Below, in pieces: positions 1 to 60,399 of a stretch of DNA of 60,399 nt. Source of the DNA: a virus; IMG/VR virus record IMGVR_UViG_3300047470_000247, positions 1 to 60,399 of that record; one strand, written 5' to 3'. The translations under genes were made by a program, and so were the position numbers. Each line of letters starts with the position of its first letter. The stretch's first letter is position 1. Below the pieces are notes generated by a model that worked only from the letters and a program-made list of their open reading frames with translations, ran no database searches and had not been told where the DNA came from.

Positions 1-11
1 CGCCTCACAGC

Positions 12-88
12 AGGCACGTAGCTCAGTTGGTTAGAGCACCACCTTGACATGGTGGGGGTCGTTGGTTCGAGTCCAATCGCGCCTACCA
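12..88 (+). tRNA. tRNA-Val (anticodon GAC)
   Basis: A 77-nt cloverleaf with encoded CCA end (86-88), GTTCGA T-loop motif and anticodon GAC at 46-48. The acceptor stem pairs 12-18 with 78-84 except for an A16-C80 apposition. The 3' part from base 40 lies in the phage attachment core, so the tRNA is rebuilt after integration. It is the only complete copy here; the attR copy lacks the 5' part. Confidence 0.95.
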
Positions 89-115
89 AACAAAATCCGC
101 TCTGCTGGGCGGTCT
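40..115 (+). repeat. attL core (76-bp direct repeat with attR)
   Basis: Identical base for base to 54520-54595; identity stops abruptly on both sides (C39 against T54519, A116 against G54596). It runs from the tRNA anticodon arm through CCA and 27 bp beyond. The integrase gene lies 85 bp inside it, as usual for tRNA-targeting phages. Confidence 0.97.
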
Positions 116-118
116 AGA

Positions 119-147
119 GGGGTTACCAGAAATGGTAACCCCTTTTT
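119..147 (+). terminator. Terminator behind tRNA-Val, phage side
   Basis: A perfect 9-bp stem (119-127 with 134-142), 6-nt loop, then five T. It lies just outside the att core on the phage side, so the prophage supplies a new terminator for the tRNA; the original-looking one is at 54600-54628. Confidence 0.85.
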
Positions 148-200
148 GCTTTTTCCCTTTGGGCAAACTTTGGGAATATTTTGGGCAAACGACCACCGCA

Positions 201-1340
201 CTACACCTTCAGGTCGGCTTTGACCTTCATGTAAACCACCGCGTCTTCGCCGTGCCCCGCCTGGTAGTGCTCCGTCATCTTCACGTCCGCGTGCCCCATC
301 AATCCCTGAATGTATTCCTGGTCGAAACCCTGTTGTTCGTACAGCCAGGCGCCCAGTGCACGGATCTCGTGAAAGGTGGGGCGTTCGCCGGCCGGGATGT
401 CGGCGTAAGCCTGTGAGTCATCCCGCGCCTGGGCGAAGGACTTGGTCAGGTAGTCCGCCGTCACCGCGTTCCAATGCAGCTTGGCATCCAACTGGGTGCG
501 CTTGCGGGCTTTGGGCGAGTAGTGGATCAGGTACGGGCAGACGACCGGCGACTTCATGCACTCCATCACCACCTCCCGCAGCGCCTGGCCCATCACAATC
601 TCCAGGTGCACGGGCTTCTCGTAGTTCTGCGTCTTCCCGGGCGACACCTTTATGGTGTTCTGCTCGAGGTCCACTGCCGATTTCGGCCACACCACGATAT
701 CTTCCCGCCGCTGAAGACTCAGCAACCCCAGCCGAATGGCGCGCTTTAGCCAGATCGGCGTCCCCACGTACTCCAGAATCTTGTTCAAACCCTCGACCGT
801 GTGGCGCTGGCGCTTCTTCTCCGCCTCCTTTTTCACGAGGGTCAACTCGGCTGAGTTGCGTTCGCACAGGCCCTTGGCCACGGCGAAAGCGAACACCTGG
901 ACCAGCAGGCCCCGGTGCTTGGTGTAGGCGTTGTTCTCGAACCCGTCCAGGTAATCGGCGATCGTCAGCACATCCAGCTGACCCATCATCAGGTCACCCA
1001 GGTCCTCACGGTACCGGGCCAGTTTGAATTTGATTTCCTTCAAGGTGCTGGCGGCGTAAGTCCTGATAGGCAGCCATTCCTTTTCGAAGCGATCAAGGCA
1101 GCCGCTGAACTTCGGCGCCGCATCACCGGTGATCATCGCCAGCAAGGAGCCGTCATCGGCCAGCAGCGGCAGAAGCTTGGCGTTGGCGGCGTTTGCCAGC
1201 TTGATGGCTTCCGCCATTGGCTTGTTGATGCTGGTCTTCTTGCCGGTGATCGGGTTTTTGTACTGCCAATATTTCCCGTTCGGGTACAAGTTGGCGGGCA
1301 GATCACGGTTCTTGACGGTCCTGGCGCGCGGGGGAGCCAT
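201..1340 (-). CDS. int: Tyrosine-recombinase integrase
   Basis: This 379-aa protein catalyses site-specific integration at tRNA-Val and, with Xis, excision. The N-terminus resembles the lambda-Int arm-binding domain (KNRDLPANLY, then an aromatic GKYWQY stretch). The C-terminal catalytic part shows an arginine region (LQRRED), the H-x-x-R box FHEIR, the GHAD histidine and the tyrosine in EHYQAGH. Length is normal and no residue appears missing. The gene reads toward attL, and its start overlaps the excisionase stop (TGATG), which indicates translational coupling. Confidence 0.95.
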   Translation of the reverse strand: MAPPRARTVKNRDLPANLYPNGKYWQYKNPITGKKTSINKPMAEAIKLANAANAKLLPLLADDGSLLAMITGDAAPKFSGCLDRFEKEWLPIRTYAASTLKEIKFKLARYREDLGDLMMGQLDVLTIADYLDGFENNAYTKHRGLLVQVFAFAVAKGLCERNSAELTLVKKEAEKKRQRHTVEGLNKILEYVGTPIWLKRAIRLGLLSLQRREDIVVWPKSAVDLEQNTIKVSPGKTQNYEKPVHLEIVMGQALREVVMECMKSPVVCPYLIHYSPKARKRTQLDAKLHWNAVTADYLTKSFAQARDDSQAYADIPAGERPTFHEIRALGAWLYEQQGFDQEYIQGLMGHADVKMTEHYQAGHGEDAVVYMKVKADLKV

Positions 1341-1573
1341 CAGCCAACCTCCAGCATCTTGGCCAGCAGGGGATCATTCGACCCAATCATGGCCGCCTGC
1401 AGGTCCACAAAGTACATCCCGCCCTTCACCTCTCCAATCACTTCGCCTTCCTCAATCCATTTTTTCAATTGCTGCACGCTCGGCTTGCCGCCGGCGTAGC
1501 GCAGTTTCCTGTACTCGCTCACCTCCATCAGGCGCGGGAGCTTTACGGTAATCTGGGCAATGACTTTTGCCAT
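1340..1573 (-). CDS. xis: Excisionase-like protein
   Basis: A 77-aa basic protein just upstream of int and overlapping it. The middle (KPSVQQLKKWIEEGEVIGE, then a GGMYFV stretch) fits the winged-helix excisionase family, where a helix reads DNA and a wing follows. The start at 1573 is preferred because GGAG lies seven bases upstream; a longer frame from 1639 lacks such a site and would run close to the next gene. It would bend attL/attR DNA to favour excision. Confidence 0.75.
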   Translation of the reverse strand: MAKVIAQITVKLPRLMEVSEYRKLRYAGGKPSVQQLKKWIEEGEVIGEVKGGMYFVDLQAAMIGSNDPLLAKMLEVG

Positions 1574-1610
1574 GATGATGCTCCATGCCGCACGTGGCGG
1601 CAGAAGGTGG

Positions 1611-2264
1611 TTAATGGGCGAACTTGGCGAGTGCGACATCCGCGACCTTCATCGCTGCCTGGGCCTCGGTGACATAGGCAGGATCGAAACCACCACACAG
1701 ATGGATGGTTGCCTGGCAGGCCCGCAGGTTCTCGCGAGTGAGCTTCAGCGCGTCGACAAGTTCTTCGCGGGCAGCGGCTTCGCCTCGGGCGATGTCCCAG
1801 AATCTTTGCTGCCATTGGCCGGGTGGCGGCGGGTTGCTGTTTTGCGCGCCGAACACCATCGCTCCGACAATCGAATCGCACAGGTCGCGCTTGTACGAGT
1901 TGTCGCCGTCGATGCTTGCGCCCATCCGGCGAAGGTTGTTCATGGTCGCGTCGAAGTCTTCGCGGGTGAACTCGACTACGTTTTTGCTGAGCGTTGTGAT
2001 TTCAGCTTTCGCAGCGTTCAGCCGGTTCAGGTCGGCCTGCCAGCCGCAGCGTAGGTACTTCGCTTCCTCAGCGGTCTGCTCGGCCATGGTTTTCCAGTGT
2101 TCGACCGGCGACCAGGGGCTGACGATCACAATGCACTGAGCCAGCGGCACCAGTTCGTTTTGCCTAGCGACTAGGTCGTCAGCCTCTTCTTTACTGGCGA
2201 CGGCATAGAGATCGTCGGGGCCTTGGGCGTGAACGGCGTACAGCACTTCAGTTTCATCGGGCAT
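1611..2264 (-). CDS. Hypothetical phage protein
   Basis: A 217-aa protein of unknown function in the leftward early operon. The start at 2264 has AGGA seven bases upstream; the frame is open to 2282 without a better site. The C-terminal half is helical and rich in Ala, Glu and Leu (around RGEAAAREELVDAL), and one NPPPPGQW loop is visible. No membrane segment or catalytic motif is recognised. Confidence 0.75.
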   Translation of the reverse strand: MPDETEVLYAVHAQGPDDLYAVASKEEADDLVARQNELVPLAQCIVIVSPWSPVEHWKTMAEQTAEEAKYLRCGWQADLNRLNAAKAEITTLSKNVVEFTREDFDATMNNLRRMGASIDGDNSYKRDLCDSIVGAMVFGAQNSNPPPPGQWQQRFWDIARGEAAAREELVDALKLTRENLRACQATIHLCGGFDPAYVTEAQAAMKVADVALAKFAH

Positions 2265-2314
2265 GCGGAATTCCTCGCCCACCGTTCACCGGCAGGCTGG
2301 TAGGTGGAAGAGGG

Positions 2315-3562
2315 TTATGCGGCTGGCGCTGAATCGTGAAACACGTCCATCTGCGCCGCGCCGTCGAGCCAGGCCGCCGAGATCCGGCGTTCGGCCATGG
2401 CTGCATATTCGGGATTGAGCTCACACAGGATCGATTTGCGACCTTCCTGCATCGCGACCACTGCTGTGGTACCGGCGCCGCCGAACGGGTCCAGTACCAC
2501 ACCGCCGCGGGGAGCCCCGGCCAGAACGCACGGCCGGATAAGGTCGGGTGGGAAGGTGGCGAAGTGAGCGTCCTTGAAACTGTGGGTTGCCACGGTCCAC
2601 ACGCTGCGCTTGTTCCTTGTCGCGGTGTCCCAGGTACTTTCCTTCCGGTCAGGGCGGTGCGTTCCCTTGTTCTGGCCGGGTATTACCTGCTCTCGCTTCG
2701 AGTCCTCGCGTTTGAAGCTGTCGCGCTTGGCTCTCTCTGCACCTTCTTTGTGAAAAGAGCCGTGGCCACCGTCACCTGTTGAGGTGTCCCACCCGCTCGG
2801 CACTGTCACGCGCTGCCGATTGCGTGTTTTCGCGTCGGTACCGTGACCCCAGCCAACGCCGTTGTTAGGCTTGGGAGGTGGCACGGTATTGCCAAGCGAA
2901 GTGCGCTTGCCGCCTTCTGCGTTATCGAAAGTGGAGCCGTTGACGTAGGCCCCGCCACGAAAGCCATTAGCGCTGCCTTTGCCCGTCAGGTTGGCGGGCT
3001 CCCGGATTGCTTCACTATCGTAGTAATACCGCCGAGACTTACTGAGCAAGAAAACGTACTCATGCGCCTTGGTGCACCGGTCGCGCGTTGATTCCGGCAT
3101 CGGGTTTGGCTTGTGCCAGATGATGTCTTGACGCAGATACCAGCCGTCATCCTGAAGCGCAAAAGCAAGCCGCCACGGCATGCCCATCAGATCCTTATGC
3201 TTGAAGCCCACAGGGACCTGACTGGATCTCCTGGCGTTTGCCGTACGCACGGCGACGTGCGGTGCATCGGCGTTGTGTCCGCCAAGTCCGATGGGGCCGT
3301 TCGGCTTGCTGGCATAGCTGTCACCCATGTTTACCCAGACGGTGCCGTCGTTGCGGAGTACTCGACGCACCTCGCGAAACACTTCGACCAGGCGTCCGAT
3401 GAACTCTGCTGGTGTTTCCTCCAGGCCGATTTGCCCGTCGACGCCGTAATCGCGCAGGCCGTAATAGGGCGGTGACGTCACGCAGGTGTGAACCGACTTG
3501 TCCGGCAGCATCCGCATCATGTCGATGCAGTCACCGACCAGTATGCGGTGTTGTTCTGTCAT
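2315..3562 (-). CDS. DNA methyltransferase, beta-class (N4-C or N6-A)
   Basis: A 415-aa site-specific methyltransferase. The catalytic motif IV is TSPPYYGLRDYG near the N-terminus, and the SAM-binding motif I is LDPFGGAGTT near the C-terminus; this order is that of the beta class. A second conserved block, HEYVFLLSKS, follows motif IV. Between them lies a long basic, gapped-looking insert. ATG at 3562 is used because AGGGGG lies eight bases upstream; a GTG two codons earlier is also possible. It may protect phage DNA or match the nuclease encoded divergently at 4175. TSPPY suggests cytosine-N4, but the target base cannot be fixed from sequence. Confidence 0.9.
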   Translation of the reverse strand: MTEQHRILVGDCIDMMRMLPDKSVHTCVTSPPYYGLRDYGVDGQIGLEETPAEFIGRLVEVFREVRRVLRNDGTVWVNMGDSYASKPNGPIGLGGHNADAPHVAVRTANARRSSQVPVGFKHKDLMGMPWRLAFALQDDGWYLRQDIIWHKPNPMPESTRDRCTKAHEYVFLLSKSRRYYYDSEAIREPANLTGKGSANGFRGGAYVNGSTFDNAEGGKRTSLGNTVPPPKPNNGVGWGHGTDAKTRNRQRVTVPSGWDTSTGDGGHGSFHKEGAERAKRDSFKREDSKREQVIPGQNKGTHRPDRKESTWDTATRNKRSVWTVATHSFKDAHFATFPPDLIRPCVLAGAPRGGVVLDPFGGAGTTAVVAMQEGRKSILCELNPEYAAMAERRISAAWLDGAAQMDVFHDSAPAA

Positions 3563-3615
3563 CGCCACGGCCCCCTGTAGATCAGGTAGGCCATGTAGAG
3601 CGGGGCGAATATCAT
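3559..3615 (-). CDS. Tiny coupled membrane-type ORF (18 aa)
   Basis: This 18-codon ORF (MIFAPLYMAYLIYRGPWR) starts in an ATGA overlap with the stop of the upstream 146-aa gene and ends in an ATGA overlap with the methyltransferase start. Such tight joins at both ends are typical of real coupled phage genes. The hydrophobic N-terminal two thirds could be a very short membrane helix. It might instead act only as a translational bridge to the methyltransferase. Confidence 0.4.
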   Translation of the reverse strand: MIFAPLYMAYLIYRGPWR

Positions 3616-4052
3616 GGGGTTACCTGCTGTGAGATGCGCCGCGCCCAGTTCACGTACGGGCCGTCTTCAGTGTCGAAGATCCCCAACAAGAACCACTCAG
3701 GCCCCGGCGACTCTGGCTCCCAGCCATTGCAATGTGCTTCACCGTTCTCGTAGGGGTGACCGTCGAGTTCGTCAAGCATGTGCCAGCCTTTCCGTTCCAG
3801 CTTCTGAGAGTCAGCCCAGGCTATGTACTTTGCCGGGTCTTCGTCACCGTCGAAGTCTGGGATGCCCGGGTGAGACCAGTAGCCATCCTCATCGCGCTTT
3901 ACTTCAATGGGGCCGAAAGGTTTAGGGCGGTGTGTGGCGCATGGAATCACGTAGAGCACGTCGGAGTATTCGCCGCCGCCAGAGCTGAATTTCATCTGGC
4001 AGCCGCACTCGGCCGGCTCACCATTCACGAACGTTATCTTTTCTTCAGGCAT
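3612..4052 (-). CDS. Hypothetical phage protein
   Basis: A 146-aa acidic protein with two Cys near the N-terminus (CGC) and many Trp, Gly and Pro residues. It resembles small phage early proteins without assigned function. It is the first gene of the leftward methyltransferase cluster and is divergent from the HNH gene at 4175; the 122-bp gap between them should hold promoters for both. Confidence 0.7.
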   Translation of the reverse strand: MPEEKITFVNGEPAECGCQMKFSSGGGEYSDVLYVIPCATHRPKPFGPIEVKRDEDGYWSHPGIPDFDGDEDPAKYIAWADSQKLERKGWHMLDELDGHPYENGEAHCNGWEPESPGPEWFLLGIFDTEDGPYVNWARRISQQVTP

Positions 4053-4174
4053 GACTTCGTCCTTTCCGCTATAGCGGCTGACTTTGAAGGGATGAAAAGT
4101 GGTGTGAAAGGGATGTCAATTAGCTACCTTGTGCATCATCATCTCTAGCAGGGTGGGTATGTAGGGTGAATGAA

Positions 4175-5704
4175 ATGAGCAAATTTGAGTTCTTAGAAGA
4201 GGTTGTTGGTATCAATGCTGATGGCAAGCGCTGCCATCCTTACAAGCACACTGTCAGTGGTGAGCCAGATAAATTTAGTTACAGCTTTGAGTCTCACAAC
4301 AGGGATTTTAAGGCTGCAACCGCCGAGCAGTTAATAGCGCTGATCGAAGAAGGTGCGTTTAACGGAAAAGGCAAAATAAGGATGCTTCCGCCAGATAGTA
4401 CAAACACAAAAAAAAATGGAGCAATGAGCGTGGCTTTCTATAAGGGCCAGCCGTTGTCGATGGCGAAAAAAATTGAGCGCAAGGTAGAAAATAGCGAGTC
4501 CACAGGACGTTACTGGTGGGTAAACCACAAGCAGACGTTCAAGTCTGAGTTCGAAGGCGGCTATATTTGGTCGCCTAAGACAAATAAAAATGGGGCTCGC
4601 AATAGCACTTACGATAATTTGACCCGGGTGAAACCCGGTGATGTTGTTGTGTCCTACGCTCACGGAGAGATCAAAGCCATTGGTGTTGCTAGCCAACACT
4701 ATTCAGAGGCTCCGAAACCTGAAGAGTTTGGACTGGCGGGCGACAACTGGGCGAGCAGTGGGTGGTTGGTGCCCATCGAATGGACTGCACTATCGACTCC
4801 AATTTCACCTAAAGCTCATCTTGGAGAAATCCAGCCCCTGCTTCCGAAAAAGAGTTCCCCCCTACAAGCCAACGGTAATGGAAACCAGGGTTGTTACCTC
4901 GCGGCCATATCTCCGCTGTTAGGCGAGGTGATTCTCAACCTGATAGCTGATGGCGATTTTGACGTGCTGACTGCAAAGCAGTCTGCAGCCGTTTCCGGTG
5001 GGGAGGAGATGAAAGACCACGGCCGTTTGCCGGCAGAACAATTGCGACAAGTCACCCCCGAGTACATTTGGGAAGCGGTGCAAATCTTACTTCAAGGTAC
5101 TCATGCCGATGGGTATAGACCCTCGGTTGACTATGACTTGTTGGCAGACGAAGGTGTGAGATTAGCGCCAAAGCAAGTGTTTGGCCTTGCAGCAACAGCA
5201 GCGCTAGGAAAGGACATCAAGCCAGTCCACTTCACTGGTGGTGTCGGTACCGTTTGCTTTGAACTGCTGGAGGCAGCAGGTTACAAGATTGTCCCAAAAG
5301 ATGAGCAGGCTGAGCCGGTCGAAATACCAACTGACATTGAGGAGAGAGAGTGGGCAGAGGGCCAGGTCAAATTGGTATATCACCTGAAACGTGAACGCTC
5401 ACCAGGTTTATCTAAAGCCAAGAAGGCCGCATTTACCAAAAAACATGGCCGGCTTTTCTGCGAAGAGTGCGGAACAGACCCTATCGAAGCCTACGGTGAT
5501 TTTGGTGCGGCCTGTATCGAAGTCCATCATGATGCCATCCAGGTCGCCGATATGGGGGACGAGCACAAAACCACCCTCGACCAACTGCGTTGTTTGTGTG
5601 CGAATTGTCACCGCATAGTGCATCGCAGGCTGAAGTTAGAAGCTACTTCGCTCTTCGGAGATAGCCAAAGTCAAGGCACACTCGGGTCAGTCGCAACAAC
5701 CTGA
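4175..5704 (+). CDS. Modification-dependent-type endonuclease: EVE-like, ScoMcrA-head-like, HNH
   Basis: A 509-aa protein. Residues about 110-257 look like an EVE/PUA-type domain that in other enzymes flips and reads modified bases (GRYWWVNHK at its start, then KPGDVVVSYAHGEIKAIGVA). Residues about 292-372 resemble the ScoMcrA N-terminal head domain (DYDLLADEG, then PKQVFGLAATAALG). Residues about 425-487 form an HNH nuclease with CEEC, EVHHDA and CANCHRIVHRR. The N-terminal 105 residues are unassigned. ATG at 4175 has AGGG eight bases upstream. The gene runs against the surrounding early operon and is more AT-rich, as expected for cargo. A type IV restriction role is inferred. Confidence 0.85.
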   Translation: MSKFEFLEEVVGINADGKRCHPYKHTVSGEPDKFSYSFESHNRDFKAATAEQLIALIEEGAFNGKGKIRMLPPDSTNTKKNGAMSVAFYKGQPLSMAKKIERKVENSESTGRYWWVNHKQTFKSEFEGGYIWSPKTNKNGARNSTYDNLTRVKPGDVVVSYAHGEIKAIGVASQHYSEAPKPEEFGLAGDNWASSGWLVPIEWTALSTPISPKAHLGEIQPLLPKKSSPLQANGNGNQGCYLAAISPLLGEVILNLIADGDFDVLTAKQSAAVSGGEEMKDHGRLPAEQLRQVTPEYIWEAVQILLQGTHADGYRPSVDYDLLADEGVRLAPKQVFGLAATAALGKDIKPVHFTGGVGTVCFELLEAAGYKIVPKDEQAEPVEIPTDIEEREWAEGQVKLVYHLKRERSPGLSKAKKAAFTKKHGRLFCEECGTDPIEAYGDFGAACIEVHHDAIQVADMGDEHKTTLDQLRCLCANCHRIVHRRLKLEATSLFGDSQSQGTLGSVATT

Positions 5705-6462
5705 TAGTCAGCCTCTGCGATCTCGCAGAAGAATGAGCAGGACGGAATTTTTTCGTAGCGGCGCACTGGGCCCTCGCTCAGTTCTCGCAGAGAGAAGCGG
5801 ATATTTGTGGTTCGGTTCCGAAACAGATAGGAGCCTTCGCCCAGTTCATCCTGGATTAGGCATAGGGCTTCGAACTGCTTCGGGAAGTCTTCGCGGATCG
5901 CCCGGAAGTAACCTTCGCCGCCCTTCACGCAGCCGATGCAGTTCGCATTTTCGTACCCCATGCGGTACATCAGCGGCAGTTCAATGCCAGCGCGATGGAT
6001 CATCGCCTTGCAATCCTCTTTGCCCAGGCCGCGCTCGATCAATGGAGCAATCACTGGGCGATCGGGGTTTCGATCGCGGAAGTCCTCTAGTCTGTCGGCT
6101 TCCTCGGCGGTGTACCCGAATACCATCACGTCTCCGGGTTCTTTCCAGGTATCGAGTAAACGGCGTTTCAGTAATTTTGTGCATGGCGCTCCGTTGCGCC
6201 CCTTCATGAATCGCTCACGTCGGAACACCTGGATGATGTCAGCGCCGTACTTCTCGTTCCGAAGCTGCACAATCTCCTGCCCGAACCACTTCTGGCAGTC
6301 CATCAGGAACCGGCGGTTATCCTCGTGCTCGTTCGCCAAGAACGCATTGATGATCTGCACGTCATGGCTTTCGCCGTACTGTGCCAGAGCCAATTTTGTG
6401 GCAACCGCTGAGGCAGCACCACAGCTGAACTGGCAAACGATTCGCGGTTGTTGTGCGGACAT
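5671..6462 (-). CDS. PAPS-reductase-like / PP-loop ATPase family protein
   Basis: A 263-aa protein of the phosphoadenosine-phosphosulfate-reductase-like superfamily found in many phages. Its PP-loop is FSCGAASAVATK, a variant of SGGxDS. Several Cys follow (NANCIGCVKGG, then CSFFC near the C-terminus), which could bind metal or an Fe-S cluster. The reaction in phages is unknown; adenylating or sulfur-transfer chemistry is possible. Its 3' end overlaps the HNH gene by 34 bp on the other strand. GAGGA lies upstream of the ATG. Confidence 0.8.
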   Translation of the reverse strand: MSAQQPRIVCQFSCGAASAVATKLALAQYGESHDVQIINAFLANEHEDNRRFLMDCQKWFGQEIVQLRNEKYGADIIQVFRRERFMKGRNGAPCTKLLKRRLLDTWKEPGDVMVFGYTAEEADRLEDFRDRNPDRPVIAPLIERGLGKEDCKAMIHRAGIELPLMYRMGYENANCIGCVKGGEGYFRAIREDFPKQFEALCLIQDELGEGSYLFRNRTTNIRFSLRELSEGPVRRYEKIPSCSFFCEIAEADYQVVATDPSVP

Positions 6463-6509
6463 AGGGGATCCTCGCCGGTATAGTTCCGGGATCGACAGGG
6501 GAGTGGGTT

Positions 6510-7046
6510 ATGAGCTGGGAAGTTGTTTCTGGTTGGATCGAAGGTCACCCAGGACTGGCGTCATGGGTTCAAGCATTCGGCTCAATCGCTGCTCTTGGTA
6601 TTGCAATTTGGGTGGCATCTTCACAGCGCCGCGATCAGATGAAAGCGGCAGAAAAGACTGAACGAGATAAAGTTGATGCGCTGATAGCAGTTGTAGAGAG
6701 TGCTGCTATGTTCGTCACGGTCTTGGGGGTTGTTGTTCAGAAAAAACCCGGCGCTTTCGCATTCAAAGAAAGCTGGAGACTTGTTCATAGGCACTGGCTG
6801 GAATCGTCAATCCATTCATTGAGCCAGCTACCTGCGCATGAGCTTGGCAGGGGAAACATGGTTCGCGGCTACTTCGGCATCATGGCTGGGCTCAATGAGA
6901 TCAGTCGGCTAATCAATGGCGCTGTGAGCGCAGATGCATTTCAAGAACGAGAATTTATTTTCATGTATGAAGAAGTTCTAAGTCAGGTGGAGATCGTGCA
7001 ATCCATATGGAGGAGCTTTCAAAGCTGCGCGTTATCCAAAAAATAA
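6510..7046 (+). CDS. Single-span membrane protein, cargo gene
   Basis: A 178-aa protein with one hydrophobic segment (about residues 18-38, AFGSIAALGIAIWVA) followed by a basic stretch and a helical, probably cytoplasmic domain. It lies on the plus strand inside the minus-strand early operon, 47 bp from the divergent PAPS-reductase-like gene. GGAG precedes the ATG. No family with known activity is recognised; its placement suggests lysogenic expression, for example exclusion of other phages. Confidence 0.7.
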   Translation: MSWEVVSGWIEGHPGLASWVQAFGSIAALGIAIWVASSQRRDQMKAAEKTERDKVDALIAVVESAAMFVTVLGVVVQKKPGAFAFKESWRLVHRHWLESSIHSLSQLPAHELGRGNMVRGYFGIMAGLNEISRLINGAVSADAFQEREFIFMYEEVLSQVEIVQSIWRSFQSCALSKK

Positions 7047-7155
7047 ATAGACGGTTGACCGAGCCATTGATTGCTACGCCTCGCCGGCTGGCGTGATTCG
7101 TTGAAGTGGGGTATTTGTGTTCGGCCCGGCATGGAGCCGGAGGGAGGAGTTAGCG

Positions 7156-7419
7156 ATGTCAGAAGTAAAGTTGGCTGAAGATCGGCCCCGCAATTTCAAG
7201 TGGTCTTACAAAACCTATGCTGTCTCAATTGATTTTCAGTGGCAGGAGCCCGGTAAAACACCTTCCGGTGTATTGGTAAAAGTTGAGGATGTTGCCGCAG
7301 AGAAGTTCATGGGCACGCCAAGCTCAATCCCAAGAACGTGGAAAAGTTTCGAGGAGGCTGTCGAGGCTGGTAAAGATTTCGCTCGCGGCCTTATTGACCA
7401 CAAGCCGCTTTCGGAGTGA
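7156..7419 (+). CDS. Small hypothetical protein, cargo gene
   Basis: An 87-aa soluble protein with a beta-rich centre (KTYAVSIDFQWQEPGKTPSG). The start at 7156 follows GGAGG by about eight bases; the frame is open to 7117 but without a site. It lies downstream of the 178-aa membrane protein gene in the same orientation and may be co-transcribed with it. No function is assigned. Confidence 0.7.
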   Translation: MSEVKLAEDRPRNFKWSYKTYAVSIDFQWQEPGKTPSGVLVKVEDVAAEKFMGTPSSIPRTWKSFEEAVEAGKDFARGLIDHKPLSE

Positions 7420-7451
7420 TTCGATGCTGGAAAGGTTGAAGGCTCGGGCTA

Positions 7452-7814
7452 TTAGCGACTCTTCGGTGCAATGATCTCGTCACCCGGGTCGCACCTTAGT
7501 TCGTATATGCTCTCAACCCGAAATGCTCGCGACACCTTTTCGCTTGGTTCGTAAGGTGTCGTGACACAGCGCAGCATTGCGGCAGCAGTCTCAAAGTCCG
7601 CTGCGATCACGTTCCGCAGTAGGTTCTGATACACCTCCTGCTTGTTATTGAAGCCGTGCTCTTTCATCAAACGCTTGAGGTCCGGCTTGAACACGCCGGC
7701 CACCTCAACTGTAAACTTCTCGACTCCTAGCGCGGCTTTCTTGGCTGCGTCCTTCTCGCGCTTCCTGCGCTGTTTGATGGCTTCCGCTGTCGGCTCCTGC
7801 TGTTCCTCGGCCAT
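7452..7814 (-). CDS. Putative DNA-binding phage protein
   Basis: A 120-aa protein with a very basic N-terminus (IKQRRKREKDAAKK) and then a segment like a ribbon-helix-helix unit (EKFTVEVAGVFKPDLKRLMKEH, with helix QEVYQNLLRNVI). ATG at 7814 has GAGG six bases upstream and is preferred over a TTG at 7829. A regulatory or DNA-packing role is inferred from charge and fold only. Confidence 0.65.
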   Translation of the reverse strand: MAEEQQEPTAEAIKQRRKREKDAAKKAALGVEKFTVEVAGVFKPDLKRLMKEHGFNNKQEVYQNLLRNVIAADFETAAAMLRCVTTPYEPSEKVSRAFRVESIYELRCDPGDEIIAPKSR

Positions 7815-7899
7815 GACCTGCCTCTTCAATTCCGTGGGCCGGTAGATCCAGCCATGTCTGTCGTCGGCGCTGGCGCACCTGGTTGCTGAGCCACTTCAT
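7705..7899 (-). CDS. Possible small coupled ORF overlapping the next gene
   Basis: A 64-codon frame starts in an ATGA overlap with the stop of the upstream 153-aa gene (MKWLSNQVRQRRRQTWLD). It overlaps the 7452-7814 gene by 110 bp in another frame. The ATGA join supports it, while the low-complexity tail argues that only the first part is selected. It is listed as uncertain. Confidence 0.3.
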   Translation of the reverse strand: MKWLSNQVRQRRRQTWLDLPAHGIEEAGHGRGTAGADSGSHQTAQEAREGRSQESRARSREVYS

Positions 7900-8357
7900 G
7901 CTGCGACCTTCACCTGGTGCCAAGCGCCGGCGGCGTAGAACAACTTCGCGGCGAGTGCCTCATCAAGTGACACTTCCGTAGGAACGGCGATCCACCCCGA
8001 TGCCACCAGGTGGCTCGGATTGCAGCTGTTTCGCAGCTCCAGGTAGTAATGCTCGATGGCATCCGTCAGGCGTTCCACTTTGTGGATGCCCTCCGGCGAG
8101 ATCTCCACCGACTTGACGTACTCGACACCGCGCTCGTCTCGACACATGGCGCTGAGGTAGATCGTCCAGTGGTAGGAGAAGTCGAACAGGGCGTTGGCGA
8201 TGGCCAGGCTCCGGATCTGCCGGCAGCTCTTCCAGTTCGCCATGATCTGCGCGCCGCTGGGGTCGATATTCACGACCGCTACGTGATTGGTTCGTAGCAA
8301 TGCCCGGCAGCTTCGTTCAGCCCGGGCGAAGCCGTTGTTGGGCTTGCGCTTGCTCAT
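7896..8357 (-). CDS. Hypothetical phage protein
   Basis: A 153-aa protein with a central hydrophobic and aromatic segment (ANALFDFSYHWTIYLSAM) and a basic start. It resembles unassigned proteins of Pseudomonas prophage early operons. GGAGG lies upstream of the ATG, and ATGA overlaps join it to genes on both sides, so it is part of a tightly coupled run down from recT. Confidence 0.75.
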   Translation of the reverse strand: MSKRKPNNGFARAERSCRALLRTNHVAVVNIDPSGAQIMANWKSCRQIRSLAIANALFDFSYHWTIYLSAMCRDERGVEYVKSVEISPEGIHKVERLTDAIEHYYLELRNSCNPSHLVASGWIAVPTEVSLDEALAAKLFYAAGAWHQVKVAA

Positions 8358-8596
8358 AACGCCTCCGCGAGTTTCCGCAGCGCCTTGCGCTCAACCGCAG
8401 TGATGGCCGGGCGGCGGCGCTTGAGCACCGTTTCAGGATCGATTTTTGTGGAGCGCTCAGCCGGTGGTGGATTGATTTGAGCGGGCTCCGATCTGGAGAA
8501 GCGCCCGCCCGCGGCCATGTGCTGTTCGACCTGACTGGAAAGCTCCAGCGCTTTCTCGCGCCGGAACTCGATGTCGTATTTAAGGTTGCTGATCAT
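8354..8596 (-). CDS. Small hypothetical phage protein
   Basis: An 80-aa, charged, helix-rich protein with a proline-rich middle and a basic C-terminal helix (VERKALRKLAEAL). It is coupled by ATGA overlaps to the exonuclease gene upstream and the 153-aa gene downstream. Sitting directly behind the RecT/YqaJ pair, it may be an accessory of recombination, but nothing in the sequence shows this. Confidence 0.7.
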   Translation of the reverse strand: MISNLKYDIEFRREKALELSSQVEQHMAAGGRFSRSEPAQINPPPAERSTKIDPETVLKRRRPAITAVERKALRKLAEAL

Positions 8597-10251
8597 GCGG
8601 CTACCTTCACCAGCCTCACGCCGGCCATGCTGAAGTTGGAACCCTGGTCCGCGACAAGTGCGTCGAGCGCTTCCCAGTTGACGGACAGGACCGACAGAGG
8701 GGCCTGGCCGTAAGCCACGGCTTTGACCAGCGCTTCCAGATCGAAGACTTCAGCCTGCAAATTCACAGGATGGGTGGCTGGTGCTGTCACCGGTTTGGAT
8801 GCAGCCTGTTGAACCGCGCCGGCAGCTCTTACTGGCGCCGGCGTCACAGTAGGTGCGGATGTCACAACCGGCGCAGGCTCAACAACAACCGTGGCGGCCT
8901 GCTTCGCCTTGTCCTCTTCGGCGATCCGCTGCAGCCCCTCCTCACGAATCCGCTTACGAATGGCTTCGGCTTTCTCTTCCTCGGCTTTCTCATGTTCCGA
9001 GATCCGAAATTTGATCAACGTCACCAGGTCGTCATTGGCCTTCGTTACCAACTGCTGAATGTCGCTGAACAGGAAGGCATGGTCGGCGGCGAGCTCGGCC
9101 AAGCTGGTCAGGTTCAGACGAATGCAGTCAGCCGCCTGGCTGGCATCGATCTTCGCTCGGGCCAGCTCGGTATCAACGGCATCCTGCAGGCTGGCGATGG
9201 TGCGCTTGTTCTTCATGGCGCCCGCGAAGTCCGCAGTCGCCGTCGGCAGCGTCACTTTGCCCAGGGTCTTGTTGATCGCCGCGACGTGATCAGTCAGCGC
9301 CTGCTCGGCCTTCTGCTTGATGTTGGTCTTGACCAGCAACTCTTGAGCCTTCACCAGCTTGTCGACCTTCAGACGAGTTTCCCGGGCGTGCTTGCTGATG
9401 CGATCCAGCGAGCAGAACAGTTCGTCGATGGTCTGGGTTTGCGACAGCGCCTGCTTCTTTGCCGCCGTCACGGCGTCTTCAACATCGCTGCACCACTTCA
9501 CGGCCTTTTTCGCATCCGCGAAGTCCTGGTCAGTGGCCAGTGTAGTTTTCACCGAGTCGATGACGGCCAGAGCCGATTCCTCAAACACTTTCAGGTTGCT
9601 GGCGGTAACCATGCCGGTCAGTTCAATGCGCAGCGCCGGCAGCTCGTCCGGGGCCTTGCCGACGACAATTGACGGTGCATCTGCCACTTCGTGACCTGCG
9701 AGATCCGCCTCGAACTGTTTCCAGCCTTCGACTAACTGCGCCGCACGGCCGGCGACCGGGCGATATTCCATGCTGACGAAGTTCTCGGCGGTGCCGTCGG
9801 AACAAACGAAGATCACGCGCTCGGCGCCGCTCACCAGAAGCTGCTGCTCGAGTTGCCAGTAGTAGTGCGGGGCCAGGTCTTCCGCCTTCACCTGAGCGAC
9901 CAGCGATTCGTTCCAGAGCTTGTGCTCGAATAGCGTCTCACCGAGCATCGTCGCGCCGTCCATCGAGGCGAGCAGGTTGCCCTTGGTGCCTACGACCGGA
10001 TACAGCTCTTCGCCGATTATCGCTTCCACCAGCGGCCGGGCCAGGGCCTCAGTGGCGTGCCCTCTGTCGAAGATATGCTGCTGCGACGGGGTCACGTCAG
10101 GCGCAATGCCGGTCTTCTTCAGGGTCAGCAGGTCGGTGCGGGTCTGATACTTCGAGGCGCCCATCATTGCTGGCGCTTCGGATGCGGTGAAATGCTGGGC
10201 GCGGAGGGCGTGCCACTCGGCGGAGCCTTGAGCTACGTTATGAATTTTCAT
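8593..10251 (-). CDS. YqaJ-family phage exonuclease
   Basis: A 552-aa protein. The N-terminal about 210 residues match the YqaJ/lambda-exo nuclease family: GSAEWHALRAQHFTASEAP at the start, the E-x-K pair in LFEHKLWN and the YYWQLEQQLLV helix. It would resect double-stranded ends for the annealing protein encoded next to it. The C-terminal 340 residues are unusual: a long helical region rich in Lys, Glu and Ala, then a Pro/Ala/Val linker (APTVTPAPVRAAG) and a short terminal domain. Its start overlaps the recT stop (ATGA). Confidence 0.9.
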   Translation of the reverse strand: MKIHNVAQGSAEWHALRAQHFTASEAPAMMGASKYQTRTDLLTLKKTGIAPDVTPSQQHIFDRGHATEALARPLVEAIIGEELYPVVGTKGNLLASMDGATMLGETLFEHKLWNESLVAQVKAEDLAPHYYWQLEQQLLVSGAERVIFVCSDGTAENFVSMEYRPVAGRAAQLVEGWKQFEADLAGHEVADAPSIVVGKAPDELPALRIELTGMVTASNLKVFEESALAVIDSVKTTLATDQDFADAKKAVKWCSDVEDAVTAAKKQALSQTQTIDELFCSLDRISKHARETRLKVDKLVKAQELLVKTNIKQKAEQALTDHVAAINKTLGKVTLPTATADFAGAMKNKRTIASLQDAVDTELARAKIDASQAADCIRLNLTSLAELAADHAFLFSDIQQLVTKANDDLVTLIKFRISEHEKAEEEKAEAIRKRIREEGLQRIAEEDKAKQAATVVVEPAPVVTSAPTVTPAPVRAAGAVQQAASKPVTAPATHPVNLQAEVFDLEALVKAVAYGQAPLSVLSVNWEALDALVADQGSNFSMAGVRLVKVAA

Positions 10252-11063
10252 GCGGATTCTCCGTCGAGGGCTTTGAGGTTGGTGATGGTTTCGATCTGGT
10301 CATCGCGCAGCGAGTATTTGCTGCTGACGTTGACGATGATGTGTTCCGGACTGGTGCGGCCGGCGTCGATCAGCGGCTGCCACTTTTCAATGTTTTCAGC
10401 CAACAGCTCGTCGGGATAAGGAGGCTTCGCGTCCTGATCTGGCTGGGCCTGCCGAGAGGGCGAGACATCCCTTGCGGCCTCCTCGAACGACTTGCCTTCC
10501 ATTTCGTCGGCGGTGGGAGCCGATCCGACTTCGGGGAAGGCTTTGCGCAGAGCCTGGGCCTCGGCGCACTTGGCGAGCTGGGCAAAGGCCCGGCGCTTCC
10601 ACATGGCGTTAGGTGCGATGGTGTCTTTGCCGGAGGTTGCGTAGTTCTCCAGCCAGCGCTCGCTGGCAGTAAACTCGGCGACGAGCCCGTTCGACATCTG
10701 GCGCTTTACTGTCACCCGGCACCACTCTGGGTAGGTGACTTCAACGCCCGCCAGCTTTGTGGTGATCGATGGCCCGAACTCAGGGTCGCTGATGCCGGCG
10801 TATTGTCCGGTGCGCGCCGCCTGAATTCGGTAGAGGCCAATCCCCGGCATCACCACGTCGACCATCCCGCGGCCTTTCTGGTAAACCGGAACGATGTGGA
10901 CCGGCTTCAGCATTGGGTCCAGGTGCGCGGCCTGGCAGTAGGCCAAGACCATTACGACCGAGTTATGCGCGGCGCCCGGGTACAGGCTGCCACTCAAAAC
11001 CTCGACCAGTGCTGCCTCGGACATGGCCGGCGCGTGGTCGACCTGTTTCATTACTGCGGACAT
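10248..11063 (-). CDS. recT: RecT/Bet-family single-strand annealing protein
   Basis: A 271-aa annealing protein that pairs single strands produced by the adjacent YqaJ nuclease. Family-like blocks are GIGLYRIQAARTGQYAGISD, the KRQ...FTASERWLENYA region and MWKRRAFAQLAKCAEAQALRK. The start at 11063 has AAGGA six bases upstream; the frame is open to 11171 but without a site. The Pro/Asp-rich linker near residue 190 precedes a variable C-terminus. Confidence 0.9.
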   Translation of the reverse strand: MSAVMKQVDHAPAMSEAALVEVLSGSLYPGAAHNSVVMVLAYCQAAHLDPMLKPVHIVPVYQKGRGMVDVVMPGIGLYRIQAARTGQYAGISDPEFGPSITTKLAGVEVTYPEWCRVTVKRQMSNGLVAEFTASERWLENYATSGKDTIAPNAMWKRRAFAQLAKCAEAQALRKAFPEVGSAPTADEMEGKSFEEAARDVSPSRQAQPDQDAKPPYPDELLAENIEKWQPLIDAGRTSPEHIIVNVSSKYSLRDDQIETITNLKALDGESA

Positions 11064-11106
11064 GGGGAATCCTTGCCGCGATGCACGCAGCGATTGAAGG
11101 TGTGGG

Positions 11107-11223
11107 TTATTGAGTGAGTTGGCCGGAGTAGGCGCTTGCCAGCATCCAGGCAGTGAAGAGCAGAAGGGCAATGGCGGATCCGCGCCAGGTGTAGAGGCGC
11201 TTTGCGCGTTGGTAGGGAGTCAT
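11107..11223 (-). CDS. Small membrane protein (38 aa)
   Basis: A 38-aa ORF with a basic N-terminus (MTPYQRAKRLYTWRG) and one clear membrane helix (SAIALLLFTAWMLASAY). Its ATG overlaps the stop of the upstream 56-aa gene (ATGA). The arrangement fits an N-in single-span peptide. Its function is unknown; tiny membrane proteins in early operons can act as inhibitors or exclusion factors. Confidence 0.6.
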   Translation of the reverse strand: MTPYQRAKRLYTWRGSAIALLLFTAWMLASAYSGQLTQ

Positions 11224-11390
11224 GGCCGCGGCCTCACGGCAATCCGCCCGGTCTTGATGGCCGCCACAAGTTGCGGCGGCAGGGCAGAGACCGGCAATTC
11301 ACGGGGAAGGCCTGCGCCGATGACCGCCAGACTTCGCTCGATCTCGTCGAGCTGCTCGTCGATCAGCGTTTTAACCGGTGGCGTACTCAT
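11220..11390 (-). CDS. Small hypothetical phage protein (56 aa)
   Basis: A 56-aa protein (MSTPPVKTLIDEQLDEIERS at the start). The start at 11390 has GGAG five bases upstream and overlaps the stop of the 63-aa gene by ATGA. Helical N-terminal half, basic C-terminus. Part of the coupled run upstream of recT. Confidence 0.65.
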   Translation of the reverse strand: MSTPPVKTLIDEQLDEIERSLAVIGAGLPRELPVSALPPQLVAAIKTGRIAVRPRP

Positions 11391-11578
11391 GCGAACTCCT
11401 TGCGCTGCCTGCAATGCTTCAGCAGGCGCTGACAGTAGTGGCTGAATTCTTCGAGGGTGATCAACTGATCCGTCATCAGGTTGGTGATGATCTGCTGAAC
11501 CAGAATGCTGTTGCCGGGCGGGCTGTCGGGATGCGCAAGGCTATCCAGCGATTCGTCGATGAGGATGTGCGGGCTCAT
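11387..11578 (-). CDS. Small hypothetical phage protein (63 aa)
   Basis: A 63-aa protein with a helical centre (QQIITNLMTDQLITLEEF) and a basic Cys/His-containing tail (HYCQRLLKHCRQRK). It is joined to its neighbours by TGATG and ATGA overlaps. No family is recognised. Confidence 0.65.
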   Translation of the reverse strand: MSPHILIDESLDSLAHPDSPPGNSILVQQIITNLMTDQLITLEEFSHYCQRLLKHCRQRKEFA

Positions 11579-11973
11579 CAGTCGACATCCTCCCGCGCTT
11601 GCTCCACGGCCAGATCAAACCAAGGCTCGACCAGTTCCAGGGCGATGTCCTGAAGGTCGTGCGGGCCGAGTAGTTTTTCCGCGGAGCCCCTGACGTTGCC
11701 GCCCTTGATCGCAGCGATGACCAGCTGGGCAAAGAGGTCTTCGTCGTCCTCCCCGTCGATCTGGCGCTGATTCAGCTGCGCCTGAATCTTGCCGAGGAAC
11801 TCCGCGTACCCGATCACCTTCGTTTGGCTGCGAGTGCGAATCACAACGTCACAGCCCAGCACCAGTTGCTCTGCGGCGTTGTATGACCAATTGTCTGCGG
11901 ACTCATCACGCGCTGAGGTGTCATCAGGGGTCATGTGGTCCCAGCGGGACTGTGCTGCTGCGAGTGCGTTCAT
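11578..11973 (-). CDS. Hypothetical phage protein
   Basis: A 131-aa acidic protein. GGAGG lies upstream of the ATG. The middle is helical with a QRQIDGEDDEDLFAQ stretch and the C-terminus is rich in Asp and Glu. It belongs to the leftward operon and has no recognised motif. Confidence 0.7.
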   Translation of the reverse strand: MNALAAAQSRWDHMTPDDTSARDESADNWSYNAAEQLVLGCDVVIRTRSQTKVIGYAEFLGKIQAQLNQRQIDGEDDEDLFAQLVIAAIKGGNVRGSAEKLLGPHDLQDIALELVEPWFDLAVEQAREDVD

Positions 11974-11994
11974 GGTCGCCTCCAGAGTGGCGGG

Positions 11995-12297
11995 TTACTC
12001 GGTGAGCGGGGCGGGGAGTGGCTGCCAATGGGTCACTTCGTCGCCAGCAGTCAGCACCTGGTGCCAAGCGGTGTCGTACTCAGGATCATCGCGAAGCACG
12101 TACCAGCCAGTGACGTAGATCCGACCTTCTTCGTCAGCGTCGTCTTCCTCGCTGTAAAGCTCCTTGTTTTGCAGGAAGCTCGCGGCAAACACATAGGGCT
12201 TGCCATCGCTTGCCCGCTTCACCGCGACGATTACTTCTTCGTCAGAATCGTCAAGTTGCTCTGGCAGCCTGTCGCTGCACTTGATCCAATCGCTCAT
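11995..12297 (-). CDS. DUF551 family protein
   Basis: A 100-aa protein matching the short phage family DUF551: WIKCSDRLPE near the start and the terminal VTHWQPLPAP signature, with an insert of acidic residues between. The function of the family is unknown. GGAGG precedes the ATG. Confidence 0.8.
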   Translation of the reverse strand: MSDWIKCSDRLPEQLDDSDEEVIVAVKRASDGKPYVFAASFLQNKELYSEEDDADEEGRIYVTGWYVLRDDPEYDTAWHQVLTAGDEVTHWQPLPAPLTE

Positions 12298-12318
12298 GGC
12301 GACCTCCAGCGTTTGGGG

Positions 12319-12591
12319 TTAGACAGTGGCTTTGGCGATTGCGGCTTCTGCGTCAGCCAGGGCGGCGTGGTACTTGCAGAGGTGTGCGGCGCCGATCTTG
12401 GCCAGGCCAACCAAGTTGATCAGGCTTTCCAGCAGATCCGGCGCCGCGACGATCATCTTGGCATCTGACTCGGTCGCTACAAGGTCGCCTTGGTAGTGCG
12501 GACCGTCGACTGGGGCGCCCAGCGAAAGCCAAATAGAGCCATCGTTACGGACGCCGTAGTTCCACGGCCTAGGCGTGTGCTTCGTTTCCAT
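12319..12591 (-). CDS. Small phage protein with C-terminal AAPDLLE helix
   Basis: A 90-aa protein starting METKHTPRPW at 12591, where GGAGAGAG lies upstream. The pattern TPRPW at the N-terminus plus DAKMIVAAPDLLESL in the second half is common among phage and enterobacterial small proteins of unknown role. Confidence 0.75.
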   Translation of the reverse strand: METKHTPRPWNYGVRNDGSIWLSLGAPVDGPHYQGDLVATESDAKMIVAAPDLLESLINLVGLAKIGAAHLCKYHAALADAEAAIAKATV

Positions 12592-12693
12592 GACTCTCTC
12601 CATTCGTGGGCTCACCTGTATTCGTCAACACTCATGCCTTCCGCTGGTTGCCGTTGGGCGCGGGGTGAGTGCTGACGGGTAAATTGAATTTGG

Positions 12694-13053
12694 TTAGGTG
12701 GCAGCCATTGAGGTTGCTTTGCGTCCCGATTGCAGATCGCTGGCGTGGGCGCTGTACTTCCTGGCATTGCATTCGTAATACTCTTGCAGGGTGCGAAGAG
12801 CGCGAGCGAGAGTTCCATCATTTGCGGTGTGAAGCCAAGGCGATCTAGTTCCGTAGCCGGCACTTTTGACTTGATAACTCGTGCCGTGATCATCCTCACG
12901 CCGCTCTACGTACAGAGTCGAAAGTCGGTTTGAGCCGCTGCTTTGGATTCCGGTCGCGATAAACACGATGTCCGAATCCTTGCCTTTGTGGATGGTCCAG
13001 CTGTATCCGGGCATTATTTTTAATAACTCAGCCCTGAATTCTGATCGCTTCAT
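12694..13053 (-). CDS. Hypothetical phage protein
   Basis: A 119-aa protein with a basic, aromatic N-terminus and a central beta-rich part (LSTLYVERREDDHGTSYQVK). GGAG lies eight bases upstream of the ATG. It is the first gene downstream (on the minus strand) of the 827-bp untranslated stretch, so its leader may carry the structured RNA at 13611-13769. Confidence 0.7.
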   Translation of the reverse strand: MKRSEFRAELLKIMPGYSWTIHKGKDSDIVFIATGIQSSGSNRLSTLYVERREDDHGTSYQVKSAGYGTRSPWLHTANDGTLARALRTLQEYYECNARKYSAHASDLQSGRKATSMAAT

Positions 13054-13880
13054 GAGTGTTCTCCGTGGCCTGGTTCAGGGTGAGTGCTGACGTAATAGAG
13101 GTGGGGAGGGGGGAAGGGAGTCCAGGCCCGCTACTGGCGACGGCCTGGGTGTGCAGCTTCAGCAATGTGCGATGTCGTTCGGTTGGGCCTACCGGTCCCC
13201 GGTTGATGCGCGGTCACATCCTCGGCCCTGCTTTCCGCTGCCTGTCAGGGTGTTGGGCGCAGCCTTCAGGCTTACTGCGCCACGCAGATGGATCGTTGGT
13301 CTACTTCATGGGGCGATCTCCTATCGCTCGCTCACTGGGCAGGCAGTGGCCACCTATTGAATGAGTGCAGATGGCCGGGCGCGAATTCGGCGAGAGCGGG
13401 CCCTTTCGGAACGACCTATCTGGCGCCGTATTAACCTGCGTTTCTCCAGGGCCGCCGAAGCGTTCAACCCGGCTTTCAACGCCGCATCTGCTTGCCGGTT
13501 ACGTCTCCGGCGCCGAGTTCCACGGCCGTGTTCAGTTCCTCCTGACTTAAGTGCACCCTCGGTCAGATGATTTGATGCAGGTGGGCGGTTATAGGCCGCA
13601 GTTTCGTCCGCATCGGGGTGTAATCTATCCACCAGGGCGCTACCCCTGCTTACTTCCGCTACGCACATCTTTTACGTACACGTCCGCAGACTCTCGGACA
13701 CAGCGGCTTGCGCGGTCTTATCTCTCGCTGCGTTGCAGGCGCTTGCCACGGATAGATCACACCCCGATGCGCTCTCATAGAGAGGATCGGGTGGGTAAAC
13801 CGGATTAGTCCTGACCATCCAGGACCTCAACCATCACCGGTATAGGGCAGTTATCGTCAGGCTGACGTGGCGCTGGTTGT
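13054..13880 (-). other. 827-bp stretch without a convincing gene; hairpin-rich
   Basis: No frame here has both a ribosome site and protein-like composition. Arg/Pro-rich frames are open on both strands but look like by-products of high GC. On the minus strand the stretch contains a 7-bp stem hairpin at 13256-13281, the 20-bp inverted repeat at 13611-13630/13750-13769 with nested stems, and a hairpin at 13763-13791 that competes with one arm. It is probably an untranslated part of the PL transcript. Confidence 0.55.
13611..13769 (-). ncRNA. Candidate structured RNA, about 159 nt
   Basis: Arms 13611-13630 and 13750-13769 pair over 20 bp; the single departure is A-C in plus sense but G-U in minus-strand RNA, so the helix is unbroken only on the minus strand. 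Nested stems follow: 13645-13649 with 13735-13739, 13656-13660 with 13702-13706, and 13682-13686 with 13695-13699 (8-nt loop). A hairpin at 13763-13791 shares bases with the outer arm, so two exclusive folds are possible. No known RNA family is recognised. Confidence 0.45.
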
Positions 13881-14153
13881 TCAGTCGTCTTCGCCTTGAG
13901 CGAGCATCTTTTCGATGTCCGCGGCGGCTGGCTTCTTCCAGTTCTTGATCACTCCCGTTTCCAGATCGATGTTCAGGATCAGGTAGTCGCCGTAGTGGTT
14001 GCCCGGAAAGAAGTCCGGCACGTACCCTTCGTAGCTGCCCACCTCTTCGCCCTGCGCATCCTTCAAACCGGCCGCGAAGCCGTCGCGCAACTTGATGTGC
14101 AGGTGTAATTCGATCACGTCGATCTGCACCGTTTTCTGCTGGTTGATCTGCAT
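13881..14153 (-). CDS. Hypothetical phage protein
   Basis: A 90-aa protein with a beta-rich N-terminus (QKTVQIDVIELHLHIKL) and a central GSYEGYVPDFFPGNHYGDYL stretch followed by an acidic tail. GGAG precedes the ATG at 14153. Related short proteins occur near the start of leftward operons in Pseudomonas phages. No function is assigned. Confidence 0.75.
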   Translation of the reverse strand: MQINQQKTVQIDVIELHLHIKLRDGFAAGLKDAQGEEVGSYEGYVPDFFPGNHYGDYLILNIDLETGVIKNWKKPAAADIEKMLAQGEDD

Positions 14154-14217
14154 GCTTGTATCTCCGGTTGTTTTCCCAATGCACCCGGGTGACCAGGTGC
14201 ATCAGTGAAAAGGTCCG

Positions 14218-14424
14218 TCACGCATACATCCTCACGGTGATGTAGCCGTTGCTCGCCACAATCCGCTCCCACCGATTGAAGAAGACGATGCTTCCGAACT
14301 TGTCGATAGCTGCCTGCTTCACCTTGCTCATCACGTCGTCAGGGCGCTCGCCATCCTCTGGCAGTGCAAGCCACTCAAGGCGCTTGCCGTTGCTGAGGTG
14401 TGAATCGATATTGAACTGAGCCAT
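14218..14424 (-). CDS. Small hypothetical phage protein, first gene of the PL operon
   Basis: A 68-aa protein (MAQFNIDSHLSNGKRLEWLA at the start). GGGAGG lies upstream of the ATG. As the first gene after the boxA leader it occupies the place of lambda N, but it is not visibly Arg-rich like N proteins; any antitermination role is only positional inference. Confidence 0.7.
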   Translation of the reverse strand: MAQFNIDSHLSNGKRLEWLALPEDGERPDDVMSKVKQAAIDKFGSIVFFNRWERIVASNGYITVRMYA

Positions 14425-14738
14425 TTCGCTTTCCTCCCTTGGATTTCCAAAACGCCCGGTCGCCCAGGCGCTTCAGTAAATCGTTCGGTCTTTCTTGCCG
14501 CCGTTATTCGCCACGGTTGGCTTGGCTGCCTTTCGGCTGTCTCGCTACACGTCTGCCGGGTTTCCCCACCACTGCCCGTCGTCGCACATTTCGTGTCCGA
14601 TGCTGTTACGGGTGGCTGCGTAGCTTTGCGTCCTCCATGTGGGAGTCCGGCCAGTTCCAGAGCTGGCGTGGCATCGACTATTTGTTGCTCGCACTTACCG
14701 GTTGGAACCTGGGGTAGTCGATGGCGAGGATCCTGAGT
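14425..14738 (-). other. Untranslated leader of the leftward operon
   Basis: Between boxA and the first gene there are 314 bp without a credible ORF. On the minus strand it can form a 9-bp stem (14672-14680 with 14715-14723) and short hairpins with GAAA loops. A long structured leader right after boxA recalls nut or put antitermination RNA, but no boxB-like tight hairpin directly follows boxA. Confidence 0.5.
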
Positions 14739-14750
14739 TGTTAAAGAGCG
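14739..14750 (-). promoter_or_regulatory. boxA antitermination element
   Basis: The minus strand reads CGCTCTTTAACA, the textbook boxA consensus bound as RNA by NusB-S10. It lies about 60 bp downstream of the PL -10 box, the lambda nutL arrangement. This suggests that leftward transcription is processive through terminators. Confidence 0.75.
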
Positions 14751-14809
14751 GCGGGTCTCTCGACCCTTCGCTGCCGGTCCCGATGTGGGGACTGGGTTGC
14801 GATGGAGCG

Positions 14810-14852
14810 AAGATAAGCCAATGCCTAATGACTGTAAATAGGTAATGCCTAA
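14810..14852 (-). promoter_or_regulatory. PL promoter with two repressor operators
   Basis: On the minus strand TTTACA (14833-14838) and TATCTT (14810-14815) are separated by 17 bp. Two 15-bp operator-like sites overlap it: TAAGCCAATGCCTAA at 14814-14828 and ATAGGTAATGCCTAA at 14838-14852. They share the CCTWA half-site with sites at the cI-cro boundary, so one repressor probably controls both. Confidence 0.75.
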
Positions 14853-14935
14853 TTATTCTCAAATTCTTTGCCTCGTAGGAAAAGCTCTGACTCTGGGTAG
14901 GAATTTGGAAAGCGCTGAGATAAGCTTTGCTAAAC

Positions 14936-14951
14936 CTGTATGGATATCCAG
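14936..14951 (+). promoter_or_regulatory. LexA (SOS) box of the phage DUF1654 gene
   Basis: CTGTATGGATATCCAG is a CTG-N10-CAG palindrome very close to the Pseudomonas LexA consensus. It ends 16 bp before the DUF1654 start, so SOS induction should turn this gene on independently of the phage repressor. Confidence 0.8.
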
Positions 14952-14967
14952 TATTAGGAGTTCGGGA

Positions 14968-15285
14968 ATGGCGAAGGCGAAAAAACAAGAAAAGCCGGTA
15001 GTGCGGCACGAGGTAAGCGGGATAGAGCGGCTTGGTCTGAGAGTCTCGTCAATGATCAATCACCCGGTTGCGCAGATTCAGCGCTGGGTAACGATCCATC
15101 GCCTGGACACGGACGGAGATCGGGAGTGGGAGGAGGTGATGGGACTGCTATCCGAAACGGACGGTATAGACATGACATTCAACGACGATGAGTCGGTGAC
15201 GCTGAGATGGGAGGTTCAGGCCGAAGAAGATCGCGTGATCGACGTGGAGGATGTGCTGGAGGTGGAGGAGGTCGCGCCTTTCTGA
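14968..15285 (+). CDS. DUF1654 family protein, SOS-controlled
   Basis: A 105-aa protein. Residues about 18-80 align well with the host DUF1654 protein encoded at 59419-59658: GLRV, IN-P-AQ, RL and EWE occur at the same spacing, as do a late acidic pair and a Trp-Val. The basic N-terminal tail (MAKAKKQEK) and acidic C-terminal tail are extra. The start at 14968 follows TAGGAG by seven bases. With its LexA box and its own terminator it forms an isolated unit. DUF1654 has no established reaction; a DNA-damage-linked regulatory role is inferred. Confidence 0.85.
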   Translation: MAKAKKQEKPVVRHEVSGIERLGLRVSSMINHPVAQIQRWVTIHRLDTDGDREWEEVMGLLSETDGIDMTFNDDESVTLRWEVQAEEDRVIDVEDVLEVEEVAPF

Positions 15286-15293
15286 GTACGCAA

Positions 15294-15319
15294 AAAAGCC
15301 CGCTCGATGGCGGGCTTTT
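15294..15319. terminator. Bidirectional terminator
   Basis: A 10-bp stem AAAAGCCCGC/GCGGGCTTTT with a 6-nt loop lies between the DUF1654 gene (plus) and the DUF6941-like gene (minus). T-runs in both directions let it end both units. Confidence 0.85.
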
Positions 15320-15334
15320 GAATTATTTGGCTTT

Positions 15335-15778
15335 TTACACTACGAGAGTCATACCGTCCGGCGCCTGCTGTACGCTGAGTCCGTTGCACCGAATGGCTTC
15401 ACCATCGCCATCAACTTCTATCTTAAATTCACCAGCTTTTGAGAATGCTATGGGAGACATTACCATCATGACTTGAATGGTCCTGAATTTCGCATCAGCA
15501 GGACGAAATGCTACAGTCGCCTCCAGCGCCGTGTCTATTTGATCTTTAGCGAGGGACATTTCAAACAAAAGCTCGCCATCAAACGAACCCTTGAAATTTA
15601 AGGATTCAAATGGTTTTTCGATGGGGGTTACAACGGTGATCCCAATGCATAGCTTTGGGAGTTGCAATGGAAATTCCTGGCAAAGCATGTTGCCCTGATA
15701 GACGCCCATATAAGACATCTTTCCATTCACTTCCTGGCGTACGTCATCACAAATAGTGCTGTAAGCGAAACGAGTCAT
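15335..15778 (-). CDS. DUF6941-like protein, third gene of the toxin/antitoxin operon
   Basis: A 147-aa beta-rich protein. The N-terminal pattern ICDDVRQEVNGKMSYMGVYQGN fits the DUF6941 family, whose activity is not known. Its ATG overlaps the stop of the HTH gene (ATGA), and GGGG lies upstream, so it is co-translated with it. It is more AT-rich than the core phage genes. Linked to a toxin/antitoxin pair beside cI, it may sense or modulate the toxin. Confidence 0.65.
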   Translation of the reverse strand: MTRFAYSTICDDVRQEVNGKMSYMGVYQGNMLCQEFPLQLPKLCIGITVVTPIEKPFESLNFKGSFDGELLFEMSLAKDQIDTALEATVAFRPADAKFRTIQVMMVMSPIAFSKAGEFKIEVDGDGEAIRCNGLSVQQAPDGMTLVV

Positions 15779-16266
15779 TTTTTCCCCTTGCTTTCAGTGA
15801 TGGATTTTTGCCTATCCAACATTTCTGGCAATTCGTTCATTTCGATTTCGAGAATGGCGCAGAGCTTGATTGCCGTCGACATCATTATATCAACGCACCC
15901 TTTCTCCATTGTGGCCACGTGGGGTTGGCTCGTCCCCAGGAGGTCGGCTAGCCTCTTTTGAGACAGTCCTTTTTCCAAGCGAGCCGTACGAATAGTTCGA
16001 TCACCAGGGTAAAAGGTTCTAGCTACCCAAGAGCCAGCTTCCGCCAAATCCTGTGAGTTTTTTGGATCTGACTCCAGCTCGTCCATGAGTAGGTCAAAAG
16101 CTGTATGTTTTCCGGCTAAGGCAGACGTCGAACCTTTAATCTCAAAAGTAAGGACGTTCGCTCTCGAGCCTGGCGCCGGGACGGCTGTAGATTTTTCGCC
16201 ATGCTCAGCCCACCAGGTCTCTGTAGGCGCTGGTAATCCTGATTGCAATTTCATGGCTGAGCTCAT
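15775..16266 (-). CDS. XRE/HTH protein, probable antitoxin
   Basis: A 163-aa protein with a C-terminal helix-turn-helix of the XRE class (RLEKGLSQKRLADLLGTSQPHVAT, ending ELPEML). The N-terminal 80 residues are linker-like. The start at 16266 follows AAAGG by seven bases. It follows and overlaps the RelE-like gene by 62 bp; toxin first and HTH antitoxin second is the HigBA order. It should repress its own promoter and neutralise the toxin. Confidence 0.7.
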   Translation of the reverse strand: MSSAMKLQSGLPAPTETWWAEHGEKSTAVPAPGSRANVLTFEIKGSTSALAGKHTAFDLLMDELESDPKNSQDLAEAGSWVARTFYPGDRTIRTARLEKGLSQKRLADLLGTSQPHVATMEKGCVDIMMSTAIKLCAILEIEMNELPEMLDRQKSITESKGKK

Positions 16267-16642
16267 AATTAAACCTTTCATCCTGTGGAGCGTTGACTTG
16301 AGCCTTTTCCACAATGGCCAGCAGCACGTACTGATCTGTTAGCGGCAGGAAGGCATACATTAGCCGGTAGCCCAGAACGTCTTCCGTGAAGTATCGCAAT
16401 CGCCACAGATTCATGCCCTTCTGTTGCGCGGCCACCCACATCCCAACGTTAAAGGTAGCTGATCGTGGGCGAGGGTGTGCAGGGCTCCCGCCATAGTCAG
16501 ACTGACTCAGCCTGTCCAATAAATCTTGGTCAGCTTTTAGCTGGCCTATAAATTTGGCGATACGCATGCCTGCGACGCGATTCACCGTCAGAATTTTCCG
16601 CAGGTCATCCGCTGCGTCGTCGTGGACAATGAATTCGTACAA
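16205..16642 (-). CDS. RelE/HigB-like putative toxin
   Basis: A 145-aa protein of RelE/ParE-like shape: an N-terminal DDAADDLRKIL helix, a central WRLRYF strand, YRLMYAFLPLTDQYVLLAIV strands and a terminal helix (ELSHEIAIRITSAYRDL). It is larger than typical RelE. The start is TTG at 16642 with AGG nine bases upstream. The AT-rich 112 bp before it should carry the promoter. Ribosome-dependent mRNA cleavage would be the usual activity, but no catalytic residue can be assigned. Confidence 0.55.
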   Translation of the reverse strand: MYEFIVHDDAADDLRKILTVNRVAGMRIAKFIGQLKADQDLLDRLSQSDYGGSPAHPRPRSATFNVGMWVAAQQKGMNLWRLRYFTEDVLGYRLMYAFLPLTDQYVLLAIVEKAQVNAPQDERFNYELSHEIAIRITSAYRDLVG

Positions 16643-16754
16643 TATATCGACCTACGTATATTCATTCAAGTTCAATTCGCGGAGCAGTGTAGATCTAGTA
16701 AACAAAAAGCTGAATTTACACCCTACATTTCCTCGCAGCGCCAGACCATCCAGC

Positions 16755-17609
16755 TCAGACTAGGTGAGCGTTCCACACCAGAAGCACGCGAGCCTGAATG
16801 TAGGTCTCATCCGCTCTGATCGTTTGCGGTGGGTGCATTGTATTATCAGAAATCATATTGATCTGATCATCGCCAACCCATTGGAGCCGCTTGATGTAGA
16901 GGTGGCCTTCCCAGGAGAACATATAGATCCCGTCCCCTACGAACTCGCGAATACTGATGTCGACAAGGAGCGGATCTCGGTGCTTGATCGTGGGCGCCAT
17001 CGATTGACCCCATCCCGTCACCATCTTGAGATGGAAGTGCTCCTTGAACTCGACACCCATCTCGCGCAGATGCTGAGGGCTTACCCTTACGTCCTGGAGC
17101 AGTTCCGGATAGTCGTGCGGTATCTGTCCGCCACCCATAGCGGCCCGAACGTCGTAATGCGCAATCCACACCTCGTCACCGACGGCGCCTGGGCGATAGT
17201 AATCCAGCTCGATGACACCGCCGCCATCGTCGGCCTCAGCGACCGCAAGCACGCGGCTTCGCGCCTCCGCCGACAGGCCTTTAACTTTTGCCAAAGCCGC
17301 TTTCAACTGCTCAGTCGCAGATGAGGAGGGAGTCTGCGGATGATTTGCTGCGGATTTTACGCCGGCTGAATCATCTGAAAGATTTTCGTACGCAAAGCCA
17401 GGCCGCAAGCCCCAGTGCTCAGGGCCAACGTCATTGGCGAAATAGGCGATCACATCCATCAGTTTCGACTTGTCGATGCGGCCGTTTTTCACCCAGCCCT
17501 GTATCGACGGAGGCTTCACCTGGAAGTCGTCTGCGAGTTTCTTTTTCGATACGCCCTTGGCGATCCGCGCGGCCTCAATGGCAGCGCCTAATTCTGGTCC
17601 GGTAAGCAT
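16755..17609 (-). CDS. cI: CI-type repressor (HTH plus S24 peptidase)
   Basis: A 284-aa lysogeny repressor. Residues about 8-45 form the HTH (KGVSKKKLADDFQVKPPSIQGW). The C-terminal LexA/S24 domain has the serine in GWGQSMAPT (Ser203) and the lysine in YIKRL (Lys240). The place of the usual Ala-Gly cleavage bond reads RAAMGGG (155-161), so self-cleavage may be altered. An operator overlaps its start codon, and the gene is divergent from cro. Confidence 0.9.
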   Translation of the reverse strand: MLTGPELGAAIEAARIAKGVSKKKLADDFQVKPPSIQGWVKNGRIDKSKLMDVIAYFANDVGPEHWGLRPGFAYENLSDDSAGVKSAANHPQTPSSSATEQLKAALAKVKGLSAEARSRVLAVAEADDGGGVIELDYYRPGAVGDEVWIAHYDVRAAMGGGQIPHDYPELLQDVRVSPQHLREMGVEFKEHFHLKMVTGWGQSMAPTIKHRDPLLVDISIREFVGDGIYMFSWEGHLYIKRLQWVGDDQINMISDNTMHPPQTIRADETYIQARVLLVWNAHLV

Positions 17610-17678
17610 TGCCTAATTAAGCCTATCGGCAGATTGGTTAGGCAATGGCTTGTCGATGATAAGGTAATGCCTTATATT
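17602..17678 (+). promoter_or_regulatory. cI-cro operator region with PR
   Basis: Three 15-bp operator-like sites: GTAAGCATTGCCTAA (17602-17616, over the cI start), TTAGGCAATGGCTTG (17638-17652) and the symmetric TAAGGTAATGCCTTA (17660-17674). PR on the plus strand has TTGTCG at 17650-17655, 17 bp, TATATT at 17673-17678. Operators cover both promoter boxes. Confidence 0.75.
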
Positions 17679-17704
17679 CACATCCAGTCTCCAGGAGAGA
17701 AATC

Positions 17705-17953
17705 ATGAAATCAGCAGAAGCAGCCAAAAAAGCATCTCGTTTGCTGGGCAGCCAGGCGGAGATGGCGCGCCTCCTGCGGGTTACAGCGCCAACCGTTAAC
17801 CAATGGTGCTCAGGCGAGCGTTCAGTACCAGCAAAGCGTGCGTTGCAAATCGAGGCATTGACCGAAGGCCAAATCAAAAAGGCCGACCTCTGCCCATCTT
17901 TTCCTTGGGGGCAGATCAACTCTGCGCCCAGCCAAACCCTTTCCGCCGCCTGA
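17705..17953 (+). CDS. Cro-like / YdaS-family regulator
   Basis: An 82-aa protein with the YdaS-type HTH (LLGSQAEMARLLRVTAPTVNQWCSGERSVPA in two short blocks), divergent from cI. GGAGAG lies upstream of the ATG. It is the expected early-lytic repressor that shuts off cI. The last 25 residues are a low-complexity tail. Confidence 0.85.
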   Translation: MKSAEAAKKASRLLGSQAEMARLLRVTAPTVNQWCSGERSVPAKRALQIEALTEGQIKKADLCPSFPWGQINSAPSQTLSAA

Positions 17954-17988
17954 CCCGAGCCATTCCACCCCGACCCGGAAGTGAACCT

Positions 17989-18192
17989 ATGGCCTACGAC
18001 GACAAAACGCACCGGCACGAGCACCAGGTGAAGGTGCGTCTCGATGACGAAGTCTTCCAAGAACTCAAGGACGTTGCTCGCGACATGAAGCTGCAACACA
18101 GCGTGCTTAGCCGGGAAATCATCGAGGCGGCGCTTGAAATCAGGCGAACCCTGGGTGAGTTGCCGTTTGAGCTGGAAAAGCGACAAGCCTGA
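17989..18192 (+). CDS. Ribbon-helix-helix-type small protein
   Basis: A 67-aa protein: a charged N-terminus, a beta strand (HQVKVRLDDEVF), then two helices (QELKDVARDMKL and LSREIIEAALEIRRTLG). This is an Arc/MetJ-like layout, so DNA binding is likely. The start at 17989 has GGAAG upstream. It lies behind cro in the PR operon. Confidence 0.65.
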   Translation: MAYDDKTHRHEHQVKVRLDDEVFQELKDVARDMKLQHSVLSREIIEAALEIRRTLGELPFELEKRQA

Positions 18193-18213
18193 AAAGGCGC
18201 AGGAGGGGGATTT

Positions 18214-18405
18214 ATGCCCAGTGCAGAAGTGGATCTCAGGAAGACCGCAACAGAAGAACTGGCGCGATGGGCGATGGAGATCGGCATTACTCCCGACGCA
18301 TTGGCTTCCGAGCTTGTGCGAGTGGCGATGCCGGGGCTCAAGAAGGCGATGTGCGACACCGTGAAGCCTGACAGCAACGTACTCGCCTTCACCCTCAAGC
18401 GATGA
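18214..18405 (+). CDS. Small hypothetical phage protein
   Basis: A 63-aa helical protein (EELARWAMEIGITPDALASE). AGGAGGGGG precedes the ATG, a very strong site. It lies between the RHH gene and cII. The 186 bp after it contain short inverted repeats (for example GTCCC/GGGAC near 18476) but no gene. Confidence 0.65.
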   Translation: MPSAEVDLRKTATEELARWAMEIGITPDALASELVRVAMPGLKKAMCDTVKPDSNVLAFTLKR

Positions 18406-18592
18406 GTTCCGCCCCTTATTAGGGACTGCAGAGCGAGAAGGGCGGGTCGGTTACAGATTTGAAGTTTGGTGCTGGTCCCTGTTTCGGGACTGGAAGAAGA
18501 AAGGGTCATGGGGTCATCCCTGATCAGTTGATGAACGAATGATCGCCTTGTTGGCACTACGCCACCACGGAAACAGAAACGAGGTTTTACGA

Positions 18593-19015
18593 ATGGAAGA
18601 CTTTCTGCGGGCCTGTCAGAGCGCTGTTCTGGACAACGAGGCAAAGACACTGGCGGCAAAGATGGGCGTTCCGCACGTTGGCCTACTCCAGCGCGCCAAC
18701 CCCGACAACGATGCTCACCACCTGACTGTGGAGCACCTGTTCGGGATCTTGCTGCATACCGGCGACATGCGCCCTTTGGCCGCGCTGGCGAATGAATTCG
18801 GTTTCGACCTGGTCGCCAAGTCTGCTCCCCAGCCTCAAGCGCTGACCAAATCTCTGATCAATGTCGGCAAGGAAGTGGCTGATCTGACTATCGCCGTGCA
18901 CGAAGCACTCGGCGACGACCACGTCAGCACCTTCGAAAAATCCTTGATTCGCCAAGAAATTAACCATGTCCGGCAGAGCCTGGACGTGATGGATGCGTCG
19001 GTAAAAGCCGCCTGA
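18593..19015 (+). CDS. cII: CII-family phage regulator
   Basis: A 140-aa protein of the phage regulatory CII family seen in Pseudomonas prophages (MEDFLRACQSAVLDNEAKTL at the start, LTVEHLFGILLHTGDMRPL in the middle). It should activate lysogeny promoters. The start at 18593 has GAGG eight bases upstream; the longer frame from 18539 lacks a site. Confidence 0.8.
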   Translation: MEDFLRACQSAVLDNEAKTLAAKMGVPHVGLLQRANPDNDAHHLTVEHLFGILLHTGDMRPLAALANEFGFDLVAKSAPQPQALTKSLINVGKEVADLTIAVHEALGDDHVSTFEKSLIRQEINHVRQSLDVMDASVKAA

Positions 19016-19097
19016 AAAACATTTCGCATGCGGAAACCCGGGAAATGGATCACTCCCTTCCCACTATTAGCTTGAAGGTCGACAAAACCATCAGACA

Positions 19098-19124
19098 CAA
19101 AAAAGCCGACGGTCGAGGTCGGCT
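19098..19124 (-). terminator. Terminator facing left, before the replication genes
   Basis: The stem AGCCGAC/GTCGGCT (19104-19110 with 19118-19124) has a T-run only in minus-strand sense. It would stop antisense transcription entering cII rather than the PR transcript. Confidence 0.6.
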
Positions 19125-19152
19125 GATTCGATAACACTTTGTGAGGCCGATT

Positions 19153-19266
19153 ATGCAGAGCCAACCCAATTCAAGCAATACCCCGTCCAATGTCGCGACA
19201 CGTTTTGTTAATTCTGAAAACCTGTCGCGACTTTGGGCGGCTCATCAGAGGGAGGTGGAAGCGTGA
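19153..19266 (+). CDS. Small ORF coupled to the replication gene (37 aa)
   Basis: A 37-aa Ser/Asn-rich ORF whose TGA overlaps the GTG start of the next gene (GTGA). Its C-terminus (LSRLWAAHQREVEA) covers the ribosome site GGAGGTGG of that gene, so translation of one may open the other. It is plausible but not matched to a family. Confidence 0.5.
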   Translation: MQSQPNSSNTPSNVATRFVNSENLSRLWAAHQREVEA

Positions 19267-20117
19267 ACTTCTTCCCGTTCCACCCTGGCGATTACATGCT
19301 GCGCACAGCTCACCTTGAGCCGCTTGAGGATCTGGCCTACCGCCGCCTCATCGATCTGTACTACGTCAATGAAAGGCCTATTGAGGGTACTCCTGATGTC
19401 ATTGCTCGGGTCATTCGTATGCGCTCGAATGCCGCCGAGGTCGAAGCCGTCCTACGTGAGTTCTTCGCAAGCACAGATGACGGCTGGCGCCACAACCACT
19501 GCGACGAGGTGATTGCCCAGTACCAGGCCAAAGCCAAGCAGGCAGCGGAGAACGGCAAGCGCGGAGGGAGACCTAAGAAACCAGACCCTAAGCAGCCGGA
19601 ACCACCACGCAAGCAAGATGAAGAGCAGAACGAAAGCAAAAATAACCCAGCAGAAACCCAGTCGGTTATTTCCGCTAACCCAGAAGAAACCGGATCGAAA
19701 ACTAACCAAGAACCAGTAACCAATAACCAACACCAAGAAGATCAAAAGACTTGTGCGCCTCCGGCCTGCACGTCGACCGATGACGCCCTGTTCGCCAAAT
19801 TCTGGAAGCTCTACCCAAGGAAGCAGGACAAGGCCAAGGCGCAGAAGACCTGGGCCAAACTCAAGGTCACTGATGACCTGTTCGCCGTGATAGCCAAAGG
19901 GTTGGTCGCGCAGGCTGCGTCTCACGACTGGCTCAAGGAGGGTGGTAAGTACATTCCGATGCCAACCACCTGGCTTAACGGCAAGCGCTGGGAGGACGAA
20001 ATAATCTCTGTCAGCAACGTGCATCCATTCCCGCCCCAATCCCGTCATACCGGCTTTGCCGATCGCGACTACACCGCCGGCCTGACTCGCCGGGAGGATG
20101 GCACCTATGCGTTCTGA
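19263..20117 (+). CDS. DUF1376 / O-like replication initiation protein
   Basis: A 284-aa protein. The N-terminus (FFPFHPGDYMLRTAHLEPLEDLAYRR in two blocks) is the DUF1376 signature. A long Lys/Gln/Asn/Glu linker (residues about 105-165) leads to a C-terminal domain (FWKLYPRKQDKAKAQKTW, then PTTWLNGKRWED) typical of phage O-like replication proteins. GTG at 19263 follows GGAGG. It should bind the phage origin, possibly within its own AT-rich linker DNA (19600-19740), and recruit the loader encoded next. Confidence 0.85.
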   Translation: MNFFPFHPGDYMLRTAHLEPLEDLAYRRLIDLYYVNERPIEGTPDVIARVIRMRSNAAEVEAVLREFFASTDDGWRHNHCDEVIAQYQAKAKQAAENGKRGGRPKKPDPKQPEPPRKQDEEQNESKNNPAETQSVISANPEETGSKTNQEPVTNNQHQEDQKTCAPPACTSTDDALFAKFWKLYPRKQDKAKAQKTWAKLKVTDDLFAVIAKGLVAQAASHDWLKEGGKYIPMPTTWLNGKRWEDEIISVSNVHPFPPQSRHTGFADRDYTAGLTRREDGTYAF

Positions 20118-20913
20118 AAAAGTTGTCACCATGCCAAGCGCTCAGGCTGATCCGCAAAAGATCACCGGTGTCTGCGAGGATCATGGTCAGTTCCCCCAGA
20201 CGGTCAACGTGATCTTCGACAAGGAGTTCAAGACCGGGTGCCCTGAGTGCCAACGCATCCGCTTCGAGGAAGAGTCTGCCCGCAAGCAGGCCAACGAAGC
20301 TCAGATCATTCGCATGCGGATGGCCGAGAAGTTGGGCTCAGCCCTGATTCCGAAGCGATTCGCCGGCAAGACTTTCGACGGCTACGTGGCCACCACTGCC
20401 GAGCAGCACAAGGCGCTGAACACCTGCCGCCGGTACGCCGCCGAGTTCTCACAGATTGCCGAGTCGGGACGCTGTCTGTTGCTGCTGGGCAAACCCGGTA
20501 CCGGCAAGACGCACCTGTCCGTCGCGATCGCCAACGAGATCATGGCCCAGTCCACCGCCACAGCCGTGTACCGCACTGTCGGCGCCGTGCTTCAAGCGAT
20601 CCGCGCCACCTACGACCGCACCAGTGAGCAGAGCGAAAGCCAGATCCTGTCGAGCCTCGTCAGTCCTTCGCTGCTGATTCTCGACGAGATCGGCGTCAGC
20701 AAGGAAAAGCCGAGCGACTTCGAGCTGACCACGCTGTTCGCCATCATCAATGGCCGGTACGAGGAGCAGCGCCCGACAGTGATCGTTTCCAACCTGGACG
20801 CCAAGGCATTGCCGGCCGCAATCGGCGAGCGGTGCGCGGATCGTTTGCGGGAGGGCGGGGTGATCGTCATTCCGTTCGAGTGGGAATCGCAACGCGGCAA
20901 GGAGGGCTTCTGA
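20107..20913 (+). CDS. DnaC-like helicase loader (AAA+ ATPase)
   Basis: A 268-aa AAA+ protein that would load the host DnaB helicase. Walker A is LLGKPGTGKTHLS and Walker B LLILDEIGVS; a sensor-like IVSNLD follows. Two Cys (TGCPEC) mark an N-terminal zinc-binding stretch. The ATG at 20107 is preferred because GGAGG is nine bases upstream; an ATG at 20098 has none at workable distance. It overlaps the previous gene by 11 bp. Confidence 0.9.
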   Translation: MRSEKVVTMPSAQADPQKITGVCEDHGQFPQTVNVIFDKEFKTGCPECQRIRFEEESARKQANEAQIIRMRMAEKLGSALIPKRFAGKTFDGYVATTAEQHKALNTCRRYAAEFSQIAESGRCLLLLGKPGTGKTHLSVAIANEIMAQSTATAVYRTVGAVLQAIRATYDRTSEQSESQILSSLVSPSLLILDEIGVSKEKPSDFELTTLFAIINGRYEEQRPTVIVSNLDAKALPAAIGERCADRLREGGVIVIPFEWESQRGKEGF

Positions 20914-21128
20914 TGGCTGACGAAATCGATATCGCACAAGACCGCATTGACGCGGACCTAGCCATGGCAATCGCCTCCCGCACGATCTACACCGGTATTA
21001 GCGCCACTGAGTGCGAGTGCGGCGAAGAGATCCCTGAAGGCCGCCGTCTGGCGATCCCGGGCGTGCGGTTGTGCGTGCCGTGCGCAGAGCAAGAATCGCT
21101 GGTGAAGCAAGGAGTGCGGCGGCTATGA
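20913..21128 (+). CDS. TraR/DksA-type zinc-finger protein
   Basis: A 71-aa protein with the signature CECGEEIPEGRR, then RLCVPC, that is, four Cys forming a DksA-like zinc finger. A helical acidic N-terminus precedes it. Phage homologues are thought to act on RNA polymerase through its secondary channel. It is joined to its neighbours by TGATG and ATGA overlaps. Confidence 0.8.
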   Translation: MADEIDIAQDRIDADLAMAIASRTIYTGISATECECGEEIPEGRRLAIPGVRLCVPCAEQESLVKQGVRRL

Positions 21129-21595
21129 CAGACAAGATCAGCGTCAACTGCCAGGCCAAGCTCTCCGAGGCCATCACGAAGCTCAGTGCGATGTACCGCG
21201 ACAAGAAGTTCGTCGTCGTGTCGCTGCGCCCGGGCAAGGACCGCACACTCGACCAGAACGCCCTGTGGTTCTCCCTGTACCAGCGCATTGCCCAGATGAC
21301 GCAGATCGGTGACGTCGAGGACGCTCGCCGGTACTGCAAGTTGCACTTTGGCGTGCAGATCCTGGTGAACGAGGACGACGATTTCCGCAACGGCTGGTAC
21401 CGGACCATGCGCCACCTGACGTATGCGGAGAAGTTGGATCTTATGGGCAGCTGCCCATTGTTCGGGCCGGACGGATTCCCGGTGACTCGGTTGTTCAGTC
21501 GCGCCCAGGGTATCGCCTACACGGATCGCATCGTGGCCGACTTCACTGGACGCGGCGTGGTCTTCGCGGATCTGCTGGGCGAGGTGGCCGCATGA
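21125..21595 (+). CDS. NinB-like recombination protein
   Basis: A 156-aa protein resembling NinB/Orf of lambda: a charged strand then RTLDQNALWFSLYQRIAQM, followed by CKLHFGVQIL. Lambda Orf assists recombination on SSB-coated DNA. The start at 21125 overlaps the zinc-finger gene stop (ATGA); the frame continues to 21071 without need. Confidence 0.7.
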   Translation: MTDKISVNCQAKLSEAITKLSAMYRDKKFVVVSLRPGKDRTLDQNALWFSLYQRIAQMTQIGDVEDARRYCKLHFGVQILVNEDDDFRNGWYRTMRHLTYAEKLDLMGSCPLFGPDGFPVTRLFSRAQGIAYTDRIVADFTGRGVVFADLLGEVAA

Positions 21596-22188
21596 TCGCC
21601 AAGCAACCTCGCCCGAAGAAATGCGCCGTCACCGCATGCCGGGCCTCATTCGTCCCGAAGGTGAGCTTTCAGACTTGGTGCTCTCCGGACTGCGCCGTCG
21701 TCATCGCCAGAGGCAAGCAGGAGAAAAAGCGCAAAGCCCTGGCAACCATCGAGCGCCGGGAGATCAAGGTCCGCAAGGAGAAGCTGAAGAGCCGGGCCGA
21801 GCACCTGCGCGAGGCGCAGGCCGCGGTGAACGAGTACGTGCGTCTGCGTGACGCTCAGCTGCCATGCATCAGCTGCGACTCGATGCCCAGCGATAACGAC
21901 CTGATCACGGGCAGCCGCTGGGATGCAGGGCATTACCGCTCGGTTGGTGCCTGCCCAGAGCTGCGCTTTGAACCGCTGAACATCCACCGCCAGTGTGTGA
22001 AGTGCAATCGGAACCTGTCCGGTAACGCGGTGGAGTACCGCATCCGGCTGGTGAAGCGCATTGGCGCCGACAAGGTGGATTGGCTGGAAGGGCCTCATTC
22101 GGCCCGCAAGTACACCGTAGACGAGATCAAGACCATCAAAGCCGACCACCGGGCAAAGACCAGAGAGCTGAAGAGGGAAGCTGCATGA
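21592..22188 (+). CDS. ninG: NinG/Rap-like recombination endonuclease
   Basis: A 198-aa protein matching NinG: an N-terminal zinc motif (KKCAVTACRASF, then WCSPDC), a basic coiled region (KKRKALATIERREIKVRKEK), and the C-terminal CISCD, GHYRS and CVKCNRNLSGN blocks. The family cleaves recombination junctions. Coupled by overlap to both neighbours. Confidence 0.9.
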   Translation: MIAKQPRPKKCAVTACRASFVPKVSFQTWCSPDCAVVIARGKQEKKRKALATIERREIKVRKEKLKSRAEHLREAQAAVNEYVRLRDAQLPCISCDSMPSDNDLITGSRWDAGHYRSVGACPELRFEPLNIHRQCVKCNRNLSGNAVEYRIRLVKRIGADKVDWLEGPHSARKYTVDEIKTIKADHRAKTRELKREAA

Positions 22189-22862
22189 AACTGATCAACG
22201 CAAGGCAGGTATGGACTGAGGCTCAGCACGAATCGAACGCGTCGATCAGCGCTGCCGCCATCGAACGAGGCGCATCGGCACCGGCGAAGAAGAGCGTTCG
22301 CATGCGTCGGCACGAGGCCGTGTTCGCAGCGCTGGGCGAGGACAAGGAAGAGCGCATCCAGATCGTTCGGCAGAAGATCAGCATCAGCGAGACGCGCCGC
22401 ACGCCAGTAGGTCGGTCAACCGCCCGCGCCGCGCACCTGGCCACGATCGGAAAAGTGCTGCGCGCCATCGACACGCTTCCGTTCCAGGTGCAGCAGTTCG
22501 GGCACTACCTCTACCACCCGGCGATGAACATGAAACACCTACTAAATGCGGTGCTGCTGATCACCGCCAAAGCCGCGCTGCCAGACCTGACATCGTCTAA
22601 ACGAGTGAAGGCGCAGTACTTGGTCACCCTGGCGCTGCAGTCGTACAAGGGTGAAGTGCATGGCGCGGCGGAGTGGGGGCCGGCCCGTGTTGCTACGGAG
22701 ATGATGGTGTTTTTCGGGGCGTCAGTAGACCAGAACAACTGGAACCGCGACTGGCGAGACCTGTGGATATCCCTGAGAAAGGTCATTGAAGAGGTGGATA
22801 TTCAAGCGCAGCAGCCTATTTGGCAGGTTATTCACGCGGAAAAAGATCAAGACGCAGCATAA
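22185..22862 (+). CDS. Candidate late antiterminator (Q-type)
   Basis: A 225-aa basic, helical protein I cannot match to a family by motif. Its place is that of lambda Q: last gene of the early right operon, after ninG, and six bases before a strong promoter followed by a terminator. The C-terminal NNWNRDWRDLWISLRKVIEEV stretch is conserved-looking. The Q assignment is inferred from context only. The start overlaps the ninG stop. Confidence 0.6.
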   Translation: MKLINARQVWTEAQHESNASISAAAIERGASAPAKKSVRMRRHEAVFAALGEDKEERIQIVRQKISISETRRTPVGRSTARAAHLATIGKVLRAIDTLPFQVQQFGHYLYHPAMNMKHLLNAVLLITAKAALPDLTSSKRVKAQYLVTLALQSYKGEVHGAAEWGPARVATEMMVFFGASVDQNNWNRDWRDLWISLRKVIEEVDIQAQQPIWQVIHAEKDQDAA

Positions 22863-22867
22863 TCATG

Positions 22868-22896
22868 TTGACATGAATGAAGATTGCAGGTACTTT
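22868..22896 (+). promoter_or_regulatory. Late promoter (pR'-like)
   Basis: A perfect TTGACA at 22868-22873, 17-bp spacer and TACTTT at 22891-22896, directly after the candidate Q gene. A terminator follows about 45 bp downstream, the arrangement of Q-controlled late promoters. Confidence 0.75.
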
Positions 22897-22938
22897 TCCC
22901 ATAGTGCACAAGTAACGCGAAACGCACACGAAACCCTG

Positions 22939-22964
22939 AACCCGGCCACTGCGCCGGGTTTTTT
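22939..22964 (+). terminator. Early late-leader terminator (tR'-like)
   Basis: Stem AACCCGGC/GCCGGGTT with 6-nt loop and following T-run. Located between the late promoter and the first late gene, it would need antitermination to pass. Confidence 0.85.
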
Positions 22965-22991
22965 GTGCTGGTGATGTCATTTTGATATATT
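22963..22991 (+). promoter_or_regulatory. Putative promoter of the lipoprotein gene
   Basis: TTGTGC at 22963-22968, 17 bp, TATATT at 22986-22991, starting inside the terminator T-run and leading into the lipoprotein gene. It would allow expression in the lysogen. Confidence 0.5.
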
Positions 22992-23016
22992 CCGCGCCCT
23001 TACTTGGGAGGGAATC

Positions 23017-23376
23017 ATGAATAAAGCTGCACTAGCTGTTCTCGCTGCCGCCGTGCTTGCATCAGGTTGTACCGTTCGCGTAGCCGATATGACGGTGGCG
23101 AGTACCAAAAATTACAACATCAACTCCTCGAAGTTCGTCAAAGGTGCTCGAGTAACGGGTGAAGACAACTATCCGGTGATCATCTTCCCTACTGGGATTC
23201 CGAACATGAAAACCGCCATGGATCACGCTATCCAGAAGGATGAGTGTGCGGTAGGTCTTACAGATGTTGTGATGAGCCAGCTGAATCACTCCTTCCTGTT
23301 CGGAATGATCGGTTTCAGAGTTGAAGGTGATTTGATCATCGATACGTCGCGTCCAGGCTGCCAAAGCCGAGCGTGA
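23017..23376 (+). CDS. Small lipoprotein (moron)
   Basis: A 119-aa protein with a lipoprotein signal (AVLAAAVLASGC, lipid-carrying Cys18). The mature part is beta-rich with two further Cys (DECAVG and PGCQS). GGGAGG precedes the ATG. The gene sits between terminators with its own likely promoter, so it is probably made in the lysogen, like lambda Bor, though it does not look like Bor. Envelope location is inferred from the signal. Confidence 0.8.
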   Translation: MNKAALAVLAAAVLASGCTVRVADMTVASTKNYNINSSKFVKGARVTGEDNYPVIIFPTGIPNMKTAMDHAIQKDECAVGLTDVVMSQLNHSFLFGMIGFRVEGDLIIDTSRPGCQSRA

Positions 23377-23391
23377 TCAAAATTTCAAAGA

Positions 23392-23416
23392 AACCCGGCC
23401 ATTGCGTCGGGTTTTT
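23392..23416 (+). terminator. Terminator after the lipoprotein gene
   Basis: An AACCCG/CGGGTT stem with T-run, 15 bp behind the lipoprotein stop. Confidence 0.75.
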
Positions 23417-23481
23417 TGTGCCTCCAACTTCCCTAAGTCCTCTGCGCGCTTAATCATCGCGCCATAAGAGGGCTCATTCAG

Positions 23482-23506
23482 GCCTCTGCATTCGCAGGGG
23501 CTTTTT
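23482..23506 (+). terminator. Second terminator before holin
   Basis: GCCTCTGC pairs with GCAGGGGC across a 4-nt loop and is followed by five T. It forms a double stop with 23392-23416. The 228-bp gap between lipoprotein and holin otherwise holds no gene. Confidence 0.75.
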
Positions 23507-23604
23507 CGTATCTGGCACCCATGCCCCCGTCTTTGCTCCGAGCGGATGAGGAAGGCGTGGATTGCCGGACCAACTCTCGCTCCCCGAAAGGGAGGGACAT
23601 CCGG

Positions 23605-23940
23605 ATGCCAAACATGCCAGACAAACCAGAAACCTGGCTCATCGTGCTTGCATGGCTGAGTCAGCATTCGCCGACTCTTTATGCTGCTGGTCTTTCTGCC
23701 CTTATGGCCGGCATCAGGATCATCTACGGCGGGGGGACTCGTCGTCAGGCATTGCTCGAAGCGGCGATTTGCACACTGATCACTATTGGGCTGATCCCGG
23801 TCCTCGAATACTTCGGGTTACCTCAAAATCTTGCGACAGCCGCCGGTGTGTTCATAGGCTTCCTGGGAGTCAAGAAGCTGGCCGACATTGCAGATCGAAT
23901 TGCCGAGATCAGATTCCCCACCCGTGGGGCTGGTGAGTAG
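23605..23940 (+). CDS. Phage holin, lambda S family-like
   Basis: A 111-aa protein with three hydrophobic segments (about 23-43, 52-70 and 75-92, including EAAICTLITIGLIPVLEYFG and NLATAAGVFIGFLGV) and a charged C-terminus. This is the class I holin layout; holins form membrane holes that release endolysin. It is far from the endolysin and spanin genes at 50.2 kb, a split lysis cassette. GGAGG lies upstream of 23605. Confidence 0.85.
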   Translation: MPNMPDKPETWLIVLAWLSQHSPTLYAAGLSALMAGIRIIYGGGTRRQALLEAAICTLITIGLIPVLEYFGLPQNLATAAGVFIGFLGVKKLADIADRIAEIRFPTRGAGE

Positions 23941-24051
23941 TCCGCGACACGTTTCGCGAATCAGCAAATTGTGTCTCGACACTCAATTCACCTGGCAGGC
24001 GAAGTCAAAAAACACTGAAAACGTCTGCATACTCTATTTTGAGGCGACAGG

Positions 24052-24079
24052 TTGAGTATTTCGTAATTTATGGTAGTCT
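24052..24079 (+). promoter_or_regulatory. Putative moron promoter
   Basis: TTGAGT at 24052-24057, 16-bp spacer, TAGTCT at 24074-24079, in an AT-rich stretch before the 129-aa gene. No other gene lies in 23941-24149. Confidence 0.45.
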
Positions 24080-24149
24080 GTGCATGTTCTTTGTGAACAC
24101 CCCCCCTCGGTCTTCGGATCGACACGACTACACTCAATCGGTATTGATT

Positions 24150-24539
24150 ATGAACAGTCTGAGAAAAAAACTTTCTGCTACAGCGACCGCGCAGGCACTC
24201 TTGGTGAATGCAGAATCGTATGGCGTTGAGAAGGATCGGCATGTCAGTCGTTTCCGTCTCACTAAGAACAGCCTTGAAATGATTTCCGGAAGGGCGCTAC
24301 TCACTCCGCAGTTCCTTCAAGATACCAACGGTGCTTTGTGGGAAATGAACTGGTCCATGATTGTCCTCCCGGATGGTGACTTCGCTTTTATCGAGACGAG
24401 TAAGATTGGCGTCTGGCCCCGGGTTGGCTGGGGTCGTCTTGAGGCTGCGCTGCGGGCAAGTGATCCAGAGGTAGCTATCGAGGTCGAGTTCAATAAGTGT
24501 TTCCCTGATTTCAAAGGTGAACTCAGCTTTGACGATTGA
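24150..24539 (+). CDS. Hypothetical moron protein
   Basis: A 129-aa soluble protein without recognised family. Middle beta-rich (WEMNWSMIVLPDGDFAFIET), C-terminus acidic. The start at 24150 has only a weak ribosome site. It lies between its own likely promoter and the terminator at 24557-24584, so it is probably expressed from the prophage. Confidence 0.6.
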   Translation: MNSLRKKLSATATAQALLVNAESYGVEKDRHVSRFRLTKNSLEMISGRALLTPQFLQDTNGALWEMNWSMIVLPDGDFAFIETSKIGVWPRVGWGRLEAALRASDPEVAIEVEFNKCFPDFKGELSFDD

Positions 24540-24556
24540 TTGCGCAGCATGAATGA

Positions 24557-24584
24557 AGACCGCCTCTATGGCGGTCTTTTTTTT
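24557..24584 (+). terminator. Strong terminator
   Basis: AGACCGCC/GGCGGTCT stem (24557-24564 with 24570-24577) and eight T. Ends the moron unit. Confidence 0.9.
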
Positions 24585-24608
24585 GCTCTTGGTTTTGGAG
24601 TTTTCGAC

Positions 24609-25217
24609 ATGGAGCGACCCCAGCCATCGGTCGATCTAATCGACCCCTTTTGTCTCAGGTTGAGCCCTGCACCTGATGTCTGGATGTGGATCAGGAGGGA
24701 GATCCTTTCTGAAATCGGCAGCATCCACAACGAAGAACACGCCCATCTGATCGATGCGGACATTCGTGTGATGTGGGCGTCTGCTGCCTTCACGAAGAAG
24801 GGACGTACGGTGGTGGGCCAGGCCGAACAGGTCGCGTTCCGCGCCGGGGGCTGGCAGAAGGCCCGAATGGAACAGCAGATGCTGGATTGGTTCGGCGAGG
24901 TGCCGGCCTACATCATCACCCTGGCTGCCGACTACTGCGCTCAGTGCAGCGATACTGACTTCTGCGCACTGGTTGAGCACGAGCTTTACCACATCGCTCA
25001 GGCGAAAGATCAGTACGGTGCCCCCAAGTTCACGCAGGAAGGATTGCCCAAGCTTGAGATGCGCGGCCATGACGTCGAAGAGTTCGTTGGTGTTGTCCGC
25101 CGCTATGGTGCGAGTGTTGATGTCCAGGCGCTGGTGGACGCTGCAAACAATCCTGCTGAGGTGGGGAAATTGAACATTGCGAGGGCCTGCGGAACCTGTC
25201 TGCTCAAGTCGGCCTGA
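24609..25217 (+). CDS. Putative phage metallopeptidase
   Basis: A 202-aa protein with the zinc-peptidase motif HELYHIAQ (H-E-x-x-H). Two Cys lie before it (YCAQCSD) and a CGTC near the C-terminus. It matches a phage metallopeptidase-like family placed beside terminase genes; substrate unknown. The start at 24609 follows GGAG by eight bases. Confidence 0.8.
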   Translation: MERPQPSVDLIDPFCLRLSPAPDVWMWIRREILSEIGSIHNEEHAHLIDADIRVMWASAAFTKKGRTVVGQAEQVAFRAGGWQKARMEQQMLDWFGEVPAYIITLAADYCAQCSDTDFCALVEHELYHIAQAKDQYGAPKFTQEGLPKLEMRGHDVEEFVGVVRRYGASVDVQALVDAANNPAEVGKLNIARACGTCLLKSA

Positions 25218-25249
25218 TTCTAGACAGGCCCTAGACGGATAAAGAATTT

Positions 25250-25711
25250 ATGGCAGCCCTGAAAAATGAGGTGAAGAGCTTCATCGTTCAGGCCTTGGCG
25301 TGTTTCGACACACCGTCTCAGGTGGTCGAGTCGGTCAAGAATGAATTCGGTGAGGTGCTGACCCGCCAGCAAGTAGAGAGCCACGACCCAACCAAGGCAT
25401 GCAGCAAAGGCCTGGCGGCGAAGTGGCAGACCCTGTTCCACGATACTCGCAAGCGGTTCCGCGAAGAGACGGCTGATATCCCGATCGCCAACCGCGCATT
25501 CCGCCTCCGTGCCATGAACCGATTTGTGGAAAGAGCCGAGTCGATGAAGAACATCGGCCTTGCCATGCAGATCCTGGAGCAGGCAGCGAAGGAAACCGGC
25601 GATATCTATGTCAACCGTGCCCGGAAGGAAGAGGTTGGCGACGAGCCAGTGGTTCCGACTCGCATTCAGGTCGATGTGGTAGATGCGAGGAAGCCGAATG
25701 CCGAGCCTTAA
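25250..25711 (+). CDS. Terminase small subunit (DUF2280-like)
   Basis: A 153-aa protein in the small-terminase position, of the DUF2280 type (LKNEVKSFIVQALACFDTP, then VVESVKNEFGEVLTRQQVES as an HTH-like part). It should recognise the packaging site. Its end overlaps the large subunit start by 14 bp. Confidence 0.8.
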   Translation: MAALKNEVKSFIVQALACFDTPSQVVESVKNEFGEVLTRQQVESHDPTKACSKGLAAKWQTLFHDTRKRFREETADIPIANRAFRLRAMNRFVERAESMKNIGLAMQILEQAAKETGDIYVNRARKEEVGDEPVVPTRIQVDVVDARKPNAEP

Positions 25712-27000
25712 CGTTCCGCAGTCGCAGTTCCTTCTGTTGCCCCATAAGTTCCGCGCATTCGTTGCTGGCTTCGGCTCTGGGAAGACCTGGGTTGGATGCT
25801 CCGCACTGAGCAAGCATTTCATGGAGTGGCCCGGCGTCAACGCTGGCTACTTCGCACCGACTTACCCGCAGATCCGAGACATCTTCTATCCGACCATGGA
25901 TGAGGTGGCCTACGACTGGGGGCTGAAGACCAAGATCAACCAGGCGAACCACGAGGTTCACATTTATAGCGGCCGGCAGTATCGCGGCACTGTGATTTGC
26001 CGCTCGATGGAGAAGCCGCAAACAATCGTCGGTTTCAAAATCGGCCACGCCCTGGTGGATGAGCTGGACGTGCTGACGGCCATCAAGGCGCAGCAGGCCT
26101 GGCGCAAGATCATTGCCCGGATGCGGTACAACCTGCCCGGGCTGAAGAATGGGGTGGACGTAACTACAACGCCGGAAGGCTTCAAGTTCGTCTTCTTGCA
26201 GTTCGTGAAGCAGCTGCGCGACAAGCCGTTGCTGAGAGAGATGTACGGCCTGGTGCAGGCCAGCACATTCGACAACGAGTTGAACCTGCCGGATGACTAC
26301 ATCGCCTCGCTGATGGAATCGTACCCGCCACAGCTGATCATGGCGTACCTGAAGGGCCAGTTCGTCAATCTGACGTCCGGCACGATCTACACGGCTTACG
26401 ACCGCAAGCTGAACGAGTGTTTCGACACGGTGAAGCCCGGCGAGCCGCTGTTCATTGGTATGGACTTCAACGTCGGGAAGATGGCGGCGATCACCCACGT
26501 CAAGCGCGACCAGGGGATGCCCAGGGCAGTGGATGAGCTCATCGACGGCTTACGACACGCCTGACATGATCCGGCGGATCAAAGAGCGCTACTGGCAGCA
26601 CGACGGCAACGACTTCAAGAAGACGTGCGAGATCAGGATATACCCGGATGCTTCAGGTGACTCGCGAAAGTCCGTAAACGCCAGCATCACCGACCTTGCC
26701 ATGCTCAAGCAGGCCGGGTTCGCGGTCATCGCTCCAGCGGCGAACCCGCCCGTGAAGGACCGCATCAACGCAATGAACGCCGTCTTCTGCAATGCGCAGG
26801 GCGAGCGCCGCTACCTGGTCAACCCATTTACCTGCCCGACTTATGCTGATGGCCTTGAACAGCAGGTGTGGGGGGCGAACGGGGAGCCAGATAAAACCGC
26901 CGGCATTGATCACGCGAACGACGCCGGTGGCTACTTCATTCACCGCGAGTACCCGATCATCAAACCGGTCACCGCTATCAAAATGGGATACGCCCGATGA
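25698..27000 (+). pseudogene. Terminase large subunit, split by a +1 frameshift
   Basis: Frame one (25698-26564) encodes the ATPase with Walker A FGSGKTW and Walker B ALVDELD, and enters the nuclease domain at GMDFNVGK. At about 26550 it runs out of register and stops at 26564. The continuation (YDTPDMIRRIKERYW) is in the next frame from 26551 to 27000, with the later D of IDHANDAGGYF. Removing one T at 26550-26551 would restore a protein of about 433 aa. It may be a true mutation, an assembly error or, less likely, recoding. Confidence 0.85.
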
Positions 27001-28415
27001 GCAACGACGTCTCCTTCAAGCGGGCGGACTACATCGAAGCATTCGATCGTTGGTCAACCGTCCGCGACGTATGTGCGGGTCAGCACCGGGTTGTCGATCG
27101 ACTGCCGTACATCAACTCTCACGACAAGTCGCCAGAGAACGTAGATCGAAACAAGGCCTATCGCGAGCGGGCGGTGTTCAAGAATGCTACCGGCCACACG
27201 CGAAACGGCTTGCTCGGTTTGGCGTTTCACAAAGACCCGACGCTGACGGTTGCGAAGAAAATGGAGTACCTGCAGGACAACGCCAATGGCTCCGGCGTGA
27301 GCATTTATCAGCACTCGCAGGGCACGCTTGAGAAGGTGCTTGAGGCGGGACGGCATGGGCTTTACGTCGACTACCACCAAGACGACGGTATCGGGGGTCA
27401 CTCGGTGATCCTGTCGTATTGCGCCGAGGACATCATCAACTGGCGCACCGGCATGGTGAACGGACACAGCGTTCTGATCCTGGTGGTACTGCGAGAGGCG
27501 CCTGAGGTGGAGGATGGCTTCGGCTTCAAGGTGATTGAGCAGTACCGGGAGCTGGCACTGGAGCCTGATGGCTTTGTCTGTCGAGTCTGGCGCCGGTCTG
27601 GCCCCAAAGGCGGTGGTCCGCTGGCCATCATTGAAGAGTTCAGGCCTGAAGGCGTCACCGGGCGACTGAAAGAGATCCCTTTCACCTTCGTCGGCGCACA
27701 GAACAACGACCCGAGCATTGATGAATCGCCGCTCTACGATATCGCGATGATCAACCTGGGGCACTACCGGAACAGTGCGGACTACGAAGACAGCGTCTTC
27801 TGGTGCGGCCAAGCCCAGCCTTGGATATCTGGACTGGATGAGCAGTGGCGAGATTGGATGGAGAAAAACGGCATCTATGTCGGCTCCAGGGCGCCAATGA
27901 TGCTGCCGGCCGGCGGTCAGTTCGGTTACGCGCAACCACTGCCCAATACGCTGGTCAAGGAGGCAATGGCCGACAAGAACCAGATGATGATCGAGCTTGG
28001 TGCTCGGATGGTGGTTGCGTCTCTGGCCGCCAAGACGGCTACCGAGTCCCGCGGCGATCAATCAGCCTCTACCTCAGTGTTGGCTGGCTGCGTGGCGAAC
28101 GTTAGCGAGGCCTACACCAGGGCGATCATGTGGTGTTGCGCCTACATGGGCATCGCTGACAAGAAGGTCGCCTACCTGATCAATCAGGAGTTTGTTGAGC
28201 TGACGGCCGATCCTCAAATGATCGCAGCGCTGGTCTCTCTGTGGCAGAACGGCGGCTTCGCGAAGGCCGATCTTCGGTCCTACCTGCGCAAGCTGGGATT
28301 GATCGCGCCAGAGCGCACTGATTTGCAGATCGATAGCGAATTGCAGGAGCAGACCGACGGCCTGGACCTGGACGACGAGGATCAACCAAATGGCGGCAAA
28401 CCAAGCAATCCTTGA
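26997..28415 (+). CDS. Portal protein (DUF4055 type)
   Basis: A 472-aa protein in the portal position, of the DUF4055 family (RNGLLGLAFHKDP, YCAEDIINWR, then IPFTFVGAQNN). It forms the ring through which DNA is packaged. The ATG overlaps the terminase stop. Confidence 0.85.
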   Translation: MSNDVSFKRADYIEAFDRWSTVRDVCAGQHRVVDRLPYINSHDKSPENVDRNKAYRERAVFKNATGHTRNGLLGLAFHKDPTLTVAKKMEYLQDNANGSGVSIYQHSQGTLEKVLEAGRHGLYVDYHQDDGIGGHSVILSYCAEDIINWRTGMVNGHSVLILVVLREAPEVEDGFGFKVIEQYRELALEPDGFVCRVWRRSGPKGGGPLAIIEEFRPEGVTGRLKEIPFTFVGAQNNDPSIDESPLYDIAMINLGHYRNSADYEDSVFWCGQAQPWISGLDEQWRDWMEKNGIYVGSRAPMMLPAGGQFGYAQPLPNTLVKEAMADKNQMMIELGARMVVASLAAKTATESRGDQSASTSVLAGCVANVSEAYTRAIMWCCAYMGIADKKVAYLINQEFVELTADPQMIAALVSLWQNGGFAKADLRSYLRKLGLIAPERTDLQIDSELQEQTDGLDLDDEDQPNGGKPSNP

Positions 28416-29475
28416 CGCCACGATCCGGCACGCAGTCTTCCTCGAAAAGCTGAAGGCGGGGGAGGTAGGCAAGTTTGCTCCCTTCCTCAAGGAAATTGAT
28501 CGCTCGATACGGGACCGGCTCACGCAGTCGGACCTGACCGAGTACAACGTCAAGCGCCTGGAGGAGCTGCTGAAGGAAGTCGACAGCCTGTTGCTGGGCA
28601 TCTTCGATCGCTACAGCACACAGTTGAGTCTTGATCTGATTGACATCGCCAATTACGAGGCTGAATTCGAAGCGACCAGCCTCGCGAGATCAGCGCCGGC
28701 CGGAGTTTCGCTCGATGTGGTGGCGCCCACGGCAACCACCATCAGGGCAGCGGTGCTGACGAATCCGCTCAGCGTGCGCGGTACCGGTGGCGGGAAACTG
28801 CTGAAGTCGTTCATCAAGGGCTGGACCAGCGCTGAGCGCGAGCGCGTGACCGGCACGATCCGGCAGGGCGTCTTCGAGGGACGGACGAACTTCCAGATCA
28901 TTCGCGACATTCGCGGCACCAAGGTTGCTGGGTACAAAGACGGCATCCTGGCTACCACCAATCGCAATGCCAGCACAGTCGTGCATACCGCGATTCAGCA
29001 TGTGTCGTCACAAGCACGCATGGAAGTGGCAAAGGCCAACACGGACATTGTGTCCGAGATTGAAATGGTCGCCACGCTGGACAGCAAGACCAGCCAGCAA
29101 TGTCGCTCGATGGATAAGCGGCGGTTCCCGGTTGATTCCGGTCCTCGGCCGCCGTTTCACCCGAACTGCCGCACGACCTTCATCCTGCTGACTAAGCTCA
29201 GCGAGCTGTTCGCCAAAGGCGCTACGCGCGCTTCCGTGGGGGCCAGTGGCGGGCAACAGGTCAGCGCTGACCTCGATTACTACCACTGGCTCCAGCAGCA
29301 GCCGGCATCGTTTCAGGACGTCGCAATCGGCCCCGTCCGGGCGAGGCTGTTCCGGGAAGGCGGTTTGAGTGTTGAGCGCTTCGCCGAACTGCAGTTGGAT
29401 CGAAACTTCGCGCCGCTGACCCTGACCCAAATGAAGGGGCTGGAGCCTCTGGCATTCGAGCGTGCGGGGATCTGA
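28390..29475 (+). CDS. Head morphogenesis protein (SPP1 gp7 / Mu F-like)
   Basis: A 361-aa minor head protein. The C-terminal half has the family signature: RNASTVVHTAIQHVSSQARM, then C-rich QCRSMD and PFHPNCRTTF. Helical N-terminus. It overlaps the portal gene by 26 bp, with GAGG before the ATG. Confidence 0.85.
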   Translation: MAANQAILDATIRHAVFLEKLKAGEVGKFAPFLKEIDRSIRDRLTQSDLTEYNVKRLEELLKEVDSLLLGIFDRYSTQLSLDLIDIANYEAEFEATSLARSAPAGVSLDVVAPTATTIRAAVLTNPLSVRGTGGGKLLKSFIKGWTSAERERVTGTIRQGVFEGRTNFQIIRDIRGTKVAGYKDGILATTNRNASTVVHTAIQHVSSQARMEVAKANTDIVSEIEMVATLDSKTSQQCRSMDKRRFPVDSGPRPPFHPNCRTTFILLTKLSELFAKGATRASVGASGGQQVSADLDYYHWLQQQPASFQDVAIGPVRARLFREGGLSVERFAELQLDRNFAPLTLTQMKGLEPLAFERAGI

Positions 29476-29507
29476 TATAGGATTGTGGCTCAAATCAAGG
29501 AGCCGTT

Positions 29508-29972
29508 ATGGATCAGGTCATTCAACGGAAAATCGAAGAGGCTTTAAAGGGGCTTTTCAGCGCCGTATCAATGCTTCAGGAGGCCTACCCGGGCAAACCT
29601 TTCACGCCAGATGGCAGACTTGTCGGTGACATCGGCGAAGTGGTTGCCAGCCTGGCTTATGACCTGACGCTGAATGAAGGGCTGACCAAACACCATGACG
29701 CCGTCACGCGGGATGGATGGAATGTGCAAATTAAAACCACCTTCGGCACCAGTCTGACCTTTCCAGTGCACCATGTGCCTGATTACTACCTTGGCATTCG
29801 AATGAATCGAGATGGGACGTTCGAGGAGATCTACAACGGCCCGGGGCATCTTATTCAGGCGGAGCTCTCGGGGCGGAAGGCCACGAAAACAGGCCTTCAT
29901 GGTGCTCTGATGCCAATGCTCAAGCGAATAAATCAGACGGTTACTGAAGCAGATCGAATACCTAAACGCTAA
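29508..29972 (+). CDS. DUF6998-like protein, possible nuclease fold (moron)
   Basis: A 154-aa protein. The segment GDIGEVVASLAYDL, then DAVTRDGWNVQIKTTFG resembles an E ... D ... Q-x-K arrangement of restriction-like folds, but this is weak. It interrupts the head genes between minor head and scaffold. AGGAG precedes the ATG and a hairpin with T-run (29982-30007) follows, so it behaves as an inserted unit. Confidence 0.6.
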   Translation: MDQVIQRKIEEALKGLFSAVSMLQEAYPGKPFTPDGRLVGDIGEVVASLAYDLTLNEGLTKHHDAVTRDGWNVQIKTTFGTSLTFPVHHVPDYYLGIRMNRDGTFEEIYNGPGHLIQAELSGRKATKTGLHGALMPMLKRINQTVTEADRIPKR

Positions 29973-29981
29973 TTCACATCA

Positions 29982-30007
29982 AACCCTGCCATGCGCCGGG
30001 TTTTTTT
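29982..30007 (+). terminator. Weak terminator before the scaffold gene
   Basis: AACCC/GGGTT with an 11-nt interior and seven T, directly after the 154-aa gene. Confidence 0.55.
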
Positions 30008-30050
30008 ATGCCTGCAAAGCGGGCGACACATACCCAAGGGGTGCATCAAC

Positions 30051-30779
30051 GTGGCAGAAGAAAACGAAATCGACCTGGAAAATCCGGCAATCAAGGCCGC
30101 TATCGCGACTGCCGTTGAAGCCTCTGTTACCGGACTGAAAACCAAGAACACCGAACTGCTGGGCAAGCTGAAGGAAACCTCCGGCAAGCTGACTCAGTTC
30201 GAAACTCAGTTCGAAGGTCTGAACATCGATGCGGTGAAGGGCTTGTTGGCTAAGGCTGGGCAAGACGAAGAAACCAAGCTGCTGACCGAGGGTAAGATTG
30301 ACGAAGTCTTCACCAAGCGTACCGAGCGCTTGCGTGGTGACTTCGACAAGCAATTGAAGACCGAGAAGGAGCGCGCCGACAAGGCCGAATCCTTCGCCGG
30401 TAAGTTCCGGGACAAAGTCCTAGGCGATTCTATCCGCTCCGCTGCCATCAAGGCGGGAGCGTTGCCAGAAGCCGCAGACGATCTGATCCTGCGCGCCAAG
30501 GGCCAGTTCACGCTAAACGAAGATGGCGATGCAGTTGCAGTCGACAAAGATGGCCAGGCCATCCTCGGCAAAGACGGCAAGACCCCTCTGACCCCGCACG
30601 AATGGGCGGAATCCTTGCGCGAAAGCGCACCTCATCTGTGGCCAAGGGCTTCAGGGACCAATGCCCCGGGCGGGGGTGGCGGTAATGCCGCACTGAAGCG
30701 CTCCGAAATGACGTCTGTGGCCAAGCGTGAGTTCATCACGAAGAACGGCCAGGACGCTTACCTGAAATTGCCCAAATAA
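30051..30779 (+). CDS. Capsid scaffolding protein
   Basis: A 242-aa Lys/Glu-rich coiled-coil protein (KTKNTELLGKLKETSGKL, then KERADKAESFAGKF) directly before the capsid gene, the usual place and composition of a scaffold. The GTG at 30051 with AAGGGG upstream fits the protein start VAEENEI. A Gly-rich hinge lies near residue 218. Confidence 0.8.
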   Translation: MAEENEIDLENPAIKAAIATAVEASVTGLKTKNTELLGKLKETSGKLTQFETQFEGLNIDAVKGLLAKAGQDEETKLLTEGKIDEVFTKRTERLRGDFDKQLKTEKERADKAESFAGKFRDKVLGDSIRSAAIKAGALPEAADDLILRAKGQFTLNEDGDAVAVDKDGQAILGKDGKTPLTPHEWAESLRESAPHLWPRASGTNAPGGGGGNAALKRSEMTSVAKREFITKNGQDAYLKLPK

Positions 30780-30790
30780 TGGAGTAACCC

Positions 30791-31738
30791 ATGGCGACTA
30801 CCGTCACCTCGGACATGATCGTTTACAACGACCTTGCCCAAACCGCCTATCTGGAGCGCATCCAGGATGTAATCGACGTTTTCAACACATCTTCCAACGG
30901 CGCGCTGATTCTCGATAACGAGCTGATCGAGGGCGATCTGCGCAAGCGTGCTTTCTACAAGCTCGGCGGCGCCATTGCTCACCGTGATGTCAACTCGGTC
31001 GCGGCTGTTGCCGGCCAGAAGATTGGTTCCGGCGAAATGGTCGGTGTGAAAGTGCCATTCAAGTATGGCCCTTACGAAACCACCGAAGAGGCGTTCAAGC
31101 GCCGCGCACGCTCGCCGGAAGAGTTTTCCGAGCTTGTCGGTATGGATTACGCCGACGCAGTGCTGGAAGGCTATATCCAGTACGCAATGGCCGCTCTGAA
31201 AGCCGCCATCGGCGCGAACGCCAACATGGTTGCAACCGCCAGCTTTGCCACCGATGGCAAGAAGGCGTTGACCAAGGGCATGCGCAAGTTCGGTGACCGC
31301 TTCGGCCGCATCGCACTGTGGACCATGGACTCGGCGACCTACTTCGACATGGTCGATCAGGCCATCACCGAAAAGGTCTACGAAGAAGCCGGCGTGGTCA
31401 TCTACGGCGGCCAGCCGGGCACCATGGGCAAGCCGGTCCTGGTATCGGACACCATCCCTGCTGAAACCATTTTCGGCCTGCAGGCGGGCGCGATCAAAAT
31501 CACCGAGTCCCAGGCTCCGGGCTTCCGCTCGTACAACATCGACAACCAGGAAAACTTGGCGATGGGCTTCCGCGCCGAGGGTACTTTCAACCTGGACCTG
31601 TTGGGTTACAGCTGGAAGGACTCCACCGGTGGTGTTAACCCGAACCTGGCTGCAATCGGTGCAGGTGCCAACTGGACCAAATACGCGACCAGCGACAAGG
31701 TTACTGCCGGCGTCCTGATCGACCTGTCCGCGCCTTAA
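30791..31738 (+). CDS. Major capsid protein
   Basis: A 315-aa protein after the scaffold (MATTVTSDMIVYNDLAQTAY at the start; WTMDSATYFDMVDQA and a GKPVLVSD block later). Size, context and codon use fit a major capsid protein with HK97-like fold. GGAG lies before the ATG. Confidence 0.85.
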   Translation: MATTVTSDMIVYNDLAQTAYLERIQDVIDVFNTSSNGALILDNELIEGDLRKRAFYKLGGAIAHRDVNSVAAVAGQKIGSGEMVGVKVPFKYGPYETTEEAFKRRARSPEEFSELVGMDYADAVLEGYIQYAMAALKAAIGANANMVATASFATDGKKALTKGMRKFGDRFGRIALWTMDSATYFDMVDQAITEKVYEEAGVVIYGGQPGTMGKPVLVSDTIPAETIFGLQAGAIKITESQAPGFRSYNIDNQENLAMGFRAEGTFNLDLLGYSWKDSTGGVNPNLAAIGAGANWTKYATSDKVTAGVLIDLSAP

Positions 31739-31786
31739 TCGGCTCACTCGCAACGGGCGACCTCAATGGTCGCCCTGGAGATACTC

Positions 31787-32359
31787 ATGGAACTCATCTA
31801 TTCCGCTCAGAAGTCGGACTTTGATCCGCAAAAGCGCTACCGCAACCCGGAGCACTTCGAACGGCCAGAAGCAGGCGTGACCAGCGTGCTGGTGATTGGC
31901 GAATGGCCGAACGTGGTTGATGCCTACGAGCATGTCGGCGTCGAAGTGACGCTGAAGGAGGCGGCGCCGCGCCGGGTGCTGGTTGTCGGTACTGGTAACC
32001 GCCAGGCTGAACTGGAAGAGCTGATCGGCAAGCTGCAGGCCGAAAGCGATACCATCCGCGCGTTGGTCGATGGCTTGGAAGCTGGCGAGATTCAGAAGCC
32101 AGAAGCCGGCGAACTGGCGATTCGGCTGTACGACGTGCTGGATCACATTCGCACCCAGATAGATGAACTGGCCGATAGCCGCGACTTGCTTGCAGCAGAC
32201 AACGAGATGCTTCGTGGTGAACTCGATGCGCTGAAGGCGGGCGAAGGGCAGGAAGTTGAAGCCCTGAAGGCTACGCTCGATAAGGCTGGCGTGACGTACC
32301 GTGCGAACGCCTCGAAAGAATCCTTGGAAAAGCTCGTCGCTGATCTGCCCAAGGCGTGA
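31787..32359 (+). CDS. Head-associated hypothetical protein
   Basis: A 190-aa protein with a long coiled-coil middle (QAELEELIGKLQAESDTIRA, then RDLLAADNEMLRGELDALKA). The start at 31787 follows GGAG. It lies between capsid and connector genes and may be a decoration or head-completion factor; the family is not recognised. Confidence 0.7.
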   Translation: MELIYSAQKSDFDPQKRYRNPEHFERPEAGVTSVLVIGEWPNVVDAYEHVGVEVTLKEAAPRRVLVVGTGNRQAELEELIGKLQAESDTIRALVDGLEAGEIQKPEAGELAIRLYDVLDHIRTQIDELADSRDLLAADNEMLRGELDALKAGEGQEVEALKATLDKAGVTYRANASKESLEKLVADLPKA

Positions 32360-32418
32360 TACTTCTGGCTGCCGGTGACCCAGTGGCCAATCTTCAAACC
32401 AATTCAGCGAGTTGATCC

Positions 32419-32922
32419 ATGACACTCATCATCGAGGACGGCACCGGCAAGCCAGACGCCGAAAGCTATGCGAGCGCCGCGGACCTAGTCATGTACGCCG
32501 GTAAGTTCGGCGTGACCATCCCTGCGGACGAGCCGGCGCAGGAGGCGCTACTGCGTCGAGCCGCCTTGGCGATGGATGGCATGAAGTGGAAAGGGCGCAA
32601 GTCCAGCAGCGAGCAGGCTCTGTCCTGGCCGCGCCGGGGTGTCGAGTTGGATTGCGAGATCAAGCCCGACAACTATCTGCCGGCGCGGATCCAGTACGGC
32701 CAGATGGCCTTGGCTGCCGAGATTCATGCCGACGACATCGATCCACCAGAGAAGCGCAAAGGCGCGGTGACGCTGGAACGTGTCGAAGGGGCGGTGACTC
32801 GCGAGTACGCCACGATTCCGAACACCAGCGGTCGACTGCTGCCGGCGGCGCCGGATCGGCCGAGCGCCACGCAGTTTGCCGACTACCTACAGAAGCGGGG
32901 CCTGTTCGCCGTCCGCGCTTAG
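32419..32922 (+). CDS. Head-tail connector, DnaT-like annotated family
   Basis: A 167-aa protein of the phage family usually labelled 'DnaT-like ssDNA-binding' (IIEDGTGKPDAESYASAADL, LSWPRRGVELDC). Because it sits among head-completion genes it more likely fills the lambda gpW/HK97 gp6 connector role. The label and the true role may therefore differ. Confidence 0.75.
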   Translation: MTLIIEDGTGKPDAESYASAADLVMYAGKFGVTIPADEPAQEALLRRAALAMDGMKWKGRKSSSEQALSWPRRGVELDCEIKPDNYLPARIQYGQMALAAEIHADDIDPPEKRKGAVTLERVEGAVTREYATIPNTSGRLLPAAPDRPSATQFADYLQKRGLFAVRA

Positions 32923-32938
32923 CTGAAACGGAGCCTCC

Positions 32939-33307
32939 ATGGCCTTCTACAACGAAATGGCTGTGATGGCTCTGGAGATGATCACAGAGTTCGGCCAACC
33001 TGTGACCATTCGAGCAGTTACCGTCGGCGAGTACGATCCGGAAACCGGTACCGCACCACCTGACACCATCACCGAGCAGACCGCCCAAGGCATCCTGCTC
33101 GACTTCACCGGCCAAGAATTCCAGAACAACAGCCTCATCAAGCAGGGCGACAAGAAGCTGAAAATCGCCGCGAAGGGGCTTGAGTGGGTGCCCGACCTGC
33201 TGAACAAGGTCATCGTCCAGGGTCGCACCTGGTCAATCGTCCCACCGCTGAAAGAGATCAACCCGGCCGGTACTCCGATCCTCTACGAATTACAGGTCCG
33301 GTCATGA
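32939..33307 (+). CDS. Head-tail adaptor
   Basis: A 122-aa beta-rich protein (QGILLDFTGQEFQNNSLIKQ, then GRTWSIVPPLKEINP) in the head-closure position. GGAG precedes it. Overlaps the next gene by ATGA. Confidence 0.75.
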   Translation: MAFYNEMAVMALEMITEFGQPVTIRAVTVGEYDPETGTAPPDTITEQTAQGILLDFTGQEFQNNSLIKQGDKKLKIAAKGLEWVPDLLNKVIVQGRTWSIVPPLKEINPAGTPILYELQVRS

Positions 33308-33900
33308 GCCGCGCCGGCGCCGGCCAGTCCGGCAGCTTTGCCCTGAGCCTCGCCGAGTTTGCCGCCCAGGCCACGGAAGCCATCGACGCCAGCTTGCGCG
33401 AAATCATCATCGAGGTCGGCAGCAGCGTTATCCGCATGTCACCGGTGGGTAACCCAGAGATCTGGGCGCAAAACGCGGTTGCCAGTCAGTACAACAAAGC
33501 CGTGGACGATCACAACAGCGATTTGCGCAGCGATCCGGCCAACCTGACAAAGGCGGGCCGGCTCAAGCCTGGGAGCAAGCTGAACGACGGCATGGATATA
33601 GTTGCCCCTGAAGGCTACGTCGGCGGGCGGTTCCGAGCGAATTGGCACCTCTCGATCGATGTAGTGGAGAACGTCACCTTTGACGAAGTCGATCCGAGCG
33701 GGCAGGAAACGATCGCGGCGCTGGTTTCGGCAGTCAGCGACTTCACCGCTGGCCAGACCGCCTACCTCATCAACAACCTACCGTACGCGATCCCGCTCGA
33801 GTTCGGGCATTCGACCCAAGCGCCCGCCGGTATGGTCCGGATCACCGTGGCTCGCTTCCAGCAGATCGTGCAGGAGGCCATCAGGAACAACCAGGTATGA
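33304..33900 (+). CDS. Tail completion protein (HK97 gp10-like)
   Basis: A 198-aa protein. N-terminal helix (AAQATEAIDASLREIIIEVG) and the C-terminal IPLEFGHSTQAPAGMVRITV, a pattern typical of gp10-like tail completion factors. Coupled on both sides by ATGA overlaps. Confidence 0.75.
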   Translation: MSRAGAGQSGSFALSLAEFAAQATEAIDASLREIIIEVGSSVIRMSPVGNPEIWAQNAVASQYNKAVDDHNSDLRSDPANLTKAGRLKPGSKLNDGMDIVAPEGYVGGRFRANWHLSIDVVENVTFDEVDPSGQETIAALVSAVSDFTAGQTAYLINNLPYAIPLEFGHSTQAPAGMVRITVARFQQIVQEAIRNNQV

Positions 33901-34091
33901 AATATGAAAACGTACCAGTGCACCCGGTAATGCGGTACACACTCTGCGATTGCGGAGGCAGGCTGATACGGGTTGAAAACTCCCCTGTATTGCTGTCCTT
34001 CCCGGCGCAATACCTTCACGAATGCTCAACCTGTCATCGTCAGCAGAATTTGCGAGGCGTATCCCCGGTACTTGCTTACGAGGTGGCGTGA
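33897..34091 (+). CDS. Small zinc-ribbon-like protein
   Basis: A 64-aa protein with CDCGGRL and CSTCHR, four Cys that could bind zinc. It lies within the head-tail connector genes and overlaps both neighbours, so it is a real if unassigned part of the cluster. Confidence 0.7.
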   Translation: MKYENVPVHPVMRYTLCDCGGRLIRVENSPVLLSFPAQYLHECSTCHRQQNLRGVSPVLAYEVA

Positions 34092-34507
34092 TGTCCCACA
34101 ACATCATCGCCTCGATCTATGAGGCCAAGTTGATCGCATGGGCGAAAGCGTTACCGGTGCCGCTGAAAGTGGTCGTCGAGAACGAGGCCTATACGCCAGT
34201 TGACGGCGCCACTTACCTGAAGGCGTTCTCCCTGCCGGCGGATACTTCGAGCAACACGCTCGGCGGCGACCACAAGCTGTACACCGGCGTGTTTCAGGTC
34301 AGTATCGTGACGCCATCGGGCAAGTACCGCGGCGCCGCCGGCGCCCTGGCTGATCAAATCGTCGTGCTGTTCCCGCTGTACGAGCGCAATACGAAAGGCG
34401 CACTGACCGTCGTAACCATGAGCCCGGTTGACCCTGGCCCCGGCATTCCGGACGACACCACCTACACAGTGCCGGTCTCGTTCCTATACCGCGCCGATAC
34501 CAACTAA
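34091..34507 (+). CDS. Tail terminator protein (DUF4128-like)
   Basis: A 138-aa protein (IASIYEAKLIAWAKALPVPL, YTGVFQVSIVTPSGKYRGAA) of the type that caps the tail tube. The ATG overlaps the previous stop by one base (TGATG). Confidence 0.8.
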   Translation: MSHNIIASIYEAKLIAWAKALPVPLKVVVENEAYTPVDGATYLKAFSLPADTSSNTLGGDHKLYTGVFQVSIVTPSGKYRGAAGALADQIVVLFPLYERNTKGALTVVTMSPVDPGPGIPDDTTYTVPVSFLYRADTN

Positions 34508-34530
34508 ATCCGCCCGTTGGGCAACCCCGG

Positions 34531-34552
34531 AACCCGCCATTGAGCGGGTTTT
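34531..34552 (+). terminator. Internal hairpin before the tail tube gene
   Basis: AACCCGC/GCGGGTT stem (34531-34537 with 34544-34550) and a short T-run, inside the late operon. Probably passed in the antiterminated transcript. Confidence 0.6.
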
Positions 34553-34578
34553 GTCATTTCTGCAAAGAGGAAAAACCA

Positions 34579-35226
34579 ATGGGCTACAAACTCCCCAATG
34601 GCGCGACCATCCAGCACGGTGCCACTTACGCCGCCGAGCTGCCATTTACCGCGATGTCCAATGCCACAGAAGCAGTCGCCACGGTGATAGGTAGCACTCT
34701 CGCAGTCGGTGACATCGTTCTGGTCACTGCTGGCTGGAGTCGCCTGAACAACCGAGTGGTACGAGTAAAAACGGCCACTGCAACCGCGATCACCCTCGAA
34801 GGGATCGATACCACCGACGCTCAGGTTTATCCGGCCGGTGGCGGCATTGGCACCTTGAAGAAGGTTCTGACCTGGGTGCAGATCCCGCAAGTGACTGACG
34901 TTGCGTTCTCCGGCGGAGAGCAAAACTACCTGGATGTGGTTTTCCTCGAAGACGACCAAGGCAAGCAAATCCCGACTGATAAATCTGCTGCGAGCATGGC
35001 GCTGACCATTGCCGACGATCCGGCCCAGGCTTTCAACGCTGTACTGCTTGCAGCAGATGCTGGCAAGAAAATCCAGGCTGCACGGATGAACCTTCCAGGT
35101 ACCGATACCGTTCTCTACGGCGCGTACACCTCGTTCTCGAAGCAACCGGCGGTATCGCGCAACAACCTGCTGACCCGCACCGTCAACCTGGCGTTGCAGG
35201 CTGAACCCACTCGCTACCTGTCGTAA
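34579..35226 (+). CDS. Major tail tube protein
   Basis: A 215-aa beta-rich protein (MGYKLPNGATIQHGATYAAE at the start, IPQVTDVAFSGGEQNYLDVV in the middle) between tail terminator and tail chaperone, the lambda gpV position. The start at 34579 has AGAGGAAA upstream. Confidence 0.85.
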   Translation: MGYKLPNGATIQHGATYAAELPFTAMSNATEAVATVIGSTLAVGDIVLVTAGWSRLNNRVVRVKTATATAITLEGIDTTDAQVYPAGGGIGTLKKVLTWVQIPQVTDVAFSGGEQNYLDVVFLEDDQGKQIPTDKSAASMALTIADDPAQAFNAVLLAADAGKKIQAARMNLPGTDTVLYGAYTSFSKQPAVSRNNLLTRTVNLALQAEPTRYLS

Positions 35227-35235
35227 GGAATCCTC

Positions 35236-35619
35236 ATGGCAAAGTTTTCCATTGCACCGAAGCCGACGTTTACCGTCGATGTGCCCATTCCGCAGGTAGG
35301 TGGCAGCCCGGCGCTGGTTCCGTTCACGTTCAAGTATCGCGACCGTACTGCTTTGGCTGAGCTCTTCGACAGTTGGAAGCAGAAGGCAAGCGACCTCGGC
35401 GAGCGCTTCAAGGGGACGGAGCCAACCCTTGTGGAAATCACTGCAGCCGAAGTCGAACAAGGCGTCGAGCAGATCAAGGATCTGGTCGTGTCTTGGGGCT
35501 TCGGTGACAAGCTCAGTGACGAGTCGATCACTGCCCTGGTGAAGAGTTGTATTGGCGTGTCGGGCGCTGTCGTGAAGGCCTATAGCGATGCGTTCGGTAA
35601 GGCCCGCTTGGGAAACTGA
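35236..35619 (+). CDS. Tail assembly chaperone, short form (G-like)
   Basis: A 127-aa product that coats the tape measure during tail assembly. Pro/Val-rich start, then helices (LVEITAAEVEQGVEQIKDLV). The last codons run through the slippery heptamer at 35610-35616. Confidence 0.85.
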   Translation: MAKFSIAPKPTFTVDVPIPQVGGSPALVPFTFKYRDRTALAELFDSWKQKASDLGERFKGTEPTLVEITAAEVEQGVEQIKDLVVSWGFGDKLSDESITALVKSCIGVSGAVVKAYSDAFGKARLGN

Positions 35620-35939
35620 CTGAGGTCGCACGCGCACTGTACGAGCCGACCACTGATTCCGAAGTCCTTTCGGTGTTCGGCCTTTCTTCGTCGGATGTCG
35701 ATGACTCCTTCGAAGTCTGGCCGGACAACTGGAAATCGTTCCTCGTCATGGACTCGATGGGGACCCAGTGGCGTACCGGCGCGTGCGGCGCAACCGGCCT
35801 CGATTACGGCGTTCTGCCCAACGTGATGAAACTCGTCGGCATCCCGGCAAAGGATCGCCCCGGCGTGTTCCAGGACATCCGCGTAATGGAGTCGGAAGCC
35901 ATCGCGGTTATGGCTGAAGCGCGCGACAACAGCCCGTGA
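35236..35939 (+). CDS. Tail assembly chaperone, frameshifted long form (GT-like, DUF1799)
   Basis: A -1 shift at GGGAAAC (35610-35616) takes ribosomes from the 127-aa frame into the frame open from 35601 to 35939. The product continues LTEVARALYEPTTD into a DUF1799-type domain (DVDDSFEVWPDNWKSFLV). The downstream domain has no convincing start of its own, which supports translation by frameshifting as in lambda G-T. Confidence 0.85.
35610..35616 (+). promoter_or_regulatory. Programmed -1 frameshift slippery site GGGAAAC
   Basis: The heptamer is read as (TT)G GGA AAC in the zero frame, the X-XXY-YYZ pattern, and precedes the zero-frame TGA at 35617-35619. It lies exactly at the chaperone G/T junction. 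Confidence 0.9.
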
Positions 35940-35966
35940 GAACGGGCACTTATTCAAGGTGAGTCG

Positions 35967-38948
35967 ATGAACATTGCAGAACTCGGCATCAAGGTCGATT
36001 CGGCTGATGCCGCCAACGCTGCAACCGATCTCGACAAGCTGACCAAGGCCGGTGATCGTGCTGAGCAGTCCGCCGTCGGCCTGATGAACGAAATGCAGGC
36101 GCTGGAGAAATCGCTGTCAAAAGGCGCGACTACCACGCAGGAACTGGCCAAGCAGCGCGAGAACCTGGCGAAGCTGACCAAGACCGGCGCCTATGGCGAG
36201 GTTGAGTTCACCAAGATCTCTGCACAGCTCGACAAACAGCAGGCGGCGCTGGCCAAGTCCACGCTGGACGAACAGAAGGCCCTGAACAGCCTACTGGGTG
36301 CAATCGATCCGGCCCGGGCGGCCATGGCCAAGCTGGACAGCCAAGTTGAGCAACTGGGCAAGCATCTGGATGCTGGCCGAATCAGCCAGGACCAGTACAA
36401 CTCGGCCTTGGGCAAGATCGACAAGGACTACGCAAAGCTTGAAAAAACGGCGACCGGTTTCGACAAGCTGAATCTCGGCACGCGCCAGGCGCAGGAAAAC
36501 GTTATTCAGCTGGGCAATGCGCTGTCGTCTGGCGACTGGGGTAGCGGTGTTCGTGCCGTTGCTCAGTTGGGCGCCGGGGCGGGAGAGGGCGCTGCTGGGT
36601 TGCTCGCTATTCTTGGGCCACTCGCGCTGGCCACCGCCGCCGTTGGTGTGCTCGCATATGCCTATTACAAAGGCAGCGAAGAGCAGAACAGCTACAACAA
36701 ATCGCTGATCCTGACCGGTAACTACGCCGGTGTAAGTGCTGGGCAACTGGGGGAGATGGCGCGGCAAGTGAGCGCCACTGTCGGCACGACCGGGCAGGCT
36801 GCTGAGGTTCTGGCCCTTCTGGCCGGCAATGGGAAGATTGCCGGTGAGAGCTTTACCGGAATTACCAAGGCTGCTGTGTCGATGCAGGAAGCCACCGGCA
36901 AGGCAGTGAGAGAAACCGTTGCCGAGTTCTCCAAGCTGGCTGACGACCCAGTAAAGGCATCTGCCGCACTGAACGAGCAATACCATTACCTTACCGCTTC
37001 GGTTTACTCGCAGATCGCAGCACTGGAAGAACAAGGCGACCACGCCGGCGCGGTGAAGCTGGCCACCGAGCAGTACGCGGACGCCATCAACGAGCGTACG
37101 CCGAAGATCCTCGAAAACCTGAGTTTCTGGGAAAAGGGTTACAACGCTGTCGCGCGCGCCGCAGACAACCTGAAGAATATCGGTCGACCAGATATCGACG
37201 GTGATATCGAGCAAGCCCGCCGCAACTTGGCGTCAGCCCAAGCCGGCGATATCGGCGCGTTTCAAAACCAGAAAGAAATGGTCGAGCTGTACAGCAACCA
37301 GCTCAACATGCTGGAGGACCAGAAGGCGGCGGCCGCTGACATCGCAAAATGGGAAGGCGAGCAGGCGAAGGCGCAGCAAAGCGCAGTCGTCGCGATGTCC
37401 AAAGTGGACGCGATCACCAAGTCGTCGCTGACCAACGAGCAGAAACGCGCCGAAGCGATCAAAGACTACAAGAAAAGCCTCGATGCCATTCGGATAGTCA
37501 ACCCGAACGATTCCCGGCTTGATCCGGCCGCAGTCGCCAAGAACATCGCGAACCTCAACGACAAGTTCAAGGATCCAACGGTCGCCGCAGGCAGTGTCGA
37601 CACCACCGGCTTCAACAACGCGAAGAACGCCTTGGCCGAAACCCTGGCCTACTACAAAAACGCCGACAAGGAGCTGGAGGCATCCCAGCGCAGCGGCGTG
37701 ATCAGCCAGACCAGCTATACCGAGCAGCGGATCAGCCTGTTGACGCAGCAGGCCGACGAAGTTGCCCAGGGTTATCAGGCGGAAATCGATGCGCTTGAAT
37801 CTGCCAGGACCAAGAAAGGCACGACTGCGGCGCAGGTCATCCAGATCGATCAAAAGATTGCCGATGCTCGCACTGCCATGGTCAAGGCGCAGCAGGACAG
37901 CGACAGCGAACTGGCAATCATCGCGACGAATGAAGAAGGACGTTTGCGCAAGCAGACCCTCGCGGTCAACACGTACACCAGTGCCCTGCAGCAACAGGTC
38001 GAGACACTTCGGCAGCAGGGCCTGCGTGCGGCTTCTGGCCTTGGCCAGGGTGATCGGCAACGTGGGCTGACGGATCAGCAGAACGGCATCGACGATCGCT
38101 TCAACCAGCAGCGCCTGGAGTTGGCCAACCAGTACGGCGATGGCTCGCGCGGCATGAGCCTGGACGAGTACAACGCCAAACTGAAGGCGTTGAAAACGAC
38201 TCAGCAGGATCTGCACGACACCGTGCAGGCCAATTACGACGACATGACCGCCGCCCAGGGCGACTGGAGCGCCGGCGCATCGTCGGCGTGGCAGAACTAT
38301 CTGGAATCGGCGCGTGACATGGCCGGGCAGACGAAAAGCCTGTTCACCAACGCCTTCAGCGGAATGGAGGACGCAGTCGCGAACTTCGCCATATCAGGCA
38401 AGTTCGCGTTTTCCGACTTCACCAAGTCGATCTTGGCCGACATGGCGCGCATTGCGACAAGGCAGGCGGCTTCCGGGCTCCTTTCGAGTCTTGCCAGCAC
38501 TGCCGCCAGTGCGTACTTCGGCGACGGCGATGCCCCAGTTTCGGCTGGCTCGACCCAGGCCGGATACACGAATGTTGATTTTTCTGGCTACCGCGCTGCG
38601 GGCGGCCCGGTCGCGGCCAACTCGCTATACGAGGTCAACGAGCTGGGGCCTGAGCTGTACAACGAGGGCGGCCGGTCCTTCCTCATGACTGGGGCGAATG
38701 GTGGCAGCGTTACGCCACTGACCGCTGGTGGCGGGGCTGGCGTTCGAGCCATGGGCGGTGGCGGCGCTACGCAAATCAGCGTGCAAGTGAGCGTCGCCAG
38801 CGACGGCAGCACCAGCGCAACCTCCAGCGATCCGTCGTTTCAGCAGTTCGGCAAGGAGCTTGGCGACTTCGTCGAGCAGAAGTATCGACAGCTGCTGCGC
38901 AAGGATCTGGGTCAGGGCGGCAGTATTACCAGAGCAATCAAAGGGTGA
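35967..38948 (+). CDS. Tape measure protein
   Basis: A 993-aa protein setting tail length and aiding DNA entry. Long helical, Ala/Gln/Lys-rich coiled regions; one strong hydrophobic segment at about 210-232 (GLLAILGPLALATAAVGVLA); a lambda-family C-terminal part (AFSDFTKSILADMARIATRQ and GGPVAANSLYEVNELGPELY). By the usual ratio this predicts a tail around 150 nm. Confidence 0.9.
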   Translation: MNIAELGIKVDSADAANAATDLDKLTKAGDRAEQSAVGLMNEMQALEKSLSKGATTTQELAKQRENLAKLTKTGAYGEVEFTKISAQLDKQQAALAKSTLDEQKALNSLLGAIDPARAAMAKLDSQVEQLGKHLDAGRISQDQYNSALGKIDKDYAKLEKTATGFDKLNLGTRQAQENVIQLGNALSSGDWGSGVRAVAQLGAGAGEGAAGLLAILGPLALATAAVGVLAYAYYKGSEEQNSYNKSLILTGNYAGVSAGQLGEMARQVSATVGTTGQAAEVLALLAGNGKIAGESFTGITKAAVSMQEATGKAVRETVAEFSKLADDPVKASAALNEQYHYLTASVYSQIAALEEQGDHAGAVKLATEQYADAINERTPKILENLSFWEKGYNAVARAADNLKNIGRPDIDGDIEQARRNLASAQAGDIGAFQNQKEMVELYSNQLNMLEDQKAAAADIAKWEGEQAKAQQSAVVAMSKVDAITKSSLTNEQKRAEAIKDYKKSLDAIRIVNPNDSRLDPAAVAKNIANLNDKFKDPTVAAGSVDTTGFNNAKNALAETLAYYKNADKELEASQRSGVISQTSYTEQRISLLTQQADEVAQGYQAEIDALESARTKKGTTAAQVIQIDQKIADARTAMVKAQQDSDSELAIIATNEEGRLRKQTLAVNTYTSALQQQVETLRQQGLRAASGLGQGDRQRGLTDQQNGIDDRFNQQRLELANQYGDGSRGMSLDEYNAKLKALKTTQQDLHDTVQANYDDMTAAQGDWSAGASSAWQNYLESARDMAGQTKSLFTNAFSGMEDAVANFAISGKFAFSDFTKSILADMARIATRQAASGLLSSLASTAASAYFGDGDAPVSAGSTQAGYTNVDFSGYRAAGGPVAANSLYEVNELGPELYNEGGRSFLMTGANGGSVTPLTAGGGAGVRAMGGGGATQISVQVSVASDGSTSATSSDPSFQQFGKELGDFVEQKYRQLLRKDLGQGGSITRAIKG

Positions 38949-38954
38949 CGATTT

Positions 38955-39293
38955 ATGGCGCTTGAGCGATTCACCTGGCAGATCGAAAAAGGGGCTGAGG
39001 GCGACATCAGTCAGCGGGTGCGCTCCAAACAATTCGCCGACGGCTACAGCCAGTCAGTGTCGGACGGCATCAACAACAAATCGCAATCCTGGCCGTTCAG
39101 CTACACCGGCAAGGCCGTCACGATCAAACAAATCATTGCCTTTCTCGACCGTCACGCGGGAGCGAACGCCTTTCTGTGGACACCACCACTCGGCGAACTC
39201 GGGCTCTATAAATGTACGGGCTACAAGCCCGCGCATAAAGGCGGCGACGTTTACACCCTGACTGGCACTCTCGAGCAAACCTTTCACCCATAA
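38955..39293 (+). CDS. Minor tail protein M-like
   Basis: A 112-aa protein of the lambda gpM family (RVRSKQFADGYSQSVSDGIN, then FLWTPPLGELGLYKC). Tail tip component, directly after the tape measure. Confidence 0.85.
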   Translation: MALERFTWQIEKGAEGDISQRVRSKQFADGYSQSVSDGINNKSQSWPFSYTGKAVTIKQIIAFLDRHAGANAFLWTPPLGELGLYKCTGYKPAHKGGDVYTLTGTLEQTFHP

Positions 39294-39304
39294 GGAACTG
39301 CTAC

Positions 39305-40057
39305 ATGGCATTGATAGCGGATATCCAGAAGCTGGAGCCCGGCGGGGAAGTGCGGCTGTTTGAAATTGACGGCACGGAATACGGCGCCGACGTGCTGCGC
39401 TTCCATGGTCACGCCATCCCGCACACACCCGCCGAGTTGCTGGCCTACGAGGGCTCAGTCGACGAACTGCCAGCCAAGTCAATCTGGTGGCAGGGCAACG
39501 AGTACGCGGCCTGGCCAGTGCAGATTGAAGGCATCGGAGCAGACAGCAACGGCAGTGCAACCCGGCCCGTTTTCAGTGCTGGCAACGTCAACGGGCGCAT
39601 CACGGCGCTGTGCCTGGCCTTCGACGACCTGTTGAAGTTTCAGCTGACAGTCCGCGAAACCATGGCCCAGTACCTGGACGCGGCGAACTTCCCGAATGGC
39701 AACCCGACTGCCGACCCGACGCAAGAGGCGCTGGAGATCTGGTATATCGACCAGAAAACCGGCGAGGACGGTGAGGCCGTGCAGTGGGAGCTATCCTCCC
39801 CTGGCGAGATCGACAATCACGGGCTGCCCGGGCGCCAGATGACAACCTTCTGTCATTGGGCCATGACCGGTGGCTACCGCGGACCGAACTGCGGTTATAC
39901 CGGCGGTGCCATGTTCGATGATGACGACAACCCGACTGACGACCCAAGCAAGGACGAGTGCAAGGGTGGGCTCAAGTCCTGCAAATTGCGCTTCGGCGAC
40001 AACAACCAACTTCCCCACGGCGGCTTCCCCGCTGTTTCCCTTATCGCCCGGAGCTGA
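39305..40057 (+). CDS. Minor tail protein L-like
   Basis: A 250-aa tail tip protein. The C-terminal domain has conserved Cys (TTFCHWAMTGGYRGPNCGY, then DECKGGLKSCKL), which in lambda gpL coordinate a 4Fe-4S cluster. Context M-L-K confirms it. Confidence 0.9.
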   Translation: MALIADIQKLEPGGEVRLFEIDGTEYGADVLRFHGHAIPHTPAELLAYEGSVDELPAKSIWWQGNEYAAWPVQIEGIGADSNGSATRPVFSAGNVNGRITALCLAFDDLLKFQLTVRETMAQYLDAANFPNGNPTADPTQEALEIWYIDQKTGEDGEAVQWELSSPGEIDNHGLPGRQMTTFCHWAMTGGYRGPNCGYTGGAMFDDDDNPTDDPSKDECKGGLKSCKLRFGDNNQLPHGGFPAVSLIARS

Positions 40058-40059
40058 CC

Positions 40060-40824
40060 ATGCGCAAGCACATCCTGTTGGCGGTTCAGGCGCACGCGGC
40101 AGCCGAGTACCCGAAAGAGTGCTGTGGTCTGTTGCTGGCGGTTGGGCGAAAGCAACAGTACTTCCCGTGTCGGAACATTGCGGCCGATCCGGGTGAAGAG
40201 TTTCGAATCGACCCGGAGGACTACGCCGCAGCGGAAGACGCGGGCGAGGTGATCGGCATCGTTCACTCGCACCCTGACGCGACCAGCCGTCCTTCCGCGC
40301 ATGACTTGGCAATGTGTGAGGCCACCGAGTTGCCCTGGTACATCCTCAGCTGGCCGGAAGGCGATCTGCGCAGCATCACCCCGGCGGGCAACACGCCGCT
40401 ACTCAATCGCCCCTTTGTGCACGGCGCGTGGGACTGCTGGCAAGTCTGCGCCGACTGGTACAAGCGCGAGTGGGGGCTGGAGTTTGAGTCCTTCAAACGC
40501 GCCGATGGTTGGTGGGAAAGTAAAGAAAACACCAGTCTGTACGAAGCGAACTATGAAGCCGCCGGCTTCTACCGAGTCGACCAGCCTCAACGCGGCGACA
40601 TGATCGTGATGGAGGTGGGGCGGACGGTTCACCCGAACCATGCCGGGATTTTCCTCGGCAGCGATCCGGCTCTACCCGGCGAGGATGCAGCAGCCTTCGG
40701 TTCTGGCCCTTTCCTGCTGCACCACCTGTATGGCAGACCGTCGGAGGTTTTCGTGTTCGGCGGGCCGTGGCTCGATCGCGCGCGCCTGATCCTCAGACAC
40801 AAACATGCAAAACCAATCACATAA
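40060..40824 (+). CDS. Tail assembly protein K-like (JAMM plus NlpC/P60)
   Basis: A 254-aa protein. The N-terminal JAMM metalloprotease motif is complete (HSHPDATSRPSAHD, that is H-x-H-x7-S-x2-D). The C-terminal NlpC/P60 hydrolase domain shows the Cys in AWDCWQVC and the His in HPNHAGIF. It probably cleaves during tail tip assembly or opens peptidoglycan on entry. Confidence 0.9.
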   Translation: MRKHILLAVQAHAAAEYPKECCGLLLAVGRKQQYFPCRNIAADPGEEFRIDPEDYAAAEDAGEVIGIVHSHPDATSRPSAHDLAMCEATELPWYILSWPEGDLRSITPAGNTPLLNRPFVHGAWDCWQVCADWYKREWGLEFESFKRADGWWESKENTSLYEANYEAAGFYRVDQPQRGDMIVMEVGRTVHPNHAGIFLGSDPALPGEDAAAFGSGPFLLHHLYGRPSEVFVFGGPWLDRARLILRHKHAKPIT

Positions 40825-40862
40825 TGTTGGCTGCAGAGGTATTTCGGATGATTGAATCACAC

Positions 40863-40896
40863 AAAAAAACCGCCAGCGGAGTTCCCGCTTGGCGGC
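40863..40896 (-). terminator. Terminator of the minus-strand moron
   Basis: CCGCCAGCGG pairs with CCGCTTGGCGG, and the minus strand continues in seven T. It lies just downstream of the 82-aa gene. Confidence 0.8.
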
Positions 40897-40920
40897 TTTC
40901 GAAAAGTGGGGAAATTGAAT

Positions 40921-41169
40921 TCAGTTACGAGTTTTTTCCGCGTGCAGCATCTGCTGGAGCTGTGCCAAGTCTGTTTTCAAGAGGCTCAGCGGCCATTCGT
41001 AAGCTTCTTTCGCGTCTCCATTATCGCAACCCTGAGCGGGATTGTCGGTGAAGTATTGCGCAGCTTTCGTAAGAGCTTCGCCGTCAAAACCTGGGGTTGC
41101 TCGAATCGTCGCTGCGATCGAAACAAGCGACATCAAGACGCCCTTTTCGAATGGTGAAAGCTTTTCCAT
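40921..41169 (-). CDS. Small moron protein, minus strand
   Basis: An 82-aa helical protein (MEKLSPFEKGVLMSLVSIAA at the start) running against the late operon between tail genes K and I. GGAGG lies upstream of the ATG and a terminator follows, so it is its own unit and probably expressed in the lysogen. Function unknown. Confidence 0.7.
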   Translation of the reverse strand: MEKLSPFEKGVLMSLVSIAATIRATPGFDGEALTKAAQYFTDNPAQGCDNGDAKEAYEWPLSLLKTDLAQLQQMLHAEKTRN

Positions 41170-41202
41170 TTGACCTCCAGGTCATAAACGCGCCGAAACT
41201 GG

Positions 41203-41253
41203 CGCAATCCCAGTCCTTGGGCTTGCAGGCAAAGGACTGGGGTATCCGTTGCG
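41203..41253. other. Long imperfect inverted repeat
   Basis: CCCAGTCCTT (41209-41218) pairs perfectly with AAGGACTGGG (41232-41241); outer arms CGCAA (41203-41207) and TTGCG (41249-41253) also pair. There is no T-run on either side, so it is not a plain terminator. It lies in the 186-bp gap between two divergent morons. Confidence 0.55.
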
Positions 41254-41355
41254 TGAAGGCAGGAGGCTACTACGGAAGGGCAGTTCACGTTACTGTGCAT
41301 TCATCCACGTTGGATGACCAGTTAGCCCGCGCTACTAATAACAGGGAGGTTCCAA

Positions 41356-41769
41356 ATGATACCGAAGCTACTAGTGACTATCGGGATTGTCTTCTACGCC
41401 GTCGTCGTACCGGTGTTAGAGCTCAATGAGACCCATGTTTTTAACGAGGCTTGGGAGCCCCATGCTCGACTACATGAGGTGTGGCAACTGTTTACCAATA
41501 CTGCAATTGGTGCATTTAGCCTTTGGCTTGTGTGGCTCAAGGGCAACCTCCGCCTCTCCAGTCTTCTTACATTGTTCGTTACTGGCGGGTTCTTGATGGC
41601 TTACTGGCTTCGAGAGTCTTACGGTGGATCGATGATCCTCACAGATGGCTCAGAGAAAATGATACTGGGGGTGAACTTAGGCCTTCTTGCATACACCCTT
41701 GCAATTTTGTTGGCTGGTATCGCCGTTGTAATTGATCTGCGAAAAGGAGCGGCGCGAGTCTCAATCTGA
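41356..41769 (+). CDS. Four-span membrane protein (moron)
   Basis: A 137-aa protein with four hydrophobic segments (about 4-22, 46-62, 66-85 and 103-125, including GLLAYTLAILLAGIAVVIDL). GGGAGG lies upstream. It is more AT-rich than the flanking tail genes. Inner-membrane location is clear; superinfection exclusion is one possible role but nothing specific shows it. Confidence 0.75.
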   Translation: MIPKLLVTIGIVFYAVVVPVLELNETHVFNEAWEPHARLHEVWQLFTNTAIGAFSLWLVWLKGNLRLSSLLTLFVTGGFLMAYWLRESYGGSMILTDGSEKMILGVNLGLLAYTLAILLAGIAVVIDLRKGAARVSI

Positions 41770-41880
41770 GCTGAGGGAGGGCGCGCGACCCACAGGCCGA
41801 AAGGCCGGTTGGCCCGCCGGGCTTTTATGTATCTGCCCAACTGAATGCTACAGTCGCCACTTTCAGGACGAGGAAGAATC

Positions 41881-42303
41881 ATGCGGATTTTGATAGGGGC
41901 GGTGGCGGTTATGCTGTTGGCAGGGTGTGCCTCATCGGCAATTTCGGTGAGGGAGGCCAACCCGGTTCCCGCCGATGAGCTGTACGCCTTCCAGTCCAAG
42001 CCAGCTGGGGAGAGCGGAAAAGTTACCGTCGTGCGAGATTCGGGCATGATCGGGTCTGGGTGCGACATCGTCGTCTACGTAGATGGTCGAAAAGCTGCAA
42101 AAATTGGTACCGGTGAGCGTGCGAGCTTCTACCTTCCCGCTGGCGCTCCGAGCATCGGCGCCGGGCTGGCAGGCTCGGGGTTATGCGCTGGGGCGGCGAT
42201 TAGGACCATTTCAGCAAACGTCCAAGCAGGAAAGGAAAGCCTTTATAGGATCAGTGGTGATGTTGGTGGCTTCTACATCGGCCCATACGTCGACTACAAC
42301 TGA
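41881..42303 (+). CDS. Lipoprotein, DUF2846-like (moron)
   Basis: A 140-aa protein with a lipoprotein signal (AVAVMLLAGCASS, Cys16). The mature part (RDSGMIGSGCDIVVYVDGRK, then FYLPAG) resembles small beta-sandwich lipoproteins of the DUF2846 type. The start at 41881 follows AGGAAG. Between tail genes K and I, ended by the terminator at 42321. Confidence 0.75.
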   Translation: MRILIGAVAVMLLAGCASSAISVREANPVPADELYAFQSKPAGESGKVTVVRDSGMIGSGCDIVVYVDGRKAAKIGTGERASFYLPAGAPSIGAGLAGSGLCAGAAIRTISANVQAGKESLYRISGDVGGFYIGPYVDYN

Positions 42304-42320
42304 TTTCAAACTTCAAACAG

Positions 42321-42341
42321 CCGCCTCCGGGCGGTTTTTTT
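42321..42341 (+). terminator. Terminator before tail gene I
   Basis: CCGCC/GGCGG stem with seven T, then TCCTGGAG and the start of gene I. Confidence 0.8.
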
Positions 42342-42357
42342 GTCCTGGAGAAAAGCA

Positions 42358-42951
42358 ATGCACACAGCGGCAATCAACTACCAGCCCATGACCACAATCC
42401 GCTTGCACGGTCAGCTTCGACAGTTTGGAAAGTCTTTCAGGCTTGCGGTTAAGTCTCCAGCAGAAGCGATAAAAGCCCTTTGTGTACAGATTCCTGGCTT
42501 TGAGCGCTTTATCTCGAATGCCAAATCCAGGGGGCTCGAATTTGCAGTATTTCGTAAAGGAAAGAATATCGGGGAGGGCGAGCTTGGCTACAGCGGCTCC
42601 GGTGATATCCGCATTGCGCCAGTTATCGCTGGCAGCAAGCGCGGCGGAATTCTTCAGACCATCGTTGGCGCTATCTTGATCGTGGCCGGCGTATTTGCCT
42701 CAGCCACACCGTTTGGCGCACCTTTAATTGGCGCAGGTATCGGGCTCGTTGCTGGCGGTGTTATCCAAATGCTCAGTCCGCAACCAAAGGGACTGAAGAC
42801 CAGTGCCGCGCCCGAAAACACCCCCGGCTATGCTTTCGGCAGCGCCAAGAACACCACCGCGTCCGGCAACCCCGTTCCGCTCTGTTATGGCAAGCGCCGG
42901 GTAGGCGGAGCAATCATTAGCGCCGCGATTTACGCCGAAGACCAGATGTAG
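42358..42951 (+). CDS. Tail assembly protein I-like
   Basis: A 197-aa protein of the lambda gpI family: ubiquitin-like N-terminus (TIRLHGQLRQFGKSFRLAVK), a Gly/Ala-rich hydrophobic middle (VGAILIVAGVFASATPFGAP), and the terminal NPVPLCYGKRRVGGAIISA. GGAG precedes the ATG. Confidence 0.85.
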   Translation: MHTAAINYQPMTTIRLHGQLRQFGKSFRLAVKSPAEAIKALCVQIPGFERFISNAKSRGLEFAVFRKGKNIGEGELGYSGSGDIRIAPVIAGSKRGGILQTIVGAILIVAGVFASATPFGAPLIGAGIGLVAGGVIQMLSPQPKGLKTSAAPENTPGYAFGSAKNTTASGNPVPLCYGKRRVGGAIISAAIYAEDQM

Positions 42952-42971
42952 CCAACCATCGAACACCACAG

Positions 42972-42992
42972 CCGCCCATGAGGCGGTTTTTT
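42972..42992 (+). terminator. Terminator before tail gene J
   Basis: CCGCC/GGCGG stem with six T, followed by GCCTGGAGG and gene J. Same module as before gene I. Confidence 0.8.
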
Positions 42993-43009
42993 ATTGCCTG
43001 GAGGAGCGC

Positions 43010-46000
43010 ATGGGCGCAGCACAGCAGGTTGAAATCTTCGGCGCCAAAGGCGGATCGGACAAAACAAAGACCCAAACCGAGGCGCCGGATAGCCTGCGCT
43101 CGGTGGCCATGGCCAAGATCCTGATCGCCATGGGCGAGGGCGAGTTCGCTGGCAATCCGACCGCCCAGGACATCTACCTGGACAACACGCCGCTGCAAGA
43201 CCCCCAAGGCAACATGAACTTCCCGAATGTGAAGTGGGAGTATCGCAACGGTTCTATTGAGCAAGGCTACATCCAAGGCATTCCGTCGGTAGAGAATGAA
43301 ACTGCCCTGGGTATCGAGCTGCGTAGCGGTACGCCTTGGGTGCGCGCGATCAGCAACACCGAGCTGTCGGCCGTGCGCCTGCGCTTCGCTTGGCCAGCCC
43401 TGCAATCGGTAGACGCCAATGGCAATGTGAACGGCTACCGCATTGAGTACAAGGTTGAGCTGGCCACCGACGGCGGCGCCTATCAACAGGTGCTGAGCGA
43501 AGCCGTGGACGGCAAAACCACCAGCACTTACGAGCGCACTCGCCGTATTGATCTGCCAGTGGCGACCAGTGGCTGGCTGATACGTGTCACTCGCATCACG
43601 GCCAACCAGAACAACAACAACAAGATCGCCGACACCATGCAGATCGCGGGCTTCACCGAAGTCATCGACGCCAAGTTGCGCTATCCGAACACAGCGCTGC
43701 TCTACATCGAATTCTCCGCCGAGCAGTTCCGAAACATCCCGGCGGTGACCGTTGAAACCAAGCTGAAGAAAATGCCGGTGCCTAGCAATTACGACCCGGA
43801 AAGTCGGTCCTACACTGGCATCTGGGATGGGACTTTCAAACAGGCTTGGACCGACAACCCAGCCTGGATGACTTACGACATCACCGTCAGCGACCGCTTC
43901 GGTCTCGGCCGCCGGATCAAGCCGTGGCAGGTCGATAAGTGGGAGTTGTACCGGATCGCTCAGTATTGCGATCAACTGGTGCCAGACGGAAAGGGCGGGC
44001 AAGAGCCGCGCTTCATCTGCAATCTCAACTTGCAAGGCAAGGCCGATGCCTGGTCGTTGCTGCGCGACATCTCGGCGATTTATCGCGGCATGACCTACTG
44101 GGCACAAGGGCAGCTGTTTAGCTTGTCCGACATGCCTCGGGCTACTGACTTCGACTTTGCCTACACCCGCGCAAACGTCATCGACGGCAAGTTCACCTAC
44201 TCGAGCGCTTCGGAGCGCACCCGGTACAGCCGAGCCCTGATCAGCTACGACAACCCGGCCAACAACTACGACACCGACGTCACCTCGGTGACCGATCCGA
44301 CGCTGCAACGGCGGTACGGCGACAACCCGTTGGAGATCAGCGCCATTGGCTGCACCCGGGAGTCGGAGGCGCAGCGCCGCGGCAAGTGGGCGCTGCTGAC
44401 CAACTCCAAAGATCGCGGGATCTCGTTCAAGGTGGGCCTCGATGGTCGCATCCCTCTGCCTGGGTACGTCATCCCGGTGGCCGACGAGCTACTGGCGGGC
44501 CGCGCAATCGGCGGGCGAATCTCCGCAGTTGCTGGTCGCACCATCACCCTGGACCGCGACACTCAAGCCAAGGCCGGCGACCGACTGATCTTGAACCTGC
44601 CCAACGGCAAGTGCGAAGGGCGCACTGTGCAATCCGTGGCGGGGCGTGCGTTGACTGTCACTGTCGCGTATTCGGCAGTGCCAGAGCGCGAACTTGTCTG
44701 GGCGCTCGATGCGGACGACCTGGCTGTGCCGTTGTACCGGGTGACATCTGTGTCGCGACCGGAACCGGGCGTTTTCGAAATCTCGGCCGTTCAGTACGAC
44801 CCAAGCAAGTTCGCGCACATCGATACCGGTGCCCGCCTGGAAGAGCGGCCAATCAGCGTGATTCCGATCACCGTGGTACCGGCGCCGGCCAGCGTGACGC
44901 TCACATCGAGTTCGGTTGTCTCCCAGGGCATCGCCGTTGCCACCATGTCGATCACCTGGCCGGCGGTGCCCGGTGCGGTCGGCTATGACGTGGAGTGGCG
45001 CAAGGACAGCGGCAACTGGATCAAAGTGCAACGCACCGGGATGGCCAGCGTCGACGTCACCGGCATCTACGCTGGCGCCTACGTGGCGCGGGTACGGGCA
45101 GTCAGTGCCTTCGACATCTCGTCGGTCTGGCGCAACTCGATCCTGACCAACCTCAAGGGCAAAACGGGTCTGCCGCCGGCCGTGTCTTTCCTGACGGCCA
45201 CCTCGCTGCTGTTCGGCATAGGCCTCAAGTGGGGCTTTCCCGCTGGCGCCGAGGACACCCAGCGCACGGAGATCTGGTATGGCCCGGCCAACAACCTGGC
45301 CGCAGCTACCAAGCTGGCAGATCTGGCCTACCCGCAAAGCGACTACGCAATGCAGAGCCTACTGGCTGGCGCCTCGTTCTTCTTTTGGGCGCGCCTGGTA
45401 GACCGGATCGGCAACCTCGGCCCGTTCTACCCAGTGGTAAACGGCGTGCTGGGGCAGGCCAGTTCCGAGGCTGGCCCTATCCTGGACATGATCGCCGGCC
45501 AGATTGGCGAGTCCGAGCTTGGACAGGATCTCTTGGGCAAAATCGAGCTTATTGATGGGCCTGCGACTCTGCTCGGCAGCGTGAACAATCGCCTGAAAGA
45601 GCTGGACGATCAGCTTCAGGAGCAGATCGATGCCATTGGCGATATCGTCGACACACTGGAATACGACCCGGCGAAGACCTACGTCACTGGCGACAGCGTT
45701 CGGCAAGGGCAGCGTTTGTATCAGGCATCCCAGGCCGTGCCAGTTAATCAGCCACCACCCAACGCCACCTACTGGCTGGATGTTGGTCAGATCGTTAAGG
45801 ACTCAAATGGCCTGGCTGCTCGCGTAACAACGTCGGAAACCAAGATCACCAGCATCGAGGGGGTCAATACTGCCCAGGCTACCGCCATTACCGGGCTGCA
45901 AACGTCGCTGAACGGCAAGGCTGATGCGTCAGCGGTCAACAATCTGACAACTCGCGTTACTTCCGCCGAAGGCAGCATCAGTAGCCAGGGCTCGGCCATC

Positions 46001-47002
46001 ACCGGTTTGCAGAACTCTGTGGCTGGCAAGGCGGACGCTTCGGCACTCAACTCGTTGTCCAACACTGTTACTCAGCAGGGCAGCACGCTGACGTCCCAAG
46101 GGGCAGCCGTCACGGCTCTGACCAATCGGATGACAGGCGCGGAGGGCGTGAACACCGCGCAGGCTCAGGCCATCGACCAGATCGATACCAAGGTGGAGGA
46201 CATCGACGGGATCGTGTCGTCTCAGGCAACAGCTATTCAGGCTTTGAGTGCTTCGACACGAGACGACAACGGTGAGGGCGATCTGACGGATGCGCTGTGG
46301 GGCTGGACCAGCACGGCGGCCATTGCCACGGAGGAGAAAGTTCGCTCGTCAGAAAATGAGGCTTCGGCGCGCCGGCAGACGACACTCGAAGCCAAGATTG
46401 GCACCAACGAAGCCAGCATCACCACTCTTGAACAGGTGGTGGTTAACAACCAGCAAGCCACTGCTCAGCAGATCACCCAACTGAGTACGACGGTCGATGG
46501 GCAGGGTTCGCAGATCGGCCAACAGCAGACGATGATCGAGACCAACGCCTCGATCATCAACGACGTGAACGGCAAGGTGGCGGCGACCTGGTCGGTGAAG
46601 ATGCAGTACATCACCTCCACCGGTCAGTACATCGCTGCCGGGATCGGTCTCGGCATCGAGAACACCCCGGCAGGACTCCAAAGCCAGTTCCTGGTCAGCG
46701 CGGATCGGTTCGCCATCGTCAACACCATGGCCGGCGGCGCAGTGTCTGTTCCGTTTGCGGTACAGGGCGGCCAGGTGTTCATGAACTCGGCGTTCATTCA
46801 GGACGGCACTATCACTAATGCCAAGATTGGTCAGGTCATTCAGTCCGATAATTATATCTTCGGAACTCAAGGGTGGGCCATCAACAAGAGTGGCGGCTTT
46901 GAAATGAACGGGGCAAGTGCAAGTGGTCGGATGCAACTATCACCCAATGCCTTGAAGTTCTATCACGCCAACGGTGTGCTTGGTATCGACCTTAGTTTGT
47001 AA
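43010..47002 (+). CDS. Tail tip / host specificity protein J
   Basis: A 1330-aa central tail tip protein. The first about 600 residues match gpJ (GGSDKTKTQTEAPDSLRSVA, AWTDNPAWMTYDITVSDRFG). Fibronectin-like repeats follow (residues about 640-830). A heptad-rich repetitive stretch (about 930-1140) with repeats of the type NGKADASAVNNL would form a trimeric stalk. The C-terminus (ITSTGQYIAAGIGLGIENTP) is the DUF1983 part that often decides receptor use. Confidence 0.92.
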   Translation: MGAAQQVEIFGAKGGSDKTKTQTEAPDSLRSVAMAKILIAMGEGEFAGNPTAQDIYLDNTPLQDPQGNMNFPNVKWEYRNGSIEQGYIQGIPSVENETALGIELRSGTPWVRAISNTELSAVRLRFAWPALQSVDANGNVNGYRIEYKVELATDGGAYQQVLSEAVDGKTTSTYERTRRIDLPVATSGWLIRVTRITANQNNNNKIADTMQIAGFTEVIDAKLRYPNTALLYIEFSAEQFRNIPAVTVETKLKKMPVPSNYDPESRSYTGIWDGTFKQAWTDNPAWMTYDITVSDRFGLGRRIKPWQVDKWELYRIAQYCDQLVPDGKGGQEPRFICNLNLQGKADAWSLLRDISAIYRGMTYWAQGQLFSLSDMPRATDFDFAYTRANVIDGKFTYSSASERTRYSRALISYDNPANNYDTDVTSVTDPTLQRRYGDNPLEISAIGCTRESEAQRRGKWALLTNSKDRGISFKVGLDGRIPLPGYVIPVADELLAGRAIGGRISAVAGRTITLDRDTQAKAGDRLILNLPNGKCEGRTVQSVAGRALTVTVAYSAVPERELVWALDADDLAVPLYRVTSVSRPEPGVFEISAVQYDPSKFAHIDTGARLEERPISVIPITVVPAPASVTLTSSSVVSQGIAVATMSITWPAVPGAVGYDVEWRKDSGNWIKVQRTGMASVDVTGIYAGAYVARVRAVSAFDISSVWRNSILTNLKGKTGLPPAVSFLTATSLLFGIGLKWGFPAGAEDTQRTEIWYGPANNLAAATKLADLAYPQSDYAMQSLLAGASFFFWARLVDRIGNLGPFYPVVNGVLGQASSEAGPILDMIAGQIGESELGQDLLGKIELIDGPATLLGSVNNRLKELDDQLQEQIDAIGDIVDTLEYDPAKTYVTGDSVRQGQRLYQASQAVPVNQPPPNATYWLDVGQIVKDSNGLAARVTTSETKITSIEGVNTAQATAITGLQTSLNGKADASAVNNLTTRVTSAEGSISSQGSAITGLQNSVAGKADASALNSLSNTVTQQGSTLTSQGAAVTALTNRMTGAEGVNTAQAQAIDQIDTKVEDIDGIVSSQATAIQALSASTRDDNGEGDLTDALWGWTSTAAIATEEKVRSSENEASARRQTTLEAKIGTNEASITTLEQVVVNNQQATAQQITQLSTTVDGQGSQIGQQQTMIETNASIINDVNGKVAATWSVKMQYITSTGQYIAAGIGLGIENTPAGLQSQFLVSADRFAIVNTMAGGAVSVPFAVQGGQVFMNSAFIQDGTITNAKIGQVIQSDNYIFGTQGWAINKSGGFEMNGASASGRMQLSPNALKFYHANGVLGIDLSL

Positions 47003-47013
47003 GGAGCAAGCTG

Positions 47014-47316
47014 GTGACGGGATTAATAATAAAAAATTCGGCTGGTCAAGTATTGGTTGATATGACCATGAACATTAGCCAAACAATGGGCTCGGTCGAT
47101 ACTGGGGCTGTGAATGGTGGCATCACCATTCCAGCTCCACCGGCTGGTAAATCTATGTACTACATCACCGTGCCATTGGTATCTACTGGCCTCGGCACAG
47201 GGAAGTTGCCCGGTGTAACCCTCTCTGGTACTTCATTGACATGGGCTTACTCCTACCCAACGAATGGTTGGGGATATTACTCAGTAAATGCACGAATTTA
47301 TTATGGGTATTACTGA
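47014..47316 (+). CDS. Tail-tip-associated small protein
   Basis: A 100-aa beta-rich, Gly/Tyr-rich protein starting at GTG 47014 with AAGGAG upstream. It follows J and is coupled to the next gene (TGATG). Likely an extension of the receptor-binding tip. Confidence 0.65.
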   Translation: MTGLIIKNSAGQVLVDMTMNISQTMGSVDTGAVNGGITIPAPPAGKSMYYITVPLVSTGLGTGKLPGVTLSGTSLTWAYSYPTNGWGYYSVNARIYYGYY

Positions 47317-48179
47317 TGCCTCAACTAATTGTTAGGAAAGAAGATGGTAGCCTGCTGATTGATACCAGCAGGATTACCTATGGATTGGTTAAAAGCGGTT
47401 ACCTTGCTTATAGCTCGTCGTGGACGCGTAGAACAATTGCTTCTGCTCAACTGGACCCCAATGATGGTGCAAACTGGACCGCCTCTACGCAAGTAAACGA
47501 CCCAGCATATGCTGATCAGATGTGGAGTTTCACGATCACCAATGCCCGCTCACCAATTGTATTCATTGTAGGCTCGGGCGTCCTGAATGGTAGCACTGCT
47601 TCTGGAACAAGCATTACCTTCCACTATTCGAATGCCAGTACGAGCACCAAGTTTTACTGCTTTGACTTGATGGCTGACAACTTTGCGGGATCGCCATACC
47701 TGAAGACGTATAACTCAGCTGGTGTGCTTACATTCAATTCACTACAACCACCATTGAATATCGAAGGGGTTTACACGCCGCCGCCACCAACAGCACCTAC
47801 TGGGGTGTATGGTGTACAAGCTGCTTACACCGGTGGATACCCACTATCGCGAGCTAATACCAGCGATAACTATACAGTGAAGATGGATTACCGTTTCGAT
47901 GTCGCGCTAACAGCAGGTGTGGAATATGCAGTGTTCTTACCTTGGTCAAGAGGTGGTGGCTGCAATGACTCCCAGGCGCCTGCTCCATGTATGTATGGTA
48001 TTGGTGAAGGTGCGTTCGGCAGAGTTGGTGGTATCTCATTTATGTTCGGTGCATTCGGTGGGACAACTATAACGATTGGTACAGCACCACGTCCTGCTGG
48101 ATGGTACAACATCCCGACAGATCGATATCCTACGGCGCTTTTCATCACAACTACCAATCTCCCATTCCCATTCGGTTAA
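47316..48179 (+). CDS. Putative tail tip/fibre protein
   Basis: A 287-aa Ser/Thr/Gly-rich beta protein (MPQLIVRKEDGSLLIDTSRI at the start; a PPPPTAP hinge near residue 155). More AT-rich than J. Its place between J and the side fibre suggests a receptor-binding or tip accessory role. No family function is known. Confidence 0.65.
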   Translation: MPQLIVRKEDGSLLIDTSRITYGLVKSGYLAYSSSWTRRTIASAQLDPNDGANWTASTQVNDPAYADQMWSFTITNARSPIVFIVGSGVLNGSTASGTSITFHYSNASTSTKFYCFDLMADNFAGSPYLKTYNSAGVLTFNSLQPPLNIEGVYTPPPPTAPTGVYGVQAAYTGGYPLSRANTSDNYTVKMDYRFDVALTAGVEYAVFLPWSRGGGCNDSQAPAPCMYGIGEGAFGRVGGISFMFGAFGGTTITIGTAPRPAGWYNIPTDRYPTALFITTTNLPFPFG

Positions 48180-48189
48180 GGAAAATACT

Positions 48190-48252
48190 ATGGCTTGGTA
48201 TAAAGCCGAGCTGGTTTACCGTCCATTTCTCTGCGCCAAATTACTGGCCTGA
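48190..48252 (+). pseudogene. Stub of a tail fibre gene start (20 codons)
   Basis: A 20-codon ORF with good ribosome site (AAGGA) starts MAWYKAELV, like the intact fibre start MPWYKSGTV 88 bp downstream, then loses similarity and stops. It looks like the remnant of a replaced fibre gene. Confidence 0.5.
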
Positions 48253-48277
48253 ACACCTTGTTTTCTGGAGATATTCA

Positions 48278-49471
48278 ATGCCCTGGTACAAATCAGGAAC
48301 GGTCTCTGTCACCCTCAATTCCAGCGCCGTGATTGGCACGAGCACCGCCTTCATTGCAAACGCGCGCGTGGGCGATGCCTTTCGCGGCCCCGATGGCGCC
48401 TGGTACGAGGTCACCAACATCGCCAGCGACACAGCGATGTCGATTTCACCGACGTACAAGGGCGTGACCACCGCAGCCGGGAGCTATGCCTTGGCGCCCA
48501 TGCAGGGCTACGTCAAAGACTCGGCGGATGCGTTGCGGGCTTTGGTCAATACCTATGGGGCAAAGCTCGCTGCATTGGGTACGACCGGCAATTACGACAC
48601 TCTTCCGGTATCGAAGGGTGGGACGGGTGGTACTACGCAGGCACTTGCTCGCTCAGGGCTGGGTCTTGGGACCGCCGCCGTGGCGGATTTGCAGGCCAGC
48701 ACTGTCGATGTAACCCCGGGCGTTGCATTGATTCCCGGAGCCTTCGGCCTGGGCGGGGTAACGATCGCTATCGCTGAATCGCAGATGGATAGCGCGCGCG
48801 GCACGACGCTTATGAACGTGTCTGCTGGAGGACTCGGCAAGCTTCCGACGAACTCAAACCACTACGTCTTCCACTTCAACAACCCAAGTGCCGGTTACGC
48901 ATTTCAGGTGGCGCGATCGGTTGTTGGCGGCCAGGAATACACTCGCTATCAGGTCGCCGGGGTTTGGGATGCGGTATGGACCCGCAACGCAAAATCCGGC
49001 GCAAACTCGGACATTACTTCGTTGACTGGACTGACTACGCCGCTTTCATTGGCGCAGGGCGGAACCGGGAAAGCCAGTATGGGCGCTGCTGCTGTTGGCG
49101 CAGTGTCGCAATCGAGTGGCGTGCCAACCGGGGCCGTCATTGAAAACGGTGGCACGGTCGCGGGTTACTACACCAAGTACGCGGACGGCACGATGGTGTG
49201 TTGGGGTTATACCGCACCGCTAACAATTGCTATCACCAACCTGAATGGAGGCAGTGCTGGATTGTATTTTGGAAATTATTCCAAAACCTTTCCTGCAGCG
49301 TTCTCCACACTGCCGAGCGTCAAGTGCTCTTATGCCGTCACCAGTAAGCTGATCTGGGAGGGGCCTGTTGGCGATACAACCAAAACTGGATTTTCGTCCT
49401 ACTTGATCAGTGATAATGCTGTCAACACAGCAGGAACCTTTTATTGGATTGCCATTGGGAGATGGTTTTAA
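48278..49471 (+). CDS. Side tail fibre protein
   Basis: A 397-aa fibre. The N-terminal adaptor (MPWYKSGTVSVTLNSSAVIG, then ARVGDAFRGPDGAWYEV) attaches to the tail; the repeated LPVSKGGTGGTTQALA motif marks a fibre shaft; the C-terminal YTKYADGTMVCWGY and FYWIAIGRWF part is a receptor-binding tip. GGAG lies upstream. Confidence 0.85.
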   Translation: MPWYKSGTVSVTLNSSAVIGTSTAFIANARVGDAFRGPDGAWYEVTNIASDTAMSISPTYKGVTTAAGSYALAPMQGYVKDSADALRALVNTYGAKLAALGTTGNYDTLPVSKGGTGGTTQALARSGLGLGTAAVADLQASTVDVTPGVALIPGAFGLGGVTIAIAESQMDSARGTTLMNVSAGGLGKLPTNSNHYVFHFNNPSAGYAFQVARSVVGGQEYTRYQVAGVWDAVWTRNAKSGANSDITSLTGLTTPLSLAQGGTGKASMGAAAVGAVSQSSGVPTGAVIENGGTVAGYYTKYADGTMVCWGYTAPLTIAITNLNGGSAGLYFGNYSKTFPAAFSTLPSVKCSYAVTSKLIWEGPVGDTTKTGFSSYLISDNAVNTAGTFYWIAIGRWF

Positions 49472-49827
49472 TGCTCATTAATTTATATCCCGTGCGCCGG
49501 GATGACACTCTCGAAGTGTCGAGAAACGGAAACGTCCTCACGCTGAATGGAGAGGATTTTGATCTTTCCCAATTACTTGATGGCAGCACGCTGCCGGCCA
49601 GCGCGATTGCCTCGCCGTGGTTCAATGGGCCTATCGATAATGTTGACGGCCGATTGGTGATGACGCTGATTTTGCCGATTCCCGCGAACTACAGTCCGGA
49701 ACAGGCGTTTCCACTGCCGATCCACGCGTTGCAGGATGGTCCTGTGCATCTTCCTCAGCCGCTACCGAAAGAACCAGCTAATGACTCTGCGGGCGTCGAG
49801 TCGGAGGTATCCGATGGGCAACATTGA
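49471..49827 (+). CDS. Fibre-associated hypothetical protein
   Basis: A 118-aa protein (MLINLYPVRRDDTLEVSRNG; acidic C-terminus) coupled to the fibre gene by TAATG. Proteins of this type follow fibre genes in Pseudomonas phages and may help folding or form a tip part. Confidence 0.65.
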   Translation: MLINLYPVRRDDTLEVSRNGNVLTLNGEDFDLSQLLDGSTLPASAIASPWFNGPIDNVDGRLVMTLILPIPANYSPEQAFPLPIHALQDGPVHLPQPLPKEPANDSAGVESEVSDGQH

Positions 49828-50182
49828 TTGGTCGCAAATGGTTACCCAAGCCATGAAGGACGCCGCCGTGTTGGCCGCGCACCTTGCCGAGGCCAAGGCC
49901 GAACTCGCCGCAAAGAATGCTAAGGCAGTCGCGCAGATTGCCCGTATTCAGGATCGCGTCGACACGATCGGTTTCGGAATCGAGATCGGCGAGGCCACGC
50001 TCGAGGACGAGGCAGAGCAAGCTGCGCTGTTGCTGACCCTGAAGGCCTGGAAGGCGTACAAGTATGCCCTCGGCAAGGTTACGGTTCAGCCGACGTGGTA
50101 CCAGGCCCCCGTATGGCCCGTTGAGCCACCCATCCCCGAAATCATCGCCGCGCCGATGCTGGGCTCCGCCGAAACCATCTGA
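49814..50182 (+). CDS. Tail fibre assembly chaperone-like protein
   Basis: A 122-aa protein with an Ala/Lys coiled N-terminus and the typical LTLKAWKAYKYALGKV, then YQAPVWPVEPPIPE ending seen in fibre assembly proteins. GGAGG precedes the ATG; overlaps the previous gene by 14 bp. Confidence 0.75.
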   Translation: MGNIDWSQMVTQAMKDAAVLAAHLAEAKAELAAKNAKAVAQIARIQDRVDTIGFGIEIGEATLEDEAEQAALLLTLKAWKAYKYALGKVTVQPTWYQAPVWPVEPPIPEIIAAPMLGSAETI

Positions 50183-50199
50183 CCGCGCCAAACAACGCA

Positions 50200-50223
50200 C
50201 CCGCCATCGAGCGGGATTTTTTT
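50200..50223 (+). terminator. Terminator before the endolysin gene
   Basis: CCCGC/GCGGG stem with seven T, followed by GCCTGGAG and the endolysin start, the same layout as before genes I and J. Confidence 0.8.
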
Positions 50224-50238
50224 GCCTGGAGAAAAGTG

Positions 50239-50664
50239 ATGACCGTATCCGAGAGAGACCGCGACATCCTCGCCCGCACGCTGTGGGGGGAGGCCCGCGG
50301 CGAATCCCTGGCCGGCCAAATCGCCGTGGCCTGCACCATCCGCAACCGCGTGAACGACGGCAAGGACAAGTCGTGGTGGGGGGAGGGCTATGCCGGTGTG
50401 TGCCAGAAGCCGTACCAGTTCAGCTGCTGGAACAGGAACGACCCGAACTTCGCCTACCTGAGTGGCGCCAAGCAGATCCCGTTCCGCGAGCTCGCGCAGG
50501 CGCGGATTGCCGCAGACCAGGTAATCGACGGAAAGGTACCGGATCCCACCGGCGGCGCCACGCACTATTACGCGACCAGCATGAAGACGCCTCCGGCCTG
50601 GGCCGCGAAAGCGAAGCAGACCCTCAAGCTGGGTGGTCACGTCTTCTTCAAGGATGTGCCATGA
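50239..50664 (+). CDS. SleB-type cell wall hydrolase (endolysin)
   Basis: A 141-aa single-domain endolysin of the SleB/Hydrolase_2 family: TLWGEARGES with the putative catalytic Glu, then ACTIRNRVND and the CQKPYQFSCWN block. It would cut peptidoglycan glycans after holin opening. No signal peptide. ATG at 50239 follows GGAG. Confidence 0.88.
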   Translation: MTVSERDRDILARTLWGEARGESLAGQIAVACTIRNRVNDGKDKSWWGEGYAGVCQKPYQFSCWNRNDPNFAYLSGAKQIPFRELAQARIAADQVIDGKVPDPTGGATHYYATSMKTPPAWAAKAKQTLKLGGHVFFKDVP

Positions 50665-51176
50665 AACCGATCTGGCGGCGAGTCCTTCCGTACATCGCTG
50701 CGCTGGCTCTGGTAGCCGGGGCGCTGTTCGGCGCCTATCACCACGGCGTCACGGTCACGGATGAAAAGTGGCTGTCCGATTGGAATGCCCGTGACACCCG
50801 GGACGCAGAGGCGAGAACGCTCAATGAGGCTGTCGAACGCACCAAAGAGCAGGCCTACCAACAGTCAATCAACAAGGCGGTCCAAGATGGTCAATGCACG
50901 ATCGATCAAGCCACGGCTGATGCTACCGCTGCTCGCGCTTCTGCTGACGGCCTGCGCGGTGCAGCCGACAACCTTGCCGCGCGACTCGCAGCCAGTGAAG
51001 CCAGCGGCCATTCCTGCACTGCCGCCGCAAGCAAGGCAGCTGCCCGCGCCGCAGTATTGCTTGCCGACGTGCTCAAGCGCGCTGACCAGCGAGCGGGCGA
51101 TCTGGCTGAAATTGCTGACCAGGCCCGAGCCCGGGGAGTGACCTGCGAGCAGGCATATGATGGCTTGGGCGGTTAG
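50661..51176 (+). CDS. Inner-membrane spanin (Rz-like, DUF2514 type)
   Basis: A 171-aa protein with an N-terminal membrane anchor (VLPYIAALALVAGALFGAY) and a long periplasmic coiled coil (Ala/Asp/Arg-rich), ending in CEQAYDGLGG. Overlaps the endolysin stop (ATGA). Together with the nested o-spanin it fuses the two membranes at lysis. Confidence 0.88.
   Translation: MKPIWRRVLPYIAALALVAGALFGAYHHGVTVTDEKWLSDWNARDTRDAEARTLNEAVERTKEQAYQQSINKAVQDGQCTIDQATADATAARASADGLRGAADNLAARLAASEASGHSCTAAASKAAARAAVLLADVLKRADQRAGDLAEIADQARARGVTCEQAYDGLGG
50887..51141 (+). CDS. Outer-membrane spanin lipoprotein (Rz1-like), nested in Rz
   Basis: An 84-aa frame lying wholly inside Rz in the +1 frame. It has a lipoprotein signal (MLPLLALLLTACAV) and a Pro-rich mature part (PAAIPALPPQARQLPAP), exactly the Rz1 pattern. 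The start may be 50887 or the Met at 50920. Confidence 0.85.
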   Translation: MVNARSIKPRLMLPLLALLLTACAVQPTTLPRDSQPVKPAAIPALPPQARQLPAPQYCLPTCSSALTSERAIWLKLLTRPEPGE

Positions 51177-51211
51177 CCACGATACAGGCTCGGCAAGCGG
51201 AAGTTACCGAT

Positions 51212-53167
51212 TTAAATATTTGGTTTCGATGATTCAATTAATGCTACGAGTGACTTTCCAAGATATTTCGCTCCCTCTTTCGTCAAGTGTCCCGGATCGA
51301 AGAAAATTGGCTTGTTTTCCGGTGTCAATACTACGCAGCTTATTTCACTCGGGCAGGTGAGCTGCATCATGTCTACAAAATTTATATTTTTTGCACTAGA
51401 TAATTTGGTATTTATTGCCATAGTTTCTTTGCTTTTAAAGCGACTAGCGAAATGAGTTATTTCAGTGGATGGCCTCATGGCGATGGCAATATCGATACTG
51501 CTTTTGGACAGGCTTTTTTGACCGAATACAAAAACCTTGGCCTTCGTCATTGAAGTTATTTTTTCAATTGCTTTTAGATTGTAGTCTAAGGTTTCTGTGT
51601 TCCAATGAAATGCGATATATATTTTGTCTGCGGAATTTAGCAGTTGGCTATCAATGGCTCTTGCCATCCTTTCCTTGCATGGGGCAATTAGGTCTGGTCT
51701 TTGTATGGTTAGTGTGTTGACTTTTGTGAAAAATTTATCTTCGTCCGACCTGTCGATGTAGAAGGTGCTACAATTTGTGAATACAATACGAGAAACGATA
51801 TCTGAATTTGATGTGTAACCGTCTTCGGCCAGGACGTTAACGATGTCTGCTGCTTGTGAGTCGCCAATAACGAGTATTTTTTCTTTTGTTGATGTGAGGT
51901 CGAATCCTTCTCTCAGATCTAGCTGAAGTTCACGATCCCATACATATTTATCGAGTTCTGTCTGGTTGATTTTTGTTATGTTGAGTAGCTCTTGCGGCAT
52001 TCTCCAGTTCCAGCCATCTTTTGCCCAGCTATTCGCAGAAATAATGATTATTACAACAGAGCATCCCAGTATGGCTAAGCTGAATTCTGGCCCGTTAAGC
52101 TTTGATTTTGCGGCACTTCGGAATGGTTTTTCGATTGTCGCGTAAAGGATCATTGCAGAAATAAATGTTAGAGCGACGAGGCCAGTTGTCCCAAATGGGG
52201 AAATCTCATCGATAACAACGTAGGTTGTGAATACCAATATTGGCCAGTGAACTAAGTATAGCGAATAGCTTATTTCACCAATTTTCGTGGCGATTTTTGA
52301 AGAGAAAGGCCGTGCAATTGCTGAATTCGCGCCGCCAAAAATCATTAGCGCGGCGCCGGCAACTGGAACCATGGCTGCATAGCCTGGAAATATAGTAGTT
52401 TTGGAATTGAAGAAAAATATTGAGTAAGTTATCAGTGCGAGCCCGATGATGTACGCTAGATCATAAAACCATTTTTTTACTTGTAGGCGTTCGGAGAATA
52501 GAATAATCCCACCAAATAAAAATTCATGAAATCTAAATGGAGTTAGATAAAAGGCGCCCGATGCGTCTGTGCTGAGGTATGTTACTGCATAGTATCCGCC
52601 TATCAGCAGAAGCGCTAATGTAGGAATGATCAGCTTGTTTGTTAATTTTGTTATAAGTATAAGAAGAATTGGCCACAGTATGTAAAACTGAATCTCAACG
52701 CTGAGCGACCAAGTGTGTAGTAATGGTTTTACTATGGAGTCAGTGTCGAAGTACCCGCTTTCCATCCAGAAAAAAATGTTTGAAAGACCAGTGAGTGCAT
52801 AAACAGTTGCACCGGACATTTGTTTGAAGTCGGCGGGTGAAAAGAACAAAAATGCAGCAATATAGGATGCCGCTATTGTTGCCAGCAGCGCTGGAATCAA
52901 TCGACGGACGCGACGAAAATAGAAGTCGGAAAATTCAAATCGCCCTAAGTGTTGCTTTTCAATTACCCCTTTTGTTATCAAATAGCCACTGATAACAAAG
53001 AATATATCTACCCCAACAAAACCGCCTGAGAAGAGACCTATTTTGAAATGATAAAGAATAACTGAGATAACGGCGATAGCACGCAACCCATCAATATCAG
53101 GTCTGTAATTTTTTATTGGTGTCATAGCCAAAGATTTGCCGATATTGGCTGGCGAGAGAGACGTCAT
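51212..53167 (-). CDS. Acyltransferase with SGNH domain, likely O-antigen acetylase
   Basis: A 651-aa OafA/YrhL-type enzyme. The N-terminal acyltransferase-3 domain (RPDIDGLRAIAVISVILYHF, then FVGVDIFFVISGYLI) has about ten membrane helices up to residue 395. A periplasmic SGNH part follows (ILVIGDSQAADIV and a late DPGHLTKEGAKYL). It is much more AT-rich than the phage core and reads against the late operon at the prophage's right end, so it is transferred conversion cargo. Acetylation of LPS O-antigen is the likely role. An in-frame ATG at 53125 is an alternative start. Confidence 0.88.
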   Translation of the reverse strand: MTSLSPANIGKSLAMTPIKNYRPDIDGLRAIAVISVILYHFKIGLFSGGFVGVDIFFVISGYLITKGVIEKQHLGRFEFSDFYFRRVRRLIPALLATIAASYIAAFLFFSPADFKQMSGATVYALTGLSNIFFWMESGYFDTDSIVKPLLHTWSLSVEIQFYILWPILLILITKLTNKLIIPTLALLLIGGYYAVTYLSTDASGAFYLTPFRFHEFLFGGIILFSERLQVKKWFYDLAYIIGLALITYSIFFFNSKTTIFPGYAAMVPVAGAALMIFGGANSAIARPFSSKIATKIGEISYSLYLVHWPILVFTTYVVIDEISPFGTTGLVALTFISAMILYATIEKPFRSAAKSKLNGPEFSLAILGCSVVIIIISANSWAKDGWNWRMPQELLNITKINQTELDKYVWDRELQLDLREGFDLTSTKEKILVIGDSQAADIVNVLAEDGYTSNSDIVSRIVFTNCSTFYIDRSDEDKFFTKVNTLTIQRPDLIAPCKERMARAIDSQLLNSADKIYIAFHWNTETLDYNLKAIEKITSMTKAKVFVFGQKSLSKSSIDIAIAMRPSTEITHFASRFKSKETMAINTKLSSAKNINFVDMMQLTCPSEISCVVLTPENKPIFFDPGHLTKEGAKYLGKSLVALIESSKPNI

Positions 53168-53317
53168 TATGGCAGGGTGCTCCTAAGGCACTTTTTTCTG
53201 TCGGCATCATACTGAATCTACTTTATTTAGTCTCCTCATAAAGTGGGCACCGAACTGAACGATCACCAAGTCGACGGTGTCAAGCAGAGGTGTCAAGACG
53301 GTATGGAGTCCTCAAAG

Positions 53318-53611
53318 TCACTTGGCATCCAACTGATGCCCTCTCGCCGAAATATCCAGTTCGCAAAGTTGCTCGCGCCGAGTCGCCGCCTCATCCGATC
53401 TCGATCTAAGGTTTGCCATCGCTTCATCACGCTGCTTGATCGCCTCCGTGTGCATCTCGACCAGCTTGAATATTTGCTCTCGCGCATTGCGCAGCTGTAG
53501 GTTCAATTCCTCGAACTCGTTCTCGTACATCCGTAGCTGGTGCCTGCAGGTTTCGAGTGGTGTCGGGCTGCCGAGCCAGTCATCGTTGTCTTCGATTTCG
53601 TGCGGGTCCAT
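53318..53611 (-). CDS. Coiled-coil hypothetical protein
   Basis: A 97-aa charged, strongly helical protein (YENEFEELNLQLRNAREQIF, then EAIKQRDEAMANLRSR). AAGG lies upstream of the ATG. A small right-end prophage gene of unknown role. Confidence 0.65.
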   Translation of the reverse strand: MDPHEIEDNDDWLGSPTPLETCRHQLRMYENEFEELNLQLRNAREQIFKLVEMHTEAIKQRDEAMANLRSRSDEAATRREQLCELDISARGHQLDAK

Positions 53612-53771
53612 CGTCGCGCCTTAAAGATACTGTTTGTATATGCAGTAATTGAGGCATGTCACTTTTGGCGAGGGCATAGCGACGAGTTGCGCTGATGATG
53701 TCTCGTAGCCATCGTTGTGGGTCGGTCAAAGTCAGCCCATCCTGTCGACTCAGGCAGTGAAAGCGGCGCAC

Positions 53772-53861
53772 ATGAACAAGCAGTTGATCGGGTATTCGAT
53801 CGTCTTGGCGGTCGGCTGGGTTTCAGTGGTTCTGCTGGTGATGTATTGGATGTCGCAGTGA
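53772..53861 (+). CDS. Small membrane protein (29 aa)
   Basis: A 29-aa ORF with one membrane helix (SIVLAVGWVSVVLLVMYWM) after a short basic start (MNKQLIGY). It ends 10 bp before the next gene. The ribosome site is weak, so confidence is moderate. Confidence 0.45.
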   Translation: MNKQLIGYSIVLAVGWVSVVLLVMYWMSQ

Positions 53862-53871
53862 AGGTGATCAA

Positions 53872-54102
53872 TTGGAAGTTTTGACGTTGGGTGACAAGAT
53901 CGATCGCGAGGCGGACAAGCTGCTGGCCCAGATCGCACGGGCCGATTCAATGTTGATCGCGGCGAAGGCGGGCGCTCGGGCCGAAGGGTTCGTCCTTGGC
54001 CTGGAGGCAGGGAGAGTATTGAACGCTGACACTATTGAAAAGATGTACATCGCCTTCGATGCCGCCACCGAGGCCCGGCTCAAAGTACTCGCGCAGCCGT
54101 AA
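53872..54102 (+). CDS. Small hypothetical protein
   Basis: A 76-aa helical protein (LGDKIDREADKLLAQIARAD at the start) beginning at TTG 53872 with AAGG eight bases upstream. It follows the 29-aa membrane ORF. No function known. Confidence 0.6.
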   Translation: MEVLTLGDKIDREADKLLAQIARADSMLIAAKAGARAEGFVLGLEAGRVLNADTIEKMYIAFDAATEARLKVLAQP

Positions 54103-54108
54103 GTCTTT

Positions 54109-54318
54109 TCACTCTGGCGTCATCATGACGGCCAGGCTCATCTTGATGAATTCCTCGTTCCGGTCGATCGCCTCAAGGGCGCCGCGCACATTGTCGGCGA
54201 CATCGGCTGATCCGCGGGCTTCGACCCAGTTCGAGAGTTCCATGATGGCCGCTTCGAGGGCGAGCTGGTTTTCGTTGATTTTGAAGAGCAGGGAAGGCAG
54301 CAGGTCTGAATTCGGCAT
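54109..54318 (-). CDS. Small hypothetical protein, right end of prophage
   Basis: A 69-aa helical protein (LLFKINENQLALEAAIMELS) with GAGGA before the ATG. Similar small genes commonly lie next to attR in Pseudomonas prophages. The 200 bp from here to attR hold no gene; CAAC/GTTG hairpins near 54418 could be recombination-protein sites. Confidence 0.65.
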   Translation of the reverse strand: MPNSDLLPSLLFKINENQLALEAAIMELSNWVEARGSADVADNVRGALEAIDRNEEFIKMSLAVMMTPE

Positions 54319-54519
54319 GGCTGGGTCCTCGGTTATGAGGTCAGCGTAGCACCACGTTGAGAGGATATTTAACGGTCGGCAGAACGCCGGGAAGGGAAAC
54401 TACTGTAGGAATATACAACGCTAAGTTGTTGATTCTTATGGGGCGAAGCGGCGGTTTTGCACCCCCTATAAACAGACTAGTTTTCTTTATGGATCAATTG
54501 CTTGCGTAGGTTTCGGGGT

Positions 54520-54595
54520 CACCTTGACATGGTGGGGGTCGTTGGTTCGAGTCCAATCGCGCCTACCAAACAAAATCCGCTCTGCTGGGCGGTCT
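54520..54595 (+). repeat. attR core (76-bp direct repeat with attL)
   Basis: Identical to 40-115. The tRNA portion here (54520-54568) is only the 3' 49 nt, preceded by phage sequence, so this copy is not a functional tRNA. Confidence 0.97.
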
Positions 54596-54599
54596 GGAA

Positions 54600-54628
54600 G
54601 GGCTCACCGAAAGGTGGGCCCTTTTTTG
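54600..54628 (+). terminator. Original host-side tRNA-Val terminator
   Basis: GGGCTCACC pairs with GGTGGGCCC (one G-U) around a GAAA loop, followed by T-run, at the same distance from the att core as the phage-side terminator at 119-147 but of different sequence. Confidence 0.85.
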
Positions 54629-54650
54629 TGGTCTGCGATTTGCAAAGCCC

Positions 54651-54788
54651 TCACTCAAAACGCCAACCTGGCCTCTCGTCTGCATGCCCCATCAGCGCTT
54701 GAATGTACTCCTGCGGAAATTCTGCTGTTCGCCAAAATAGTCGGGTGTCACGGAAGTCCAGTGATCTTTCGCGTCGATCTGTCTCCAA
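54651..54788 (-). pseudogene. Integrase C-terminal remnant
   Basis: The frame ends EFPQEYIQALMGHADERPGW and a stop, closely like the intact integrase's YIQGLMGHAD. The catalytic Tyr segment and nearly everything upstream are missing; only a blurred FRDTR recalls FHEIR. It is the tail of an older integrase gene at the same tRNA. The upstream limit is approximate. Confidence 0.75.
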
Positions 54789-54911
54789 AAGCCCGGCCAG
54801 TGAGCCGGGTTTTTCGTTCACGCCATTCGTCCACTGCTTTGCACTTACCCGCGCTTCAGCGTCTCTCATGTTCAAGCACGGACATTTCACGTAACCATAC
54901 GGAGAACCAGC

Positions 54912-55232
54912 ATGGATATTGATGAGAATGCTCCAGGAAACATATCGCAACAGGGTGGAGCGGGTAGCAGCGCGGATAACGAAACAGGCCATGATCCAAG
55001 GCGGCCTGAAGTGTCGCTAAAGAAATCCAGGATCAACCCAGGCAGTGGGAAAAATGAGCTGGGGAATGATCGGGATTCGACCTATGTGTCTGATCCGTTT
55101 GGTTCAGACACGGCGCCTAATAATCCAAAGCACGATCCCGTAGCTAAAGGGAACTCCTACAGTCCAGATTTCAAATCCGAGCCTGAACATAAACCGGTTC
55201 AAGATGCTGATATAGATACCCAAGGCGGTTAG
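54912..55232 (+). CDS. Small acidic hypothetical protein, paralogue A
   Basis: A 106-aa polar, probably disordered protein starting MDIDENAPGNISQQ. GGAG precedes the ATG. It shares its start and leader with the gene at 55266, so the two arose by duplication. No function known. Confidence 0.6.
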   Translation: MDIDENAPGNISQQGGAGSSADNETGHDPRRPEVSLKKSRINPGSGKNELGNDRDSTYVSDPFGSDTAPNNPKHDPVAKGNSYSPDFKSEPEHKPVQDADIDTQGG

Positions 55233-55265
55233 TTCAGGCCAAACATCTGCGTATGGAGAGTCAGC

Positions 55266-55544
55266 ATGTACATTGATGAGAACGCTCCTATAAACACTTC
55301 CCGACAGAGCGATGATCCCGGGCGTGAAGAATCTGAAGTTCCGCTGCCTGCGGACGACGAAGCACCTGTCGATGAAGAAATGGTAGATGTAGATGCCGTT
55401 AACTCGGTGACGAGTGAGTATCCGGAAGCTGGAAAAAGCGACCACGTTGATGATCCTGTCGTTGAGCCACCGATGAACGTTCAGGACGAAAATGATAAGG
55501 AGGCCCGCGGCGTACCTGCGAGCGACCCTGAATCAGGCGCTTGA
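55266..55544 (+). CDS. Small acidic hypothetical protein, paralogue B
   Basis: A 92-aa, very acidic protein starting MYIDENAPINTSRQ, parallel to the upstream gene; GGAGAGTCAGC before its ATG matches GGAGAACCAGC before the first. The rest has diverged. Confidence 0.6.
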   Translation: MYIDENAPINTSRQSDDPGREESEVPLPADDEAPVDEEMVDVDAVNSVTSEYPEAGKSDHVDDPVVEPPMNVQDENDKEARGVPASDPESGA

Positions 55545-55708
55545 GCTCCAGCGATCAGATGCATTGGGATGTTCAGTTGCACTTCAATGGACGGTACTTC
55601 GAAGCTCCCAACGATCTGGAGGTGGCGCTCGCTCAGTTCGGTCGACTTTCCTGCTTTTTCCCTGGCCATTCTCGCGTGGTTCATTGCGATTTCGTTGAGC
55701 GTTGACAC
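55481..55708 (-). CDS. Hypothetical protein
   Basis: A 75-aa protein (MSTLNEIAMNHARMAREKAG) starting at GTG 55708 with GGGAGA upstream. It overlaps the end of the acidic paralogue by 64 bp on the opposite strand. It may be a leftover of an older phage. The 250 bp after its start (55709-55959) show no convincing gene. Confidence 0.45.
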   Translation of the reverse strand: MSTLNEIAMNHARMAREKAGKSTELSERHLQIVGSFEVPSIEVQLNIPMHLIAGAQAPDSGSLAGTPRASLSFSS

Positions 55709-55959
55709 GTTACATCTCCCGGTGACTGACCAAGCGTATCGCTGGCGTCCTTAAGCATTGATTGAATGGCTGCAGCGTCAGAATCCTGTCGTTCCGGCGC
55801 TGCTACGGGCGATCTGTGCAAGCCTCAAGCCATGGATGCCAGCGAATTCCTCGTGGTGTTCTGGCAGGCGACGAATGGCGAGCCCCTGTGAATGATGCCC
55901 CGGATTTTTTGTCATTCAGGCGTAAACTAGCAGTGCGACCTCATCAAAAGGAGCCGCCT

Positions 55960-56154
55960 ATGAACGCCGATCAAGTGAGCAAGCTGGCATCTGTGGACAC
56001 GGCTGTCTGGGATCGATACTTCTGCGCTGCATTGATTGCCGAAAGCAATCTGACTGCCCCGATTGTGGGTGGAGCTACCCACGAGGACAGGCAGAACCTG
56101 TTGATCGAGAGGGCCAGAACCCTCGCGGATAAAATGATGCAAAACCGAAGATAA
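55960..56154 (+). CDS. Small hypothetical host protein
   Basis: A 64-aa protein (MNADQVSKLASVDTAVWDRY). AAAGGAG is well placed before the ATG at 55960 and a terminator follows, so it is a real single-gene unit. Function unknown. Confidence 0.65.
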   Translation: MNADQVSKLASVDTAVWDRYFCAALIAESNLTAPIVGGATHEDRQNLLIERARTLADKMMQNRR

Positions 56155-56157
56155 CCA

Positions 56158-56185
56158 GAGCCCAGCCGTCGCGCTGGGCTCTTTG
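56158..56185 (+). terminator. Terminator
   Basis: GAGCCCAGC/GCTGGGCTC, a perfect 9-bp stem with 6-nt loop and a short T-run after the 64-aa gene. Confidence 0.75.
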
Positions 56186-56229
56186 CATGTGGGGTTATGC
56201 ACCAATGCTGGCGATGTTGGCGTTGCGGA

Positions 56230-56982
56230 TCAAACGATCAACTCTACCTTGCCGCTCGCCAGGCGATAGATTCCGCCCACGATCTTCAGCGCGCCTTTGC
56301 TCTGCGCATCGGTCAGTAAAGGTGAGGCCTGTTTCAGGCTATTGACCGAATTCTTGACGTTTTGCGCGGTGGCGTTTTCCATCAGGTTCCCGGGTTGCTT
56401 GAGTACTGCCTCAACTGCCGACTTGAGTGCGTCAGTCAGTTTCGGGATATGGCCGGGGAAAACCGTCTGATCCTTGACCGCCTTGATACCGGCTTCGATG
56501 GCGCCGCAGCTTTCATGGCCCAGTACGAGAATCAGCGGGGCGCCCAGTACGGCAACTCCGTATTCAAGACTGGCCAGGCCTTCCGGGGTAACGAAGTTGC
56601 CCGCGACGCGGATGGAGAAAAGATCGCCGCGCGCGGTGTCGAACGCGTATTCCGGGGCGATTCTCGAGTCAGAGCAACTCAGGACAGCCACGAACGGATT
56701 TTGACCGGACACCAGGGCCTCTCGTTCAGCCTTGAAATCGTGCGTCGTGGAAGTACCGCCTACATATCGTGCATTGCCCTCCATCAGTCTTTTCAACGCT
56801 ATGTCGGGACTGATTACGTTTTGAGGTTTGGGTGGGGCTGACGCTTTTTCAGCTGCCTGGATGATCTTGCCGGGTAGTGTGCCGGTCAGCAGCAGGGCGC
56901 CTGCGCTCAAACCGGCAAATTGAAGAAAACGACGACGGCCTGTTGTGTTTGAAGCAGAGCTTGAATCACATGATTCACACAT
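56230..56982 (-). CDS. Beta-class carbonic anhydrase, Tat-exported
   Basis: A 250-aa enzyme interconverting CO2 and bicarbonate. Zinc ligands are in CSDSR and HESCG; the fold blocks VAVLSCSDSR and YGVAVLGAPLILVLGHESCG are typical. The N-terminus has a twin-arginine signal (TGRRRFLQFAG, then hydrophobic SAGALLLTG), so it acts in the periplasm. It is a single gene in the chromosome right of the prophage. Confidence 0.93.
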   Translation of the reverse strand: MCESCDSSSASNTTGRRRFLQFAGLSAGALLLTGTLPGKIIQAAEKASAPPKPQNVISPDIALKRLMEGNARYVGGTSTTHDFKAEREALVSGQNPFVAVLSCSDSRIAPEYAFDTARGDLFSIRVAGNFVTPEGLASLEYGVAVLGAPLILVLGHESCGAIEAGIKAVKDQTVFPGHIPKLTDALKSAVEAVLKQPGNLMENATAQNVKNSVNSLKQASPLLTDAQSKGALKIVGGIYRLASGKVELIV

Positions 56983-57185
56983 GACTTTGATTACTCAGTT
57001 CAATGCGGTGGGAGTGAGTTGCTGTTGGGGCGGGTACTGCCACGGACGCTCAATACCGGCGCAGTGGAGTCTAGTTGGTCTGTCATATTGTGTTTCGGGC
57101 ATTGTCCTCGGCTGCCGTGCACGCAACCATTTCATGGGCTACTACTGACAGGCTCATACAATTTCGACCTGACAGGAGTTTCTCG

Positions 57186-57641
57186 ATGCTGACTCACTGG
57201 TTTCTAGCGGCGGTTCATCTTCTCGCATTGGCCTTGGGGTTTTGGGCTGTGTTGGTTCGAGGCACGGCTCTTCGGCGCTTGGCCGATGGGGGCGCAGAGG
57301 TGCGCAGTGTTCTGGTGGCGGACAATATCTGGGGTATTTCAGCTGTCGTTTTACTGATCAGTGGTGGGATGCGAGCGTTTGGCGGGTACGAGAAGGGCAC
57401 GGACTATTACCTGCATCAGCCGCTGTTTCATCTGAAGATGACACTGTTCGTCCTGATCTTGCTGCTGGAAATCGCACCCATGGTGACGCTGATCAAATGG
57501 CGGATAGCGCTTGCCCGTAAAGTGGCGATCGATTCCGGCCGTGCGAAGCTGTTTGCGCGGATCAGTCATATGGAGGCGCTGCTGGTGTTACTGGTGGTGG
57601 TGGCGGCGACGGGCATGGCAAGAGGCGTGATGCTGGGTTGA
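57186..57641 (+). CDS. DUF2214 family membrane protein
   Basis: A 151-aa protein with four membrane helices (for example HWFLAAVHLLALALGFWAVL and ALLVLLVVVAATGMARG) and conserved HLL, W and HM positions of DUF2214. Function unknown. AGGAG lies before the ATG at 57186. Confidence 0.85.
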   Translation: MLTHWFLAAVHLLALALGFWAVLVRGTALRRLADGGAEVRSVLVADNIWGISAVVLLISGGMRAFGGYEKGTDYYLHQPLFHLKMTLFVLILLLEIAPMVTLIKWRIALARKVAIDSGRAKLFARISHMEALLVLLVVVAATGMARGVMLG

Positions 57642-57827
57642 TCGCGCAGTGAACGCATCCTTCTCTGGGGTGAACCAGAAAAGTCTGACAGCAAAGGCGT
57701 GGAGCTTGCCGCTAGTATCGGCCCCGGGGGTTTGGGTGGGGGGTGAAAGCGCAGGGCGATGGAGTGCTGAATCTTTAGCCAGCCGTGATTCCGGACTGAA
57801 CGGGCTGGCTAGTGACTGCAACAGGAT

Positions 57828-58019
57828 TCAGGATTGCGGCTTTTCCGGGGCGGTCAGGCCGGCCTGAATGCGCTGGTAAATTTCTTCACGATGCACTGCA
57901 ACGTCCTTCGGAGCGTTGATACCGATCCTGACTTGCTGGCCGCTTACGCCGAGGATGGTGATCGTAATGTCATCACCTATGTTTATGCTTTCACCGACTT
58001 TGCGGGTGAGTATCAGCAT
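57828..58019 (-). CDS. csrA: Carbon storage regulator CsrA/RsmA
   Basis: A 63-aa RNA-binding regulator ([40 protein letters not shown]). It binds GGA motifs in mRNA leaders and controls secondary metabolism and biofilm genes. AAGGAGAA precedes the ATG. The 186 bp downstream (57642-57827) hold only a weak hairpin (57776-57811), and the 250 bp upstream probably hold its promoters. Confidence 0.96.
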
Positions 58020-58269
58020 GGTCTTCTCCTTGATTGCTTTGTGGGGCACCTGATTCGGACAGTGCAGAGGTCGGTGTTATGTATAGATTAGTGCGAAGTC
58101 TCGCGGTTTGGGTGCCTCTTTCTGACGCGCAGATGCAGCATTAATTCCCAAGGCGTAACTATACAGAGGCCGCCACCATCATTCTCGTTGTTTTGAGCCC
58201 ATTTTACTGCTCTCGTGCAGTATTCATGGATGTTAAAATCCCCGCTTTAAGCATTTAGAGGGAAACGCC

Positions 58270-58635
58270 GTGCGCAAAATGGTCTTGGTATTCGCGATAT
58301 TGGCACTGGCGGGATGTGGCGAGGGCAACAGTGTGGATGCACCGAAGCCTAAACCGGCTATGACCACCATGCCCGCGCCGGTGTCCGGCCCGCAATGGGA
58401 TCTTGAAGTGCGAGGTGAAACCCCTCAGGCGGTCAGCGATCTGAGTGGCTGGCTGATCGAGCACAGCTTCATGTCCAGCGTCGTCAAGGAGAATGGCAAT
58501 ACCCGAATCCTGATGGGGCCATTCAATTCGAAAGCCGAGGCCGAAGCCAAACAGGATGAAGTCCGTGCGGCGCTCACTCGCTCGAAGAAACAGAACATAG
58601 AATTGCTGGTGCTTGAGCGTCCGGTCGCTCAATAA
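58270..58635 (+). CDS. SPOR-domain lipoprotein-like protein
   Basis: A 121-aa protein starting at GTG 58270 (GAGGGAAA upstream). Lipoprotein signal (MVLVFAILALAGCGEG, Cys16), a short linker, and a SPOR-like C-terminal fold (MGPFNSKAEAEAKQDEVRAA) that may bind denuded peptidoglycan at the septum. Confidence 0.8.
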   Translation: MRKMVLVFAILALAGCGEGNSVDAPKPKPAMTTMPAPVSGPQWDLEVRGETPQAVSDLSGWLIEHSFMSSVVKENGNTRILMGPFNSKAEAEAKQDEVRAALTRSKKQNIELLVLERPVAQ

Positions 58636-58667
58636 CGTTCTGTAGCGCAGACGTTGAAGAAACAAAA

Positions 58668-58698
58668 AAGGCCTCGGGTGTTTAACCTCGGGGCCTTT
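58668..58698. terminator. Bidirectional terminator
   Basis: AAAGGCC/GGCCTTT arms with an inner CCGAGG-type pairing, between the converging lipoprotein and endA genes. Confidence 0.75.
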
Positions 58699-58724
58699 GT
58701 CGTTTCAGGTGTCCCGTTCTGGCA

Positions 58725-59414
58725 TCAGCCGCAGGCCTTCATGTCTACCGGGCCGACGAACTCGTTGCCGCGCCCCATGACGCACCCCACGCTCTGGTTG
58801 CGTTGGCGCTCCCAGGTCTGTACCGGATAGGTCTTGTCCCAGGCTTCGTACAGTTGCCGATCCTGTTTCGACAGGCGCAAGCCATACTGCTTGCTCATGT
58901 AGAAGTAGGTCCGGGCGATCATGCCGCGAATGGAAGGGCGGGGCATGACTTTCTTGGCCTTGAAGTCGACCTGGGTCAGGCAGGAACCATATTGCCCCGA
59001 CTGCTCGGGTAGCCAGCCAAAGCTGAAGTTGCTGCGATCGCCATTGACCTCGCCAATGCTGGGCACCAGGTTATGCAAATCAGCCTCGGCCTTCTGGTAA
59101 ACCGGGTCGTAGCGGGTGCAGTTCTTGCGGCCGCCCTCTTGCCAGCACTGGCGTTGATGACCGATTTGCCAGGCCGGAACAATATGCTCCCACTCGATGC
59201 GGGATGCGCGTTTGGCATTTTTACGGGGCACATAACCGCAGGCGGCAAGGTTCACCCGGTTGCCGGTGTACTTGCAGCCACAGTAAAACTCGGTGGATTG
59301 GGGGGCGTAGAGCTTCCACGCCACTTTCTTCGCTTCAGTGAAGGTGCGCGGGGCATCGGCCTGCGCACCCATGACAAAGAACAGAAACAGCAAAGCAAAC
59401 CAGCGGACACTCAT
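58725..59414 (-). CDS. endA: Endonuclease I family (periplasmic/secreted DNase)
   Basis: A 229-aa nuclease of the EndA family with an N-terminal signal peptide (WFALLFLFFVMGAQA). The catalytic region RIEWEHIVPAWQIGHQRQCW and the DLHNLVPSIGEVNGDRSNF block are complete; paired Cys suggest disulfides. It cuts double-stranded DNA outside the cytoplasm. It lies four bases behind the DUF1654 gene and is surely co-transcribed from the LexA-controlled promoter. Confidence 0.92.
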   Translation of the reverse strand: MSVRWFALLFLFFVMGAQADAPRTFTEAKKVAWKLYAPQSTEFYCGCKYTGNRVNLAACGYVPRKNAKRASRIEWEHIVPAWQIGHQRQCWQEGGRKNCTRYDPVYQKAEADLHNLVPSIGEVNGDRSNFSFGWLPEQSGQYGSCLTQVDFKAKKVMPRPSIRGMIARTYFYMSKQYGLRLSKQDRQLYEAWDKTYPVQTWERQRNQSVGCVMGRGNEFVGPVDMKACG

Positions 59415-59418
59415 CGAC

Positions 59419-59658
59419 TCAATCTTCCTTCGGCACAACCCAGAAAATCTGCACGCCGCCATCGTCGCGATAGGCGAGGGTGACGTTGTCGTTCTCGTCG
59501 ATTTCTTCCAGCAAGCGTTCCCATTCATCCACCGGTTCGTCAGGCAGGCGGAAGATCAATGCCGCCCTGGCTTTTTGTGCGGTGGGAGAGTTGATGATTT
59601 TCTGAACGCGCAGGCCCATGCGTACATAGGTCTCAGGAGAGGCAGAGGTGGTGTCCAC
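59419..59658 (-). CDS. DUF1654 family protein (host)
   Basis: A 79-aa protein (TYVRMGLRVQKIINSPTAQK; DEWERLLEEIDENDN). GTG at 59658 is chosen since AAGGA lies upstream and a LexA box precedes it. It is a clear paralogue of the prophage protein at 14968 and forms an operon with endA. Function not established; control of the nuclease or of DNA repair is plausible. Confidence 0.88.
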   Translation of the reverse strand: MDTTSASPETYVRMGLRVQKIINSPTAQKARAALIFRLPDEPVDEWERLLEEIDENDNVTLAYRDDGGVQIFWVVPKED

Positions 59659-59676
59659 GGAATTATCCTTATTAGG

Positions 59677-59692
59677 CTGTACGTGCATACAG
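59677..59692 (-). promoter_or_regulatory. LexA (SOS) box of the DUF1654-endA operon
   Basis: CTGTATGCACGTACAG on the minus strand, a CTG-N10-CAG palindrome with CTGTA/TACAG arms, 18 bp before the GTG start. Confidence 0.8.
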
Positions 59693-59820
59693 TATTTAAC
59701 TGTAGGCAATTTCGCAACTGCTTAAAAATCAAGAAAATCCTCTGACAGCGATTTGTTCCATTTGACGTAAGGCGGAGGGAATTTTTTTGTAAGATCCAGC
59801 GGCCGCCACTCGCCAAGGCT

Positions 59821-59848
59821 GGCGAATGGCGAATGGCGAATGGCGTAT
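59821..59848. repeat. Short tandem repeat, four 7-mers
   Basis: Three copies of GGCGAAT and a variant GGCGTAT in a row, in the gap between DUF1654 and asparaginase genes. Copy number may vary between strains. Confidence 0.8.
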
Positions 59849-59853
59849 GGGGT

Positions 59854-59875
59854 GCCCGACCGGATCCGGTCGGGC
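59854..59875. terminator. 22-bp perfect palindrome behind the asparaginase gene
   Basis: GCCCGACC-GGATCC-GGTCGGGC lies nine bases downstream of the asparaginase stop (minus strand). No T-run follows on that strand, so it may be a weak or factor-assisted terminator. Confidence 0.45.
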
Positions 59876-59884
59876 GAGGGCGAA

Positions 59885-60399
<515 letters not shown>

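Follow-up and report, generated by a model that had tools for sequence, protein, structure and literature searches.

The DUF1654 gene of the prophage described here is tentatively read, at somewhat below even confidence, as encoding an SOS-timed helper of prophage induction and recombination, whose C-terminal tail would dock on partners of SSB or on RecA. The support lies in the sequence, that is, in the LexA boxes, the place of the gene between the early-left promoter and cI, the identification of PP_3901 as a DUF1654 gene, and a C-terminal tip that is conserved among the phage copies and absent from the host copy. The window is the whole stretch of DNA that was analysed (60,399 nucleotides, IMG/VR virus record IMGVR_UViG_3300047470_000247).

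Within the window, a tRNA-Val gene harbours a 54.4-kb prophage flanked by a 76-bp att repeat, and about 5.8 kb of host DNA follow to the right of attR. The boundaries are:

40–115, + strand: attL, 76-bp repeat, overlapping the tRNA-Val gene (12–88)
54520–54595, + strand: attR, 76-bp repeat

Since the repeat stands at these two places, the host DUF1654 copy is outside attR, as the earlier sequence-only reading had said; the host DUF1654-endA operon lies 5 kb beyond attR. At the right end of the prophage sits a second SOS-type gene, and a weaker LexA-like site, CTGTAGGAATATACAA (54403–54418), is found just left of attR with no obvious gene attached to it:

53318–53611, − strand: the SOS-type gene itself, behind a LexA box and coding for a coiled-coil-like protein of 97 aa
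53630–53645, − strand: LexA box of this gene (CTGTTTGTATATGCAG on the + strand), a full box in 76 of the 76 relatives with enough sequence

The phage DUF1654 gene has its own box and, as had been claimed, its own terminator:

14936–14951, + strand: LexA (SOS) box, CTGTATGGATATCCAG, ahead of the phage DUF1654 gene, kept in 80/80 closest phage relatives
14968–15285, + strand: phage DUF1654 gene with its stop codon, encoding a protein of 105 aa and pI 4.5 (PF07867, E 3.3e-25; phrog_2707, E 2.6e-36)
15019–15222, + strand: DUF1654 domain, predicted helix-helix-strand-helix-strand-strand (AlphaFold2 model, domain pLDDT 91–93)
15294–15319, + strand: intrinsic terminator of the gene, from the sequence

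The protein passes the gathering score of PF07867 with 88.1 bits against a cut-off of 27, and DUF1654 is the sole Pfam family above cut-off; Pfam gave no DinI-like or Tum match. No DNA-binding domain (HTH or ribbon-helix-helix) appears in Pfam or in the fold model, the OB-fold SSB domain (PF00436) has no Pfam match, and the predicted fold order differs from it. Comparison of the fold model with PDB and BFVD yielded no significant match, the weak R3H/KH-like and ribosomal S8-like fold matches being set aside as not significant, and a sequence search against solved structures returned no match for DUF1654.

The two DUF1654 genes of the window are each preceded by a CTG-N10-CAG palindrome, as had been noted from the letters. 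The phage box stands 16 bp before the ATG at 14968, and the host box 18 bp ahead of the likely GTG start at 59658. The bare palindrome occurs 26 times in the window, as against 20.6 expected, and was dropped as evidence for LexA when taken alone; because it is near chance, a single box proves little, and conservation was used instead. A full near-consensus box was present in 80/80 closest IMG/VR phage relatives, 11–43 nt before the start and mostly at 14–17, and in the same place in 80/80 host relatives of the endA-linked copy. Across phages, prophages and chromosomes together, 256 of the 258 DUF1654 genes have a box scoring at least 13, a threshold attained by fewer than 1% of shuffled upstream regions; the counts are drawn from related sequences and hence are not independent events. 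All 13 named phages carry the box (F116, LKA5, LESphi3, phi297 and others), that of TC7 falling inside an over-long annotated gene, and more distant members of the family have it in 21 of 25 cases. LexA control of both window copies is strongly supported by the conserved boxes. Promoter control of DUF1654 by LexA is thus well supported at the level of sequence. Since the box is nearly universal across DUF1654 genes, such control is not peculiar to the phage and host pair; it comes near to defining the family.

The host operon beyond attR consists of the following elements:

59677–59692, − strand: the operon's LexA box, which reads CTGTATGCACGTACAG on the coding strand, found in 80/80 host relatives
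59419–59658, − strand: host DUF1654 gene, beginning with GTG, for a tailless protein of 79 aa that ends VVPKED (PF07867, E 3e-30, cut-off passed)
58725–59414, − strand: endA, the downstream gene of the operon, for a predicted exported endonuclease I (PF04231, E 2e-37; signal-peptide-like N-terminus)

Here too the initial description holds: endA starts 4 nt on from the DUF1654 gene, and its signal-peptide-like N-terminus suggests a secreted-type DNase. The two DUF1654 proteins align along the domain, both belonging to PF07867, with 25 of 67 residues identical and z = 19 over shuffles, so that common descent is strongly supported. They fall into separate phage and host clades (SH-aLRT 96), and the split, as judged from the sequences, is old.

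From this pair the sequence-only reading had proposed that the phage protein could imitate or counteract its host counterpart, lowering EndA activity and thereby protecting phage DNA. Common ancestry, shared LexA control and the host DUF1654-endA operon speak for it, and endA is indeed beside DUF1654 in 80/80 host loci. But EndA is predicted to be exported and is not expected to encounter phage DNA that replicates in the cytoplasm, DUF1654 shows no HTH in Pfam or in the fold model, the phage and host clades parted long ago, and host copies of another lineage are not linked to endA: none of six low-scoring host copies in one group (L285–L290) has endA inside 2 kb. Because there is no DNA-binding domain, EndA is predicted to be exported and linkage to endA occurs in a single lineage, silencing of the nuclease is not supported; it is rejected as the main reading and considered highly improbable.

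The spread of the family offers several observations of its own. DUF1654 was detected in 102 of 119 genomes sampled from the genus Pseudomonas, 50 of 148 from the family, 4 of 146 from the order and 11 of 398 from the phylum, in samples that overlap, the outer ones (family, order and phylum) including Pseudomonas; DUF1654 proteins, which are small and acidic, are centred on Pseudomonas. It also occurs in many temperate phages of Pseudomonas, among them phages of P. aeruginosa. Through the DUF1654-endA operon, EndA is apparently an SOS gene in one Pseudomonas lineage (80/80 loci). The six divergent host genes L285–L290 bear a near-perfect LexA box, CTGTATTTACATACAG, and ycaC is the neighbour in the two of them that were scanned; no dinB adjoins these low-scoring copies, so there is no support for PA0922 of P. 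aeruginosa being a DUF1654 gene. In phage YMC11/07/P54 (L272, 2162–2809), a divergent DUF1654 pair, gp55 and gp56, is arranged around one LexA box, gp56 being very divergent. Tandem copies occur in L304 (G938 C166, 48978–49445), the second without a box of its own, and genome G953 (C2) has seven DUF1654 matches. A separate branch (L178, L223, L229, L252) lies near S24-type repressors in 4/5 loci; where positions were compared, its DUF1654 gene is directly downstream of the repressor on the same strand.

A functional lead comes from PP_3901 of P. putida. The primers for this gene printed in PMC4595014 match a single IMG/VR contig, whose identifier points to the KT2440 isolate genome, an exact search for a primer in 399 genomes of the genus having found no match, and the ORF that they bracket belongs to PF07867 (E 1.7e-32), with a LexA box, CTGTCTATGCATACAG, ahead of it. 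Judged by this sequence, PP_3901 encodes DUF1654. According to Abella 2007, as cited in PMC4595014, PP_3901 is in the LexA1 regulon as well as that of LexA2, and prophage genes need it for their induction by DNA damage; nalidixic acid induces a PP_3901 reporter in the data of PMC4595014 itself. In the tree, PP_3901 joins the branch of the host copies, apart from the phage copy of the window (SH-aLRT 96). Since it belongs to the other deep branch and has no tip, its function can be carried over at the level of the family only. By analogy with this distant relative, the window protein would act in prophage induction as PP_3901 does.

The phage DUF1654 gene follows the left operators on their right side, with the early-left promoter before it and cI beyond it, in a region laid out as follows:

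14810–14838, − strand: candidate early-left promoter, with TTTACA and TATCTT spaced by 17 nt, pointing away from the DUF1654 gene
14819–14831, no strand: candidate CI operator, left site 1
14843–14855, no strand: candidate CI operator, left site 2
16755–17609, − strand: CI repressor with S24 peptidase domain and intact Ser/Lys dyad, convergent with DUF1654, from a domain search
17607–17619, no strand: candidate CI operator, right site 1
17638–17648, no strand: candidate CI operator, right site 2, in inverted orientation
17665–17677, no strand: candidate CI operator, right site 3
17705–17953, + strand: cro-like gene (YdaS/P22_Cro domain match)

The candidate operators were recognised as repeated operator-like sequences: two of them (TAATGCCTAATTA and variants) flank and overlap the candidate leftward promoter (14810–14855), and three sites related to TAATGCCTAATTA lie between cI and the cro-like gene (17607–17677). 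None was found between the phage LexA box and the ATG, which fits the earlier statement that the phage copy stands outside the repressor-controlled operons. Among the 80 contigs of the tip-bearing clade, 64 have an S24-type CI no more than 3 kb from DUF1654, always on the opposite strand and at a median distance of 1.9 kb. The catalytic Ser and Lys are intact in 64/64, and CI has an Ala-Met/Leu-Gly motif at the position where LexA-like repressors are cleaved. S24 repressors also neighbour six of the 14 prophage-type genes near PP_3901 and four of the five of a further clade; within 3 kb of the endA-linked host copies none was found (0/80).

Tum of phage 186 is a LexA-controlled antirepressor. 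DUF1654 could likewise be an SOS-controlled antirepressor that binds and inactivates CI, or the repressors of superinfecting or co-resident phages. Its nearness to cI, in the window clade and in others, and its LexA control agree with such a role, as does the action of PP_3901 on other prophage genes reported in PMC4595014. But a CI with an intact dyad should be cleavable unaided, S24 repressors are missing within 3 kb of the endA-linked host copies, and the SSB-like tip is left unexplained, so that an antirepressor is judged quite unlikely. The same dyad counts against a helper as well, since induction may not need help where CI can cleave itself. Alternatively, DUF1654 might be a selfish moron, that is, a LexA-regulated accessory gene whose function is apart from induction and repair, for example phage exclusion in damaged cells. 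It has its own promoter and terminator and is flanked by variable moron-like genes, but many phages keep it at this same position, with cI on one side and the early-left operon on the other, and the necessity of PP_3901 for prophage expression, reported in PMC4595014, would be out of keeping with such a gene; this explanation is considered decidedly unlikely.

What sets the phage protein apart is its C-terminus, where about 20 residues predicted to be disordered (AlphaFold2) follow the domain and make the phage copy longer than that of the host:

15211–15282, + strand: C-terminal tail, predicted disordered, ending in an SSB-like tip (AlphaFold2 model, alignment)
15265–15282, + strand: C-terminal tip E-E-V-A-P-F-COOH (phage-clade alignment)

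In the phage clade the linker is acidic and variable in letters and length, and it is followed by a conserved E-E-x-A-P-F-COOH; F is the last residue in 107 of 109 proteins, and 104 finish with PF. Entropy is 0.15–0.60 bits at the E, E, A, P and F positions of the tip, as against about 2–3.4 bits at most linker positions. The codons for E, A, P and F vary synonymously, and for this reason the idea that the tip simply follows from constraint on the terminator DNA was rejected. The acidic residues followed by P-F-COOH are thus conserved as a short linear motif on a linker predicted to be disordered, which is what a protein bearing an SSB tip should show. The endA-linked host copies end VPKED or LPKED without the phage tip (80/80), none of the 1679 other ORFs of at least 100 aa in 80 host loci ends in the tip pattern, and DDDIPF is the terminus of the chromosomal SSB in five Pseudomonas genomes. 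The phage members F116, LESphi3 and phi297 lack the tip, which some phage forms can therefore do without. The SSB of E. coli binds RecO and other partners through its last residues (MDFDDDIPF), and RecOR assembly is altered, RecR4O being favoured (PMC7913777), while excess SSB tail peptide changes RecA nucleation (PMC5605508). From the likeness of the motifs, we infer that the phage tip may dock on SSB partners; no prior case of a phage mimic of the SSB tip was found in the literature searched.

Docking of this kind would also suit a protein that modulates host repair after SOS induction without any direct role in the lysis decision. That is to say, the tailed form would inhibit ExoI, RecQ or another SSB partner and so protect phage ends for a phage RecE/RecT-type system. 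The window phage does code for RecE-like and RecT-like proteins, RecT lies within 3 kb of DUF1654 in 14/80 contigs, the tip is conserved, and chromosomal copies are kept as SOS genes without a phage; yet most contigs have no RecT in the 3 kb scanned, and the need for PP_3901 in prophage gene induction, as reported in PMC4595014, is unaccounted for. A pure repair modulator is regarded as unlikely.

The preferred reading, a helper of induction and recombination, would work as follows. In the lysogen, LexA would keep the phage DUF1654 gene silent. On DNA damage, LexA would be cleaved in a RecA-dependent manner and the DUF1654 protein made, and the phage CI would presumably be cleaved by the same RecA filaments as LexA. 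The protein would then aid the switch from lysogeny to lytic growth: its folded domain would support damage-induced prophage expression, the part common to PP_3901, and its tip would tether it to an SSB partner or to RecA. A bolder form of the proposal, possible though doubtful, is that the tailed phage DUF1654 is an SOS-switched decoy in the SSB hub, redirecting RecA loading, replication restart or an exonuclease toward its own induction, and that the untailed DUF1654 of hosts and other prophages is an overlooked layer of the Pseudomonas SOS response controlling prophage induction. DUF1654 is annotated as a domain of unknown function, and in the literature searched a single paper uses the name. 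With the PP_3901 link, the family-wide LexA control and the SSB-like tail, it becomes a testable part of SOS-driven prophage induction, and if the tip does dock on SSB partners, the phage would possess a decoy for the SSB hub.

Four known systems can be set beside the phage gene. The host DUF1654-endA operon has a gene of the same family behind the same kind of LexA-controlled promoter, but its protein has no tail, an exported nuclease shares the operon, and an S24 repressor is nearby in 0/80 loci. PP_3901 resembles the window gene in Pfam family, upstream LexA box and prophage location, but it is of the endA-linked host branch, has 86 aa, ends PLED without the SSB-like tip, and shares 26 identities with the window protein over 90 aligned columns. 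Like Tum of phage 186, the window gene would be repressed by LexA in the prophage, stand apart from the CI operons and pass the SOS signal on to the phage switch; unlike Tum, its product gives no DinI-like or Tum match in Pfam, and the CI beside it carries its own S24 cleavage domain. Finally, in comparison with the C-terminal tip of SSB (DDDIPF), the phage tip is borne on an unrelated small domain that is not an OB fold, and it reads A-P-F in place of I-P-F, so that binding to SSB partners is not assured; but acidic residues, a terminal P-F and a disordered linker are common to both.
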